64,000 nucleotides of DNA from Bacteroidales bacterium (lineage in GTDB: Bacteria > Bacteroidota > Bacteroidia > Bacteroidales > JAADJA01), in NCBI GenBank assembly GCA_021740645.1, contig JAIOZL010000007.1:1-64000 (forward strand), given 5' to 3'. Position numbers and translations under genes: made by a program. Numbering within the stretch: the first letter of the stretch is position 1; every line of letters starts with the position of its first letter. The notes under the pieces are model-generated. The model ran no database searches. It was not told the DNA's origin and saw only the letters and a list, made by a program, of their open reading frames with translations. Below are positions 1 through 64,000 of the stretch, piece by piece.

Positions 1-195
1 TCCGCCCCTATTTCTCTTTTTACGAACAAACATATCGTAAAAATAGGGCAAGACACCCACTTTTACAATATAATTTTATCTAAAAAACTGATATTGTGGC
101 AAATAAAAATTTAACAAAAAATCAATCCGGAAAACAGGAGATTAAAAGAAGTTTTTAACTATTAAGAAGACAAGGCTTGATAGCTTTTAATGAAG

Positions 196-231
196 ACCTA
201 ACAGGCTTTAAAAACCTGTTAGGTTTTTTTT
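196..231 (+). terminator. Rho-independent terminator-like hairpin (acctaacagg / cctgttaggt followed by T-run)
   Basis: Perfect 10-bp stem at 196-205/215-224 followed by T8; orientation fits + strand transcription entering from the left edge. Confidence 0.7.
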
Positions 232-1468
232 ATTTCGCCAACCAGTTTTCCGGATTCAATAAAGTTTTGCCTTTCCATAACTCAAAGTGCAATTCGGTTT
301 TCCCTTCCTTCTGATTAGTATAAACCGTGCCGATTATTTGCTTGGCTTCTACGATATCTCCTTTTTTCACCCGCACCGATCCCAGGTTAGAATAAACTGA
401 AAGGAATTCCCCGTGACGTATCATAATCACATAATTATAATTAGGGATCGACATGATACGGGTAACCTCCCCATCAAAAATTGCCCTGGCATCCATGTTT
501 TGATCCGTTAAAATATCAATCCCATTATTTTTGGTTTTTACCTGCTTAAGTATAGGATGTGGATGCTCACCAAAGGTAGCTGAAATAATGCCATTCTGTG
601 TAGGCCAGGGCAAGCCTCCCTTATTGTCCTGAAAATTGGCAGATAACTGCATTTCTTCAGGGGTAAGTGCAAATGTGCCAGTAGCCGTAGTACCCGATTT
701 TTTTGAGGCAAGTTTGATTTCTTCCGCAATAATTTTTTCTATTGCCTTTTGCAGTTTTTTAGCTGCTTTCTCCTTGTCCTTTATGGTATTTGCCAGTTCT
801 TTTTCCTTACGGTTAAGGCTGCGGTATATTGAGTTTTGCTGAGTTCGTGAATTTGCTAAACGATCCCGTTCTTCCTTCAGGGTAATAACCAATTCCATTT
901 TTTCAGCCTTATGTTTCTCAAGTTGGGCAATGGTTTGGTTAATTTCTTCCTGGGTATCAAATATCAACTGTACCTGTGTTTTTCGGTATACCGCATATTG
1001 CTGGTAATATTTCAAACGACGGTAAGCCTGGTTAAAATCTGAAGCTGAAAAAACAAACATCAACCGGTCGAATGAACTCCGGTTTTTATAGGCATAATAA
1101 ATTATATCTGCATATTCCTCATTCAAGTTTTGCAAGTCGTTATTCAGATCACTTAAAATCTGGTTATTTAAATCAATTTGCTGATCAGCAGTTTTAATTT
1201 GCTGGTTGATGGTTTCAATAAGTTTTTCTCTGGATAAAATCTGGTTTTTAAGAAGGATCAGCTGATTGAGTGTGGTCTTTTTTGTGTTTTGTGTTTCTTC
1301 CAGCAGTTGGGTATTGTATTTTATCTCTTCTTCTATTTTGATTTTATCCTGCTGCAACTTTTCTTTATCATCCTGGGCCATAAGCCTGAACTGAAACAGA
1401 ATAAACAACAGGAATATCCACATAAAACCCTTTCGGGAGGGGATTAATATTTTATCACTTTTTACCAC
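230..1468 (-). CDS. Murein hydrolase activator EnvC-like / M23 family peptidase with N-terminal coiled coil
   Basis: Signal peptide, long coiled coil, C-terminal degenerate LytM/M23 domain (IMIRHGEFLSVYSNLGSVRVKKGDIVEAKQIIGTV..ELHFELWKG). Confidence 0.85.
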   Translation of the reverse strand: MVKSDKILIPSRKGFMWIFLLFILFQFRLMAQDDKEKLQQDKIKIEEEIKYNTQLLEETQNTKKTTLNQLILLKNQILSREKLIETINQQIKTADQQIDLNNQILSDLNNDLQNLNEEYADIIYYAYKNRSSFDRLMFVFSASDFNQAYRRLKYYQQYAVYRKTQVQLIFDTQEEINQTIAQLEKHKAEKMELVITLKEERDRLANSRTQQNSIYRSLNRKEKELANTIKDKEKAAKKLQKAIEKIIAEEIKLASKKSGTTATGTFALTPEEMQLSANFQDNKGGLPWPTQNGIISATFGEHPHPILKQVKTKNNGIDILTDQNMDARAIFDGEVTRIMSIPNYNYVIMIRHGEFLSVYSNLGSVRVKKGDIVEAKQIIGTVYTNQKEGKTELHFELWKGKTLLNPENWLAK

Positions 1469-1485
1469 AGGATAAAATTAGCATA

Positions 1486-2352
1486 TTATTGCATTGGCGA
1501 ATACTTCGAACTAATCTTAAATGGAAATTTCTGGGGTTGGTCTAATTCAATCCTGGAACAATTGAGGTCGACAAATATTTCAAAATCAGCCATAATTTCA
1601 TATTGAATCATGTATGGGAACAATTGGTCTCCAAGCAATTGGAAGTCAGAATAGTTTGCATTTAGCTTCTCCGTTTCCTTTCTGAGCTCCTTCATTTTCA
1701 AATGGGTAATTTTAAAGGTCTCCGGATCAAGGTAGATATTCTGTATATAAATACGCTCTGCATCATCTTGTGTCCGGATGTACTTTTTAAGTTTACTCCT
1801 TCCCGCTGTAACCAGATGATATTCCTTACTGTCGTAGCTTGCTCTGAATTTACCATCTTCGTAATAAGTGAGGTCATTCCCCAATAAAATGGATTGTAGC
1901 ACATCATAGTCAACATTAGTCTTCAACCAGTTGTTTACCACTCTGTAATCCCCCAGAAAGTAGGATTTGTTTAACCGGTTTATAAACTTTACGCTATCAG
2001 TAGTAATTAAAAGCCGGGCCATTTCAATTCCCATTGCCGGTGAAAAAGATACCCATATGGCACTATCTTTACGCATGCGTATTTGTCCTTTGAAGTTGGT
2101 TTTCTTTTGATCTATTATCAAGTCAATATTAAACCTGGCTTCTATCCAGTCAAACTTCAATTCATTTTCTTTCAGCTTAGTAAATAAATAGTCGGCTCCG
2201 TATTCTTTTAATGGCCCTTTAGCAATTTGACGGCTAGTTTTACAGCTATAGAGAATGGGAAAAATAATCAGGAAGAGCAAAAGCCATTTTTGAGTAGTTA
2301 CAGGAGTTTTCAACTTAATGATATTTGCTTTACAAGGAATAAGCCTATTCAT
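1486..2352 (-). CDS. DUF4292 domain-containing lipoprotein
   Basis: Internal start MNRLIPCK at about 2352 chosen over the longer ORF (to 2472), which overlaps the TPR gene; lipobox LYSC; DUF4292-like beta-rich body. Confidence 0.75.
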   Translation of the reverse strand: MNRLIPCKANIIKLKTPVTTQKWLLLFLIIFPILYSCKTSRQIAKGPLKEYGADYLFTKLKENELKFDWIEARFNIDLIIDQKKTNFKGQIRMRKDSAIWVSFSPAMGIEMARLLITTDSVKFINRLNKSYFLGDYRVVNNWLKTNVDYDVLQSILLGNDLTYYEDGKFRASYDSKEYHLVTAGRSKLKKYIRTQDDAERIYIQNIYLDPETFKITHLKMKELRKETEKLNANYSDFQLLGDQLFPYMIQYEIMADFEIFVDLNCSRIELDQPQKFPFKISSKYSPMQ

Positions 2353-4069
2353 GGTATGTTTTTTCTTCCACTTTTTTATCCAATAAATCTGATCCTTTAC
2401 CTGATTCTTTTGCTTTAATCCAAAGCTCAACGGCTCTTTCTTGGTTGTCCATCTTCCACTCCACATCACCAAGATGTTCCAAAATTACCGCATTATCTTC
2501 TGCTCCGTTGGATATGGCTTTTTCAATCCAAAACTTAGCTTCCTCATAATAGCCCATTTTAAAAAGCACCCATCCATAAGTATCCTGGTTGCTAGAAGAA
2601 TTAGGGGTTATCTCGGTGGCCCGTTTAGCCATTTTTGCAGCTTTCTCAAGATTTTCACCCCTCAGGGAAAGATAATAGGCATAATTATTTAAAACATAAT
2701 CATGGTCAGGATTTAAGGTCAAAACATTGTCATATGACTTATCTGACTTTTTATCATCTCCAATCTGGTTATAAGCATCACCCAGGTAAGCATAAAACTG
2801 GGCGAGTAAAGCATCATTGTTTACCACATAAAACAATCCATTTTCAAGAACCTTTATGCATTCATCCCAATTTTTTTCCTGGTAATATGCTCCTCCAGCA
2901 AATAAATATGGAATAGGTTGTTCCGGAAATAATTCAATGGTTTTCTTACTTTCTTGCAATATCGCTTTATTGTCCTGAAGTTCGGATTCAGTAAATAATA
3001 ATTGTTCCCAAACCAGGTATTTGCTGCTATCCAACTCAATTACCTTTCGAAAGGCATCCCTTGCTTTTTCAAACTGCTTATCCTGGTACAAAAAATCACC
3101 CTGAATAGAATATGCTTTAGGATCATTGGGATGCGTGGAGATTAACAGGTCGGATAGGCTGAAAGCTTCGTGCTTAAAATCATCATAGATTTCATTAACT
3201 GTATAATATCTTATGAGTATCTGAACTTTAGTATCAATATCCAGGTTAGGGTTAGCAAACCCAAGTTGTAATTTTTCAAATGCTTTATCCATCTGGCCAT
3301 TCTTTTTATAATAGTCGGCCATGGAAATATTAATGTAGGGGTTATCAGGATCAATTTCTGTGATTTTATTGTATGCTTCAAGGGCTTTATCATCCATACC
3401 ATTATCAAGGCAGGTTTCTGCTAAAATCGCATAATATTTAGTTTCATTGGGGAAAAACTCAATTAATTTTTCAATCTCTTCCACTGCTTTATTAATTTTC
3501 CCTTCTTGAATATAAATACTTTGTTTTTTCATACTGTACTCTTCTGTCACCCCGGCCCTTTCTTCTATCCTGTCGTAAACCTTAACAGCTTCCATTGGTT
3601 CGCCTGCATAAAGATAAGCCACTGCTAACTGGTTGTAATATTCCGGGTTGTTGGGCTTTAGTTCCACAATTTTTTCATACTCTTTTGTGGCTTCTGAATA
3701 CATTTCGAGCGATTGCAACAAACTCCCATATAAAAGATGATAATAAACATTCTCAGGATCGGTTTCGGTGGATGCCCGGGAGAACTCCAGAGACTCATTA
3801 ATTTTATTTTGCCGTGCATAAAGTTTTGCCAATTCATACATACTGGCCGCATCATTTGGATCTAACTCAAGGGCTTTTTTGAATAGTCTTTGCGCTTCAT
3901 CGTAATTTCCAATCAGCTTTTCCTTATTGGCATCAATAAAAACGCCGGCATTATCTACTCCTGCCTTTTGGTTTCCCCTTGATGCCTTTGTACCTGTTTG
4001 AGTTGATTTACAGGAGACAAGTAAAAACCCAGCCAATAAAAGAAGAAGGCTTATATTTCTAATGATCAT
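2345..4069 (-). CDS. Tetratricopeptide repeat lipoprotein
   Basis: Lipobox LLVSCKS and many TPR units (e.g. AASMYELAKLYARQNKINESLEFSRASTETDPEN). Confidence 0.9.
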   Translation of the reverse strand: MIIRNISLLLLLAGFLLVSCKSTQTGTKASRGNQKAGVDNAGVFIDANKEKLIGNYDEAQRLFKKALELDPNDAASMYELAKLYARQNKINESLEFSRASTETDPENVYYHLLYGSLLQSLEMYSEATKEYEKIVELKPNNPEYYNQLAVAYLYAGEPMEAVKVYDRIEERAGVTEEYSMKKQSIYIQEGKINKAVEEIEKLIEFFPNETKYYAILAETCLDNGMDDKALEAYNKITEIDPDNPYINISMADYYKKNGQMDKAFEKLQLGFANPNLDIDTKVQILIRYYTVNEIYDDFKHEAFSLSDLLISTHPNDPKAYSIQGDFLYQDKQFEKARDAFRKVIELDSSKYLVWEQLLFTESELQDNKAILQESKKTIELFPEQPIPYLFAGGAYYQEKNWDECIKVLENGLFYVVNNDALLAQFYAYLGDAYNQIGDDKKSDKSYDNVLTLNPDHDYVLNNYAYYLSLRGENLEKAAKMAKRATEITPNSSSNQDTYGWVLFKMGYYEEAKFWIEKAISNGAEDNAVILEHLGDVEWKMDNQERAVELWIKAKESGKGSDLLDKKVEEKTYHE

Positions 4070-4094
4070 AAATTAAGTTTCAAATTTCTACTAA

Positions 4095-4529
4095 TTATTG
4101 GGTCCCGGTACTTCCAAATCCTCCAGCACCACGCTCCGAGATTGCAAGCTCTTCAACCTCAACCCACTCGGCCTGAACATGACTGGCAATAACCATCTGT
4201 GCGATCCGTTCTCCATCATTCACAACAAACTCCTCATTTGAAATGTTTGCCAAAATAATTTTTATTTCACCCCTGTAGTCCGCATCAATGGTTCCCGGTG
4301 TATTTAGCAAAGTGATCCCCTTTTTGATAGCCAGGCCGCTTCTAGGACGGATTTGAGCTTCATATCCTACCGGTAATTCAATAAACAATCCAGTGGGGAT
4401 AAGGCTCCGTTCCAATGGTTTTAATACAACGACCCCGTTAAGGTTTGCCCTGAGGTCCATTCCTGCAGATGCATTTGTTTCGTATGCAGGAAGATCATGT
4501 TTGCTTTGATTTACAATTTTAACTTTCAT
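4095..4529 (-). CDS. dut: dUTP diphosphatase
   Basis: Trimeric dUTPase motifs: [55 protein letters not shown]. Confidence 0.97.
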
Positions 4530-4626
4530 TTGATATAATATCCTGATTTAAAGGAACGCAAAAGTATATAAAAAAGTCCAGAAGAGGCGTTAAATGTTGT
4601 TAATAGCAAAGGCTCCCTCAAAAAAA

Positions 4627-6117
4627 TTACGAGGGTTTTATGTAGGTGATTTTTTTCTCAAAGTAATATACTATTCCCATAAAAATTATAAACAGCCCAC
4701 CGTTTAAAAGGATTTTGAATGGATATTCAGGTGAGATTAGTAGTTTGCTCATTACAAATAAACCGAATGCAAGCAAAGAATAAGAAAATATTTTTCTTAG
4801 ATCGTATGGAATTGGAAAGTATTTTCTTCCCCAAAAATAGGAAATGATCATCATCGCCAGATAACAACCAAGGTGTCCAAGTGATGCCCCCAGATAACTA
4901 AATTTAGGGACCAGTAATAGGTTCAATGTTATAGTAATGATCGATCCGATAACGGCTATTATGGCCCCAAATTTTGTTAGATCAGTTAATTTATACCAAA
5001 CTGAAAGATTATAAAATATTCCAAGGAATAAATTGGCCAATAATACGATTGGAACAATTCGCAAACCCACCCAATGCTCGGGGCCAATGAAGTATTTAAA
5101 CACATCAATAAACAAAGTAACTCCCAGGAAGATCAATAAACCAAAAATTACAAAATACTTCATCACATCCGCATACACTTGTTTTGCATTAATTTCCTTA
5201 GCCTGGGCGAAAAAGAAAGGTTCTGCGGCATACCTGAACATTTGGATAAAAAGGGTCATTAAAACTGCCAGTTTGAAGTTGGCACCATACACCCCAAGCT
5301 CACTCAATATGTAACGGTTCACGTCCTCCACACCTGCAGGGACAGGGGCCAGGTATTTAAAAATTATCTTATCGACCACTTCATTGATCATTCCTGAAAC
5401 ACCCACAATCAGCAAAGGCAAAGCATAAATCAGCATTTTTCGTAATAATTTTATACTTGGGCGAAGCTTTAGATGAAAAAGCTGGGGTAGGAGCATAAAA
5501 ATGCTTACAAGGCTGGCTATTAAGTTCGACACAAAAATATATCCCACTTTATATTCCGGATTGTAAAGGATCAACCAGGGAGAATCCGGGTTGTTTTTGT
5601 ACACCACATCACAGAACAATATGAAATATAAGTTCAATGCCACATTTACCGAAACTGTAATAATTTTCACAAAAGAGAACTTTATCGGCATTTTCAGATA
5701 ACGCAAATAGGCAAACTGAATGGCTGTGAAGGCATCGATACCAATTATTGCAGCCGCTAAAATAATATAGTCTTTATGTTCAGGGTATTTTAAAAAATCA
5801 GCAACTGGGCTGATAAAAATAACAACAAGTAAAATAAATAGCGCAGAAGTAGTAAAAATGCTTACCAGCGAAGTACTGAATACTTTGTTGGGTTCTTTAT
5901 CTTTTTCTGCAAATCTGAAAAAAGTAGTTTCCATCCCATACATCAACAGCACAAAGAAAAAGGCTATGTAGGCATACAATTCGGTTACTACACCATATTC
6001 CTCTCTCAATAATAACCGGGTATATAACGGAACAAGCAGGTAATTAAGAAGCCTGGGAACAATGGTTCCCAAACCATAAATTGCCGTTTGACCTGCCAGC
6101 TGCTTTATTGGATTCAA
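4627..6117 (-). CDS. Oligosaccharide flippase / polysaccharide biosynthesis protein (MATE/Wzx-like)
   Basis: 496 aa, about 12-14 hydrophobic segments, N-terminus QLAGQTAIYGLGTIVPRLLNYLLVPLYTRLL. Confidence 0.85.
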   Translation of the reverse strand: MNPIKQLAGQTAIYGLGTIVPRLLNYLLVPLYTRLLLREEYGVVTELYAYIAFFFVLLMYGMETTFFRFAEKDKEPNKVFSTSLVSIFTTSALFILLVVIFISPVADFLKYPEHKDYIILAAAIIGIDAFTAIQFAYLRYLKMPIKFSFVKIITVSVNVALNLYFILFCDVVYKNNPDSPWLILYNPEYKVGYIFVSNLIASLVSIFMLLPQLFHLKLRPSIKLLRKMLIYALPLLIVGVSGMINEVVDKIIFKYLAPVPAGVEDVNRYILSELGVYGANFKLAVLMTLFIQMFRYAAEPFFFAQAKEINAKQVYADVMKYFVIFGLLIFLGVTLFIDVFKYFIGPEHWVGLRIVPIVLLANLFLGIFYNLSVWYKLTDLTKFGAIIAVIGSIITITLNLLLVPKFSYLGASLGHLGCYLAMMIISYFWGRKYFPIPYDLRKIFSYSLLAFGLFVMSKLLISPEYPFKILLNGGLFIIFMGIVYYFEKKITYIKPS

Positions 6118-6317
6118 ATTACTTATCTTTTACCATTACAAATGTAAGTATTTTGGGATATCCATCTGGATTTCTTCAGCAAAGTGAACTACCAGCCTAT
6201 TTGTAATAAATATAAATTACGCTGATTTTTTGGCAAATCAGGATTTCCCTATAAATTTACCTACCAAAATTATTAGACATTTCGGTAAAATCAGGTCAAA
6301 CTAAATACAAAAAAAAG

Positions 6318-9300
6318 ATGTTATACAAATTACAGTTAGCTGTTATACTTGCCCTATTTTTTGCAGGTATACAAGGGACATCGCAGGTTGTTAAATATTC
6401 CGGCAATTGGGGAGCTGATGGCTTAACCCTAAAATCCCAACAAAACAATAAAGTACTTATCAATCATTCCACTACAGAATTTGCTTTGCAGGATGTAGAT
6501 GTAGATGGGATACCGATGAAAAGCATAAAAACACCTGGTGTTTTTCTTCCTAATGATGAAGGTGCACCCGACCTACCTGGTACAGGCAGGTATATTGCTA
6601 TCCCCCAGGGAGCTTCCGTTTCTGTTAATATTCTTGCACTTGAAAAGGAAGTTTTTAAGAATATCGAAGTGGCCCCTGCACCACGAATTCCATGGGATAC
6701 TGATAGTGGACCATTGTACTATGAAAAGAATAGTCAAATATACAGTAAGGATGAATTTTATCCGGCTAACACAGTTAATATTTCCGAAATTTCTCAAATA
6801 CGGGGAGTAGATGTTGTGATGCTTGGTGTTACCCCTTTCCAATATAATCCGATTACGAAAGAATTAATCGTGTATAAAAACATTGAAATCGAAGTCAATA
6901 TTGAAGGTGGTAATGGTCAGGTTGGCGACAACAGGTTAAGAAGTCGCTGGTGGGATCCTGTTGTGATGGATGCCGTGATCAATCCGGAAGCCATTCCTGA
7001 AATGGATTATTCAAAAAAAGGGAATTACTCAGATACCCCCGATTACGAATACCTGATCATTTGTCCTAATGATCCAACATTCCTGGCATGGGCTGATTCC
7101 ATCAAGGTATGGAGAACTCTTCAGGGGATCGTCACGGGTGTAGTTACCACAACGGAAGTAGGAGGCAATACTACTACAGCCATTGAATCCTATGTAAACA
7201 ATGCCTATAATACCTGGGCGGTACCCCCTGTTGCTGTTTTATTACTAGGGGATTATGGCACAAGTGGAAATACTGTTATTTCTCCAATTTATAACAGTTA
7301 TTGCGTTTCAGATAACATATTTTCAGATGTGGATGGCAACCATCTTCCTGAAATGGTTTTTGCAAGGATGACGGCCCAAAATGCTACCCATCTTGAAACA
7401 ATGATTACCAAGTTTTTGGATTACGAGCGCAATCCTCCCACTAACCCAAACTTTTACAACAACCCGATTACAGCTTGTGGATGGCAAACAGAAAGATGGT
7501 TCCAACTATGCTCAGAAGTGGTTGGTGGTTACTGGAAAGAAGTACAGGGAAAAACTCCCGTTAGAATCAATGAAGTATACAGTGGAACACCGGGTACTTC
7601 ATGGTCTACTGCAACCAATACGAGCACTGTAGTAAACTATTTTGGCCCTACGGGATTAGGATATATCCCGGCTACTCCTAATATACTGGGGGGATGGACC
7701 GGAGGTAATGCAACCGCTATAAATAATGCCATCAACAATGGTGCTTTCATGCTTCAGCATCGTGATCATGGTTACGAACAGGGATGGGGTGAGCCCTCTT
7801 ATTCATCTACCAATATCAACGGACTTACCAATACCGATTTGACATGGGTATTTTCAATTAACTGTTTAACCGGAAAATACAATTACAGTAGTGAGGTATT
7901 TACAGAAAAGTTCCATCGATACACCTATAATGGTCATAATTCAGGGGCATTAGGTTTAACTGCAGCCTCAGAAGTATCCTATTCATTTGTAAACGATGCT
8001 TTTGTGTGGGGAATATTCGATAATTTGTGGCCCGATTTTATGCCTGCATATGGCACTAATCCACCATCCAGGGATGTATTGCCGTCATTTGGGATGGCAG
8101 CAGGTAAATATTTTCTGGCACAGTCTTCATGGCCTTATAATACCAGCAATAAAGAAGTAACTTATAATCTCTTCCACCATCATGGAGATGCATTTACAAC
8201 TGTGTATTCTGAAGTGCCTCAATATTTATCGGTTTCCCATAGTTCAACCCTCTTAAGTGGTGCAACTTCATTTGTTGTAACTGCTAACAGTGGTTCATTC
8301 ATTGCATTAACTGTGAATGGAGAAATTATTGGTACTGCGAATGGAACCGGAAGCCCTGTTTCAATCAGCATTCCTGCGCAGAGTCCAGGCGATGAAATGA
8401 TTGTTACGGTTACCCGGCAAAACTATTACAGGTACTCATCAGATGTTTCAGTAATCCCTCCGAGTGGAGCATATGTGTCATATTTTAACCATACCATCAA
8501 TGATGCTTCAGGCAACAACAACGGACAAGCCGATTTCGGTGAAAATATTTTACTGAACATGACATTGAAAAATGAGGGAAGTTCTGCTGCTTATAACGTA
8601 AGTGCAAGCCTTGCTTCCACAGATCCCTATGTTACCATTACCGATACTTATCAAAGCTTTGGTACAATAGGAACAGGTGCAACCATCACGCAAAATAACG
8701 CCTATGCGATAAATATTTCTGATGATGTCCCCGACCAGCATACTGTTAGTTTTGAGTTACAAATTAGTGGTACAAGCGATGACACCTGGTTGTCCACCTT
8801 TAGTATTATACTAAATGCTCCCGAATTAGCCACAGGTTTATTAAGTATTGATGATGCTTCAGGTAACAATAATGGGAAACTGGACCCCGGTGAAACCGTG
8901 AATGTTATTATAGAAACCAGTAATTTGGGTCACAGTAATTCCCTAACTGCTATTGGGACATTAGCCTGTGCTCATCCCGATGTTAACATTAACTCAGGTA
9001 CATTCAATTTTGGAATTATCCCTACCGGAGCAAGTGAAAATGCTTCTTTCAGTGTTAGCATTGACCCGGGAGCATCCATTGGGACTTCTGTGAATTTTAT
9101 TTATGATGTTACTGCCGGTAATTATACAGCAAATGAAACGTATATGCAAGTGATTGGACAGATTCCTGTACTGATCCTTGACCTGGACCCAAATGCAAGT
9201 TCAGGTCCAATCATGGGGAATGCGATGGATGGATTATCTGTTCCCTTTGATTACCTCACATCATTTCCGCCTGATTTAAATATTTATACCTCTGTTTTTG

Positions 9301-11423
9301 TTTGTTTGGGTATTTATAGCTCTAACCATATACTAACAGCTACAGAAGGCCAGGAATTGGCTACATATCTTAATAATGGCGGACAGGTTTACATGGAAGG
9401 AGGCGATACCTGGTATTACGACGCTACAACAGTAGCGCATGGCATGTTTAATATTAATCCTATGGCAGATGGGTCAGGCGATATGGGAACAGTTATTGGT
9501 GCTTCAGGAACATTTACTGCAGGATTGACCTTTACCTATTCAGGTGAAAACAACTGGATGGATCACATTGATCCTATTTCTCCCGCTTTTTCCATTTTTT
9601 CAAATCAATCGCCTGTATATGGCTGCGCTGTGGCATACGATGCAGGTGCCTATAAAACAATTGGTGCTTCTTATGAATTTGGTGGGTTATCTGATGGGGC
9701 CAGCCCATCTACAAAAGAAAATCTGATGAATGAATATCTTACTTTCTTTGGTATTACCGGAACTCCTTTACTTCCTGCTGATATCAGCGTTAATCCTTTA
9801 AGCTTTGAGGTAAGCCTTGAACCTGATGCCACCCAAATTGAAACCTTATCCATAAGCAACACTGGCGAGGTGGGATTAAATTTCAATATAGCAGTAAGCG
9901 GTTCAGATGCTTTGCAAGGGAAGTTACCCCAACTACTTACTCAGCAGCAAAAGCAGGATTTAAGATACAAAACGGATTATTCCAATGCTTATAATGAGCT
10001 TAGCCCAGGTGTACCGAATCCAGAAAATTGGGTGCTTCCTGCCTTGCAAAATCCCGGACAGGATGAATCAAAAGGAATTGAAACCTTTGGAAGCTGGACA
10101 GGAGGAAGTTATTCAGGTAGTGTTCGCGACAGGGGAAATATTTTCCATGTTACTACAACTACCACACTTCAGGAAATCCAATTCTATCTGGATATAACAT
10201 CCTCAACACAATTATATTTCTTTGTATATGAAGGAAGTGCTGTATCAGGTACTTTTTCTAAAATCAATGAAGTATATATCGCCAGTTCAGGGACAGGTAC
10301 CGGATGGTATTCTTCCGGTGCAATGAATGTTACCCTTGATGCCGGAAATTATTATTATATCGGAACAAGTTGGAATGGAACAGCAACTTATGGGCGAGGA
10401 ACTGAAGCAGTACCCCTTACCACATCATTCGGAACTCTTGAAACAGGTGTTCCTGCAACAACAGCAGGATATCCACCCGCGGCTACCTGCACAAATGCTT
10501 ATACAACAACTAGCCCATATTATCAGACATTGGTTACCAGCTCAACACCAGTATATAACTGGCTCGTACCTTCTGTGACCAGTGGGAATGTTCCTGGTTT
10601 ATCTTCCACAAACATAGATATCCTATTTGATGCTACAGGATTGACAACAGGTACATATATCAAAGATCTCGAAATAACAAGTAATGACCCTGATCAACCC
10701 CTGATTATTGTACCATGTACTTTACATGTCAATGATATAGTATCAACCATGTTAAATGCAACAGCATTTTTGGAAGGGCCATTCGTATCCACCGAAATGG
10801 TACCTTTTTTAAACTATTTTGGTTTTATTCCATTAGCTCAACCCTACAATACTTCGCCATGGAATTATAATGGAACTGAAGTTGTAACTGCTATTCCTTC
10901 ACTTGATGTGGTGGATTGGGTACTGATTGAATTAAGGGAAACCCCCGGAGATGTAACCACAGCCACACCTTCTACCATGATTGCAAGGCAGGCGGGATTT
11001 ATACTTACAGATGGTAGTATTGTATCCTCAGATGGTACATCTCAACTGAGTTTTGGAGTTACCATCACGCAAAACCTTTTTGTGGTAGTTTATCACCGTA
11101 ATCACCTAGGTATTATTTCAGCGGACCCTGTTACCCTCAATGGGGGAATGTTTAGCATTGATTTTACCACAAGTGAAAGCAAAGTGTTTGGAGCCGTCAA
11201 CGGGCAAAAAGAAATTGAACCGGGAATTTGGGGAATGTGTGCCGGGGATGCAAGTGCTAATGGTGAAATTGATAATATAGATAAGGATGACTATTGGCAT
11301 GCACAATATAATGGATTTGGATACCTCCCGGGAGACTTTGATATGAATGGCCAGGTGGATAATACTGACAGAAATGTGAAATGGAAAGAAAATGCCGGAA
11401 GATGTTCCTTTATTGTTAAGTAA
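6318..11423 (+). CDS. Secreted C25 (gingipain-type) cysteine peptidase with repeat domains and C-terminal Ca-binding-like module
   Basis: Catalytic-type HRDHG and FSINCLTGKY motifs, propeptide, CARDB-like repeats (DASGNNNG..DPGE), C-terminal GDASANGEIDNIDKDD..GDFDMNGQVDNTDRN. Confidence 0.85.
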   Translation: MLYKLQLAVILALFFAGIQGTSQVVKYSGNWGADGLTLKSQQNNKVLINHSTTEFALQDVDVDGIPMKSIKTPGVFLPNDEGAPDLPGTGRYIAIPQGASVSVNILALEKEVFKNIEVAPAPRIPWDTDSGPLYYEKNSQIYSKDEFYPANTVNISEISQIRGVDVVMLGVTPFQYNPITKELIVYKNIEIEVNIEGGNGQVGDNRLRSRWWDPVVMDAVINPEAIPEMDYSKKGNYSDTPDYEYLIICPNDPTFLAWADSIKVWRTLQGIVTGVVTTTEVGGNTTTAIESYVNNAYNTWAVPPVAVLLLGDYGTSGNTVISPIYNSYCVSDNIFSDVDGNHLPEMVFARMTAQNATHLETMITKFLDYERNPPTNPNFYNNPITACGWQTERWFQLCSEVVGGYWKEVQGKTPVRINEVYSGTPGTSWSTATNTSTVVNYFGPTGLGYIPATPNILGGWTGGNATAINNAINNGAFMLQHRDHGYEQGWGEPSYSSTNINGLTNTDLTWVFSINCLTGKYNYSSEVFTEKFHRYTYNGHNSGALGLTAASEVSYSFVNDAFVWGIFDNLWPDFMPAYGTNPPSRDVLPSFGMAAGKYFLAQSSWPYNTSNKEVTYNLFHHHGDAFTTVYSEVPQYLSVSHSSTLLSGATSFVVTANSGSFIALTVNGEIIGTANGTGSPVSISIPAQSPGDEMIVTVTRQNYYRYSSDVSVIPPSGAYVSYFNHTINDASGNNNGQADFGENILLNMTLKNEGSSAAYNVSASLASTDPYVTITDTYQSFGTIGTGATITQNNAYAINISDDVPDQHTVSFELQISGTSDDTWLSTFSIILNAPELATGLLSIDDASGNNNGKLDPGETVNVIIETSNLGHSNSLTAIGTLACAHPDVNINSGTFNFGIIPTGASENASFSVSIDPGASIGTSVNFIYDVTAGNYTANETYMQVIGQIPVLILDLDPNASSGPIMGNAMDGLSVPFDYLTSFPPDLNIYTSVFVCLGIYSSNHILTATEGQELATYLNNGGQVYMEGGDTWYYDATTVAHGMFNINPMADGSGDMGTVIGASGTFTAGLTFTYSGENNWMDHIDPISPAFSIFSNQSPVYGCAVAYDAGAYKTIGASYEFGGLSDGASPSTKENLMNEYLTFFGITGTPLLPADISVNPLSFEVSLEPDATQIETLSISNTGEVGLNFNIAVSGSDALQGKLPQLLTQQQKQDLRYKTDYSNAYNELSPGVPNPENWVLPALQNPGQDESKGIETFGSWTGGSYSGSVRDRGNIFHVTTTTTLQEIQFYLDITSSTQLYFFVYEGSAVSGTFSKINEVYIASSGTGTGWYSSGAMNVTLDAGNYYYIGTSWNGTATYGRGTEAVPLTTSFGTLETGVPATTAGYPPAATCTNAYTTTSPYYQTLVTSSTPVYNWLVPSVTSGNVPGLSSTNIDILFDATGLTTGTYIKDLEITSNDPDQPLIIVPCTLHVNDIVSTMLNATAFLEGPFVSTEMVPFLNYFGFIPLAQPYNTSPWNYNGTEVVTAIPSLDVVDWVLIELRETPGDVTTATPSTMIARQAGFILTDGSIVSSDGTSQLSFGVTITQNLFVVVYHRNHLGIISADPVTLNGGMFSIDFTTSESKVFGAVNGQKEIEPGIWGMCAGDASANGEIDNIDKDDYWHAQYNGFGYLPGDFDMNGQVDNTDRNVKWKENAGRCSFIVK

Positions 11424-11442
11424 ATTTTCTGAATTATAATTG

Positions 11443-11474
11443 AAAAGGTCAGTTGAAAACAACTGGCCTTTTTC
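11443..11474 (+). terminator. Rho-independent terminator
   Basis: aaaaggtcagttg / caactggccttttt inverted repeat followed by T-run, 20 nt after the C25 peptidase stop. Confidence 0.8.
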
Positions 11475-11504
11475 AATTTTTAATGTACATTTAGCAAAAA
11501 AAAG

Positions 11505-14500
11505 ATGAGGAAAGTATTATTGCTTTTAGGGATGGGTTTATGGACCATTCATATGGGCTTCGCCCAGGGATGGCGCCCACAGGAACAACAGGTTTTAATT
11601 GAGATCAACTCAGAATCTGATACACAGTTGATCAGAGATATGAAAATAAGTTTGGATGTTGTTTCAGCCAATTTGATTCGGGCATATTTAATTCCCAAAG
11701 AACTTGATCAGATATCTTCCTCTGGCCTGATCTATGAAATAGAAATAAATGACCTGAATCAACATAGTAAAGAACTACAATTTGCAGAAGATTCATGGCA
11801 TTCATACCAGGACATCATCGACCTGGCAGACAGTCTTGAGCAAGAGTTTCCATCCATTTGTAAAAAATATATTTTCGGCACTTCACTGGGTGGACGACAG
11901 TGTGCCGCACTTAAAATAAGTGATAACGTTGCAGTCGACGAGCCAGAGGCAGAATTAATGTTCGATGGAGGTATCCATGGAGATGAATATCCGGGCGCTG
12001 AAAATGTCATACGTTTTGCTCGTTATCTTTGCGTGGAATACGGGAATGACCCGAACATTACTAACCTCGTTGATAATCGTGAAACATGGCTATATCTGAT
12101 GGTAAATCCTGATGGGCGAGTAAATGTTAGCCGGTATAACAATAACAATGTCGATTTAAACAGGGATTGGGCCTATATGTGGGATGCGTGGGGAAGCAGC
12201 ACAGGCCCTTGCTCTCAGATAGAGAGTAAAGCGCTTCGCGAATGTATGTACAATAATCAGTTTGTAGTCCACACAACCTACCATGCCGGCACTGAATACG
12301 TTTCCTTACCCTGGAGTTATCGGTCAAGCCAACCCGCAGATTGGAACCATATTTATCAGCTGGGAAGTATTTATTCCTCCACCTCTTTGTATCCAAATCT
12401 TGATTTCGGGCAGGGAAATACAGGAATGTATGCAATAAACGGGAGTACCAAAGATTCTAACTATGGAATGATGGGGAGCATCAGCTGGTCGATGGAGATT
12501 TCAAACAGCAAAATACCACCTACTTCTCAAATTCAATTATATTATAATAGAAATGTACCTGCCATGCTTGCAATGATGGAATATGCAGGATATGGACTGC
12601 AAGGAATAATTACAGATGCAAATACAGGTTTACCAGTGGAAGCCATTGTTTTTGTAAATGACTATTTTCCTGTCTATTCGGATGCAACAGCCGGAGATTT
12701 TCATAAATATGTATTACCGGGAACCTACAATATATCAGTAATGGCCAATGGATATCAAATCCAAACAATAAACAATGTGCTGGTTGCTCCAAACAGTTCA
12801 ACACCTACAAATTTTCAATTACAACCAGCTACAGGTCAATATGCTTTTAAGGTAGCTGCTTGTCAGATACCCGGTAATAATGAAGCAGATGAGGGCTGGA
12901 CGCCAGGGGCATTAGGAGCCCCCGATAATATTAATTATTCCATTGGGAAAAATGGATGGATAGTGGTTGATATGCAATCTCCAATATCTGATGGCCCAGG
13001 ATATGATCTTACTGTTTTTGAAGGTGACAGCAGTCCCGAAACGTTCATTTGTTATGCGGGTATTTCAATGGATGGCCCGTGGATTAACCTGGGAACAGGG
13101 AATGGCACATCGAGCTTTGATTTGAGTGGCAGCGGATTAATAAATCCTCAATATATTAAAATTTTAGATGATGGTGATGGTTTATCAACTGCAAATAATG
13201 CCGGATTTGATCTTGATGCAATTGCTGTTACCGAGCCTGTTACCGGTACCTTTTTAATTCTTGACAATTATTCTATTGACGATAGCTTTGGCAATAATAA
13301 TGGGAAAATAGATCCCGGCGAGTCGGTTAATATCCTGGTAAGTATTCAAAACATTGGAGACTTATCGGCCGAAAATTCAGAGATTAACCTTTCAACAGTA
13401 TCCCCTTATATAACTATCTTAAGTAATACGGCATCTTTAGGTACTATTTTACCGGGAGAAACCGGAACGGGATCCATACCTGTATTAGCCAGTTCTGGCT
13501 CCCCTATCGGTGAATCCGCTTTGTTCGATTTATCTGTAAGTGCTAACAGTGGGGCTTATACAAGTAATTTCAATCTGAATTTTGTTATAGGTCAAATTAA
13601 TATAGCCATTTTAGATTTGGATGAAAATAACAGCTCGGGTCCATCAATAAAAACAAGCATTGAAAATAACGGATTGTTAGTAGATTACTTTGCCAGTTTT
13701 CAATCCAATATCAGTCAATATGACGCCTTATTTGTTTGTCTTGGGGTATATACTCAAAACCATGTGTTAACCTCCTCAGAAGGCCAGGTCCTGGCCAATT
13801 TTTTGAACGCAGGCGGTAATTTATATATGGAAGGGGCCGATACCTGGTTTTATGACCCCCAAACAGCTGTACATCCGATGTTTAATATTCTTGGAAATGC
13901 GGATGGTAGTGCTGATTTGCAAGACATATTAGGAATTGCGGGGACATTTACCGAGGGAATGAGTTTTAGTTATTCTGGTGATAACAATTGGATAGATAGA
14001 ATTAGTGCCCAAAATTCTGCGGAATTGATCTTTGTGAATCAATCACCATCTTATGGGACAGGTGTAATTTTCGACGGTGGAACCTACAAAACTATCGGGG
14101 TTTCTCACGAGTTTGGTGGACTTGATAATGGGGTTTCCCCTTCTACTCAAACAGAACTCATGGAGAAATATCTCGACTATTTTGGTATGTTTCCTGAACC
14201 ACCCACCAATACAATATTGCAGGTTTCCTGTTTACTCGAAGGCCCATATTTTGGGGGTGAAATGTCAAATGGTTTAAACCTTTTTGGAATGCTTCCTTTA
14301 AATCAGCCTTATGACGTGGAGCCCTGGTTTTACTCGGGAACTGAAAACGTGGAATCCATCCCCCATACAAATATTGTGGATTGGGTTTTAGTTGAACTCA
14401 GGGAAACTGCAGGTGATGTTTTGAGTGCTATACCTATTACAAAAGTAGGGATGCAGGCCGGTTTTATTTTAAAAAACGGACAAATAGTATCTACTGATGG

Positions 14501-14888
14501 AGTTTCCCCATTAAATTTTAACCTTGATATTACAGCTAACCTTTTTGTAATTATATATCACAGAAACCATACTGCCATCATTTCTGCACTCCCTGTAAGC
14601 CATTCCAATGAAGTTTACTCCATTGATTTTAGCAGTAGTGGAGATATGGCTTTTGGCGGTAGCAACGGTCAAAAAGAAATTGCACCTGGATTATGGGCAA
14701 TGTTTTCAGGTGATGGAAACGCTGATGGAGAAATCAATAATCTGGATAAAGATGATATTTGGATAAACCATTTTGGAAATGCTGGTTATTTTTCTGGTGA
14801 TTTTAATCTGAATGGACAGGTCGACCAGATTGATCTCAACTTTCAGTGGCAATCCAATAGTGGAAAAACCTCCTATATTATTAAATAA
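11505..14888 (+). CDS. M14 family zinc carboxypeptidase with CARDB-like and C-terminal Ca-binding-like module
   Basis: GGIHGDEYPGAENVIRF (HxxE zinc motif), TTYHAGTEYVSLPW, SWSMEIS; carboxypeptidase regulatory-like domain; C-terminus paralogous to the preceding gene. Confidence 0.88.
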   Translation: MRKVLLLLGMGLWTIHMGFAQGWRPQEQQVLIEINSESDTQLIRDMKISLDVVSANLIRAYLIPKELDQISSSGLIYEIEINDLNQHSKELQFAEDSWHSYQDIIDLADSLEQEFPSICKKYIFGTSLGGRQCAALKISDNVAVDEPEAELMFDGGIHGDEYPGAENVIRFARYLCVEYGNDPNITNLVDNRETWLYLMVNPDGRVNVSRYNNNNVDLNRDWAYMWDAWGSSTGPCSQIESKALRECMYNNQFVVHTTYHAGTEYVSLPWSYRSSQPADWNHIYQLGSIYSSTSLYPNLDFGQGNTGMYAINGSTKDSNYGMMGSISWSMEISNSKIPPTSQIQLYYNRNVPAMLAMMEYAGYGLQGIITDANTGLPVEAIVFVNDYFPVYSDATAGDFHKYVLPGTYNISVMANGYQIQTINNVLVAPNSSTPTNFQLQPATGQYAFKVAACQIPGNNEADEGWTPGALGAPDNINYSIGKNGWIVVDMQSPISDGPGYDLTVFEGDSSPETFICYAGISMDGPWINLGTGNGTSSFDLSGSGLINPQYIKILDDGDGLSTANNAGFDLDAIAVTEPVTGTFLILDNYSIDDSFGNNNGKIDPGESVNILVSIQNIGDLSAENSEINLSTVSPYITILSNTASLGTILPGETGTGSIPVLASSGSPIGESALFDLSVSANSGAYTSNFNLNFVIGQINIAILDLDENNSSGPSIKTSIENNGLLVDYFASFQSNISQYDALFVCLGVYTQNHVLTSSEGQVLANFLNAGGNLYMEGADTWFYDPQTAVHPMFNILGNADGSADLQDILGIAGTFTEGMSFSYSGDNNWIDRISAQNSAELIFVNQSPSYGTGVIFDGGTYKTIGVSHEFGGLDNGVSPSTQTELMEKYLDYFGMFPEPPTNTILQVSCLLEGPYFGGEMSNGLNLFGMLPLNQPYDVEPWFYSGTENVESIPHTNIVDWVLVELRETAGDVLSAIPITKVGMQAGFILKNGQIVSTDGVSPLNFNLDITANLFVIIYHRNHTAIISALPVSHSNEVYSIDFSSSGDMAFGGSNGQKEIAPGLWAMFSGDGNADGEINNLDKDDIWINHFGNAGYFSGDFNLNGQVDQIDLNFQWQSNSGKTSYIIK

Positions 14889-14978
14889 GGGAAGCCTAAA
14901 TTTGAACTAATTCTGACAAGGTTAGCTTATTTCATTTAATTTTGATACTATAAATTCGATTAATATTTATTTGAAGAT

Positions 14979-15443
14979 ATGGCCATTGAAATCGAACGAA
15001 AGTTCCTGGTTAAAAACCATTCATTTAAAAAGTTAGCAAAAGGAGTTTTATATCAGCAAGGATTTTTATCCATTAACAAAGAAAGGATCGTCCGGATAAG
15101 GCTGGTTGGAAATCTGGCATGGATTACCATAAAAGGATTAAGCCATGGTGCAATGCGGAAAGAGTTTGAATATTCCATACCGGTGCATGATGCAAAAATT
15201 ATTTTAGAAGAAATGTGTCAAAAACCAATCATATCTAAATATCGCTATGAAATAAAATTTGAAGGATCTATATGGGAAGTAGACGAGTTTATGAATGAAA
15301 ATGATGGGCTGGTTATCGCAGAAATAGAACTTCAACATGAAGATGATGATTTCGAAAAACCTGATTGGATTGGTAATGAAGTGACAGGAGAGGAAAAGTA
15401 TTACAATTCAAACCTCATAAATAATCCCTTTAAGAACTGGTAA
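14979..15443 (+). CDS. CYTH domain-containing protein (triphosphatase-like)
   Basis: N-terminal EIERKFLV signature and WEVDEF / LVIAEIEL motifs. Confidence 0.92.
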   Translation: MAIEIERKFLVKNHSFKKLAKGVLYQQGFLSINKERIVRIRLVGNLAWITIKGLSHGAMRKEFEYSIPVHDAKIILEEMCQKPIISKYRYEIKFEGSIWEVDEFMNENDGLVIAEIELQHEDDDFEKPDWIGNEVTGEEKYYNSNLINNPFKNW

Positions 15444-15542
15444 ACGCTTTTAATGCTACTGTTAATTAAGCGTTAAAAACGTTATTTATAAAATATTTGT
15501 AACTATTTTGAGATATTTTTGTTAAAATCCTATCAGGTCTTT

Positions 15543-16442
15543 ATGAGGAAATTTATTGTTATAGTATTTTATTTTGTTAGCCTTCACGTATTTGGACAAC
15601 CAAATTATATCGTGAGAGGTGATGCTATTTGGAGTACACTTGAAACACATTGTATGCCTGGTGGCAACAATTATTCGACCTACCATATTAAATTTTCAGG
15701 CGATACATTAATTGAAGATTTGAGCTATACTCAAATTTTGAGGTGTGATGAAGAGGGGCAAACTGCATGGGAGCTCTATGGTTTTATCCGTGAAGACAGT
15801 GATGGAAGGGTTTTCCTTCGCCCAGCCGATTATATGGAAGGCCTGATTTATGACTTTGGAGTAGAAGTGGGTGATTCGGTTCGGGCAAAAAATATTTATT
15901 TAAACTCGGATACGCTCCATTATATTGTTACCAATATTGACTATGTTGAACTTGCCGGTGAGTATAAAAAGCGCATTTCATTATACGAATATATTAATGA
16001 AAAGGAAGAAATTTGGATTGAAGGTTTAGGATCCTATTTTGGAATTTTAAATAGTTGCAACAATTCGTATGGTGGCCTTTGTGGAAATTATGAAGCACTA
16101 TGTTTTGAGGAAAACGGAATACTTATATACCAACATCCAGACTATTCGGTTTGCCATTTTGAAGCAACTGTTGGAACCGGGGAACAAGCTTATAACCAAT
16201 CAGAGGTTAGTGTTTACCCAAACCCTGCAAAGGATTTCCTTCATATTGATTTTTCAGAAGACATTAATATCAATAATGGCGTGAGTATAAAGTTATTAAA
16301 AATTAATGGTGAAAAAATACTACAAAAAAATCTTGCAAATTCTAAAAATGTAGTATATTTGCATTCAGTCGATGCTGGAATTTACTTGTTAAAGATAGAT
16401 AATATAGGAGTGAAAACTCCAATTAAGATAATTTTTGATTAA
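15543..16442 (+). CDS. T9SS type A sorting domain-containing secreted protein
   Basis: Signal peptide MRKFIVIVFYFVSLHVFGQ; C-terminal VYPNPAKDFLHIDF..GIYLLKI. Start moved to internal ATG from 15519. Confidence 0.8.
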   Translation: MRKFIVIVFYFVSLHVFGQPNYIVRGDAIWSTLETHCMPGGNNYSTYHIKFSGDTLIEDLSYTQILRCDEEGQTAWELYGFIREDSDGRVFLRPADYMEGLIYDFGVEVGDSVRAKNIYLNSDTLHYIVTNIDYVELAGEYKKRISLYEYINEKEEIWIEGLGSYFGILNSCNNSYGGLCGNYEALCFEENGILIYQHPDYSVCHFEATVGTGEQAYNQSEVSVYPNPAKDFLHIDFSEDININNGVSIKLLKINGEKILQKNLANSKNVVYLHSVDAGIYLLKIDNIGVKTPIKIIFD

Positions 16443-16473
16443 TTTTTTCATAATTCGATTCTTTTGGGTTTGG

Positions 16474-16508
16474 CGGGATTCACATTCGTGAATCCCGTTT
16501 CTTTTTTC
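16474..16508 (+). terminator. Rho-independent terminator
   Basis: Perfect 10-bp stem cgggattcac-attc-gtgaatcccg followed by tttctttttt. Confidence 0.9.
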
Positions 16509-16554
16509 ACTCTCTGATCACGAAATATTAATACTTTCGTGCCAAATTTGAGGT

Positions 16555-18351
16555 ATGAATTATTCACTTAAAGACCATTACAGCAATCGCTGTGAAGCAT
16601 TTCAAATTAAGTTAAACCAGACAAAAACACATAGCCGGAACTTATCATTGTGGCGGCTTTTGGTCTTTATCCTGGCAATAATCCTTTTAATAATATTTGC
16701 TCAACACCGTTCATCTGAAGGAATGTTCTTAACAATATTTATTTCTGTTACTGTTTTTTTACTTCTTGTGAAAAAACATACGGAAGCATTAAGTCGAAAA
16801 AAGCTACTTGAAGCCTATGTTCAGATCAATCAAAATGAATTATCTGCGCTTGATGGAAATTTAAGCTTTAATGATGATGGGCTTAGTTATCTTAAATCTC
16901 AACATCGGTATGCTGAAGATCTGGACATATTTGGAGAAGGTTCACTTCTTCAATACATTAACAGATCAGCCACCAGAATTGGGAATGACCGCTTAGCTCT
17001 TATGATGGCTCAACCCGAAATGAATAGTGAAGAGATATTAAAAGCCCAGGCTCTGGTTTTAGAGCTTTCTCAAATGTCTGATTGGAGACAGGACTTTCAA
17101 GCTTTAGGCCTTTCTCATTCTGAAAATATTGACGATGACCAAAAAATTGTTGATTGGTCTAAAAAAGAACCGCTTTTTGCAAGAAATATTTTTCCTGTCC
17201 TGAGCATAATAATTCCTATCCTATCATTTACGATGGTGTTTTTACTTGCATTTGATGTCGTATCGGTCCAGCAATTTTTACTTTACCTTATCATACCCTG
17301 GGGTATTTCAGGATTTTCAATTGCAAAGGTTAACACCCGTCACATGATGGTAAGTCGCACCTCTAAAATGTTGGAAAAGTTTGCAAAATTGCTTCAACTG
17401 ATAGAAAAAATGGAGGTTAAATCCGGGAAACTTTCGTCCTTAAATACTGCCTTGGAGGCTGATAAGCAAAGTGCAGGTTTAAAGCTGAAAAAGCTTGCCT
17501 CTATTCTAACGGCCTTAGATAACAGGTTAAATTTTGTTTCATGGGGTATATTGAACGGCCTTTTGCTTTGGGATATATTACAAATGCTAAGACTTGAAAA
17601 ATGGCAATTAAAATACAAGGACGATGTTGCTGTGTGGTTTGATATCATTTCCGGGTTGGATGCCTATAATAGCATCGCGACCTTTGCTTTTAATCACCCT
17701 GATTTTATTTTCCCAGATATAAAAAATCACCCAATTTATTTAAAGGCAGAGAGTCTGGGTCACCCCCTAATCCCTAATAATAAAAGGTTATGCAATAATT
17801 TTGATCTCCAAAATGGTGAATTTATTATAATTACCGGGGCGAATATGGCAGGAAAAAGTACATTTTTAAGAACGATTGGGATAAACCTGATTCTTGGGAT
17901 GATGGGTGCCCCCGTTTGTGCAAAGGAAATGAGTTTTTCACCCATCACGGTTTTTACAAGTATTCGTACCAGCGATTCATTGCATAAAAATGAATCTTAT
18001 TTTTACGCTGAGCTTAAAAGGTTAAAAGCAATAATTGATGAATTAAAAAGTGGTACTGATCTTTTTATTATCCTTGATGAAATTCTTAAAGGAACAAACT
18101 CCAAAGACAAACATGCAGGTTCAGAAGCCCTTTTAAACCAACTGTTATCACTTAACGCAACAGGAATTGTGGCAACGCATGACGTAGCCCTTGGAAAGCT
18201 TGAGGCATCCTTTCCGCATAATATCAGAAATCTCTGCTTCGAAGTAGATATTGAAAGGGGCCAATTATTTTTTGATTATAAAATCAAAAAAGGGGTTTCA
18301 AAGAATATGAATGCTACTTTATTGATGCGTCAGATGGGAATTACTATTTAA
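16555..18351 (+). CDS. MutS-family ATPase with predicted transmembrane segments
   Basis: MutS domain V: ITGANMAGKSTFLRTIGIN (Walker A), LFIILDEILKGTNSKDKHAGSEAL (Walker B), ATHD; several hydrophobic helices in the N-terminal half. Confidence 0.9.
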   Translation: MNYSLKDHYSNRCEAFQIKLNQTKTHSRNLSLWRLLVFILAIILLIIFAQHRSSEGMFLTIFISVTVFLLLVKKHTEALSRKKLLEAYVQINQNELSALDGNLSFNDDGLSYLKSQHRYAEDLDIFGEGSLLQYINRSATRIGNDRLALMMAQPEMNSEEILKAQALVLELSQMSDWRQDFQALGLSHSENIDDDQKIVDWSKKEPLFARNIFPVLSIIIPILSFTMVFLLAFDVVSVQQFLLYLIIPWGISGFSIAKVNTRHMMVSRTSKMLEKFAKLLQLIEKMEVKSGKLSSLNTALEADKQSAGLKLKKLASILTALDNRLNFVSWGILNGLLLWDILQMLRLEKWQLKYKDDVAVWFDIISGLDAYNSIATFAFNHPDFIFPDIKNHPIYLKAESLGHPLIPNNKRLCNNFDLQNGEFIIITGANMAGKSTFLRTIGINLILGMMGAPVCAKEMSFSPITVFTSIRTSDSLHKNESYFYAELKRLKAIIDELKSGTDLFIILDEILKGTNSKDKHAGSEALLNQLLSLNATGIVATHDVALGKLEASFPHNIRNLCFEVDIERGQLFFDYKIKKGVSKNMNATLLMRQMGITI

Positions 18352-18377
18352 GCAATCCATTGATTTTGGTTGATATG

Positions 18378-21300
18378 CTAACCATCAAACCTTGGAAATT
18401 CGATAGTAAATGTGGTTCCTTTTCCTTCTTTTGATTCAAAACTAATTTTTCCGCTTGAATTGGTAATAATGTTTTTCACCATTGCCAAGCCTAAACCCAT
18501 TCCTCCTGATTTTGTTGTAAAATTCGGAGAAAAAACCTTTGCCTTCTGATCATCAGGAATTCCTTTACCTGAATCGGTAAATGATATCAAATGGACTTTA
18601 TCATCAGAAACTATCTTGATGCTGATAAGACCATTGTCATTATTGCCGATAGCCTGGAGAGAGTTTTTAATAAGATTATTAAAAACCCTGAGTAATTGCT
18701 CTTTATCACCAAATATCATACAGGAATTTGTTTGCCTGAATTCGAATTCGATATTTGGGGAAATGTCTTTATACAAATCGATGGCATTAGAAATAACCTC
18801 GATTAAATTAACTTCGGCAAAATTAGACCTTGGCATTTTTGCAAAATCAGAGAATTCTGTAGCAATGATTGAAAGTGAGTTAATTTGTTCAACAATAGTT
18901 CTGGTAAATCTCTTCAGGCGATCGTCCCAATCAGGAGACTTTTCATCCCAGGCCTTTTGAAGATATTGCACACTTAATTTCATGGGAGTGAGTGGGTTTT
19001 TGATCTCATGTGCTATCTGTTTTGCCATTTCCCGCCAGGCACTTTCTCGTTCCGATTTTGCCAGTAACTGAACGCTTGAAGCTAATTCATCTACCATGCG
19101 ATTGTATTCAACAACCAGGCTACCTATTTCGTCATTCTTTGACCAGGCAATTTTTTCTTCCGATTTACCCAGTTTCAGTTGACTGATTTTTTCACGCAAC
19201 AATTGTAGTGGTTTGGTAATGTAATTCGAAATTATTAAAGCAATATAGATAGCCACCGCAATTAAAATCACATAAATATTTATAAATGCTACTAAAAAAT
19301 CAGAAATTTCCTTAGTCAATTCTTCTTGCTTGGCAAAATAGGGAAGATTAATATAGCCTATAAGGTTATTGTTTACGTTTATAAAAGGGAGATATGCAGA
19401 TAAAAATGGATACTCCGCAATTTTTTCTTCATGAATGAAAAGTGAAGCTTTTTTATAATTCAGATTTTGAAAAGCTTTAGGATCCATTTTATTTGACAAT
19501 AACCTCTTATTAAAAATTTCGCTACGGGATGAGGCCAATAAAGTACCTTCAGGGCTATACAGATTAATATCAGTAAAAAATACAAGTGAGAATTTATACA
19601 ATAAGTCTGATAAATAAAGCTCCATATCTGCAGTTAAAACTGGCTCCTCAGCTAATTTATGTTCGAGTTCAATGAGAACTGAATGTGCTTTCTCGCTGAG
19701 AATGGATTCATTTTTATCCTTATTCAAGGAGATTATATAATATACTGATGAAATCCCAATAAATATAAATGAAGCAAATATTAAGGCTACAATTGAAAAT
19801 TGCAGTCTTTTTTTTAGATTAATCTCTCTAATATTAAACTTATAAGGGGTTTTTAAAAACGACAAAAGGAAAACTGTAAACAACCCAAAAAATATTGAAA
19901 TGTAGGAGAAGGGTGAGACTATATCCAGAAAATTGGGGTTCTTATTACTAATAACCACCGTAAACTGTTCGTTAACTTTGTAAAATAAATGGCTATAATT
20001 GTCAATGCTTCTAAAGTTATCCTTACTACTTTCTTCAGATTGAAAAGCAATCTCCATTGGATAAAAATAGTTCCCATTCCTATAAATCAGTTCGCCATTT
20101 TTATAAAAAGCAAAGGCATACTCCTTCCAAATTGAACGGTCAGAATTTCTACTGTCAATTAAAAGCTCTGGATATCCGAGGCCTCTTGGAATATTTTTAG
20201 AATATAGTTCAACAAATATTTTGACATTTATATTATATGGAGTGAAATCAAAAACAGCAAGATAATTTCCAGTAATGTAGATATAGTCGATTATAAATAG
20301 ATTATTAACACTGGTTGTATTTCCATAATCATTCACCAGGGATTCAAAATATTCAAAACAGTTTACGTTGATATCGTCAGGTTGAACATCTAAAAAAAAC
20401 TTACTATCACATATTGTTATGTACTTATCGTAGTCTTCAAATCCATCGTTAAAATAGATCTCATTGATATAGTTTTTAATATCAGCATCAATTGAATCAG
20501 GTTTGAGTCTATTAATTATTTCCGGATTGGAAAAGATGTTTTCACGAATAAGTGAAATTTTATATTCAAGGAATGGGTCCTGCTGCTCCGATAAGGTTTG
20601 AGCATAAATGATTCGGTTTTCCTTTTCTTTATGGTTGTTTAAGACAAAAAGTAAATATGTGGTAAAGGCCGCAAATAAAAGAATTTGAATAATGCTGAAA
20701 CTAAAGCTTATTTGATCATATTGCGTATTCAATTTTTTTAAATTCCAAACACTTAGTAAAAAAACAAATAGAAAAATATAATTGTAAAGATCATTATCAA
20801 TAAGACAAAAATGCACTGTGGCAGCTGCCACTAAAAAAATGAAAACAATAATTGAATATTTACTGAATGATTTATAAAAGTCAATAATATTAATCATCGG
20901 TTTGAGGCTAGCGAAAATAAAGGAGGATATTAATAGGGAAATGCAAGCAAAAGCTATAAAGCTAAATTCGTTGATGTTGGAGATATAATTTAAATTAAAA
21001 TTTATAGATGAGTTGATTACCAGTGTTTTGACAAGATATATTAAGCCTTCAAATATAGCTAAAATCACAAATAATGTAATGACAGTAATCAGAAGTTTCT
21101 TAAGTTCAGTCTTACTCCCATAAAAAGTTTTTTCCCATTTGAATTTAAAAAATGCAATTGCGATTGAAATCAAGGAAATACTGTTTAACAGTAAATCACC
21201 CAGGGAGGGCAAATATGTTGTGCTTGCAAAGTACTCCGGGCTAAATAATTGCGTAGAATATATATGTTCAGGGTATCTGAAATAGAAAACAAGGGCTCTT

Positions 21301-22064
21301 ACAATAAATACATCCAGCACAAATACAAATACTAGCGACCATTTAAGATTATATACCAATAAAATATGTTTGTATATACAATATAGAAAAGCATGTATAA
21401 ATATGTAAGATAAAAGGAAAAGGAAAATAAAAATGAATTGCATCTTCTTCCCGGGGACTGGTTTAACAGGATAAATAAGTGAAAAAAGGTATTCGCCACC
21501 CTCATTTAGGATTTCATATCCATTTTCATCATAGTTTATTTCAACAACATCAGGCAGGCACTTACTTGATGGAAATTCACTTTTAAGATATTGATTTTGG
21601 TATTGATATTGCGATTTTACTAAATAGGTAACAATGATTTTGAATCCTTCTTTTTGGTTCGATTTAAACAAATAATGACCATTAGATAAAAAGCCTGCTT
21701 CACGAATAAAATTTTGTTCATCAATTAATTCTTCCGAATGAATAGAATTGTCAGACCAATATATTAGGCTATCAAAATAAAAGATGAACAAATTAAGATC
21801 ATTATATTTTTCAATGATGTGGTTTAAATTTTTAAAATAATTTACAGTATCCGAAATATTTTGAGTTTTAATTGCGCACTCATTTAATAATTTATCTAAT
21901 TGTTTTGATTGATAATAAATCTCTTTTTGAAATTTTTTGGTCAATTTTTCCGGAGTGTTTTGAATAAAGAAAAGTGATGAAAATAATAATTCTGTCAAAA
22001 TTGAAATTACCAGCAAAAAAAGGTAAAATTTTATCTTGTTTTTGAATATCAACCTTATAACCAT
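18378..22064 (-). CDS. Large multi-pass sensor histidine kinase (NtrY-like, HAMP + HisKA + HATPase)
   Basis: H-box AKQIAHEIKNPLTPMKLSVQYLQKAW, N-box FNNLIKNSLQAI, G-boxes DSGKGIPDD / GGMGLGLAMVKNI; about 10 or more hydrophobic segments N-terminal. Confidence 0.93.
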   Translation of the reverse strand: MVIRLIFKNKIKFYLFLLVISILTELLFSSLFFIQNTPEKLTKKFQKEIYYQSKQLDKLLNECAIKTQNISDTVNYFKNLNHIIEKYNDLNLFIFYFDSLIYWSDNSIHSEELIDEQNFIREAGFLSNGHYLFKSNQKEGFKIIVTYLVKSQYQYQNQYLKSEFPSSKCLPDVVEINYDENGYEILNEGGEYLFSLIYPVKPVPGKKMQFIFIFLFLLSYIFIHAFLYCIYKHILLVYNLKWSLVFVFVLDVFIVRALVFYFRYPEHIYSTQLFSPEYFASTTYLPSLGDLLLNSISLISIAIAFFKFKWEKTFYGSKTELKKLLITVITLFVILAIFEGLIYLVKTLVINSSINFNLNYISNINEFSFIAFACISLLISSFIFASLKPMINIIDFYKSFSKYSIIVFIFLVAAATVHFCLIDNDLYNYIFLFVFLLSVWNLKKLNTQYDQISFSFSIIQILLFAAFTTYLLFVLNNHKEKENRIIYAQTLSEQQDPFLEYKISLIRENIFSNPEIINRLKPDSIDADIKNYINEIYFNDGFEDYDKYITICDSKFFLDVQPDDINVNCFEYFESLVNDYGNTTSVNNLFIIDYIYITGNYLAVFDFTPYNINVKIFVELYSKNIPRGLGYPELLIDSRNSDRSIWKEYAFAFYKNGELIYRNGNYFYPMEIAFQSEESSKDNFRSIDNYSHLFYKVNEQFTVVISNKNPNFLDIVSPFSYISIFFGLFTVFLLSFLKTPYKFNIREINLKKRLQFSIVALIFASFIFIGISSVYYIISLNKDKNESILSEKAHSVLIELEHKLAEEPVLTADMELYLSDLLYKFSLVFFTDINLYSPEGTLLASSRSEIFNKRLLSNKMDPKAFQNLNYKKASLFIHEEKIAEYPFLSAYLPFINVNNNLIGYINLPYFAKQEELTKEISDFLVAFINIYVILIAVAIYIALIISNYITKPLQLLREKISQLKLGKSEEKIAWSKNDEIGSLVVEYNRMVDELASSVQLLAKSERESAWREMAKQIAHEIKNPLTPMKLSVQYLQKAWDEKSPDWDDRLKRFTRTIVEQINSLSIIATEFSDFAKMPRSNFAEVNLIEVISNAIDLYKDISPNIEFEFRQTNSCMIFGDKEQLLRVFNNLIKNSLQAIGNNDNGLISIKIVSDDKVHLISFTDSGKGIPDDQKAKVFSPNFTTKSGGMGLGLAMVKNIITNSSGKISFESKEGKGTTFTIEFPRFDG

Positions 22065-22193
22065 GTTAAAGCGTATATTTCATTGTATATCTGATAATAA
22101 AAAAGAGCTATTTTAAACATTTCTAACGGTACAAAAGCATAAACCAAGCCATCTTTATCCAAACGGCTTAAAAGTTTATTATACGCTCTAAAA

Positions 22194-23084
22194 TTAGTCA
22201 ATTTCTTTCTTGAAGAGATAAGTTAGGCTAGAGTAATTATGTTTTGTAAATCTTGCAATAATATTTGAAACCAGGCCAGTTAAAATAGCCTTAATAATAT
22301 TTCCCTTTCCATTTTTGTATTTTTCACTCAATATACTTACATAAAATGAATCAAACTTCATAGGTACTCTTCTTTCTAATCGATAATGATGATCTTTAAA
22401 AAGCCGCCATATTTGCTTTGGAGAGAAATGGTATACGTGCCTTGGTAAATCATAAGCTGCCCAATGCTCACGATATTTTTTTGCATCATAAGAGGCAAAA
22501 TTAGGCACTGCAATAATTAGAGTCCCATTATCTTTGAGAAGTCTGGATATTTGTTTTATTCGGTCTTGTATATCGTAAACATGTTCTAATACATGCCACA
22601 TGGTAATAATATCAAAACTCTTAGGTGGTAGGATATTGAGTGAAGGTTCATCCAAAATATCTATTTTATATTTTTCTATAGATACTTTTCTGGCTAATTC
22701 ATTTGGTTCAACTCCTGTTACCTTGTAGCCATTTTGTGCGACAGCAAATAAAAACTCTCCGGAACCTGAACCAATATCTAAAATAGCTCCCTGGGTATTA
22801 ATCTTTTTTATGAGTTGAATTTTTCGAGTAATAGTATAAGTTCGTATAGCTTTATATAGTTTATTAATTATTCCTTTACTCGTATTCGTGTGAGAAATAT
22901 AATCAGGAGATGTATAATATTTATCAATGTTTGATCTTTCAGGTCGTGGATTCGTAAACCTTAATCCGCATTCCGCACACTCATCAATTTTAAATTCTTC
23001 TTGCGACAGAAAATAATCCTTGGTAATAATAAATTCTTTAAACTGTTTACTTCCGCAAACCTGACATTTATAAATATGCTCCAT
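22194..23084 (-). CDS. Class I SAM-dependent methyltransferase with N-terminal zinc-binding Cys pairs
   Basis: CQVCGSKQF..CAECGLRF, ILDIGSGSGEFL (motif I), ITMWHVLEHVYD. Confidence 0.92.
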   Translation of the reverse strand: MEHIYKCQVCGSKQFKEFIITKDYFLSQEEFKIDECAECGLRFTNPRPERSNIDKYYTSPDYISHTNTSKGIINKLYKAIRTYTITRKIQLIKKINTQGAILDIGSGSGEFLFAVAQNGYKVTGVEPNELARKVSIEKYKIDILDEPSLNILPPKSFDIITMWHVLEHVYDIQDRIKQISRLLKDNGTLIIAVPNFASYDAKKYREHWAAYDLPRHVYHFSPKQIWRLFKDHHYRLERRVPMKFDSFYVSILSEKYKNGKGNIIKAILTGLVSNIIARFTKHNYSSLTYLFKKEID

Positions 23085-23092
23085 TCTATGGT

Positions 23093-23108
23093 TGTTTCAC
23101 GTGAAACT
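23093..23108. promoter_or_regulatory. parS-like ParB-binding palindrome TGTTTCACGTGAAACT
   Basis: 15/16 match to the parS consensus TGTTTCACGTGAAACA; 14-bp perfect palindrome; in the 29-bp gap between the methyltransferase and mnmG. Confidence 0.8.
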
Positions 23109-23113
23109 GTAAT

Positions 23114-24988
23114 TTATTTTCCCAGATAAACTGTTAATACAGATATATCAGAAGGTGAAATTCCTGCTATTCTAGAAGCTTGACCAATAGTATCCGGTCT
23201 CAGTTTCGTAAGTTTTTCTCTGGCCTCATATGATAATGACTTTAGGGCAAAATAATCTAAATCTGGTTTCAGCTTGAATTGATCAAGTTTTCCAAGTTTA
23301 ACAGCTACTTCCTGCTCTTTTTCAATATATCCACCATACTTAATTCTAATTTCTGCCTCTTGCAGTACATCACTGATTATCGATTTATCAAAAGTTTGAA
23401 TAAATCGGTATAAGGGCTCATATTCAATTGAAATATCTTCAATTGAAACCTGAGGGCGCAAAATTAGATTTACCAGCCTGGTTTTTTGACTTAAGGGAGA
23501 AGTATTCGTTTTTTCAAGAATATTAAAAGCATCCTTTGGAGAAATACTTTCCATATTCAGGAATTTGATTAATTTCTCTATACTCTCAAGTTTCTTTTTA
23601 ACTATTTCAAAGCGATCATTTCCAGCCAGGCCAATATTCCCTGACCGCTCGGTCAATCTGATATCTGCATTGTTTTGTCTCAATAGTATACGATATTCAG
23701 CCCTTGAAGTAAACATACGGTACGGTTCATCAACTCCCTTATTTACCAAGTCATCAACCAAAACACCAATATATGCTTCAGATCGAGATAGCACAAATGA
23801 CTCCTTATCATTTATTTTCAAATGTGCATTAATTCCAGCTATTATTCCTTGTGCCGCGGCTTCCTCATAACCAGTAGTACCATTAATTTGTCCGGCAAAA
23901 TAAAGGCGCTCAATCCTTCTGGTCTCTAAGGTATTTTTTAACTGAACGGGATAAAAAAAGTCGTATTCAATTGCATATCCAGGTCTGAAAATCTTCGCAT
24001 TCTCAAACCCTTCTATATTCTGAAGCGCTTCATATTGGATGTAATCCGGTAAGGAAGATGAAAACCCATTTATGTAATATTCGATTGAGTCTCTTCCTTC
24101 AGGTTCAACAAATAACTGATGATAGTTTTTATCAGTAAACCTATCTATTTTATCTTCAATAGAGGGGCAGTATCTTGGTCCAATTCCTTCAATTCTACCA
24201 TTAAACATTGGTGAATCATTAAAGCCTTTTTTTAAGATATCATGCACTTTTTGACTAGTGTAAGCCATGTAACAATTTCGCTGATCTGTTAATCCTGGTG
24301 TATCTGTGAAACTAAACTTTCCGGGGTTTTCATCCCCTGGCTGTACAGCTAATTTAGAAAAGTCGATTGTTCGTCCATCAACTCTAACAGGAGTTCCGGT
24401 TTTCATTCTATCTGACTCAAACCCGAGTTTCTTGAGATTCTCAGTTAATCCCGTAACTGCTTTCTCAGCAATCCTGCCCCCACCAAATTGCTTTCTCCCT
24501 ATGTGTATAACGCCATTTAGAAAAGTTCCATTAGTTAAGATGACAGATTTAGATAAAATTTCATGGCCCATTTGCGTTTTAACTCCAATTATCCTTTTAT
24601 CTTTTACAAGTAAACCAATTACTACATCCTGCCAAAAGTCAAGGTTAGGAATTCCTTCCAAAATTTTTCTCCACTCCATCGAAAACAGCATCCTGTCGCT
24701 TTGCGCCCGAGGACTCCACATAGCAGGACCCTTTGACTTATTCAACATCCGGAACTGAATCATCGTTCTGTCGGTAACGATACCTGAATATCCTCCTAGC
24801 GCATCTATCTCACGAACCATTTGTCCCTTTGCTATTCCGCCCATGGCAGGATTACAAGACATCTGGGCAATATTAGCCATATTCATGGTAATGAGTAGTG
24901 TTGCGCTACTCATATTAGCGGCCGCTGCTGATGCTTCGCAACCAGCATGTCCACCACCCACAACTATAACATCATATGTTTTAAACAT
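23114..24988 (-). CDS. mnmG: tRNA uridine-5-carboxymethylaminomethyl(34) synthesis enzyme MnmG (GidA)
   Basis: DVIVVGGGHAGCEAS FAD motif, CNPAMGGIAKG, GRKQFGGGR, FTSRAEYRILLRQNNADIRLT. Start set at internal ATG; the track start is an alternative codon. Confidence 0.98.
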   Translation of the reverse strand: MFKTYDVIVVGGGHAGCEASAAAANMSSATLLITMNMANIAQMSCNPAMGGIAKGQMVREIDALGGYSGIVTDRTMIQFRMLNKSKGPAMWSPRAQSDRMLFSMEWRKILEGIPNLDFWQDVVIGLLVKDKRIIGVKTQMGHEILSKSVILTNGTFLNGVIHIGRKQFGGGRIAEKAVTGLTENLKKLGFESDRMKTGTPVRVDGRTIDFSKLAVQPGDENPGKFSFTDTPGLTDQRNCYMAYTSQKVHDILKKGFNDSPMFNGRIEGIGPRYCPSIEDKIDRFTDKNYHQLFVEPEGRDSIEYYINGFSSSLPDYIQYEALQNIEGFENAKIFRPGYAIEYDFFYPVQLKNTLETRRIERLYFAGQINGTTGYEEAAAQGIIAGINAHLKINDKESFVLSRSEAYIGVLVDDLVNKGVDEPYRMFTSRAEYRILLRQNNADIRLTERSGNIGLAGNDRFEIVKKKLESIEKLIKFLNMESISPKDAFNILEKTNTSPLSQKTRLVNLILRPQVSIEDISIEYEPLYRFIQTFDKSIISDVLQEAEIRIKYGGYIEKEQEVAVKLGKLDQFKLKPDLDYFALKSLSYEAREKLTKLRPDTIGQASRIAGISPSDISVLTVYLGK

Positions 24989-24996
24989 TACCAATA

Positions 24997-25012
24997 TGTT
25001 TCACGTGAAACT
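24997..25012. promoter_or_regulatory. parS-like ParB-binding palindrome TGTTTCACGTGAAACT
   Basis: 16-mer identical to that at 23093-23108; lies between the ybeY stop and the mnmG start. Confidence 0.8.
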
Positions 25013-25034
25013 AACGAACTTTTCTGAGAATTTT

Positions 25035-25463
25035 TTACACGAGCAAAGATAGGTAATAATCTTCCTTTTTGCGCATCATTTCGGCCTCTTCCGCAGTTTT
25101 ATCATCATATCCCATAAGGTGCAAAATACCATGAATCATTACCCGATGCAGTTCGTTAACAAAAGTTGTGCGGAATTGTTTTGCGTTTTCTTTAACGCGA
25201 GGTATACTTATATAAATTTCGCCTGAGATTTCCTTTGTGTTCTCCGACTGTTCAAAAGTGATTACATCGGTCAAAGTTTTATGGCTTAAGTATCTGACAT
25301 TCAAATCATAAAGATATTTATCTGAGGAGAAAATAAAATTAATTTTTCTCAAATCTAGATTCTCTTTTGCAATTGAATCAGCAATCCAAGTACGAATTTT
25401 ATTTTTGTTTCTAAGAAGAAAATTAATCTCTTCAACAAAAAACAAGATATTCTTTCTATTCAC
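25035..25463 (-). CDS. ybeY: rRNA maturation RNase YbeY
   Basis: HRVMIHGILHLMGYDDKT (HGxLHLxGYDH-type zinc motif); GTG start. Confidence 0.95.
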   Translation of the reverse strand: MNRKNILFFVEEINFLLRNKNKIRTWIADSIAKENLDLRKINFIFSSDKYLYDLNVRYLSHKTLTDVITFEQSENTKEISGEIYISIPRVKENAKQFRTTFVNELHRVMIHGILHLMGYDDKTAEEAEMMRKKEDYYLSLLV

Positions 25464-25478
25464 TTGTTAATTAGTGGT

Positions 25479-25970
25479 TTACTGCTCTATTTTTTGTTGA
25501 GATTGCGGAGTACTATATTCCTTGAACTTTTCCATTCTATCAATAGAGGTTTCAATGTTAATGCTGGAAATCCTAAATCCAATTTTGATTTCATTTCCTT
25601 TTTCATTGAAACTAATATCATCAGCCAAAGACTTAATTAGAAAGAGTCCCCGTCCTGGAAATGTTTTTTCCTTTCCATCATCTTTCACATTAGGTATAAT
25701 TGAAGGGTTAAAACCTTCTCCTTCATCCCTAACACTAAAAGCAATGCCTGTTGCGGATCTTTCCATTTGAATGGTGATCTTTTTTTCAGGAACATTTTTA
25801 TTTCCGTGTATTAATGCATTATGGAAGGCTTCTGTTAATGACACAGTAACACAACCGATGTAGTTGTGATTTAATTTATACAAATCACACACATCTTCGA
25901 TCATTTGTTCAAGCTGGTTAATGCTTTCGGCAACCGATCGTAAACTTAAAATTTTTTGTTCGTTTTTCAT
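25479..25970 (-). CDS. Anti-sigma regulatory factor-like ATP-binding protein (RsbW/HATPase_c_2 type)
   Basis: SLTEAFHNALIHGNK, VRDEGEGFNP, GRGLFLIKSLADD motifs. Confidence 0.88.
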   Translation of the reverse strand: MKNEQKILSLRSVAESINQLEQMIEDVCDLYKLNHNYIGCVTVSLTEAFHNALIHGNKNVPEKKITIQMERSATGIAFSVRDEGEGFNPSIIPNVKDDGKEKTFPGRGLFLIKSLADDISFNEKGNEIKIGFRISSINIETSIDRMEKFKEYSTPQSQQKIEQ

Positions 25971-28900
25971 TGTCCTAATAATTCATCAAAGTTAAAAAAG
26001 TACTGGTCTACTTTCTTTTTGTAAAATGGTTGTAACGCTGGTGGAACCGTTCTTAAAAATTCCACTTCGTTTTTATGTACCCTCTTATACTTAAATATTT
26101 CTTCAGGGTTACGAGAAAAACTATTTTTTGATTCTACTGATTCACGCTTCTCATCCTTTTCACGCTCAAGCTCTGCTTTTTCTGATTTTAGTAGGCGTGT
26201 AAGTATCTGTTTTTGGCGATCCAATGTTTCCTTAGTAATTAATTTATTCACCAGGTCGGATTCAGACTTTTCCATTTCATTCATAATTCTTTTGAGCTCT
26301 TTGCTACTACCGAATTCTCCATCTTTCTCAAGCTGTTCAGACATTTCACGTAGTTGATTCCGTATATATTCCTGCTGGGCTGCCGAGCGGGCCAACTGTT
26401 CACTTAAAGATTGACCGCTTTTACCTTGTCCCTGTTGTTTCTTACCACCATCATTCTTTTTCCCAGACTTCATTTGATCTATTTGCTTATTCAGCTGTTC
26501 TTGCAATTTTCGCAAAGATTGTATTGAACCTTGACCCTGACCTGGTTTAGGCATACTGCTTTTACAAGAACCATTACTAGGCATGGCCATCATTTGCTGC
26601 ATTTGATTCAGGGTTTCTGATAGCATCAATGCTAAATTGTTAATGGATGTCATGCTATACTGTTGCTTAACAGAGGCTTGACCAGTCCTTCGGTTAGTTA
26701 AGGCTTCAATGCCTTCATTTAGATTTTTAGTTATTGTCGTCAGCTCTTGCGTTACGAAAGGTTGTATCATAATTTGCCGCTTACTAAGTGCATATAATGA
26801 ATCTTCTACGACCTTCAGATCATCCTTTAAGTTTTTCTGTTCCTGAATTAATCCCGTGTATTGAGGATTGTTAATATTAATCTCATTTGTTCGGTTAATT
26901 AACTCTTCCTGGTTAAATGATAATTGTATCAAGTTTTCAAGAATAGTTCTTAAAGCTACAATATCCTCTGCCATCCCTTCAGATATCAAATCTTGCTGCA
27001 TTTTTAATAAAGATTGAGCCATTTTACTCATCGATTCTGAAGTCTTTTTTTGAGATTCCGCGGCTTTATTTCGCTTTTCCTTTTCAAGTTGTTGTTGGCT
27101 ATCCTCCATTTCTTCACTAATTTGCTCCTGATCTTCCTTCAATTCATCAAAATCATTCGGTTGTTCCATCTCCTCATTCATCTTATTCAAGTCTTCCAGC
27201 TCTTTTTTCACATCATCGAATTCCTCAGCTATTTTTCCTTGTTCCTCTTTTATTTCTTCAAGTGGGTTATCCTTTTTCTGAGTATCTGTGCTCAACTCCT
27301 CCTGTTTCTTAGCCAATTCGTATAGTTTATCAATTGTTTCATCCAGTTTTTGCTCAAACTCAAGCTGTTTGAATAATTCCAGGTTTCGGTCCAGGGCTTT
27401 TTCTAACTCTTCATTGGTTAACTTCATATCATCCAACAGTTCATCCACCTTTTCTTTGTCTGCTTCTTCCATTAATTTTTGCAACTCATCAAATAACTTC
27501 TTTAATTCTTCATTTTGCACTAACTTTTCAAATAATTCTTCTAGTTGCTTTTGTTTCTCTAATATAGATTCATCAATTTCTTTATACTGTTGTTCCTTTT
27601 GTGATTTTGTGATATTTTCTTTCTGTATATCTTCAATTTTGTTCTCCAAAGCTTGCTGTTGTTGAAGCAAGTCGCGTATTTGCTCCTTATCCTCCCAATT
27701 CAATTCTTTTTTATCAATTAATTTTTTCTGAATTTTCTCAACTTTATTCTGTAAGTCTCTAATATCTTTAATGGTTTCTTCTATCTCATCCTTTATCTTG
27801 TCGTTTGACTTCTCTTTTTCCTCATTAACTTCTTTTAGATCAGGAATTTTAAGAACTTTGACATTCGACTTTGTCGCTTTAAATCCATTAATCTGATCGT
27901 TATCGAAAACTTCGAAATAATAGGATAAAGCTTTTGCAGCAGGAATTGCTAATGAAGTAAAATCGAAATGATAGAAAAACTCCTGAGATGTTCCAAATTT
28001 ATTCAATAAAATTGTTTCCTGCAAAACATTGGATTCGTTTTCCGTATTTATTACAAACCTTAAACTGGAAAAACCATAATCATCTTGAATTGCACCATTA
28101 AAATATAACTGGTTACTAAAAATTGAGTCTTGATACTCATCAATAAAAATTTGAGGATACCTATCAGGTAACACTCCCAAAGTATAAGACAATGAATCCG
28201 GACTATCGATAAACTGGTTGGAAGATGAAATAGAATAAACATAGTCTTTAAAGAATCGATCACTATAAGAAAATTTACCAATTTTACCTGGTTTTAAAAC
28301 AATGGTGCTATCAAAATGCAAATAAACTTTCTCTGTATTCTCTGTTGTAAAAATCCAGGTTACTTTGCTACCTTCTGGAACAATATGGTCACCAATATTA
28401 CGAATCACCTCATCCTGCTTACCTGTATATTCCGGGTAATCTAATTCCACCTCAAAATCAATGATAACGGGCTTAGGTAGAACTTTGAGGTTATAAACGC
28501 CTGAAGTATATGGCTCAGAAATAAGTTGGAAATTCGTCCCCTCTTGTACATTATTAAAAATATGCGAAAACTTATTATGACCTAGTTTATTAAGCTTGAT
28601 CATCATATTATCAAGCCGTAAAAATACTTTCTCAGGCAGCACCTCTCCTTTCGCCTTTACAGATAGTTCATAATCGCTGTACTGCATTACCTCCAGCTTT
28701 TCATTGGTGATGATCAAGTCAAATGGTAGCTCAACTTCATATTCCGATGCATAATGAATTAAGCGATCAGCTGGATCGGTAATAATCTTTGGACTTGCCA
28801 GAAAGATCACTAATAAAACCGAAACAGGTATGATTAAATACCTCAAGTACCTTTTATTAACCCGAAAATTTACAGCAGCCTGAAAAGGGATCGGTTTCAA

Positions 28901-29314
28901 TTCCTTAATTTTTTGATCAATGCTAGCAAGCAATAAATCATTTTCTTTATTGCTCTTTGAAAATTCTTGTAATTGCAAAGCATTAAGCAATTTATCGCTA
29001 ACATTTGAAAAATGCTTTCCAATAATAATGGCCGCTTCTTCATTGCTTATTATTTTTCCGATTTTAAATATTTTTATCAGTGGAATCATAATAAAACGTA
29101 TAATCAGAAGTACATTGATCAGTATGTATACAAAAAGTAGGATAGCTCTCGAGTTAGAACCAAATCTTCCAAAGTATTCTACCAAATTCACGATTAGAAA
29201 AAAAACAATAATCAGCGAAAGACAATAAATGAAGCCCCTAATAAGTTGACTTTTATAGTATTTCCTGATAAATTTATCTAGTTTTGCTAGCAATATGTTT
29301 TCTTGATCTTTCAA
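25967..29314 (-). CDS. DUF4175-type large membrane-associated coiled-coil protein
   Basis: N-terminal TM helices, long Glu/Lys/Gln-rich coiled coil, GQGQGS / QGKSGQSLSEQLARSAAQQEYIR region. Confidence 0.75.
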   Translation of the reverse strand: MKDQENILLAKLDKFIRKYYKSQLIRGFIYCLSLIIVFFLIVNLVEYFGRFGSNSRAILLFVYILINVLLIIRFIMIPLIKIFKIGKIISNEEAAIIIGKHFSNVSDKLLNALQLQEFSKSNKENDLLLASIDQKIKELKPIPFQAAVNFRVNKRYLRYLIIPVSVLLVIFLASPKIITDPADRLIHYASEYEVELPFDLIITNEKLEVMQYSDYELSVKAKGEVLPEKVFLRLDNMMIKLNKLGHNKFSHIFNNVQEGTNFQLISEPYTSGVYNLKVLPKPVIIDFEVELDYPEYTGKQDEVIRNIGDHIVPEGSKVTWIFTTENTEKVYLHFDSTIVLKPGKIGKFSYSDRFFKDYVYSISSSNQFIDSPDSLSYTLGVLPDRYPQIFIDEYQDSIFSNQLYFNGAIQDDYGFSSLRFVINTENESNVLQETILLNKFGTSQEFFYHFDFTSLAIPAAKALSYYFEVFDNDQINGFKATKSNVKVLKIPDLKEVNEEKEKSNDKIKDEIEETIKDIRDLQNKVEKIQKKLIDKKELNWEDKEQIRDLLQQQQALENKIEDIQKENITKSQKEQQYKEIDESILEKQKQLEELFEKLVQNEELKKLFDELQKLMEEADKEKVDELLDDMKLTNEELEKALDRNLELFKQLEFEQKLDETIDKLYELAKKQEELSTDTQKKDNPLEEIKEEQGKIAEEFDDVKKELEDLNKMNEEMEQPNDFDELKEDQEQISEEMEDSQQQLEKEKRNKAAESQKKTSESMSKMAQSLLKMQQDLISEGMAEDIVALRTILENLIQLSFNQEELINRTNEININNPQYTGLIQEQKNLKDDLKVVEDSLYALSKRQIMIQPFVTQELTTITKNLNEGIEALTNRRTGQASVKQQYSMTSINNLALMLSETLNQMQQMMAMPSNGSCKSSMPKPGQGQGSIQSLRKLQEQLNKQIDQMKSGKKNDGGKKQQGQGKSGQSLSEQLARSAAQQEYIRNQLREMSEQLEKDGEFGSSKELKRIMNEMEKSESDLVNKLITKETLDRQKQILTRLLKSEKAELEREKDEKRESVESKNSFSRNPEEIFKYKRVHKNEVEFLRTVPPALQPFYKKKVDQYFFNFDELLGQ

Positions 29315-29419
29315 GCTTATTTAGTGTGTCCTAGTTTAACGAATATTTAAAATTGTTATTTCAGAATAAGTAAAATTCAAAAGAAGTTATAGGACAAAAG
29401 TAATAATTCAAATCCATCT

Positions 29420-31393
29420 ATGTTATCAAAATATTACCTTCTGATCTTTAACATAATATGTGTTCTGCATTTAATTGGACAGGATCATTTACTTATCCCT
29501 TCTGAAAATTACTGCTCACATGTCCGAATGGCGCACAAATCTACCTTCCATTCGACCGATATTGATCAAACTCCACTCCTCTTTAATTACGATGTAAAAT
29601 TTTACCATTTAGATTTAAACGTAGAGAACAATACTACCTTTTTATCAGGCTCAGTAACGATACTGGCAGAAGTTACTTCCCAACAGCTTGATACATTTGC
29701 GGTTGAGCTAATCGATGAAATGATCATAGATTCGATTTATGTAAATTCGGTTATTCACCCTTTTTATAGAGAATCTGATGAAGTTTTTATTCCTTTAACA
29801 GAAACTTTGCCACAGTCTTCCAATCTGTCAGTAAAGTTTTATTACCATGGAAATCCACCAGTAGGAGGTTTTTTTAGTGGTGTTAATATCGATTATGATT
29901 CATTGTGGAATAAATCTGTTGTATGGACCCTTTCTGAGCCATTTAATGCACGCCAATGGTGGCCTGTCAAACAGGTTCTATATGATAAAGCCGATAGTGT
30001 ATGGGTTTTTCTGACTACGAGTAACGAGAATTTGGCCGGAACAAATGGTATTCTCGAAAATGTAGTCCCATTGCCAAACAATAAAACACGATTTGAATGG
30101 AAAAGTAATTCCCCAATAGCCTACTATTTAATTTCATATGCTGTGGCCGACTACCAGGATTATAGCATTTATGCCAAACCTAGCCAAATGAATGGGGATT
30201 CCATTTTAGTTCAGAATTTTATTTATGACGATCCTGGCTGTCTGAATATTTATAAAGAAAGGATAGACAGAACAGTGCCAATGATTGAGCTATTTTCTGA
30301 TCTGTATTCACTTTATCCCTTTTACGAAGAAAAATATGGCCATTGTTTAGCAAGCATTTCAGGAGGCATGGAACATCAAACCATGACCACCCTAAATGAT
30401 TTTGGACTGGGCCTGGTAGCCCACGAACTTGCCCATATGTGGTTCGGTGATAACGTTACCTGTGCTACTTGGAGTGATATATGGGTAAATGAGGGTTTTG
30501 CAACGTATAGCGATTACCTTGCTCATGAAATTATCGCTGGTGATCATTGGCCAGCATTGTGGATGAAACTGGCTCATAATTATGTCATTTCTGAACCGGG
30601 TGGTAGTATTTACGTTCCCCCCGAAGAAGTAGAATACGACAGTGTTTTAAGAATTTTTAGTAGCAGGCTAACCTATTATAAAGGAGCTATTATGCTTCAT
30701 ATGATCCGTTACGAGCTTAATGATGATGACCTCTTTTTTCAAGTGTTTAAAGACTATCAGCAAATTTTTAAAGATTCGGTAGCAACAAGTTTCGACTTTC
30801 TGAATGTGCTTAATGAAACTACCGGGAAGGATTTTAATTTATTCTTCGATCAATGGTTTTTTGGCGAAGGCTATCCAATTTATACCCTGGACTATAGCAT
30901 CAATGATGGAATCCTGGAGATTCATTCTACCCAAACAGCTTCAAAACCTGAAGCGACCCCATTTTTTGATATGAGATATCCGTTATTCATATACTTCAAC
31001 GATGAAAGTGATACAGTGATCCATATATCCCAAAAGCAACCTTTAGAAACTATAACTGTCAATGTTTCAAAGGGTGTTGACAGCATTCGTTTAGATCCAG
31101 GGAACTGGGTATTAAAAAAAGTGGACGGAATTAATAATATAACTTCTTCCATCTTGAAAGATAATATCATCATTGTTCCCAATCCTGCATCTGACTTTAT
31201 TACTATTTCAGGCTTGGAGTTATCCGGTACAGATCTAATTTCAATTTTTAATAATACTGGAACGCGAATTTCTAAAACAATGGCAGTTGTAGGTAAAAAC
31301 AAGATAAATATAACACATTTGAGTTCTGGGCTTTATTTTATTCAAGTAGAATTGCCCAAAAGAAAAATTTTAAAAAAATTCATTAAACATTAA
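29420..31393 (+). CDS. M1 family metallopeptidase with T9SS type A sorting domain
   Basis: GGMEHQ, HELAHMWFGDNVTCATWSDIWVNEGFATY; C-terminal VPNPASDFITI..GLYFIQVE. Confidence 0.95.
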   Translation: MLSKYYLLIFNIICVLHLIGQDHLLIPSENYCSHVRMAHKSTFHSTDIDQTPLLFNYDVKFYHLDLNVENNTTFLSGSVTILAEVTSQQLDTFAVELIDEMIIDSIYVNSVIHPFYRESDEVFIPLTETLPQSSNLSVKFYYHGNPPVGGFFSGVNIDYDSLWNKSVVWTLSEPFNARQWWPVKQVLYDKADSVWVFLTTSNENLAGTNGILENVVPLPNNKTRFEWKSNSPIAYYLISYAVADYQDYSIYAKPSQMNGDSILVQNFIYDDPGCLNIYKERIDRTVPMIELFSDLYSLYPFYEEKYGHCLASISGGMEHQTMTTLNDFGLGLVAHELAHMWFGDNVTCATWSDIWVNEGFATYSDYLAHEIIAGDHWPALWMKLAHNYVISEPGGSIYVPPEEVEYDSVLRIFSSRLTYYKGAIMLHMIRYELNDDDLFFQVFKDYQQIFKDSVATSFDFLNVLNETTGKDFNLFFDQWFFGEGYPIYTLDYSINDGILEIHSTQTASKPEATPFFDMRYPLFIYFNDESDTVIHISQKQPLETITVNVSKGVDSIRLDPGNWVLKKVDGINNITSSILKDNIIIVPNPASDFITISGLELSGTDLISIFNNTGTRISKTMAVVGKNKINITHLSSGLYFIQVELPKRKILKKFIKH

Positions 31394-31413
31394 AAATCAA
31401 AAACAATTTTACC

Positions 31414-33390
31414 ATGAGAAAATCAATTTTACTTTCAATCCTGGGCATTTTCCTTATAAGCTTGCAAGTGTTCTCACAGCATCTACATGATGATCACGAA
31501 TTATATTGCAGTAAAGCCCGTTTTTATAAAGAATATTTTAAGAATTCAAAGGATGTAGTACAAACACCCCTCCTCCACAATTATGATGTTAAGCATTATT
31601 ACCTGGATATTGAGGTAGACAATTCTTCTACTTATGTTGCCGGTGAAGTTACTTTCTATTCAGAAGTGGTTACTGAAGTGCTTGACACATTTGCATTTGA
31701 ATTACTTGATGGGATGAATATTAACGATGTTTTGATCAACAATGAATCTCTTTCTTACCTTTTCGAAAATAGTGAATGTTTTGTTCCTTTAAATGTGCCT
31801 CTGGCCGAAGGGGAAATGTTTACTGCCAAAATTAGTTATGATGGCACTCCACCTTCTGGCGGATTTTTTTCAGGGATATCTAATTCAAACGACTGGAATA
31901 AGGACGTGACCTGGACCTTAAGTGAGCCCTTTGCTGCCCGCGACTGGTGGCCAACAAAACAAGTTCTAGAAGATAAAGCTGATTCAGTTTGGGTATTCTT
32001 AACCACCGCAAATACCAATATGGCAGGTTCAAACGGTCTTCTTACTAATGTGGTAAATTTACCTGACAATAAGGTCAGGTACGAATGGAAATCGAACTAT
32101 CCTATTGCCTATTATCTTATCTCTTTTGCCGTCTCAGAATACCAGGAGTATAACATCTATGCCCACCCCCAGGAAATGAATGGAGATTCTGTATTAATTC
32201 AAAACTTTATATACGATTCTCCCGGTTGCCTCGAAAATTATCAGACAGGGATTGATCAAACTGCAGAGTTTATCGAATTATTTTCAGATTTAATTACCCT
32301 TTACCCATTTCATGAAGAAAAATACGGACATTGCCTTACTGCTTTGGGTGGAGGTATGGAGCATCAAACTATGACTACAATCGGAGGCTTTTCCTTTGGC
32401 CTGGTTGCTCATGAACTGGGGCATATGTGGTTTGGCGACAATATTACCTGTGCAACATGGAGTGATATCTGGATCAATGAAGGCTTTGCAACGTATATGG
32501 ATTATCTGGCCAACGAGTACATCCTGGGTCAGTCAGCAGCTAATGCAAAAATGAACAGTATTCATAATTCTGTTAAATCACAACCTGATGGAAGCGTTTA
32601 TGTTCCTACGGATGAAGTGACTTATGACAATGTGTGGAGAATTTTTGATGGAAGACTATCCTACAATAAAGGGGCCGCTATCATTCATATGATTCGCTTT
32701 GAATTACAAGATGATGATTTATTTTTCCAGGTTTTAAAAGATTACCAGGAGATATATACGGATAGCACTGCCACCGGATTAGATTTTATGAATGTTTTGA
32801 ATGAAACATCCGGTATGGATTTTACCCAGTTTTTCGATCAATGGTATTTCGGAGAAGGATATCCAACCTTTAGTATCGACTACTCACAGGATGAAGGATA
32901 TACCTATTTTGAAATTACCCAAAATGTTTCAGCACCTTCAGTTACGCCAGTATTTAAAATGTTAATGGAATATAAATTGTTATTCTATGATGGAACTGAT
33001 ACCACGATACAATTGGTACAAACGGATAATGTAAACACCTTCATGCTTCCAATCACCAAAGATATCGGACTCATTCAAATTGATCCATCCAATTGGGTAA
33101 TTAATAGCGCAGGAGCTATTACTACCAATGTGTATGATGAATTCAATCCTGCGAGGTTCCATATGGGTCCAAATCCTGCCCTGGATATATTAAATATTAA
33201 TTTTATCCAATCGGAGACGGGGGATAAAATTATAACTATTTTCGACCTAAAAGGTAATGAAGTACTTACATTTGGTACCAGTGAAATATTTAATCCAATT
33301 GATGTTTCTGGAATTGCACCCGGAACCTATTTTATCCTGGCTGAAAGTGGTAATGAAACTTATTCGAAGAAATTTATCAAAGTAAATTAG
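31414..33390 (+). CDS. M1 family metallopeptidase with T9SS type A sorting domain (tandem paralogue)
   Basis: GGMEHQ, HELGHMWFGDNITCATWSDIWINEGFATY; C-terminal GPNPALDILNI..GTYFILAE. Confidence 0.95.
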   Translation: MRKSILLSILGIFLISLQVFSQHLHDDHELYCSKARFYKEYFKNSKDVVQTPLLHNYDVKHYYLDIEVDNSSTYVAGEVTFYSEVVTEVLDTFAFELLDGMNINDVLINNESLSYLFENSECFVPLNVPLAEGEMFTAKISYDGTPPSGGFFSGISNSNDWNKDVTWTLSEPFAARDWWPTKQVLEDKADSVWVFLTTANTNMAGSNGLLTNVVNLPDNKVRYEWKSNYPIAYYLISFAVSEYQEYNIYAHPQEMNGDSVLIQNFIYDSPGCLENYQTGIDQTAEFIELFSDLITLYPFHEEKYGHCLTALGGGMEHQTMTTIGGFSFGLVAHELGHMWFGDNITCATWSDIWINEGFATYMDYLANEYILGQSAANAKMNSIHNSVKSQPDGSVYVPTDEVTYDNVWRIFDGRLSYNKGAAIIHMIRFELQDDDLFFQVLKDYQEIYTDSTATGLDFMNVLNETSGMDFTQFFDQWYFGEGYPTFSIDYSQDEGYTYFEITQNVSAPSVTPVFKMLMEYKLLFYDGTDTTIQLVQTDNVNTFMLPITKDIGLIQIDPSNWVINSAGAITTNVYDEFNPARFHMGPNPALDILNINFIQSETGDKIITIFDLKGNEVLTFGTSEIFNPIDVSGIAPGTYFILAESGNETYSKKFIKVN

Positions 33391-33437
33391 GACTGATCCT
33401 GGCGCCATGAGGCAATTAATTCCTCATGGTGCAAGTT

Positions 33438-35825
33438 TCAAAATCTAAAACTATAGGAAACATAGGGAATCCCGGGAAATAAACTTACCTGCTTCAGCAC
33501 CTTTTTCTGGACACCGTTTTCATAATATTCATCAACATAAAGGAAAAATGCATTTTGCCTGAAATAGGCATTATATATTCCAAGGCTCCATGTACGCTCC
33601 CCCCATCGGGTTTCTTTATGGAAATTTATTCCTAGGTCTAACCGATGATAGGCCGGCATCCTATAATTGTTACGGCTTTCAACATTATCAATATAGGGCA
33701 GGTTAGCATAATAATTTTCATATCCACCTCCCGAATTAAGAAAACCATAATTATTTTGGTATGAAAGATATTTATCATAAGGCAGCGTAACCGCATTTCC
33801 TGTTCCAAATACCCAGGTAGCACCTATATCTACATTTTCTTTCACCTTCCACATGGCAACAATTGAAACATCGTGTCGTCGGTCGTATCGGTAGGGATAA
33901 ATATCATCACTAACTTCATCAAACTGCCTGTTCGACCAGGAAAGGGTGTACCCTATCCACCCCGTGACTTTTCCCAGGTTTTTCCGTAAAAGAAATTCAG
34001 CCCCATAGCTCCAGCCTTTGCCTGTAGTTATTAAACTTTGCCATGAATTATCGGTAAGAAAATAGGATGCTCCTGGCTTATAAGTAATCAAGCTGTTCAT
34101 CCATTTGTAAAACCCTTCCACATGTATTTCAAAAGTCTTACTCAAATTATAAACAGAACCAATCGCCACCTGGTCAGAGACCATTGGCTTTATGGTATCC
34201 GTAACCGGCACCCACAGATCAGTTGGTAAACCGATGGATGTATTGGATAAAAGGTGGACATACTGGTTCATTTTAGCATAGGATGCCTTTACTGATAACT
34301 TATCATTGATCAAATAACGGGCAGAAAACCGAGGTTGTATGGAGGTATAAAATTTCTTTTTAACGGAAAATCCTGAAGCATGTATCCCAGCGTTTGCCTT
34401 TATTCTTGAGCCCAACTTAAAATCATCTTCAATATAAATATCCAGTTCGTGGGCATAAATTTGGGAATTCCCGAAGGTTGTATCTATGGTAGAAGAATAA
34501 TCACCGCTCACCTCTTGTGAGAATGCATTTACCCCTGGATTGAAAGTGTGATAGATATTACTGAATCCAAACTTAATAGCGTGCTTAGGATTGGGTAAAA
34601 AATCAAAATCAATACCTGCGGCTAGATCATCAATACCTGATGAATAGGTAAACTCAAAATCTTCTGTTTCGTCGGGCGAAGTATATTTATACTGGTTGTT
34701 TACTAAAAACTTATACTTGCTATACGACAGCCTGGTATTTGCGAACAACTTTGGATTAAACATATAGTTCCAACGAAGGACTGTAGTAAAATTTCCCCAG
34801 CGAAGTTTAAATTTATCAAGGTCTTCTTCATTGCCGTAGGTATAGGTTTCTTTTGCATGGGCTTTATCATTTCCCAAATAAGCACTTAAATACAATCTGC
34901 TTTTATCCGAAAATTTATGATTCACTTTTGCATTGAGGTCATAAAAATAATAACCCCCACTGAATCTACTATCAGGGTCAGTATTGGATGCCGCAATTAT
35001 GGGGTAAGCTAAAATATCAATATAGGTTCTTCTTCCGGAAATAATAAAGGAAGACTTATCCTTCATAATAGGGCCTTCAAGAGTGAGTTTGCTTGCGATT
35101 AATCCAACAGAACCTTCCCCATGAAATTCTTTGGTATTTCCTTCTTTCATCCGTATATCAAGCACAGATGATAAGCGTCCCCCATATCTTGCCGGGAAAC
35201 CACCCTTAACAAGTTTTGTTGTATTTATAGCATCGGCATTGAATACGGAGAAAAATCCAAAAAGATGATTGGCATTATATACCGGCACACCATCCAACAA
35301 GATAAGGTTTTGATCAGGACCTCCTCCCCTTACGTACAAACCGCTTGTTCCTTCAGAACCTGACTGAACACCCGGCAGCAACTGAATTGTTTTCATTACA
35401 TCCACTTCACCAAAAAAGACTGGCAATGATTTCACCATATTCATTGGAAGCTCCGTAACGCTCATTTGAGAGCTTTTCAGGGCGTTCTCTTCACGCGAAC
35501 CCTCTATCACCACTTCCTCAAGTTCAAGCGCTGGCTGAAGCGAAATGTGTATCACAGTGTCTTTATTCAGATCAATATTGAGTGTTTGCGATTGATAGCC
35601 AATATAGGAATACCGGATTTGAACATCACCGGTTTTTTGGGTCAAGCTATAAAATCCATAGTTATTGGTAATGGTGCCCTCATAGTTTTGAGTATTGTAC
35701 ACATTGGCCCCAAGTAGTTTTTCACCATTAGACATATCTTCCACATAACCCGATATTGTATACTTTTGTGAAAGCAATAAAACCGGGCTTATCAGTAAAA
35801 ACAATATGGTAAGTTTCGTTTTCAT
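33438..35825 (-). CDS. TonB-dependent receptor with carboxypeptidase-like regulatory N-terminus
   Basis: CarboxypepD-like YTISGYVEDMSNGEKLLGANVY, plug motif LPGVQSGSEGTSGLYVRGGGPDQNLILLDGVPVYN, C-terminal aromatic VSYSFRF. Confidence 0.95.
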   Translation of the reverse strand: MKTKLTILFLLISPVLLLSQKYTISGYVEDMSNGEKLLGANVYNTQNYEGTITNNYGFYSLTQKTGDVQIRYSYIGYQSQTLNIDLNKDTVIHISLQPALELEEVVIEGSREENALKSSQMSVTELPMNMVKSLPVFFGEVDVMKTIQLLPGVQSGSEGTSGLYVRGGGPDQNLILLDGVPVYNANHLFGFFSVFNADAINTTKLVKGGFPARYGGRLSSVLDIRMKEGNTKEFHGEGSVGLIASKLTLEGPIMKDKSSFIISGRRTYIDILAYPIIAASNTDPDSRFSGGYYFYDLNAKVNHKFSDKSRLYLSAYLGNDKAHAKETYTYGNEEDLDKFKLRWGNFTTVLRWNYMFNPKLFANTRLSYSKYKFLVNNQYKYTSPDETEDFEFTYSSGIDDLAAGIDFDFLPNPKHAIKFGFSNIYHTFNPGVNAFSQEVSGDYSSTIDTTFGNSQIYAHELDIYIEDDFKLGSRIKANAGIHASGFSVKKKFYTSIQPRFSARYLINDKLSVKASYAKMNQYVHLLSNTSIGLPTDLWVPVTDTIKPMVSDQVAIGSVYNLSKTFEIHVEGFYKWMNSLITYKPGASYFLTDNSWQSLITTGKGWSYGAEFLLRKNLGKVTGWIGYTLSWSNRQFDEVSDDIYPYRYDRRHDVSIVAMWKVKENVDIGATWVFGTGNAVTLPYDKYLSYQNNYGFLNSGGGYENYYANLPYIDNVESRNNYRMPAYHRLDLGINFHKETRWGERTWSLGIYNAYFRQNAFFLYVDEYYENGVQKKVLKQVSLFPGIPYVSYSFRF

Positions 35826-35834
35826 TTTCCAGGT

Positions 35835-36755
35835 TTATTGAAGATCCATATTCAAAGTAAAATTCACACTTGAAGCACTTTCCGCTCCAAATATGCCATA
35901 ACCATTATGGATATTGGTATAAATAATCACAGGTTCAGAAAAAGGATTTTCTGATCCTCCCGATTCCAGGTAAAGATTGCGGGTTTTTTCATATAAAAAA
36001 TAATCCCTGTTAACGGATTTCAATAAAAACTTAAATGTAAAGGTTTCATAATTGGGATTGCCTTCATAATAATTTCCAAATTCCATAAATGTAAATTCTA
36101 CCGTAGTTTCATTGCCATTTATAAATTGATCATCCCATAATAAAGTCCCGTTTGCATTCGTGTATCTGTAATCATCAATATCATCCACATAAATGTATTG
36201 CCGATAACTAAGCGTATCCTGAAATTCATCATAATACTCCACATAACATTCCAGCATATAATAATTGTCTTCTTCAACCGGATCGGTGTAATGAAGAATG
36301 CCTCTTAAAGATGTGGTTTCATAATAAGGATCATTGTCTGAACGGCTTAGGGTATCGAATCCCGTAATAAGAACAGTTTCGGGTATATTTATTTCAACAT
36401 CCACAGCATCAAAGCCTTCAGCCTCTGCGGTTAGTTTGTAGGTTTTATTCTTGTCCGGGAAAAACCCTTTTAAAACATATTCACCTTCTTCAATGTAATT
36501 AAGTTCAGAAATAAAAGAACTATTTTCATAGAACTTAACTGTCGCAATCGAAATAAATGGTGAGTTATTGATATTTTCATTCTGAAATATATCGAAGCTA
36601 CGGCTAATATTCACCCTCACGGAGCTATCTGGATTTAATATTCCATTAACCACCAGCCTGGGATCAGGTTTTGGCAATTCATCATCAAGTTCCTTTACGC
36701 AGGAAGTAACAATGAGTGCGATCAAAATGGCAAGAAAAAACTTAGATTTTGTCAT
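35835..36755 (-). CDS. DUF4249 domain-containing lipoprotein
   Basis: Lipobox VTSCVKELD; follows TonB receptor as in typical DUF4249 loci; start taken at MTKSKFF. Confidence 0.8.
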   Translation of the reverse strand: MTKSKFFLAILIALIVTSCVKELDDELPKPDPRLVVNGILNPDSSVRVNISRSFDIFQNENINNSPFISIATVKFYENSSFISELNYIEEGEYVLKGFFPDKNKTYKLTAEAEGFDAVDVEINIPETVLITGFDTLSRSDNDPYYETTSLRGILHYTDPVEEDNYYMLECYVEYYDEFQDTLSYRQYIYVDDIDDYRYTNANGTLLWDDQFINGNETTVEFTFMEFGNYYEGNPNYETFTFKFLLKSVNRDYFLYEKTRNLYLESGGSENPFSEPVIIYTNIHNGYGIFGAESASSVNFTLNMDLQ

Positions 36756-36935
36756 TCGGAAAAGATTAATTTTTTTGCGAAAGTAAAGGTTAATTTGTAA
36801 AAAAATGGATATCAACATTCCAATAATTCATTTATAACTGCCTTCGGGGAATATTATTATTGGAATAAACCAAAAATCCAAAAAGTACCCGACATGGAAA
36901 TATAATTACTTTTGCAAAAATTTAGGAAGAATAAA

Positions 36936-38456
36936 ATGAAGAATGTAAGAGTAAGGTTTGCACCGTCCCCAACAGGCCCTTTGCATATTGGGGGTGTTCG
37001 TACAGCTTTGTATAATTTTCTATTTGCCCGAAAACACAGTGGAAGTATGGTCCTCAGAATTGAAGATACCGATCAGAAAAGATTTGTACACGGCGCTGAA
37101 GACTACATCCTGAAGTCATTGAAATGGTGTGGAATTGAATTTGATGAAGGAGTACACAAAGGGGGTGAATTCGGTCCATACCGTCAATCGGAACGGAAGG
37201 AAATTTATCAGAAATATGCCGAGCAACTTATAAAACAAGGTGCTGCATATTACGCTTTTGATACTCCCGCAGAATTAGAAAGCTTGAGGAAAAAACTGGA
37301 AGAAGAAAAAGCCAGTAATACAAGTTATTGCGCTGCTTCCCGCGGGAGTATGAAGAATTCACTGAATATGACGGCAGACGAAGTGCAGTTAAAAATTAGT
37401 GAGGGCGAGGCCTATGTTGTACGATTTAAAATGCCTGAAGATGAGTTGGTAAATTTCACCGATATTATCAGGGGTGATGTTTCCGTAAATACCGCCACAC
37501 TTGACGACAAGGTTCTTTTTAAATCGGATGGAATGCCAACCTATCATTTGGCCAACATTGTCGACGACCACCTGATGGAAATCTCCCATGTGATAAGAGG
37601 GGAGGAGTGGTTGCCTTCTTTGCCTTTACATATATTGTTATACAGGGCTTTTGATTGGGATGCACCTCAGTTTGCCCATATGCCTTTGACCTTAAAACCC
37701 GATGGCAAAGGAAAACTCAGTAAGCGGGATGGCGCCAGGCTAGGTTTTCCAGTATTTCCTTTGGAATGGAAAGATCCCAACTCTGGTGAAATTTATGCTG
37801 GCTATCTTGAATCAGGATATTTCCCGGAAGCCTTCATTAATATTCTGGCTTTCCTGGGCTGGAACCCTGGCACAGAAAAAGAAATATTTTCAATGGATGA
37901 GCTCATCGAGGAGTTTTCTTTGGAAAGGGTAGGGAAGGCAGGTTCCCGCTTCGACCCCGAAAAAGCTAAATGGTATAATCATCAATACCTTCAGGCCAGA
38001 GACATGAATGAAATCGTTCCATTGTTCCAGGAAATTTTAAAACAAAAGAATATTGCTGCCAGTGATGATTTTGTAGCTAAAGTTGTTGAAATGGTTAAGG
38101 ATAGGGCAGATTTTGTGAAAGATTTATGGGATCAATCTTTTTTCTTTTTTAATCAACCGGAAGAATATGATGCCCAGATGGTGAAAAAACGCTGGAAAGA
38201 AAATTCCCCTCAAGTATTAGGTAGCCTGCAAATTGAACTAGATAAACTCGAGGCTTACTCTGTTGAGATCATTGAAATCACCATAAAAAACTTCCTGGAA
38301 CAAAACCAGCTTGGAATGGGACAGGTCATGACCCCACTACGATTGGCTCTTGTTGGTTCAGGGATGGGACCAGGGGTAATGGATATCATGGCGCTACTGG
38401 GTAAAGATGAAGTGAACAAACGTATCGAAAATGTCTTGAACAGGATTAAAAGATAA
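36936..38456 (+). CDS. gltX: Glutamate--tRNA ligase
   Basis: RFAPSPTGPLHIGGVRTALYNFLFAR, GKLSKRDGARLGFPVFP; start at MKNVRVRF. Confidence 0.97.
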   Translation: MKNVRVRFAPSPTGPLHIGGVRTALYNFLFARKHSGSMVLRIEDTDQKRFVHGAEDYILKSLKWCGIEFDEGVHKGGEFGPYRQSERKEIYQKYAEQLIKQGAAYYAFDTPAELESLRKKLEEEKASNTSYCAASRGSMKNSLNMTADEVQLKISEGEAYVVRFKMPEDELVNFTDIIRGDVSVNTATLDDKVLFKSDGMPTYHLANIVDDHLMEISHVIRGEEWLPSLPLHILLYRAFDWDAPQFAHMPLTLKPDGKGKLSKRDGARLGFPVFPLEWKDPNSGEIYAGYLESGYFPEAFINILAFLGWNPGTEKEIFSMDELIEEFSLERVGKAGSRFDPEKAKWYNHQYLQARDMNEIVPLFQEILKQKNIAASDDFVAKVVEMVKDRADFVKDLWDQSFFFFNQPEEYDAQMVKKRWKENSPQVLGSLQIELDKLEAYSVEIIEITIKNFLEQNQLGMGQVMTPLRLALVGSGMGPGVMDIMALLGKDEVNKRIENVLNRIKR

Positions 38457-38491
38457 AACTTGGTTCAAAGAGATAAAATTTCTAATAAATT

Positions 38492-38851
38492 ATGGCAACA
38501 ATATCAATCGAAGGAATGGAATTCCATGCATATCATGGATGTTTTAAGGAAGAGCAGATTATCGGCAATACCTTTATTGTAGATATACATCTGGTAACGG
38601 ATACTACTGAATCGGAGCAGACTGATAAATTGGACCTTACTGTTAATTATGCAGATGTCTATGAAATAGCAAAGGAACAAATGGCCACTAAATCCAAACT
38701 TCTGGAGCATGTGGCCCGTAGGATAATGGATGTCACTCTCGACCAATTTCCTGAAATTGATTTTATAGAAATTAAAATTTCGAAGCTCAATCCACCGGTA
38801 GGAGGGAAAGTTCATAGTGTAAGTGTAACCATTGATAATATAGAAGAATGA
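38492..38851 (+). CDS. folB: Dihydroneopterin aldolase
   Basis: ISIEGMEFHAYHGCFKEEQIIGNTFIVDI and VNYADVYEI, LLEHVARRI, KLNPPVGG. Confidence 0.93.
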   Translation: MATISIEGMEFHAYHGCFKEEQIIGNTFIVDIHLVTDTTESEQTDKLDLTVNYADVYEIAKEQMATKSKLLEHVARRIMDVTLDQFPEIDFIEIKISKLNPPVGGKVHSVSVTIDNIEE

Positions 38852-39051
38852 ATACACCAAATGAGATCAGAATGAAATTAAAAATTACTGAACCCAGCAA
38901 ATGTCCTAAATGTGGCCATGAATTTCATTGTTCTACCTCATCCAAATGCTGGTGCTACGAATACGATGTACCGGCTAATACCATGGAACAATTGCAGGAG
39001 AAATATGACAGCTGTTTATGCCCCAAATGTTTAAAGGAATTTGCTAGGTAA
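38848..39051 (+). CDS. Cysteine-rich CWC-like small protein
   Basis: CPKCGHEFHCSTSSKCWCYEY...CLCPKCL; 4-bp overlap with folB. Confidence 0.75.
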   Translation: MNTPNEIRMKLKITEPSKCPKCGHEFHCSTSSKCWCYEYDVPANTMEQLQEKYDSCLCPKCLKEFAR

Positions 39052-39156
39052 ATATACCACCCAATTTGTGGTTCGATTACGTTAAGCATACCATACTCTA
39101 TAAATAATTTTGTTTTTTGAAAGATTAAGCCATAATTTTGCAGCACTAATCGAAAA

Positions 39157-39227
39157 GGTACCGTGGCCGAGCGGTTAGGCAGTGGTCTGCAAAACCATGT
39201 ACAGCGGTTCGAATCCGCTCGGTACCT
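39157..39227 (+). tRNA. tRNA-Cys (GCA)
   Basis: Cloverleaf by eye: acceptor ggtaccg/cggtacc, anticodon loop ctGCAaa, T-arm agcgg ttcgaat ccgct, discriminator T; CCA not encoded. Confidence 0.95.
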
Positions 39228-39237
39228 CTACTCCCTC

Positions 39238-41877
39238 CTAAAGACTTATCCTGTATGAAAATTTCACCTGGAAAATATTATGGGGTATGATGGAATACAA
39301 ATCTTTCATATCGTCCCTGAAATTAAACTGTCCATAAGAATTGTCACCGGAACGGCCCTGCGACCATACTACATACAGGGTTGATCCCGGGATATATTCC
39401 CATCGGAATACCAGGTTTGACCTGAACTCAAAAAAGTTGAAATTTTGATTTTCAATGTTATAATCCACCGTACCATCCAGGTTCTCATCAACTTCATACT
39501 CATCAATGTTTTCATTATATGAAATTTCATCTCCAGCTAAAATATGGAAGCGGTCAGTATAATTTTCATTCAAAGGATCAGTAATTCGCTTATAGTTGGA
39601 ATAATTGCCACTGAAAACGAATGGCTGGCCCCAGTATTGAAAGGTCATATCAGGGGTTATGTTCAGGTTTATCCTAAAGTCCAAACTTACCATATCCGAG
39701 TTTAAGGTAGATACGATATATCTTGGTTCGTCATTAAATTCCAGTTCATCCACAAATTGCATTTCCCTTCTACCATCTCTGTATGAAGGCTCAACAGAGA
39801 AGGACATTGCATCAATTGGCTGATAAGTAAATTCCATTCCGATGTCAAAAAAGCGGGAGCTGTTCAGATCACCCCAATTATTAAACATAAATAATCCTCC
39901 AACAACTTTTTTGCGTTCGTCACTCGAAATAAACATCCAGGAATTCCAATCGCCGGGATATTTCAGGGCAGGGCCACCCCTGAGCTCGGAACGATTGACA
40001 TTATACACGTCTCTGTTAAGTCCAGAGCCAACAGACCAGTAATTTTTGAATTGGGTATAAAAATTAATATTCCCACCAAGGTTAACCATAGTTCCAGCAA
40101 AGTCGTACATCGACCATTGATTGAAGTTGATATTCAAACTACGAAAGATGCTAAAGGGCTCCCATATTCGGTATTGGGCCCAGAGGACCTGCTGCACTAC
40201 ATCAGACTGCCGTAAATATCCCATATCGTTGAGCTCAAGACCTGGCGAACGCCAGGTTACCCACCCGACATATCGCCAATGTCCCCCTCCAATCTTCCCT
40301 GCAGATAGGCTTCCACCCTGCCCTGATAGTGCAGTTAGGTTGGTGTCCACACCCAGATGAGTTGCATCAGGCCGCTGATAATTTCTGCGTGATGATTCCT
40401 GCAGTTCAGTTATCGATTCTTTTGTACCATTTACCTGGCTGAAAACGCCACGAAAAGCAAAGAAATACTTTTTCTGACTCCAGTAATTCGTAAAATCAAG
40501 CCCGCCCGAATATGCTGAACCGGGTAAGAAAGAGATCGAGGTATCCGAGATGTTACGATGAGTAGCTGTAAACATTCCGCCCACAGTTGTATTTCCCTGT
40601 TCTATATCTTTTTGCACCCGGGCATTAAAATAATTGGTCAAGGGTTCAATCATAACATCCCGTCTGACCCCTTCATTATCAATCGTTGCAAATTCTCTTC
40701 CGGCCAGGCTTTCCATAATTCCCACTGACCATCCGTTCCTTGTTTTCCCGGAGAGTTTCGCTGCCCCCAGTATCCGGGTAAACTCAGGCATATCCATGTA
40801 TTCATCATCAGTAATTTCAGGCTCATGATGAGGCCTTCTCCCAATTCTTCGTGAATAAAACAGGTTATCTTGTGATAATCCACCATCTCCGTCGGTTAAA
40901 CTGTAGTCATAAATGTTGTTGCCTTCAACAAAAAATGGCCTCTTTTCCTGGAAATAAGACTCAAAAGCAGTGAGGTTGACTTCCGACGGATCGGCCTCCA
41001 CCTGGCCAAAGTCAGGATTTACTGTAAAGTTCAGGGTCAGGTCGTTGGTAACAGCTACCTTGCCATCAAGTCCGGCGGAATATCCATATTTTTTTCCATT
41101 GGCAAACGGATTTCCCTCCTCTTTTTCAAACCTCTCTGTATTGCCCATTACGTATGGAATTAGTTCTACTTCCTTTTTAGGTGTAATTCCATTAATTCCA
41201 TTCAATTGTCCATAGCCGCTAACCCACCTTGACGATTCCTGAGGTATATGCTGCCAGTTCGAAAATTCTTCACTCCGGAATAGCCAGCGCATAACTTGCA
41301 ATCCCCATTCATGTTGTTCCTTTTTTGCAAAACGTATTTGGGTAAGTGGAATTTTCATTTCTGCATTCCAGCCATCCTCTACAATGGCCGTTTTTACATA
41401 CCACACCGGATCCCATGTATCATCCTGCTGATCTTCATTGGTCACAATGAGGTCATTTTTTACCCCAGCTACGGTCACAGCAAAGGAAAATGCTGTGAGC
41501 TTATCGTTATAACTGTCAAAAGCTATACCTACCCAATCCCCGTCAAATGCATCTCTTCTGCTAAGGCGCTTTTCAATTTTATCAGCCTCTGTATCATAGG
41601 CTTTGATGGCTACATAAATGTGATGGTCATCGTATACTATTTTAAATGCTGTTTTCTGTGTTGGATCTATACCTTCATAAGGCTCTCTTTGAACAAAAGA
41701 ATTATCCCAGGGAACAGTATTCCATACCTCTTCATCGAACATTCCATCAATAGCCGGGGATTGTACTGTAACCCTCTGGGTACGATAATTTTTAGTTATT
41801 TCCTCTTGCGAAAATGCACTATTTGAAAAATAGCTAATCAAAAAAAGAACTAAAACTCTATTTACTAATAACCTCAT
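39238..41877 (-). CDS. DUF5916 / CBM9-like domain outer-membrane-associated protein
   Basis: N-terminal CBM9-like PAIDGMFDEEVWNTVPW..KTAFKIVYDDHHIYVAIKAYD; beta-barrel-like C-terminus FQVKFSYRISL. Confidence 0.85.
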   Translation of the reverse strand: MRLLVNRVLVLFLISYFSNSAFSQEEITKNYRTQRVTVQSPAIDGMFDEEVWNTVPWDNSFVQREPYEGIDPTQKTAFKIVYDDHHIYVAIKAYDTEADKIEKRLSRRDAFDGDWVGIAFDSYNDKLTAFSFAVTVAGVKNDLIVTNEDQQDDTWDPVWYVKTAIVEDGWNAEMKIPLTQIRFAKKEQHEWGLQVMRWLFRSEEFSNWQHIPQESSRWVSGYGQLNGINGITPKKEVELIPYVMGNTERFEKEEGNPFANGKKYGYSAGLDGKVAVTNDLTLNFTVNPDFGQVEADPSEVNLTAFESYFQEKRPFFVEGNNIYDYSLTDGDGGLSQDNLFYSRRIGRRPHHEPEITDDEYMDMPEFTRILGAAKLSGKTRNGWSVGIMESLAGREFATIDNEGVRRDVMIEPLTNYFNARVQKDIEQGNTTVGGMFTATHRNISDTSISFLPGSAYSGGLDFTNYWSQKKYFFAFRGVFSQVNGTKESITELQESSRRNYQRPDATHLGVDTNLTALSGQGGSLSAGKIGGGHWRYVGWVTWRSPGLELNDMGYLRQSDVVQQVLWAQYRIWEPFSIFRSLNINFNQWSMYDFAGTMVNLGGNINFYTQFKNYWSVGSGLNRDVYNVNRSELRGGPALKYPGDWNSWMFISSDERKKVVGGLFMFNNWGDLNSSRFFDIGMEFTYQPIDAMSFSVEPSYRDGRREMQFVDELEFNDEPRYIVSTLNSDMVSLDFRINLNITPDMTFQYWGQPFVFSGNYSNYKRITDPLNENYTDRFHILAGDEISYNENIDEYEVDENLDGTVDYNIENQNFNFFEFRSNLVFRWEYIPGSTLYVVWSQGRSGDNSYGQFNFRDDMKDLYSIIPHNIFQVKFSYRISL

Positions 41878-41885
41878 ATTTTATT

Positions 41886-44297
41886 TTATTCATACTTTAA
41901 CGTTTCCACAGGGTCAGCTTGTGCTGCAATCCAACCGCGAATGCCTGAGATGACCAATGCAATCAACAGTGATACTAAAGTAGCAAGCACAAAAATAACC
42001 CAATTTAGTGTGGTTTGATATGGAAAATGATTTAACCAATCTGCCATTATTATATAAGCAAGTACCCATGCCAAAACACTCGCAATTAGTATTAGCCAAA
42101 CGAACTCCATACTTAATCGCTTAATAATACTAAGTGTGGTTGCCCCAAGAACTCTTCTTACACCTATTTCCTTTGTTTTTTGCTCAGCCATATAAGAAGC
42201 AAGGCCCACCAGTCCCAGGGCAGCAATAAACATAATTATAAGCGTAAAAAGTACGGATAGCTTACTTAAGTTTTCTTCGTCCTTATAAAGTTCTGCCAGT
42301 TCGTCTTCTAGGTAAAAATATTCAAAAGGCCTGTCAGGAGCCACTTCTCTCCATTTATCCTCAATTAAGCTTAAAGCTGTTTGATCCGAACCTTCACTTA
42401 TTTTGATGGCCATGTATTTCATGAAAAAGCGAATGGCACCCGGGGTTTCTTTCATATTCAAAACAAATGGCCCGGCCGCCTCATGCAATGAAGTTTGATG
42501 AAAGTCATTGAATACTCCAATCACCCTTTCCTCACCCTGTAGGGAGCGGAACTTTTTTCCCAGGGCAGCTTGAGGGTTCTCCCATCCCATATGATTAACC
42601 ATGGCTTCATTGATGAGTATCCCTTTTTCAGGATCTGTTCTATTGGCTTCATTATAATCCCGCCCTGCGATTATCTTTATGCCAAAAGTCTTTAGAAAAT
42701 CGTATTGAACGACCAGGGCCGGGTAAAACTGCCATTGGTCTTCAGGATAGCCTTCAGGTCTGAATTCATGCGTATTATGTGCAGCACCGAATATGTCGTC
42801 CATTATCGTAACACTCAAAATATTTGGATTTTGTAATAGTTCCTTTTTAAAACTTTCGTAGGTCCTTGCCACTGGCGTGTTATTGATAGGTAAAACAATA
42901 ATGTTATCCTTCTCGAATCCCAGGTCTGCATTACGCATAAAATCCAATTGGTCGCCAATAATGAGTGTTCCTATTATGAGTGTAATGGAAATAGCAAACT
43001 GTGTTATAACCAGTGCTTTTCGGGCCATACCACTTTTAGTGCCTTGTTTTATCTGGCTTTTTAACACCTGTACCGGGCTGAACGTCGACAAATAAAATGC
43101 TGGATACACCCCCGAAATAAAACCAATAAAAACACCCAAACCCAACATCATGGCCATATTCTCAATTGTTAGAAGGTCGGTAAAGCCTATATTTTTACCG
43201 GTAAAGTTATTGAAGACAGGCATAACAATCTCGATAATCAGGAGGGAGATTAAGAGTGCAATTAAGGTTAAAATAATCGACTCGCCGATAAACTGGATAA
43301 TGAGCTGTTGTTTGTTAGCTCCTGCAACTTTTTTTATTCCAATTTCTTTTGACCGGCCTGCTGATGTGGCAGTAGCCAGGTTCATATAATTGATAACTGC
43401 AATGATCAATAGAAAAATGGCTATTGCAGAAAGAACATAAATGGAAGTCAAATCATTATTTGGTGCCAGTTCATAGTCCAGTTTCGATTTGAGATGAATA
43501 TCCGTTAATGGCTGAAGATACATCGACACATTATCTTTTTCAGCATCATAAAAGTACTTTTGGACAAATTCAGGAAATTTCTCTTCAAGGATATTTGGAT
43601 CGGTATTTTCACCCAGCAAGAGATACGTCCAGCAAGGATTCCACACCCATGTCTTTGGAAGTTGGCCACCAAACATGTTCCTTAACGAGGACATAGAGCC
43701 CATAAAATCAAACTTAAAATGAGACTCTTCGGGTACATCTTCAATTACAGCAGTAACTACCAGGCTTAATCCTCCCTCAAATTTGACGCTTTTTCCTATT
43801 GGATCTTCATTTGCAAAGTATTTTTTTGCCATCGATTGGGTAATGACGAGAGAACCAATTTTATCCAAAGCATTTTTCGGATTGCCTTGAATAAAATGAT
43901 GATCGAAAATGCTAAAGTATGTTGAGTCGGCAAAAAAGAACCTTTTCTCATTGAATTTTTTCTCTTCATATTCTACAAAACTTCGAGGTGCCTGAAAATT
44001 GAATAACCTTACGACATTTCTTATCACTTCGGGAAAATCATTCTGCAGGGTAAACGCCACCGGGAAAGGGGCACTTGCTGAATTTTCACCTACCCCTTCA
44101 AAATCATAAATATTAACGAGGCGATAGATATTATCAGCGTTTTTATGGTGTTTATCATAACTTAACTCATCAGAAATGTAAAGGTATATTAGAAGAAAAC
44201 AAGCCATACCGATAGCCAGACCGAATATATTGATCAGGGAATATGTTTTACGCTTATATAAATTCCTGAGGGTGGATATAAGGTAGTTTTTAAACAT
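41886..44297 (-). CDS. ABC transporter permease (FtsX/MacB family, MacB_PCD)
   Basis: MFKNYLISTLRNLYKRKTYSLINIFGLAIGMACFLLI; FtsX segments; C-terminal RGWIAAQADPVETLKYE. Start moved to internal ATG. Confidence 0.92.
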   Translation of the reverse strand: MFKNYLISTLRNLYKRKTYSLINIFGLAIGMACFLLIYLYISDELSYDKHHKNADNIYRLVNIYDFEGVGENSASAPFPVAFTLQNDFPEVIRNVVRLFNFQAPRSFVEYEEKKFNEKRFFFADSTYFSIFDHHFIQGNPKNALDKIGSLVITQSMAKKYFANEDPIGKSVKFEGGLSLVVTAVIEDVPEESHFKFDFMGSMSSLRNMFGGQLPKTWVWNPCWTYLLLGENTDPNILEEKFPEFVQKYFYDAEKDNVSMYLQPLTDIHLKSKLDYELAPNNDLTSIYVLSAIAIFLLIIAVINYMNLATATSAGRSKEIGIKKVAGANKQQLIIQFIGESIILTLIALLISLLIIEIVMPVFNNFTGKNIGFTDLLTIENMAMMLGLGVFIGFISGVYPAFYLSTFSPVQVLKSQIKQGTKSGMARKALVITQFAISITLIIGTLIIGDQLDFMRNADLGFEKDNIIVLPINNTPVARTYESFKKELLQNPNILSVTIMDDIFGAAHNTHEFRPEGYPEDQWQFYPALVVQYDFLKTFGIKIIAGRDYNEANRTDPEKGILINEAMVNHMGWENPQAALGKKFRSLQGEERVIGVFNDFHQTSLHEAAGPFVLNMKETPGAIRFFMKYMAIKISEGSDQTALSLIEDKWREVAPDRPFEYFYLEDELAELYKDEENLSKLSVLFTLIIMFIAALGLVGLASYMAEQKTKEIGVRRVLGATTLSIIKRLSMEFVWLILIASVLAWVLAYIIMADWLNHFPYQTTLNWVIFVLATLVSLLIALVISGIRGWIAAQADPVETLKYE

Positions 44298-44454
44298 TTC
44301 AAACGATTTAACAAGCTGTTTTTTCACGTATTGTGCCAAAGAAATTAAGTGGCTGTTTAACATGAATTTACACCACCGATGATTTTGTCTGATCAGGGAA
44401 AGTGTTCGGCACTCAACATGCGATGTGCATTAGTGAACAGTAAGGAATGTATGT

Positions 44455-45420
44455 TTATTTATGCCATTCTTCTCCCACTACCACCTGTAAGCTCTTTGGG
44501 ATAATTTCAAATTCAAAAGGTGAGTGTCCCAGGGATTCTCCATCGGCCTCCAGCATAATTTCAGGAGTGGAAGTGATCTTAAAATGATCACCGGTGAATG
44601 TCTTTACCTTAGGGTGGTTAATAAAAGATCCATCAAAAAGGTTTTTAACCTCTTTCAGTACAGTGAACTTCCCTAATTTTTTGATAAGGGTCATATTAAA
44701 CAGGCCATCGTTGGGGATAGCATCAGGAAGCTGTTTCATTCCACCACCATTATATTTACAAATGCCCACACTCAGACTAAAGGTTTGACAATTGCAAGTA
44801 TCTTTTCCCTGGTTAACCGTAATTTCTGTATTGGTATGTTTGTAAAACAACAACGAAGTAAACAGGTTTTTCAGATAAACCAACGGCCCGCCACGACCAT
44901 GTTCTTTGTCTTTATTGGTTTTGGCAGCAACAACAGCATCATAGCCCATTCCGGCCACATTAATAAAATAACGGCGCTTGGGTGACCCTGAGTTAAAATA
45001 ATTGACCCTCCCGATATCCTGGGTAAATACTTCCTTCTTCACAATCAAATCGATGGCTTCTCTGTATTTAAAAGGAATATTAAACATCCTGCACCAGTCA
45101 TTACCCGTTCCCACCGGAACCATGGCCAGTAAAAAATCTTCAGTCGGTATATTCTTCTGAAAAAATATACCATTCACCACTTCATTTAGAGTGCCATCAC
45201 CTCCTACGACTATAAAATTTCTATAGCCTTTTTTTATGAACCTGGTGGTGATGGCAATCGCATGTTCTTTATGGGTGGTGAATATTTCCTTGTATTGAAT
45301 CCCCGATTGATGAAGGAGGCCTGATATGGTATGCCAGTCTTTTTCGCCTTTGCGGGTTCCTGCATTAGGGTTCACAATGACCAACCATTCAGCTGTTATT
45401 TTTATCTTAAGTTCAGGCAT
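44455..45420 (-). CDS. Diacylglycerol kinase family lipid kinase
   Basis: VIVNPNAGTRKGEKDW, VVGGDGTLNEVVNGI, VPVGTGNDWCRMF. Confidence 0.93.
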   Translation of the reverse strand: MPELKIKITAEWLVIVNPNAGTRKGEKDWHTISGLLHQSGIQYKEIFTTHKEHAIAITTRFIKKGYRNFIVVGGDGTLNEVVNGIFFQKNIPTEDFLLAMVPVGTGNDWCRMFNIPFKYREAIDLIVKKEVFTQDIGRVNYFNSGSPKRRYFINVAGMGYDAVVAAKTNKDKEHGRGGPLVYLKNLFTSLLFYKHTNTEITVNQGKDTCNCQTFSLSVGICKYNGGGMKQLPDAIPNDGLFNMTLIKKLGKFTVLKEVKNLFDGSFINHPKVKTFTGDHFKITSTPEIMLEADGESLGHSPFEFEIIPKSLQVVVGEEWHK

Positions 45421-46426
45421 AGGTAAAAGAGATCAGTTTATTTTTAACTTCCTTTGGGGTGATGCTTTCCAAACATTCGCATTCTTGTAATTTCCTGCAA
45501 ACACTGCAATTTTTATCCTTCACCAAATAGTGGGCATTTTCCCCTACCGGAGCCCATCGTCCGGGATGCATTGGCCGAATAGGCGGATAAAGGCCAAGGG
45601 CAAATTTGCCAAGAGCTGCTGCGATGTGCAAAGGACCAGTGCTGGCAGCAAGCAGTCCATCTGCAGCAGAGGTAAAACTGATGAGTTCTTTTAGGCTTAT
45701 TTTTCCAGTCAGATCATGAACATGCGCCTGATTGTTTTGGATTAAATCCTTTATTTGTTCCCCATCGTCTTTTGTACCTGTAATAAATATTTCAAACAGG
45801 TCTTGCGGTAAAATTTCTAATAAAGTTTTATAGTTTCTGTTTCCCCATTCACGGGCACTTCCTTTTGATTTGGGATGAACAATCAGGTTAAATTTATTTT
45901 TTGAAATAAGGCCTGAAATTTTCTCTGGAAGTGGATCGATTTTATTCAATCCATAATGAGGGGAAATATCACTTAATTCATATTTTTTCTGCCCTCCCAA
46001 AGGTTTTAGTAGCTTTAGGTTCAACTGGGATTCATGCAAATCAGAATTTTTTCTCGACAATGGAACCAAGCGGTTGCAGAAGGGATAATGGTAAATTCTG
46101 CCTGTCGAACCTATTCGCACCGGGATTTTTGCCCTCCATGCAGAAAAGGCAATTTCTTTACGGGGAAATACATGGATGATCGCGTCAGCTTTTATACTAT
46201 GAAAAATTTCAGCTTTAGTGCACCTGTCCTGCCCTGAAATTTCATCCCAATCTACAAAGCGATCAACATTACTGCAAGCTTCAATGATATCACGGGTATA
46301 CGAACGGCCCAGAAATATTATGATACAGTCAGGGTATAATTGCTTCAATATTCCGGCCATTGGCAGGGTAAGAATTACATCCCCAATTGAATCGGTACGG
46401 CTAATAAGTATTCTTTTAATATCCAA
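45413..46426 (-). CDS. Glycosyltransferase family 9 (heptosyltransferase-like)
   Basis: ILISRTDSIGDVILTLPMAGILK, IVHPKSKGSAREWGNRNY, GPLHIAAALGK. Confidence 0.92.
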   Translation of the reverse strand: MDIKRILISRTDSIGDVILTLPMAGILKQLYPDCIIIFLGRSYTRDIIEACSNVDRFVDWDEISGQDRCTKAEIFHSIKADAIIHVFPRKEIAFSAWRAKIPVRIGSTGRIYHYPFCNRLVPLSRKNSDLHESQLNLKLLKPLGGQKKYELSDISPHYGLNKIDPLPEKISGLISKNKFNLIVHPKSKGSAREWGNRNYKTLLEILPQDLFEIFITGTKDDGEQIKDLIQNNQAHVHDLTGKISLKELISFTSAADGLLAASTGPLHIAAALGKFALGLYPPIRPMHPGRWAPVGENAHYLVKDKNCSVCRKLQECECLESITPKEVKNKLISFTYA

Positions 46427-46431
46427 ATGAA

Positions 46432-47193
46432 TTATTCTGTTTTATTCTTATTGAGTTGTTTGAGTTTTACATATTTCAGAAAGGTGGCATTGGCAGAAAT
46501 CTGGCAAATAATAAAACCATAATAACCATCCAAAAAGCCGAAATTAAAAACATAATTCCTAATAAACTTAAAAATAGGGTTAATGATAATTTTAAATAAA
46601 CTCGACTTTTGACCTGCCTCAAAGGCTACCTCTGAAGTTAAATCTGTAAATTTATTGGCTTGTTTAACATGGTCGGAAATCGACTTGAACGAATAATGAT
46701 ACAGGTCTCCTTTCAGATGTCCTGTAGTTGAGCCTTCGATAAGCCTGTATCGCTCATGAATTTTTTTCCCTACCCATTTTCCTTTTCTTCTATCGTAAAG
46801 CCGTAACTTTTTATCTGGATACCAACCTGAATGTTTAATCCACCTCCCGCAATAGTTTGTCATCCGGCTCATGAAATAACCATCGTTCTTCCAGTATTTT
46901 TTTACCACCAAAATGGAATTACTCAAATCCTCTGAAAGGCATTCATCCGCATCTACACTCAAAACATGGTCGAAGGTGGCCAATTTATCAGCATAATCAT
47001 GCTGCTTTACATAATCTTCAAATTTATTCTGATAAAACTTCGCTCCAAGGCTTTCAACAATTTTCTGTGTTTTATCCTCCGAAAAGGAATCCACCACAAT
47101 AATTTCATCGGCTACCCTTTTTACACTATTTATGCATCGTGCAATATTTTCTTCTTCATTCAGAGTAATAATGACCACGGAAAGTTTAGGCAT
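46432..47193 (-). CDS. Glycosyltransferase family 2 (WaaE/KdtX-like)
   Basis: LSVVIITLNEEENIARCINSVKRVADEIIVVDSFSEDKT; VLSVDADECLS. Confidence 0.93.
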   Translation of the reverse strand: MPKLSVVIITLNEEENIARCINSVKRVADEIIVVDSFSEDKTQKIVESLGAKFYQNKFEDYVKQHDYADKLATFDHVLSVDADECLSEDLSNSILVVKKYWKNDGYFMSRMTNYCGRWIKHSGWYPDKKLRLYDRRKGKWVGKKIHERYRLIEGSTTGHLKGDLYHYSFKSISDHVKQANKFTDLTSEVAFEAGQKSSLFKIIINPIFKFIRNYVFNFGFLDGYYGFIICQISANATFLKYVKLKQLNKNKTE

Positions 47194-47611
47194 TTATCCC
47201 GATTTTAAAATTCTAAGGTGCAAATATACAAGTAAGTCAACAATAAAATATGCATATATCCATTTCATCTGCCATCTTCCAAAATTAGATAAAGTATTAA
47301 AAGAAGTTTAAAGGCTAAAATAAACAAACTCAGAGAATCAAATACTGGCGGTATATAGTTTGTCTACAATAGCCAGATAAAAAAATTATGCCGAGTTAAA
47401 TTGTACCACCGCAATATCAATAAGCAATGAAAGTCCAACAATATCACCACACAGAATAGGTATATTTTGCTTAGCCTATAAATCGCAGCAGTAATACCAG
47501 GTTTTTCTTTTCATTGAATTGTTCTATAATATTAAAAAATACTTAAACATTTTATCCCACTTTCTTGTTTATGATGAAAGATATTACAATATTTGACGCA
47601 AAATAGCAAAA

Positions 47612-48496
47612 ATGGCGAATTACTCTATTAAGGACCTTGAGAATTTTACCGGTATTAAAGCACATACCATCAGGATGTGGGAAAAAAGGTACAACATAGT
47701 TGAGCCAAAAAGAACTGAAACTAACATTCGGTTTTATGATGATGAAGATCTAAAGAAACTATTGAATGTTTCTATTCTGAACAGGAACGGTGTTAAAATC
47801 TCAAACATTGTTGGATTAAATGAAAAAGCGATCTGCGATAAAATCTTAACCCTTGCAATAACCGAAAGTGACGTCGAAAGCCAGATTGAAAGTTTAGTTA
47901 TTGCTATGATTGACCTGGATGAAAATAAATTCGACAAAGTATTTAATACCGCCATTATCAACCACGGTTTTGAAGAATCCATCGTAAAAGTAATTTATCC
48001 ATTTTTTGAAAAAATTGGTATCCTGTGGCAAATAGGGGCTATTAATCCTGCACAGGAACATTTTGTATCGAACCTGATCCGCCAAAAGCTAATCGTTGCT
48101 ACGGATGGAATTGTTTCAACCTTTAATGATCAAACGAAGTCTTTTCTCCTTTACCTGCCCGAAGGAGAATTTCATGAATTGGGATTGCTCTTTTATTATT
48201 ACCTGATCAAAAAGCATAACCACAAAGTATTCTACCTTGGTGAATCTGTACCTCACAAAGCGGTTATGGAAATAGGGCGGGCAAAAAAAATTGATTATGT
48301 TCTCACTTTTGTAATTACTCCTACAGATGAAGAAAAATTTCGTAAGGAAATTTATGAAATCATAGATAATTTCAGTGACCTTAGACACCTGTATATTTCA
48401 GGTTTAAATTCTCCAAGTGTTCAAAATAACCTTCCTCCCAGTGTCAGTGTAGTTAGAAATGTTGTCAACTTCAGGTCTATCCTGGAGGATTTATAA
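47612..48496 (+). CDS. MerR family transcriptional regulator with C-terminal B12-binding-like domain
   Basis: YSIKDLENFTGIKAHTIRMWEKRYNIVEPKRTETNIRFYDDEDL; W-QIGAINPAQ-EH (W-x9-EH); EFHELG in place of DxHxxG. Confidence 0.9.
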   Translation: MANYSIKDLENFTGIKAHTIRMWEKRYNIVEPKRTETNIRFYDDEDLKKLLNVSILNRNGVKISNIVGLNEKAICDKILTLAITESDVESQIESLVIAMIDLDENKFDKVFNTAIINHGFEESIVKVIYPFFEKIGILWQIGAINPAQEHFVSNLIRQKLIVATDGIVSTFNDQTKSFLLYLPEGEFHELGLLFYYYLIKKHNHKVFYLGESVPHKAVMEIGRAKKIDYVLTFVITPTDEEKFRKEIYEIIDNFSDLRHLYISGLNSPSVQNNLPPSVSVVRNVVNFRSILEDL

Positions 48497-48727
48497 TTCA
48501 ACAATAGCGATTTTAAAAATATATCGGTTTCAGTGCAATTTGAAGCCAGATAATTTCATATTGTGAATTCAATAACCAATGCTTGTTTAACTTTAATTAA
48601 CCGAATTTAAACATTTAACAATTTTTTAACATATCGCATACTGCTGTTTTTCAATCTTTTAAGTGTTCTTTTATAATTTTTATTTATAATTATTCTAAAT
48701 AACTTGCATATTCGAATCTTTTATGTT

Positions 48728-48735
48728 TATCTTTG
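48728..48735 (+). promoter_or_regulatory. Putative Bacteroidota -7 element TATCTTTG upstream of ECF sigma gene
   Basis: Matches TAnnTTTG, about 47 nt before ATG; the upstream -33 match is only CTTG with a long 21-nt spacer. Confidence 0.35.
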
Positions 48736-48781
48736 CAACACGATAGTTAAACATTTTTTATCACTTTAAAATTCTTACATT

Positions 48782-49288
48782 ATGACAGCAGTAGAATTTA
48801 ACCATAAATTACTCGGTTTAAAAGACAACCTCAGATATTTTGCCTATTCACTAACATCTAACCATGATGATGCAGATGATTTGATACAGGACACCTTTTT
48901 GAAAGCTATTAGCAATAAAGATAAGTTTGATCCCGCGACAAATCTGAAAGCCTGGATCTACACCATTATGAAGAATACCTTCATTAATAAGTATAGGAAA
49001 GATTCGAAGGTAAGTACCATTATTGATAATACAAAAGACTTATATTATTTAAATACAACAAACAACACTGATAGTAACGCACCCGAAACCCGCTATAACC
49101 ACTCGGAACTGTTGAAAGTTGTAAATGCACTGCAAGATGACCACAGGGTACCTTTTCAAATGCATTTCCAGGGCTATAAATACAAGGAAATTGCAGAACA
49201 ACTTAATCTTTCAATTGGTACTGTAAAAAGCCGGATTTTCTTCAGCCGCAAAAAATTAATGGAAAAGCTGAAAGATTATCAGAACTAA
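48782..49288 (+). CDS. RNA polymerase sigma factor, ECF/sigma-70 family
   Basis: Region 2 DDADDLIQDTFLKAI..LKAWIYTIMKNTFINKYRK; region 4 YKEIAEQLNLSIGTVKSRIFFSRKKL. Confidence 0.95.
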   Translation: MTAVEFNHKLLGLKDNLRYFAYSLTSNHDDADDLIQDTFLKAISNKDKFDPATNLKAWIYTIMKNTFINKYRKDSKVSTIIDNTKDLYYLNTTNNTDSNAPETRYNHSELLKVVNALQDDHRVPFQMHFQGYKYKEIAEQLNLSIGTVKSRIFFSRKKLMEKLKDYQN

Positions 49289-49351
49289 ATTATTTCTTTT
49301 TCGTTAAACTAACATCTCATAAACATAAATTTAGGTTAGTAACATTTTTAG

Positions 49352-49391
49352 AAGGCATTTGAAATTAAAACCCATTTCAGATGCCTTTTCT
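49352..49391 (+). terminator. Rho-independent terminator
   Basis: aaggcatttgaaat / atttcagatgcctt stem (one G-U) followed by ttttc after the ECF sigma gene. Confidence 0.7.
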
Positions 49392-49853
49392 TATTCATAT
49401 CACTTTTATCTATTTATATCTCCAATTGGCATTTTTGCATTATTAACTAACCAATGAGCAAATAACCCAATATTTTTGCTCATATTTCTGCTAGCTGTCC
49501 TCACACATCCAAAACAACAAAAGTAGTTGCACTAAAATGTGTAAATAAAGAAAACTTCAAATTACACTTTACCATCCTTTGGATTTCTAAGACATAATAT
49601 ATTTGTAAACACATTTTTTTTGTTTATTTTTTCTGCTTTTTTCTAAACATTCAAAATGAGCCTAAACCAAACTACACATCATATATTTCAATTATAGTAA
49701 GGTTTTTATAGCTATAGCTAATTTTTACTTTATTCAAAATGTGAAATAAAAAATCTTTTTGTTTATTTTTTTTGATCTTTTATTAAACATTATAATTTAA
49801 CTTCTGTTATATTGGGGTATGACACGAATTGCTAACAAATAAATTTTACTATT

Positions 49854-51578
49854 ATGAAAACACTAAAAAACACATTATTTTTATTAATCGCGATGCTTAC
49901 AATAAATATTGGAGCATTTGCCACTGCCCGAGTGCAGGTAATTCACAATTCATCCGATAAAGCAGCCGAAATAGTTGATGTATGGTTGGATGATGTCTTA
50001 TTAATTGATGATTTCAAATTCAGAACAGCAACACCATTTATTGATGCACCGGCTGGTGAAGAGTTTACAATTTCAATTAAAGGCCCTGATAGCATGGATC
50101 CCAACAATCCAATCTGGTCGATGAACTACACCCTTGCCGAAGGCGAGACCTACGTACTTGTTGCTAATGGTATTGTAAGCGCTACAGGTTACGACCCCAT
50201 AAAACCTTTCGATATTTATGTTTATGGGCTCGGACGTGAAGGAGCAAGCATGGCTTCAAATACGGATGTATTGGTATTCCACGGATCTACTGATGCTCCT
50301 ACCGTTGATGTAAAAGAAATTGGTGCTGGTGCAGGAACTATTGTTGATGATTTAATGTATGGTGATTTCGCAGGATACCTGGAACTTCCGACAGCAGATT
50401 ATATTTTAGATATCCGCGATATGACAGGTGAAAACTCAGTAGTCAGTTACGCTGCACCCCTTTCAACCTTAGGCCTTGATGGTGCTTCATTAGTAGTTGT
50501 AGCCTCAGGCTTCCTGAATCCTGATAATAATAGCATGGGTGAAGGATTTGGATTATGGGTTGCTCTGCCAACTGGTGGTGAATTAGTAGAGCTTCCGGTT
50601 TTTGAAGCAGGAAATGCCAGGGTACAGGTTATCCACAACTCAGCAGATATGGCAGCAGAAACTGTAGACATTTGGTTGAATGAAACGCTTTTTCTTGACG
50701 ACTTTTCATTCCGTAACGCATCTCCTTATATCGATGCACCAACCGGAATAAACCTGAGGATTAATATTAAAGGCGCCGACAGCAGCACTCCTGATAATCC
50801 AATCTGGTCAAATAATTACAATTTGGAAGATGGTAAATCCTACATCCTTATTGCCAATGGTATTGTAAGTGCCAGTGGGTACGACCCAATTGAGCCTTTC
50901 GACATCTATGTTTATGATATGGGACGCGAAGAAGCTTCCAATACTTCTAACACTGATGTGTTGGTATTCCACGGATCAACAGATGCTCCTACAGTTGATG
51001 TAGTAGAGATAGGAGTAGGTGTAGGAACAATCGTTGACGACCTGATGTACGGAATGTATGCAGGGTACCTGGAATTACCTACAGATGATTACCGTTTAGC
51101 CATTAAAGACGAAACCGGAACTTCAACTGTAGTTACGTATGATGCTCCTTTAGCAATGCTGGGATTAGATGGTGCAGCAATTGCAGTAGTTGCCTCTGGA
51201 TTTTTAAATCCTGACAACAACAGCATGGGCGAAGGTTTTGGCTTATGGGTTGCTTTACCCTCGGGTGGCGAATTACTTCCCTTAACACAATTTACGAATG
51301 TTACAACCAATATCATTCAGGAACGTAACGTAAACGTTTATCCTAACCCGGCTGAAAGTTTCGTTAATGTGGAATATGCTATTGATAGTGAAGCGAATGT
51401 TTCAGTAGTAGTATTTGATTTGGTTGGAAGTAAAGTATTTGCCCAGGAGTATGACGGCAAAGCAAATCAATTAGAAAACCGCAGAATCGACCTGACTTCC
51501 TTGAACAATGGGATGTATTTTGTAACAATTAACGCTGGAGAATCAAGAATTACAAAGAAGATTCAAGTGGTTAATTAA
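49854..51578 (+). CDS. DUF4397 (two copies) secreted protein with T9SS type A sorting domain
   Basis: Two repeats beginning ARVQVIHNSSDKAAEIVDVW and ARVQVIHNSADMAAETVDIW; C-terminal VYPNPAESFVNVEY..GMYFVTINAG. Confidence 0.9.
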   Translation: MKTLKNTLFLLIAMLTINIGAFATARVQVIHNSSDKAAEIVDVWLDDVLLIDDFKFRTATPFIDAPAGEEFTISIKGPDSMDPNNPIWSMNYTLAEGETYVLVANGIVSATGYDPIKPFDIYVYGLGREGASMASNTDVLVFHGSTDAPTVDVKEIGAGAGTIVDDLMYGDFAGYLELPTADYILDIRDMTGENSVVSYAAPLSTLGLDGASLVVVASGFLNPDNNSMGEGFGLWVALPTGGELVELPVFEAGNARVQVIHNSADMAAETVDIWLNETLFLDDFSFRNASPYIDAPTGINLRINIKGADSSTPDNPIWSNNYNLEDGKSYILIANGIVSASGYDPIEPFDIYVYDMGREEASNTSNTDVLVFHGSTDAPTVDVVEIGVGVGTIVDDLMYGMYAGYLELPTDDYRLAIKDETGTSTVVTYDAPLAMLGLDGAAIAVVASGFLNPDNNSMGEGFGLWVALPSGGELLPLTQFTNVTTNIIQERNVNVYPNPAESFVNVEYAIDSEANVSVVVFDLVGSKVFAQEYDGKANQLENRRIDLTSLNNGMYFVTINAGESRITKKIQVVN

Positions 51579-51607
51579 TTGGTTTGATTTTATGTTATCA
51601 TCTCGTG

Positions 51608-51638
51608 AAAAATCCCTCCTATTGAGGGATTTTTTTTG
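51608..51638 (+). terminator. Rho-independent terminator
   Basis: aaaaatccctc-ctatt-gagggattttttt, T8 tail after the DUF4397 gene. Confidence 0.85.
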
Positions 51639-51697
51639 AGATGATTTTTTTACTTCTTTTAAATTTGTACATTTGAATCCATAAACACCTTACCATA

Positions 51698-52108
51698 ATG
51701 TTAATCACAAGAAGAGAACGATTTAATGCAGCACACAGGCTTTTCAGGGAAGACTGGACGGATGAAAAAAATGAGGCTTTTTTCGGAAAATGTTCTAACC
51801 CCAACTGGCACGGCCATAACTACATTTTATTTGTTACTATAAAGGGTGATGTAAATCCGGATACGGGATTTGTCATCAACCTGAAAGATTTAAGTAAAAT
51901 TGTCAGGGAAAAAGTGATTGATAAAATTGACCATAAAAACCTGAACCTCGAAGTTGATTTTATGAAAAATCAAATCGTTTCGACCGAAAATGTAGCCATC
52001 GCCATTTGGAATGAACTGAAGGCTGATATTAAGAACCTTGGCGCTGAACTCTATTGCATAAAGCTGGTGGAAACTGAAAATAATTTTGTAGAATATTTTG
52101 GAAATTAA
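51698..52108 (+). CDS. 6-pyruvoyl-tetrahydropterin synthase / 6-carboxytetrahydropterin synthase family protein
   Basis: RERFNAAHRLF, NPNWHGHNYILFVTIKG, DKIDHKNLN. Confidence 0.92.
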   Translation: MLITRRERFNAAHRLFREDWTDEKNEAFFGKCSNPNWHGHNYILFVTIKGDVNPDTGFVINLKDLSKIVREKVIDKIDHKNLNLEVDFMKNQIVSTENVAIAIWNELKADIKNLGAELYCIKLVETENNFVEYFGN

Positions 52109-52120
52109 ACCCACAAAACA

Positions 52121-52762
52121 ATGAACGACGACCGATTAAAAGAAATGTCAGAAATGAATGATGCAGATGGTTATGAAAAAATTGACCTGTATAATTATAA
52201 AAATGTGGATAAACTAGCCGATCATTATAAAAGCATATTAAATCTGATAGGAGAAGACCCACAGCGGGAAGGGCTACTTAAAACACCCGAAAGGGTAGCC
52301 AAGTCGATACAGTTTCTTACCCATGGCTACCAGCTCGATCCAGTCGCAATTCTGAACTCTGCTAAGTTCAAAGAAGACTACCGTGAGATGGTCATTGTAA
52401 AAGACATTGAAATTTACTCCATGTGCGAACATCATATGATCCCTTTTATCGGGAAGGCCCATGTGGCCTACATACCGAATGGTTATATTACCGGCCTGAG
52501 TAAAATTGCCCGCGTGGTAGATGCTTTTGCCCGCCGTTTGCAGGTGCAGGAAAGGTTAACCACCCAGATCAAGGAATGCATTCAGGATACCTTAAAACCA
52601 CTGGGTGTAGCGGTGGTTATAGAGGCCCAGCACTTGTGCATGATGATGCGGGGTATCCAGAAACAAAACTCTGTTACCACGACATCGGACTTTACCGGCG
52701 CATTCCGGAAAGATGAAACCCGGCAGGAATTCATTCATCTGATTGGTACTAACCTTCATTAG
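52121..52762 (+). CDS. folE: GTP cyclohydrolase I
   Basis: [64 protein letters not shown]. Confidence 0.97.
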
Positions 52763-52868
52763 TCTTGAATATTAGTTTTTGAAAATTTATTTTAATGCCA
52801 TCAATTCACTCTAAGGCATTATATTTGTCATGGTGTATTTTCACAATAATTTTAAAACGGATACTGAC

Positions 52869-53597
52869 ATGTTATCAAGAAACAACTTTGGAGCAGGTGT
52901 TCAAACAAAAATTGAATCGACCGACCTTGCTAAAAATTTTATAGCCAATGTTTTTGCCTGGATGGGCATTGCACTGGCCATTTCGGCCTTTACGGCCTTT
53001 TATTTTGCTACCAACGAAAACCTGATCTTTTCGCTGATCAACCCCGAAACCGGCGGCATGACGGTATTGGGTTGGATTGTCATGTTGTCACCTTTTGGGT
53101 TTGTATTGGCTATGGGCATGGGATTTCAGAAATTTTCCGCCAGCACGCTTATTCTCTTGTTTGGGGCCTTTGCCATTTTAATGGGGGCCAGTTTGAGTTT
53201 TATCCTGCTGGTTTATACCTCCGCCTCTGTTTTTAAGACGTTTGTGGTAACGGCCGGGATGTTCGGAATTATGTCGTTTGTGGGCTATACCACCAAAACC
53301 GACCTGACCAAATTTGGCAGCCTGATGTTTATGGGCCTGATCGGGATCATCATTGCCAGTGTGATCAATATGTTTATGCAAAGTGGTACGTTTGATTATA
53401 TCATCAGCTTTATCGGTGTATTGGTATTTACCGGACTAACGGCCTATGATGTTCAAAAACTCAAGAGGATAGGGGCAGGCGTACAATACGGTACCGAATC
53501 CACCCGGAAACTGGTAATCATGGGCGCCCTTTCGCTCTACCTCGATTTTATTAACTTATTCCTGTTTTTATTGAGGTTTTTAGGGAACCGGAGGTAA
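52869..53597 (+). CDS. Bax inhibitor-1 / YccA family membrane protein
   Basis: BI-1 type hydrophobic segments, TGLTAYDVQKLK signature; start at MLSRNNFG because a TATATTTG -7-like box at 52820-52827 sits just before the upstream ATG. Confidence 0.9.
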   Translation: MLSRNNFGAGVQTKIESTDLAKNFIANVFAWMGIALAISAFTAFYFATNENLIFSLINPETGGMTVLGWIVMLSPFGFVLAMGMGFQKFSASTLILLFGAFAILMGASLSFILLVYTSASVFKTFVVTAGMFGIMSFVGYTTKTDLTKFGSLMFMGLIGIIIASVINMFMQSGTFDYIISFIGVLVFTGLTAYDVQKLKRIGAGVQYGTESTRKLVIMGALSLYLDFINLFLFLLRFLGNRR

Positions 53598-53636
53598 AAG
53601 CATCTAATCAGATTGTTCCAAAATAGAAAACAAAAA

Positions 53637-53670
53637 GTTGCCAGGTTCATAGAGCCTGGCAACTTTTTTT
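53637..53670 (+). terminator. Rho-independent (likely bidirectional) terminator
   Basis: Perfect 9-bp stem gttgccagg/cctggcaac, T7 on + and A5 (T on -) on the other side, between convergent genes. Confidence 0.9.
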
Positions 53671-53706
53671 CAAATGTGGATATCAAAATGAAGTATATAG
53701 CCTGAA

Positions 53707-54275
53707 TTACTTCAATACGGTCATTTTTTTACTGTCACTTATTGTTCCATTTAATTCGAGCGTATAAAAATAAATTCCCGGGGCTAATCCACTTGCATTA
53801 AATTCAAATGAGTGATTACCTTCAGATTTTGTACCCTGGTTAATTGTTTTTAATGATCTGCCGGCACAATCATATATTGTTATAATTACCCGTGACTCAT
53901 TCTCAAGCTTATACCAAATATTAGTGGATGTTTTAAATGGATTAGGGGAATTCTGTAAAAGTTCACCATGTTTTAATCCGGATATTGTGCCTGGTGTACC
54001 TGGTGACTTTTTATCTCCGGGCAACAATGATATCAGGTAATGGGTATATTCCGCATGGGCCTTCATTGATTCGGGGATATATTGTGGCATTGAGCCAACA
54101 AACTGTGATGATTTGGCCCCTCCTTGCTGCATTAGTAAATAGGTGGCCTGTAAATCAATAATAGCATGAATAGAATCGGCAAAGGAAGGAGAATTAAGGA
54201 TCATATTTTCAAACCAGCTAATGGCATCCGGCCAGTTTGCAAGTTTGAGACAATCAGTTCTGGTAAGAGGGGTGG
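53707..54275 (-). pseudogene. Remnant of a T9SS type A secreted protein (C-terminal ~190 aa only)
   Basis: C-terminal LLQNSPNPFKTSTNIWYKLENESRVIITIYDCAGRSLKTI..GIYFYTLELNG; open frame continues upstream of the called ATG (SNTTPLTRTDCLKLANWPDAISWFEN) to a stop with no start or signal peptide. Confidence 0.65.
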
Positions 54276-54312
54276 TATTCGATTAGGAAAGGACTGTTTA
54301 TATTTTTTGGCA

Positions 54313-55275
54313 TTAAACATCCGTTCCGTTTGCTGCTTCAAAACACCAGGAAACCTCAGAGGCTGAATTCAAGTCAAAAGTAAAGATCATCTGTGCACAA
54401 TCAATATCTTCCATAGGTTGTGAGATGCCGGAAACGGGATAATTGGCCATATTGTACTGATCCACGTGAAAAGCCATATAAGGTTCAGCACCCGTATTTT
54501 TGACCGGTACACCGGTAAAAAAAACAGCCAACTGGTCGCCGTGGCCGAGGGCTTTGAGTACATACTCCGGGTCTTGTATCTCACCTTTCATCTCTGCTAT
54601 TACCTGCTGTATGGTTGCGTAGGTGGCGGGGCCGTCAATGTCGTTGGATTGAATTTCAGGGCCATCTAAATCATCATTCCAATTATTTGAATAATTATGG
54701 CCATCATAACTGTATAAAACTATAATGTTCTCTTTTTTATAATTATAGTTATCAATCAGCACATTGAATATTAAGGACACGTTTGAAATATTACGTATAT
54801 CATCTAAAGCACATATTATCAAAGCATAATTATAGCTGCTTTCCACCTTTTCAGGAGTAGGTATAAATGCAGTACCTTCCATTGGGATCGGATCGGGACG
54901 ATTTGCAGTAGAAATTACCTCGTAATCAGTTGATAAATACTTTGGATAAATCTCTTTGCTAACTGTTGTATAATCACCGTTTGACGTGCTTACAAAAATA
55001 TAACGACATGGGTGGTACCATGCAGCGAAGGGTGAGTCATTTACATAAAACACCCAGGAATCAGCATTAGGGTTAGTTGCATTATCATTGTCTATTAACT
55101 CAACATCATCCGTAAAGCTGTTAAAAGAAGCATATATGTCAATTTTGTTTAGATCATCTGAAAGGACATCATTAAGGATCAGGTCAATGGCTTGCTGGCG
55201 TGTGAACTGAGCAAAAGTTGTCGTTGCCAAAAAGAAAGCAACTAACAAAAACAATAAAAATTTAAACTGTTTCAT
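54313..55275 (-). CDS. Secreted C13/caspase-like peptidase-type protein, probably 3'-truncated
   Basis: Signal peptide; SSYNYALIICALDDIRNISNVSLIFNVLIDNYNYKKENIIVLYSYDG, GHGDQLAVFFTG; no sorting domain at the C-terminus. Confidence 0.6.
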   Translation of the reverse strand: MKQFKFLLFLLVAFFLATTTFAQFTRQQAIDLILNDVLSDDLNKIDIYASFNSFTDDVELIDNDNATNPNADSWVFYVNDSPFAAWYHPCRYIFVSTSNGDYTTVSKEIYPKYLSTDYEVISTANRPDPIPMEGTAFIPTPEKVESSYNYALIICALDDIRNISNVSLIFNVLIDNYNYKKENIIVLYSYDGHNYSNNWNDDLDGPEIQSNDIDGPATYATIQQVIAEMKGEIQDPEYVLKALGHGDQLAVFFTGVPVKNTGAEPYMAFHVDQYNMANYPVSGISQPMEDIDCAQMIFTFDLNSASEVSWCFEAANGTDV

Positions 55276-55291
55276 AGTTTTACAAATTTTG

Positions 55292-56728
55292 TTAATGTTT
55301 GATTAGTTTAATTGATTTAAAAAATATCCCATCTGTTTGTACAACAGCAAAGTAAATTCCCGGCTTAACCTCGTTATTATTAAAATCACAGGCATTCCAG
55401 CTTAATAAATTTTTACCTCCTTTCTTAAAATTTGTGGTTAAACTGAAAACGTTTTTACCTCGTAAATCATAAATGGAAATATTTAATTTAGAGCATTGTA
55501 TTTTTGAAAAGTTAAAATTTATTTTTTCTGTAAATGGATTTGGAAAAGCCTTAATATCTGAAAGGCTTTCGGACTTTTCAGGTACGTTTGTTATTGGGTC
55601 AGGCACAAAGTTACCTTCCCCGTCATTGAACAGAATTATTACATTATAGGGCAGCGTCATTTGTGTACTGATAATTGTAACAATATCATTGAAACCGTTC
55701 CCGTCAAAATCATTACAATCCAGGCTTCCCAACTGGTAGCCAAGATTATTAATATCAATATTTTGATCATATTCCAGTTGAAAATCCCCCAGATTATTAT
55801 AAATTAATAATTCTGAATGGTCCCAGTCAATAAAGATCATATCTGGTAATGAGTCATTGTTAAAATCAGAAATTTGTCCATAAGCACAAAAAGGTGAAAA
55901 CTGGAAATAATCGTGCTCTAAAAACTGGTTGTTGCCATTGTTTTCAAACATATATACACGATGGTTAGGGTAAACAAAAGTTGTATGTGTTATTATATCG
56001 TTGTCACCATCATTGTCAAAATCGGAAATCGAAACATCATGGCTTAATGTGGTAGTTAATACAAGTTGTTGGAAACCGGTATCATTACTGAAATATATTT
56101 CAGTATCTGAACCGGAAATAACAACATCTGCCCTGCCGTCATCATTCAGGTCAGCACAAGCAATATCAATGGGTGGGAAAGTTAAATCAAAATATTCGGG
56201 AGCTGTAAAGTTGCCGGTTCCATCATTGTATATTATTCCCCAAAGAAAATCATTGTTTGATATAAAGGCAAAATCAATGGCATCATTACCAGAAATATCC
56301 CCATAAATAAAATCGGTTAAATGATTGCACATTGGAAAATAAGAAATATAATAATTGCCATTGTTTATTTCAATAATAGCAACATTTGTTTGCTGACCGT
56401 CATAAAACCTGCCTAATATTTCTGGGTATTCATTTCCAATAATATTAAATGAATAGATAATGTTTTGACCACCATACATGTATAGTGTATCTTTAATTTC
56501 GAATATTCCGTTCTCAATATTTTCAAAAAATGTTATACCACTCCAATTAGATATAGAACTATAATTATGGCCAAAAACAATATCAGCATCACCTTCTAAA
56601 TCCAGGTCATTTGAAATAACAGAAATAGCAGATATTGGTATTTGATACTCACTCTTACTATCTCCTATTTTTAAAGAAAGAAATAGAAAAGCGAAAATGG
56701 CGATTATAGTATATTTTAATTTTTTCAT
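55292..56728 (-). CDS. FG-GAP/VCBS-repeat surface protein with T9SS type A sorting domain
   Basis: Repeats of the type DLNDDGRADVVISG, DFDNDGDNDIITH, DFNNDSLPDMIFI; C-terminal AFPNPFTEKINFNF..GIYFAVVQTD. Confidence 0.85.
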   Translation of the reverse strand: MKKLKYTIIAIFAFLFLSLKIGDSKSEYQIPISAISVISNDLDLEGDADIVFGHNYSSISNWSGITFFENIENGIFEIKDTLYMYGGQNIIYSFNIIGNEYPEILGRFYDGQQTNVAIIEINNGNYYISYFPMCNHLTDFIYGDISGNDAIDFAFISNNDFLWGIIYNDGTGNFTAPEYFDLTFPPIDIACADLNDDGRADVVISGSDTEIYFSNDTGFQQLVLTTTLSHDVSISDFDNDGDNDIITHTTFVYPNHRVYMFENNGNNQFLEHDYFQFSPFCAYGQISDFNNDSLPDMIFIDWDHSELLIYNNLGDFQLEYDQNIDINNLGYQLGSLDCNDFDGNGFNDIVTIISTQMTLPYNVIILFNDGEGNFVPDPITNVPEKSESLSDIKAFPNPFTEKINFNFSKIQCSKLNISIYDLRGKNVFSLTTNFKKGGKNLLSWNACDFNNNEVKPGIYFAVVQTDGIFFKSIKLIKH

Positions 56729-56787
56729 AACGTTATGTTAATAAGGTTATTATTTTTGCAAAATGTTTCATAGTCTTACAAATACAG

Positions 56788-58219
56788 TTAAATTTTGAGC
56801 AGTTTAATTGTTTGTAGGGCTTTACCGTTTACCGCAAGGTAGGCAAAGTAAGGGCCGGGGTTGCAGGTGTGGTTACTGTTGTCAACCCCGTCCCATTTTA
56901 TGTTATAAATACCTCCTTCCATTTTTTTATTGACCAAATCAATTATCGGCTTACCTTGCACGTTATAAACGGCCAGCTCCACCCTGGCTGTTTCATTTAT
57001 TTTGATTTTAATATTTGTTTCGTGTTTCATTGGATTTGGGGAACATTCAATGTAAATGTTATTATCTGCTTTTTCAATGATCTTTGTAATTGGGTTTTCC
57101 TGAAAATTTCCTTCTCCATCATTAAATAAAATATTTAAATAGAATTCTATCTGCCCAAATCCACTTATAAAAGTTAAATCTTTATATCCGTTATTGTCAT
57201 AATCTTCACAATACAAACCTCCAAGTGTCAGATTATCATAAGAGATGAATTGTTGGAATTCTAATTCAAAATCTCCAGGATTATTATAAATATGTAGACC
57301 GGAATGGTCTGATGCTATAAAAACAATGTCAGGCAATGAATCTTTATTTAAATTAGCTATCTGTGCATAGGAGCAAAAAGGTGAGAACTGGAAATAATCG
57401 TGTTCAAAAAACTGGTTGTTACCGAGGTTTTCGAAAAAATATACTCTATGGTTTGGATAAATAAAAGTGGTATGAGTAATTACATCATTATCCCCATCAT
57501 TGTCAAAGTCAGAGATTAACACATCATGACTTAAGGTTGTTGTTAAAACAAGTTGTTGAAAACCTGTTTCAGTACTAAAATATATTTCTGTATCCGAACC
57601 GCAAACCACAATATCTGCCCGGCCATCATTGTTTAAGTCCGCACAGGTAATATCAACAGGAGGGAAACTTAAATCGTAATATTGGGGAGTTGAAAAGTTT
57701 CCTGTTCCGTCATTGTATATAATTCCCCAAAGTAAATCATTATTGCAGGTAAAAACTACATCATTATCATTATCATTGTCAACATCACCATCAGCAAAAT
57801 CATCAATAGCAGAATCATCATTTGTATAAAATATTTTTAAACTATCAAACTGGCTAATTCCATAATTGTAAATCATTGCAATATATTCAGTTGCCCCAAT
57901 TTGATGCCTGCTGTATAAATCAATATATTCATTGTTGTCAAAATAGTTACCATGAACAACAGGAAATCCATGATCAAAATAAATCGAATCAAATAAACCA
58001 TAATATCCTGATCCATCATTCATTAAGAATACCCCCCCCCCAAGAAGTTTGAGGAAAATAATTACTCCCTACAACAATATCAATGTAATTATCTAAATCT
58101 AAATCAGCACTAAAAACTGATACAGAGCCAGTGGGTACAAGGTATTCACTTTTACTATCCCCCAAAGTAAAAGCAAGTAAAACAAAAGATAAAATAATAA
58201 TATATTTTGAGGTTTTCAT
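56788..58219 (-). pseudogene. FG-GAP/VCBS-repeat T9SS surface protein interrupted by G10-tract frameshift (possible phase-variable gene)
   Basis: ORFs 58016-58219 and 56788-58023 are the two halves of a paralogue of the 55292-56728 gene; the join is at C10 (58032-58041, + strand). Confidence 0.8.
58032..58041. repeat. Homopolymer C10 (G10 on coding strand)
   Basis: Read directly: gaata-cccccccccc-aagaag. Confidence 0.95.
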
Positions 58220-58413
58220 ATTACAGCTTATTTAGTACAGTTATTACAAAAAATTTAATGGTTTTATTTTACCAAATTAGTTTATTAAGGTCTAAATCAA
58301 CAACGAAGGATTTTGATGCTATAAATATATAGAAATAAATTTTCATTTCAATAACAAATCAGTTTTCAGTTGGATTTTTTAAGTTAAATGTTTTAAATTG
58401 TAACAGATCCTTT

Positions 58414-58806
58414 TTAAACCTCAAAATACCATGGCACACCGGTAAAAAAAACGGCAAGCTGGTGGTCGTGGCCGAGGTCGTTGGTCAGCTGGGCTATGGT
58501 GCTCTGGATGTTGGCCCAGGTGGCGGGGCCGTCGATGTCGCCGTCGGGGTTTAATGGGCCATCTAAATTATCAAACCATCCATTTGAATAATTATGGCCA
58601 TCATAACTGTATAAAACTATAATATTCTCTTTTTTATAATTATAGTTATCAATCAGCACATTGAATATTAAGGATACGTTTGAAATTTTACGTATATCAT
58701 CTAAAGCACTTATTATCAAAGCATAATTATAGCTGCTTTCCACCTTTTCAGGAGCAGGTATAAATGCAGTACCTTCCATCGCTACCGGGTCAGGACGATC
58801 AGCCAT
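58414..58806 (-). pseudogene. Truncated duplicate of the C13/caspase-like peptidase gene
   Basis: Collinear with the central part of 54313-55275 (RPDPxxMEGTAFIPxPEKVESSYNYALII...AVFFTGVP), lacking both N-terminal signal region and C-terminus. Confidence 0.8.
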
Positions 58807-59061
58807 TGATATTTCAACATAGACGAAAGATTCTTATGAATAAGACATATATAAGGTTCACCTGAATTTTTTTTATAATTGCATAATTATTCAATGATAC
58901 TTGAAATAGATGGAAAGACTTTTCAAAAAATATAATCCATGGCAAGGATTTACTTTTAACCTGGGCTTCATCCGAAAAGATTATCCCAATAAATAAGGAA
59001 AATATGCCCTCGCCCCCTCCGAATGTAAGCCTACAAAGTTATTCACAGGAATTCTCAGGCC

Positions 59062-59092
59062 AAAAAAAACCTGCCATATTAAATGACAGGTT
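59062..59092 (-). terminator. Rho-independent terminator of the tdh-like gene
   Basis: aacctgtcat-ttaat-atggcaggtt then T8 on the minus strand, one mismatch in stem. Confidence 0.75.
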
Positions 59093-59126
59093 CATATTTT
59101 ATTAGCTGAGATTTTTCTTAATAAAC

Positions 59127-60089
59127 CTACTTATAGACAATCCCCAACTTAGCACTGATCTTTTCCAGCATATCAGCTACCATCACAGGAAGTGTGTATT
59201 TAGGATCCCAGCCCCACTCTGCACGAGCAGCTGAATCGTCCATATTATTCGGCCAGGTTGCAGCAATGCCTTCTTTTACCGGGTCCACATCATAGGTCAA
59301 TGTAAAATCGGGCATATGTTTTTTAACTTCTGCGGCCAGAATTTCAGGATCGAAACTCATCGCCGATACATTAAAGGCATTCCGGTGAATGAGTTTTGCA
59401 GGATCGGCTTCCATCAGGTCAATGGCTGCATCCAGGGCATCGGGCATATACATCATATCCAGGAAAGCCCCTTTTGGTAAAGGACAGGTAAACTTTTTGT
59501 TTTTAATAGCCTCGTAAAAAATCTCCACGGCATAATCGGTGGTACCGCCACCTGGTAAGGTCACCGATGAAATGATACCGGGATAACGTAAGCCACGGGT
59601 ATCCACTCCAAAACGTTTGAAATAATAATCGCTTAACAACTCACCGGCAACCTTGGTTACCCCATACATAGTCGTAGGTCGCTGGATAGTATCTTGTGGG
59701 GTATCATCCAGAGGGGTAGTGGGGCCAAAAGCACCTATGGAACTTGGGAAGAAAACAGCACAGCCATGTTCGCGGGCTACCTCCAATACATTGTAAACAC
59801 CATTTACACCCACATTCCATGCAGCCTGCGGTTTGGCCTCGGCAACTGCCGATAAGAGGGCGGCCAGGTTATAAATGGTATCAATCTTATATTTTTTAAC
59901 CACTTCGTTCAAACGTTCCACATCGGTAGCATCCACCCTTTCGAGGGGCCCGGAATTCGCTAATTCTTCCGAAGGTTGTGTGCTGCGGAATCCTGCCACT
60001 ACATGGTCGGCACCATAACGCCTGCGTAATTCCATGGTCAGCTCCGAACCAATTTGTCCGACAGAGCCAATAATGAGTATGTTTTTCAT
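59127..60089 (-). CDS. SDR-type NAD-dependent epimerase/L-threonine 3-dehydrogenase
   Basis: ILIIGSVGQIGSELTMELRRRYG, YGVTKVAGELLSDYYFKRFGVDTRGLRYPGIIS; next to kbl. Confidence 0.88.
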   Translation of the reverse strand: MKNILIIGSVGQIGSELTMELRRRYGADHVVAGFRSTQPSEELANSGPLERVDATDVERLNEVVKKYKIDTIYNLAALLSAVAEAKPQAAWNVGVNGVYNVLEVAREHGCAVFFPSSIGAFGPTTPLDDTPQDTIQRPTTMYGVTKVAGELLSDYYFKRFGVDTRGLRYPGIISSVTLPGGGTTDYAVEIFYEAIKNKKFTCPLPKGAFLDMMYMPDALDAAIDLMEADPAKLIHRNAFNVSAMSFDPEILAAEVKKHMPDFTLTYDVDPVKEGIAATWPNNMDDSAARAEWGWDPKYTLPVMVADMLEKISAKLGIVYK

Positions 60090-60129
60090 TGTTTTATATT
60101 TTAATGTTAATTAATTCACAAGTTTGTGA

Positions 60130-60159
60130 CAAAAATAAATATTTTTGCGAACCGGCAAA
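60130..60159 (-). promoter_or_regulatory. Bacteroidota-type promoter for the tdh-like gene (TTTG-N18-TATTTTTG)
   Basis: Minus strand: TTTG (60159-60156), 18-nt spacer, TAnnTTTG (60137-60130), about 40 nt before the ATG at 60089. Confidence 0.6.
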
Positions 60160-60222
60160 TAGTTTGATTGCGATCGGCATTATTTATAATAAGTTTAAGG
60201 TCAAATTGGATTATATTTGTTC

Positions 60223-60393
60223 AGTGGATTGGGGAACAGGATGATGTTGAGGGGTGAATGGGTAAATAAGTTAATAAGTAGTTGTGGGTGTGGGTGGTGT
60301 TAGGTGAAGGAGGGTTAATCGGTATAGGGTATAATGGTATAAGGGAGATAGGGTATAAGGTATAGGGGGAGGTAGAATGAAAGATGGAAAGAT
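60223..60393 (+). repeat. G-rich, C-depleted intergenic tract with GGTATA-like units
   Basis: 171 nt containing two C residues (60237, 60320) by direct count; ggtatagggtataatggtataagggagatagggtataaggtatagggggagg. Confidence 0.8.
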
Positions 60394-60493
60394 CACATTA
60401 AGAATTGACTCATTCTCAAATTTTCAAATTAACACATTAGCACATTAAAAAAATAAATTCAATTAATATAGTAGAACATTAAAATATAAAAAC

Positions 60494-61687
60494 ATGTACG
60501 GAAAAATTAAAGACCACCTTGCTGCAGAACTCAAGGGCATAAAGGAAGCCGGGTTATTTAAGCATGAGCGCATTATTACTTCTCCACAGGGAGCAGAAAT
60601 CAAATTAACCACAGGACAGGAAGTATTAAACTTTTGTGCCAACAACTACCTTGGCTTATCCAATCATCCCCGTTTGGTAAAAGCGGCAAAAGATACCCTC
60701 GATAGTCATGGTTTCGGGATGTCGTCAGTACGATTTATTTGCGGTTGCCAGGATATTCACAAAACCCTTGAAGCAAAAATTGCTGAATTTTTTGGAACAG
60801 AAGATACGATCTTATATGCTGCGGCTTTTGATGCCAATGGTGGTGTTTTTGAACCTATCCTTACCGATGAAGACGCCATCATCTCTGATTCATTAAACCA
60901 TGCATCCATCATCGATGGCGTGCGCCTTTGCAAAGCCCAGCGCTTCCGGTATCAAAATGCGGACATGGCCGACCTGGAAGTACAACTTAAAGAAGCTTCC
61001 AAAACCGCCAGGTTTAAAATCATTGTTACGGATGGTGTTTTCTCAATGGACGGGAATGTGGCCCCAATGGATAAAATTAACGAATTAGCCAAAAAATACG
61101 ATGCCATGATCATGGTAGATGAATGTCATTCAGCAGGTGTGGTCGGTAAGACCGGGCGTGGTGTAACTGAGCTGTTCAACATTCGCGGTGAAGTTGACAT
61201 TATTACAGGTACATTAGGCAAAGCTTTTGGTGGTGGAATTGGCGGATTTACTACCGGTAAAAAAGAGATCATCGAAATGTTGCGCCAGAAGTCACGTCCT
61301 TATTTATTCTCCAACTCTTTGATCCCTGCAGCCGTAGGCGCCGGAATCGAGATGTTTGATATGATGGCCCAAACCACCGAACTACAGGATAAATTACACT
61401 GGAATTCAGAATACTTTATCAAAAAAATGACAGAAGCAGGATTTGATATCAAACCTTCGAAATCTGCCATTTGTGCAGTGATGTTGTACGATGCAAAACT
61501 TTCGCAAGACATGGCTGCTAAACTATTGGATGAAGGAATTTATGTGATTGGTTTCTATTACCCGGTAGTACCTAAAGGACAGGCCCGTATTCGTGTTCAG
61601 CTTTCAGCCGGCCATGAGAAAGCCCACCTGGATAAAGCGATTGCTGCCTTTACTAAAGTAGGTAAAGAACTGGGTGTAATTAAATAA
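60494..61687 (+). CDS. kbl: Glycine C-acetyltransferase (2-amino-3-ketobutyrate CoA ligase)
   Basis: FCANNYLGLSNHPRLVKAAKDTLDSHGFGMSSVRFICGCQDIHKTLE; DECHSAGVVGKTGRGVTE; ITGTLGKAFGGGIGG PLP site. Confidence 0.96.
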   Translation: MYGKIKDHLAAELKGIKEAGLFKHERIITSPQGAEIKLTTGQEVLNFCANNYLGLSNHPRLVKAAKDTLDSHGFGMSSVRFICGCQDIHKTLEAKIAEFFGTEDTILYAAAFDANGGVFEPILTDEDAIISDSLNHASIIDGVRLCKAQRFRYQNADMADLEVQLKEASKTARFKIIVTDGVFSMDGNVAPMDKINELAKKYDAMIMVDECHSAGVVGKTGRGVTELFNIRGEVDIITGTLGKAFGGGIGGFTTGKKEIIEMLRQKSRPYLFSNSLIPAAVGAGIEMFDMMAQTTELQDKLHWNSEYFIKKMTEAGFDIKPSKSAICAVMLYDAKLSQDMAAKLLDEGIYVIGFYYPVVPKGQARIRVQLSAGHEKAHLDKAIAAFTKVGKELGVIK

Positions 61688-61707
61688 AAGTAAAGACCAT
61701 ATATATA

Positions 61708-61738
61708 AACGGCCTCCTTCTCAGGAAGCCGTTTTTTT
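61708..61738 (+). terminator. Rho-independent terminator after kbl
   Basis: aacggcctcct-tctc-aggaagccgttttttt hairpin with small internal mismatch, T7 tail. Confidence 0.8.
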
Positions 61739-62123
61739 ATTGATTATATTCCCGGATAATTCTTTCCAGGTCGTGGTAACGATAACCTTTTTTACCGATT
61801 TTTTGGACAATGGCGGGTTTGTCTGACATTAATTTTTTTAAGGTTTTCCTGTAATTCATCACCGTTAATTCACTCACCACGCTTTCATTTTCATTTCCCA
61901 AATAGTGAACGGTTTGTTTTTCAAAATAGGGCTGCATGGGATTTTCTAGCTGATTGCCTAATACGGTAACTTCATTCATATACAAACTAAAACTTCCGTT
62001 TACCAGTTCATATACTTTAACCATTTTACCTTTAGTAGTTTCTTTTACAACTGGGTTAGGAGAAGCAATAAGCTGGAAAGAAAAGAAAATTACAAGCAAC
62101 AGAAAAAGCATCATCGTTTTCAT
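61737..62123 (-). CDS. Small secreted hypothetical protein
   Basis: Signal peptide MMLFLLLVIFFSFQLIAS; no family recognised. Confidence 0.55.
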   Translation of the reverse strand: MKTMMLFLLLVIFFSFQLIASPNPVVKETTKGKMVKVYELVNGSFSLYMNEVTVLGNQLENPMQPYFEKQTVHYLGNENESVVSELTVMNYRKTLKKLMSDKPAIVQKIGKKGYRYHDLERIIREYNQ

Positions 62124-62309
62124 GACATAGAAATTTTAGTGAAACAAGTTATTATTTGTAGTGCGTTAGTGTAAGTATAACATGCAAACATTTATATTTG
62201 TTCAATTTACATGTTTACAACGAGTTAGGCTGATATTGATTTTCTTTTCACAAATCATCTAAAAGTCTGCATTCCTTTTTCATAATTTTGCTTAATAAAA
62301 CTTCAGTTC

Positions 62310-64000
62310 ATGCGATATTCACTCCATATAGTATCATTCATAATTTTCACAAATTTTCTGTGTGCTCAGGAATCCACTCCAAACCACCAGAATGAAATTT
62401 TCTGGGAAATAAACAGTCCGGGCACCATTAGCTGGAATCTCTCGGATGAAAAAAGATTACCTCATGCTGACAATATCGAAATGAGCGGACAGAAAGTAGC
62501 CGGGATAATTTATTATTCGATCAATGAACAAAAGGAATTAAGTCTCCGCCGGCAAATTATTTTTCCTCAACTTAGAACATTCATCGGATCCAATGAATCC
62601 CCCTGGAAAAAATACCGCGCCTATCTTACATACGATTATGAGGATAATATCCTACCCACAATAATTGCCAAAGCAAAAATACTTAAGCCTGGTCCATTAG
62701 ATTCAGTTTCCATTAGTGGAATGCTTCATTTTTATCATGCTGCGGTAGAAGGAATAAAGGTTCATCGCATATTATTTCCTTCAATGACTGAACGGCTTTT
62801 TGTAGAGCAATGGTCACTTTCCAATACAACAGATTCTACAATCAGCTTAAAAATCGGAAATACTTCCTTTTACCAGGAAGAAGAAGGAGTTTATGGATTA
62901 TACAAAAGGACTGTAACTTCAGATGCAGAAAAAATAATTGACTTAAAACCTGGGAAAGACTATTCTTTTTCAATCCGATTTACGGCAAGTTTAAACGATG
63001 AAGAAATAATTCAAATATCTTCTACTGAAAGCCTCACAACCCGAAAAGCCTTTTTGGATAGTATCCAACAAAACCTCATCCTTGAAACACCTGATCCCAT
63101 ATTGAATACCCTCTTTTATTTTTCCAAGATCAGGGCAGCTGAAAGTATTTTTAAAACCAAAATGGGTTTAGTACATTCTCCCGGAGGTGGAAGGTATTAT
63201 TGTGGAGTGTGGGCCAACGACCAGGCAGAATACTCTGGGCCGTTTTTCCCTTACCTGGGTCTGAAAACAGGTAACATTGCTGCTTTAAATGCATACCGCG
63301 TTTTTCTGAATAACATTCCGGAGGAGGATGGCCACTTCTGGTCTTCCTTTGAAATGAATGGGGATTTGACCTGTTGCGGGGGTGACCGTGGCGATGCGGC
63401 CATGATCGCCTATGGGTCAACTCATTACATAATGGCTTCAGGCAGCAAAGAAATAGCCGAAGAACTATGGCCTTTGATCAAATGGTGCCTCGACTATTGT
63501 GAAAGGCAAAAAAACGAATATGGGGTTATTAAATCAGATACGGATGAAATGGAGGGACGCATTCCAACAGGAGATGCCAACCTTTCTACCTCAAGCTTGT
63601 ATTATGGTGCTTTGCTGCATGCCGTAGACCTGGCAAAAGAAATTTATCCTGAAACAGATATTTCAGAAGATTACCGGAAACGTGCTTTTATCTTAAAAGT
63701 TGCCATTGAAAACTATTTTGGGACAAACATCGACGGAATTGAAACCTACCAGTATTTTGAGGGCCATGAATTTTTGCGCCATTGGATTTGCCTCCCCCTG
63801 GTCATGGGTATTGAAAAAAGGAGAGAAGGCACACTGGAGGCATTGTTCTCCAAACTCTGGACAAACAACGGGGTGAAGGTGGAAGTTAATCCGGGCCTTG
63901 AGGAGCCCGACCTGTTTTGGGATAGGGGAACCTTATATGCGTTTATCGGGGCTTTTAAGGCCGGGGCTTCAAACCAGGCATATCAAAAACTGCATGCCTA
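62310..64000 (+). CDS. Secreted six-hairpin glycosidase-like protein, partial (runs off right edge)
   Basis: Open frame from ATG at 62310 to window end, absent from the ORF track because no stop is reached; signal peptide MRYSLHIVSFIIFTNFLCAQ; VHSPGGGRYYCGVWANDQAEYSGPFFPYLG, EMEGRIPTGDANLSTSSLYYGAL. Confidence 0.8.
   Translation, partial: MRYSLHIVSFIIFTNFLCAQESTPNHQNEIFWEINSPGTISWNLSDEKRLPHADNIEMSGQKVAGIIYYSINEQKELSLRRQIIFPQLRTFIGSNESPWKKYRAYLTYDYEDNILPTIIAKAKILKPGPLDSVSISGMLHFYHAAVEGIKVHRILFPSMTERLFVEQWSLSNTTDSTISLKIGNTSFYQEEEGVYGLYKRTVTSDAEKIIDLKPGKDYSFSIRFTASLNDEEIIQISSTESLTTRKAFLDSIQQNLILETPDPILNTLFYFSKIRAAESIFKTKMGLVHSPGGGRYYCGVWANDQAEYSGPFFPYLGLKTGNIAALNAYRVFLNNIPEEDGHFWSSFEMNGDLTCCGGDRGDAAMIAYGSTHYIMASGSKEIAEELWPLIKWCLDYCERQKNEYGVIKSDTDEMEGRIPTGDANLSTSSLYYGALLHAVDLAKEIYPETDISEDYRKRAFILKVAIENYFGTNIDGIETYQYFEGHEFLRHWICLPLVMGIEKRREGTLEALFSKLWTNNGVKVEVNPGLEEPDLFWDRGTLYAFIGAFKAGASNQAYQKLHA

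Follow-up and report, generated by a model that had tools for sequence, protein, structure and literature searches.

Homopolymer slippage is a classic means of phase variation in host-adapted Proteobacteria and Campylobacterota, and the known route to phase variation in Bacteroidota is DNA inversion. To our knowledge, switching by simple repeats has hardly been described in the latter phylum, and no report of a homopolymer switch on a T9SS cargo was found in the open-access literature searched. The locus described here lies in a 64,000-nucleotide window (the whole stretch of DNA that was analysed; positions 1 to 64,000 of contig JAIOZL010000007.1) from the draft genome of an uncultured Bacteroidales bacterium (G000; 5.06 Mb, 83 contigs). 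It resembles the poly-G/C loci of Campylobacter jejuni and Neisseria in carrying a tract in the G9–G11 range in the coding frame near the 5′ end, in the occurrence of in-frame and out-of-frame lengths amongst related genes, and in having a surface-exposed product, which is predicted here. It differs from them in its host, in its cargo (a T9SS FG-GAP propeller), in the small number of tracts per genome, and in being known from assemblies alone. The DNA-inversion phase variation of Bacteroides fragilis occurs in the same phylum and switches surface structures; however, whilst that system employs invertible promoters and recombinases, the variable element here is a homopolymer, and no inverted repeats of at least 25 nt were found within 53500–59000. 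The encoded protein is like T9SS-dependent FG-GAP/VCBS repeat proteins in its FG-GAP_3 repeats and T9SS type A sorting domain, and its predicted propeller is of the integrin-α head and PHL lectin type; what sets it apart is the tract, which one clade has in addition.

The tract is a run of ten Gs on the minus strand (C10 on the plus strand), located within the interval 58016–58045 that a sequence-only reading of the window had highlighted. The features of the locus are as follows:

58032–58041, minus strand: G10 homopolymer at which slippage is proposed; its codons specify Trp-Gly-Gly of the first FG-GAP blade
58016–58219, minus strand: 5′ part of the split gene, a 67-residue ORF with signal-peptide-like N-terminus MKTSKYIIILSFVLLAFTLGDSKSEY and a TGA just past the tract
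56788–58023, minus strand: 3′ part of the split gene, a 411-residue ORF with FG-GAP_3 repeats (PF13517) and a T9SS type A sorting domain (TIGR04183)
55292–56728, minus strand: intact tandem paralogue of 478 residues that has FG-GAP repeats and a T9SS sorting domain but lacks the tract
54313–55275, minus strand: N-terminal remnant (320 residues) of a partner gene conserved downstream of the FG-GAP family
53707–54204, minus strand: C-terminal remnant (165 residues, T9SS sorting domain) of the partner gene; the middle is missing, with stops between the two remnants
58414–58813, minus strand: relic (0.4 kb) left by a second partner-gene copy, on the upstream side of the split gene; shares 91% identity with 54659–54916 across 258 nt

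The 67-residue ORF ends TGG GGG GGG GGT ATT CTT AAT GAA TGA, and its stop is overlapped by the ATG of the 411-residue ORF, from which any product would be made without the signal peptide. Joined in one frame, the two ORFs encode 476 residues followed by a stop, compared with 478 for the adjacent paralogue, which at the aligned site reads TGG AGT GGT ATA and contains no stretch of six or more Gs or Cs. The sequence-only reading had claimed a G10 tract splitting an FG-GAP/T9SS gene, these joined and paralogue lengths, and a paralogue without the tract, and it proved correct on each point. Both domain assignments are borne out by profile matches (PF13517, E 2e-19; TIGR04183, 24.9 bits against a cut-off of 23), and the N-terminus is hydrophobic and signal-peptide-like by eye. 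The genome as a whole encodes no fewer than 150 T9SS type A sorting domains (150 of 302 candidates scored), indicating a very large predicted secreted repertoire.

The tandem paralogue is a mosaic: alignment columns 200–280 are 82–89% identical to the split gene and 44–56% identical to its own orthologue in G014, whereas outside these columns it is mostly nearer the orthologue than the split gene. Recombination among neighbouring copies would widen surface variety. The partner gene, which is open and longer than 1059 residues in another locus (L101), appears caspase/C13-like by eye, although the window remnant has no Pfam match. The 91% identity of the upstream relic to part of the N-terminal remnant points to a recent duplication or conversion.

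Homologues were sought in the genus and in samples of the order and of the class, yielding about 30, and tract lengths were compared across species and paralogues, each genome being one assembly per species. Poly-G occupies the same codons in five genes, from three genomes and two families, with lengths of G10, G9, G9, G11 and G15. The nearest homologue (63% identical to the split gene) is in a Bacteroidales MAG (G008, contig JAIOTR010000370); it has the same type of N-terminus and a G9 run at exactly the same codon pair, in frame and open up to the contig end, which is the sole G run of at least 9 in that 3.0-Mb genome. No stop interrupts the 411 codons of the 3′ frame of the split gene, and its differences from the G008 homologue at codon positions 1, 2 and 3 number 100, 62 and 175, respectively; the intact frame and the third-position excess would fit a recent loss and a reversible one alike.

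The other three tract genes are in G113, a genome of another family. Its C111 homologue has G9, in frame and open; in the C57 homologue, a G11 tract puts the gene out of frame and splits it as in the window; a third copy, on C161, has G15 at the same site, in frame, on a contig that ends four bases past the tract. Of the five G runs of at least 9 in G113, three occupy this site and one more interrupts a secreted gene nearby. In a tree from which the G15 copy was left out, being too short to place, the four tract genes form a six-member group (86/92) with tractless homologues from G002 and G009, and two label changes suffice. Homologues beyond this clade keep Trp-Gly-Gly or Trp-Ser-Gly, spelled GGA GGT, GGA GGC and the like. 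Judged from these sequences, the tract is confined to one clade, and its absence from the nested relatives G002 and G009 implies that it is not essential to the FG-GAP family. No new tract-bearing homologue emerged from 395 genomes across the class and the family of G113, the latter represented in the set by G113 alone.

The fold predicted for the intact G008 protein is all-β and propeller-like (mean pLDDT 75.5, six sequences), and the tract residues (59–61) are modelled in a strand (57–66) close to the N-terminal end. Solved structures closest to it are propellers of a generic kind, among them LGI1, integrin α-IIb and a Photorhabdus lectin (10–13% identity), a resemblance that suggests ligand binding without pointing to a particular ligand.

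We consider that the tract is probably a slipped-strand simple-sequence contingency (phase-variation) locus, which is OFF in this assembly, and put the probability of this reading at roughly 0.78. A repeat of hypermutable-type length is located in the coding frame (G10 here, G9 to G15 in relatives), related alleles differ in length (9, 9, 10, 11 and 15, among species and paralogues), and length toggles the gene between full-length and truncated forms: G9 is open in G008 and G113 C111, G10 and G11 are split, and G15 is in frame to the contig end. The sequence-only reading had assigned ON to G9 or G12 and OFF to G10, with which these lengths agree, and its proposal of phase variation gains support at the level of comparative genomics, the same-site tracts of relatives being found in both frame states.

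In the proposed mechanism, slipped-strand mispairing during replication would add Gs to, or remove Gs from, the tract. Tracts of 9, 12 or 15 would keep the T9SS sorting domain in frame with the Sec signal (ON), and a β-propeller protein of ~476 residues could be exported, then displayed or released via the T9SS. At lengths of 10 or 11, a stop a few codons past the tract would leave a stub of ~67 residues (OFF), and any internal restart product would be without a signal peptide. Since the export signal is in the 5′ part and the propeller and sorting domain are in the 3′ part, an out-of-frame tract would uncouple export from cargo. The slippage rate, its reversibility within a population, export, and a role in adhesion or ligand binding are points that we infer. 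C. jejuni is without mismatch repair, and switching rates here may therefore be lower than in that species. In C. jejuni, tracts of G9–G11 have switching rates of 1e-4 to 1.6e-3 per division, and G9 and G10 are the lengths to which they mostly converge (PMC8355987).

The case for a contingency locus is built on homology and on the position, conservation and frame effect of the tract, which go beyond chance; run length alone is near it. Extrapolation to 5.06 Mb from the run-length decay in 84 kb of the window's contig predicted 33.5, 7.1 and 1.5 G/C runs at minimum lengths of 8, 9 and 10, respectively, compared with 28, 7 and 3 observed in the genome (Poisson P about 0.19 for at least 10). The observed counts being near expectation, the length of the G10 run is not by itself beyond chance; tract length as standalone evidence was rejected, as was a general poly-G enrichment of the genome (28 observed versus 33 expected). 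That genomes of such size hold some long G/C runs by chance lends weight to the main competing explanation, which we nonetheless regard as unlikely: chance and descent would have fixed Trp-Gly-Gly in its GGG spelling, the run would slip through its length, and G10 would be a passing loss of a dispensable paralogue, mechanically reversible but not a selected switch. The adjoining intact paralogue, the already decayed partner gene and the tractless G002 and G009 all favour this explanation, whereas under it several distant homologues would be unlikely to have kept both GGG codons. At the other glycines that tract-bearing genes share, the counterpart of a GGG codon is also GGG in 20 of 57 cases (35%); retention of both codons in three further homologues would have P about 0.002 if independent, a value that serves as a guide only, since the homologues are not fully independent. 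In view of the 35% retention, an argument from codon conservation at full saturation was toned down. The tract nevertheless appears, on modest numbers, to have been kept beyond what codon use and descent would give. The clustering of long G runs of G113 at this one site likewise argues against an incidental run, as does a control, a similar G10 run within a second FG-GAP gene of the window's genome (C57:147709, 766 residues): it codes Gly-Gly-Gly in frame, and the run is kept in none of 14 aligned orthologues, though most retain the glycines. Being in frame and not conserved, the control run was rejected as a second switch; a further G10 of this genome lies between genes (C76:25815).

Still less probable is an assembly or sequencing error concealing a true G9 and an intact gene. 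In its favour, errors are common in long G runs, the genome sequence is a draft, and two relatives are in frame at G9; however, the other ORF-borne G8–G10 runs of the genome (about 21, in long ORFs) are all in frame, including the G10 of the 766-residue gene and runs in genes for an alanyl-tRNA synthetase, an arginine deiminase family protein, a flotillin-like FloA and a GidB-family rRNA methyltransferase. The assembly therefore does not generally mis-size G/C runs, and the window tract is the only run of at least 8 seen to split a gene in this genome. An independent assembly, that of G113, has its G11 tract (C57) at the same site likewise out of frame. The frame contrast also favours a contingency locus, in that the same-site lengths escape the triplet constraint: 2 of 5 are out of frame versus 0 of ~21 of the other runs (Fisher P 0.03; the P values on the tract rest on few, related sequences). 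The least probable account, to which we give very little credence, is programmed recoding, in which ribosomal frameshifting or transcriptional slippage on the G run would yield some full-length protein. Homopolymers promote slippage of RNA polymerase and ribosomes, a process named as recoding (PMC3711429), and small amounts of protein might leak through in this way while the gene is OFF. Against this, the shift needed is none at G9 and G15, +1 at G10 and −1 at G11, so that no single programmed shift is conserved among the homologues, and single-strand structure around the site is unremarkable (z −0.84, DNA parameters).

Other G runs were noted in these genomes. In a second secreted family (~415 residues), a G12 run splits the G113 C57 member (L127, 3132–3143), which adjoins the split C57 homologue, and a G9 run at a different site splits the G098 C60 member (L243, 1498–1506); three paralogues on G113 C174 are intact. 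Dispersed intergenic repeats with a poly-G core take the forms TTGATATTA-G10/12/12/14-...GAATATCA and TTTGA-G9/G10-TAATATGTTGAT, and are located as follows:

G014 C164, C224 and C324; G012 C199; G002 C107 and C144 (L177, L179, L182, L174, L162 and L164): intergenic poly-G-core repeats

Their differing core lengths suggest that G runs in G014, G012 and G002 change length. Several contigs end at, or a few bases from, a G run (G113 C161:5–19, G011 C290:2–10, G011 C304:1–9 and G014 C231:2–10), which would be expected were tract lengths to differ from cell to cell or assemblers to break down at such runs.

Beyond the single locus, we tentatively propose, at less than even odds, that free-living Bacteroidales of different families carry conserved poly-G switches on T9SS-secreted β-propellers, each genome having several paralogues that switch independently of one another and swap segments. 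This would give combinatorial surface variation parallel to, but mechanistically unlike, the DNA inversion of the phylum. If the phase-variation reading is true, surface proteins of uncultured environmental Bacteroidales would be switched stochastically, perhaps without an immune host, in which case phage or partner binding would be the indicated pressure.
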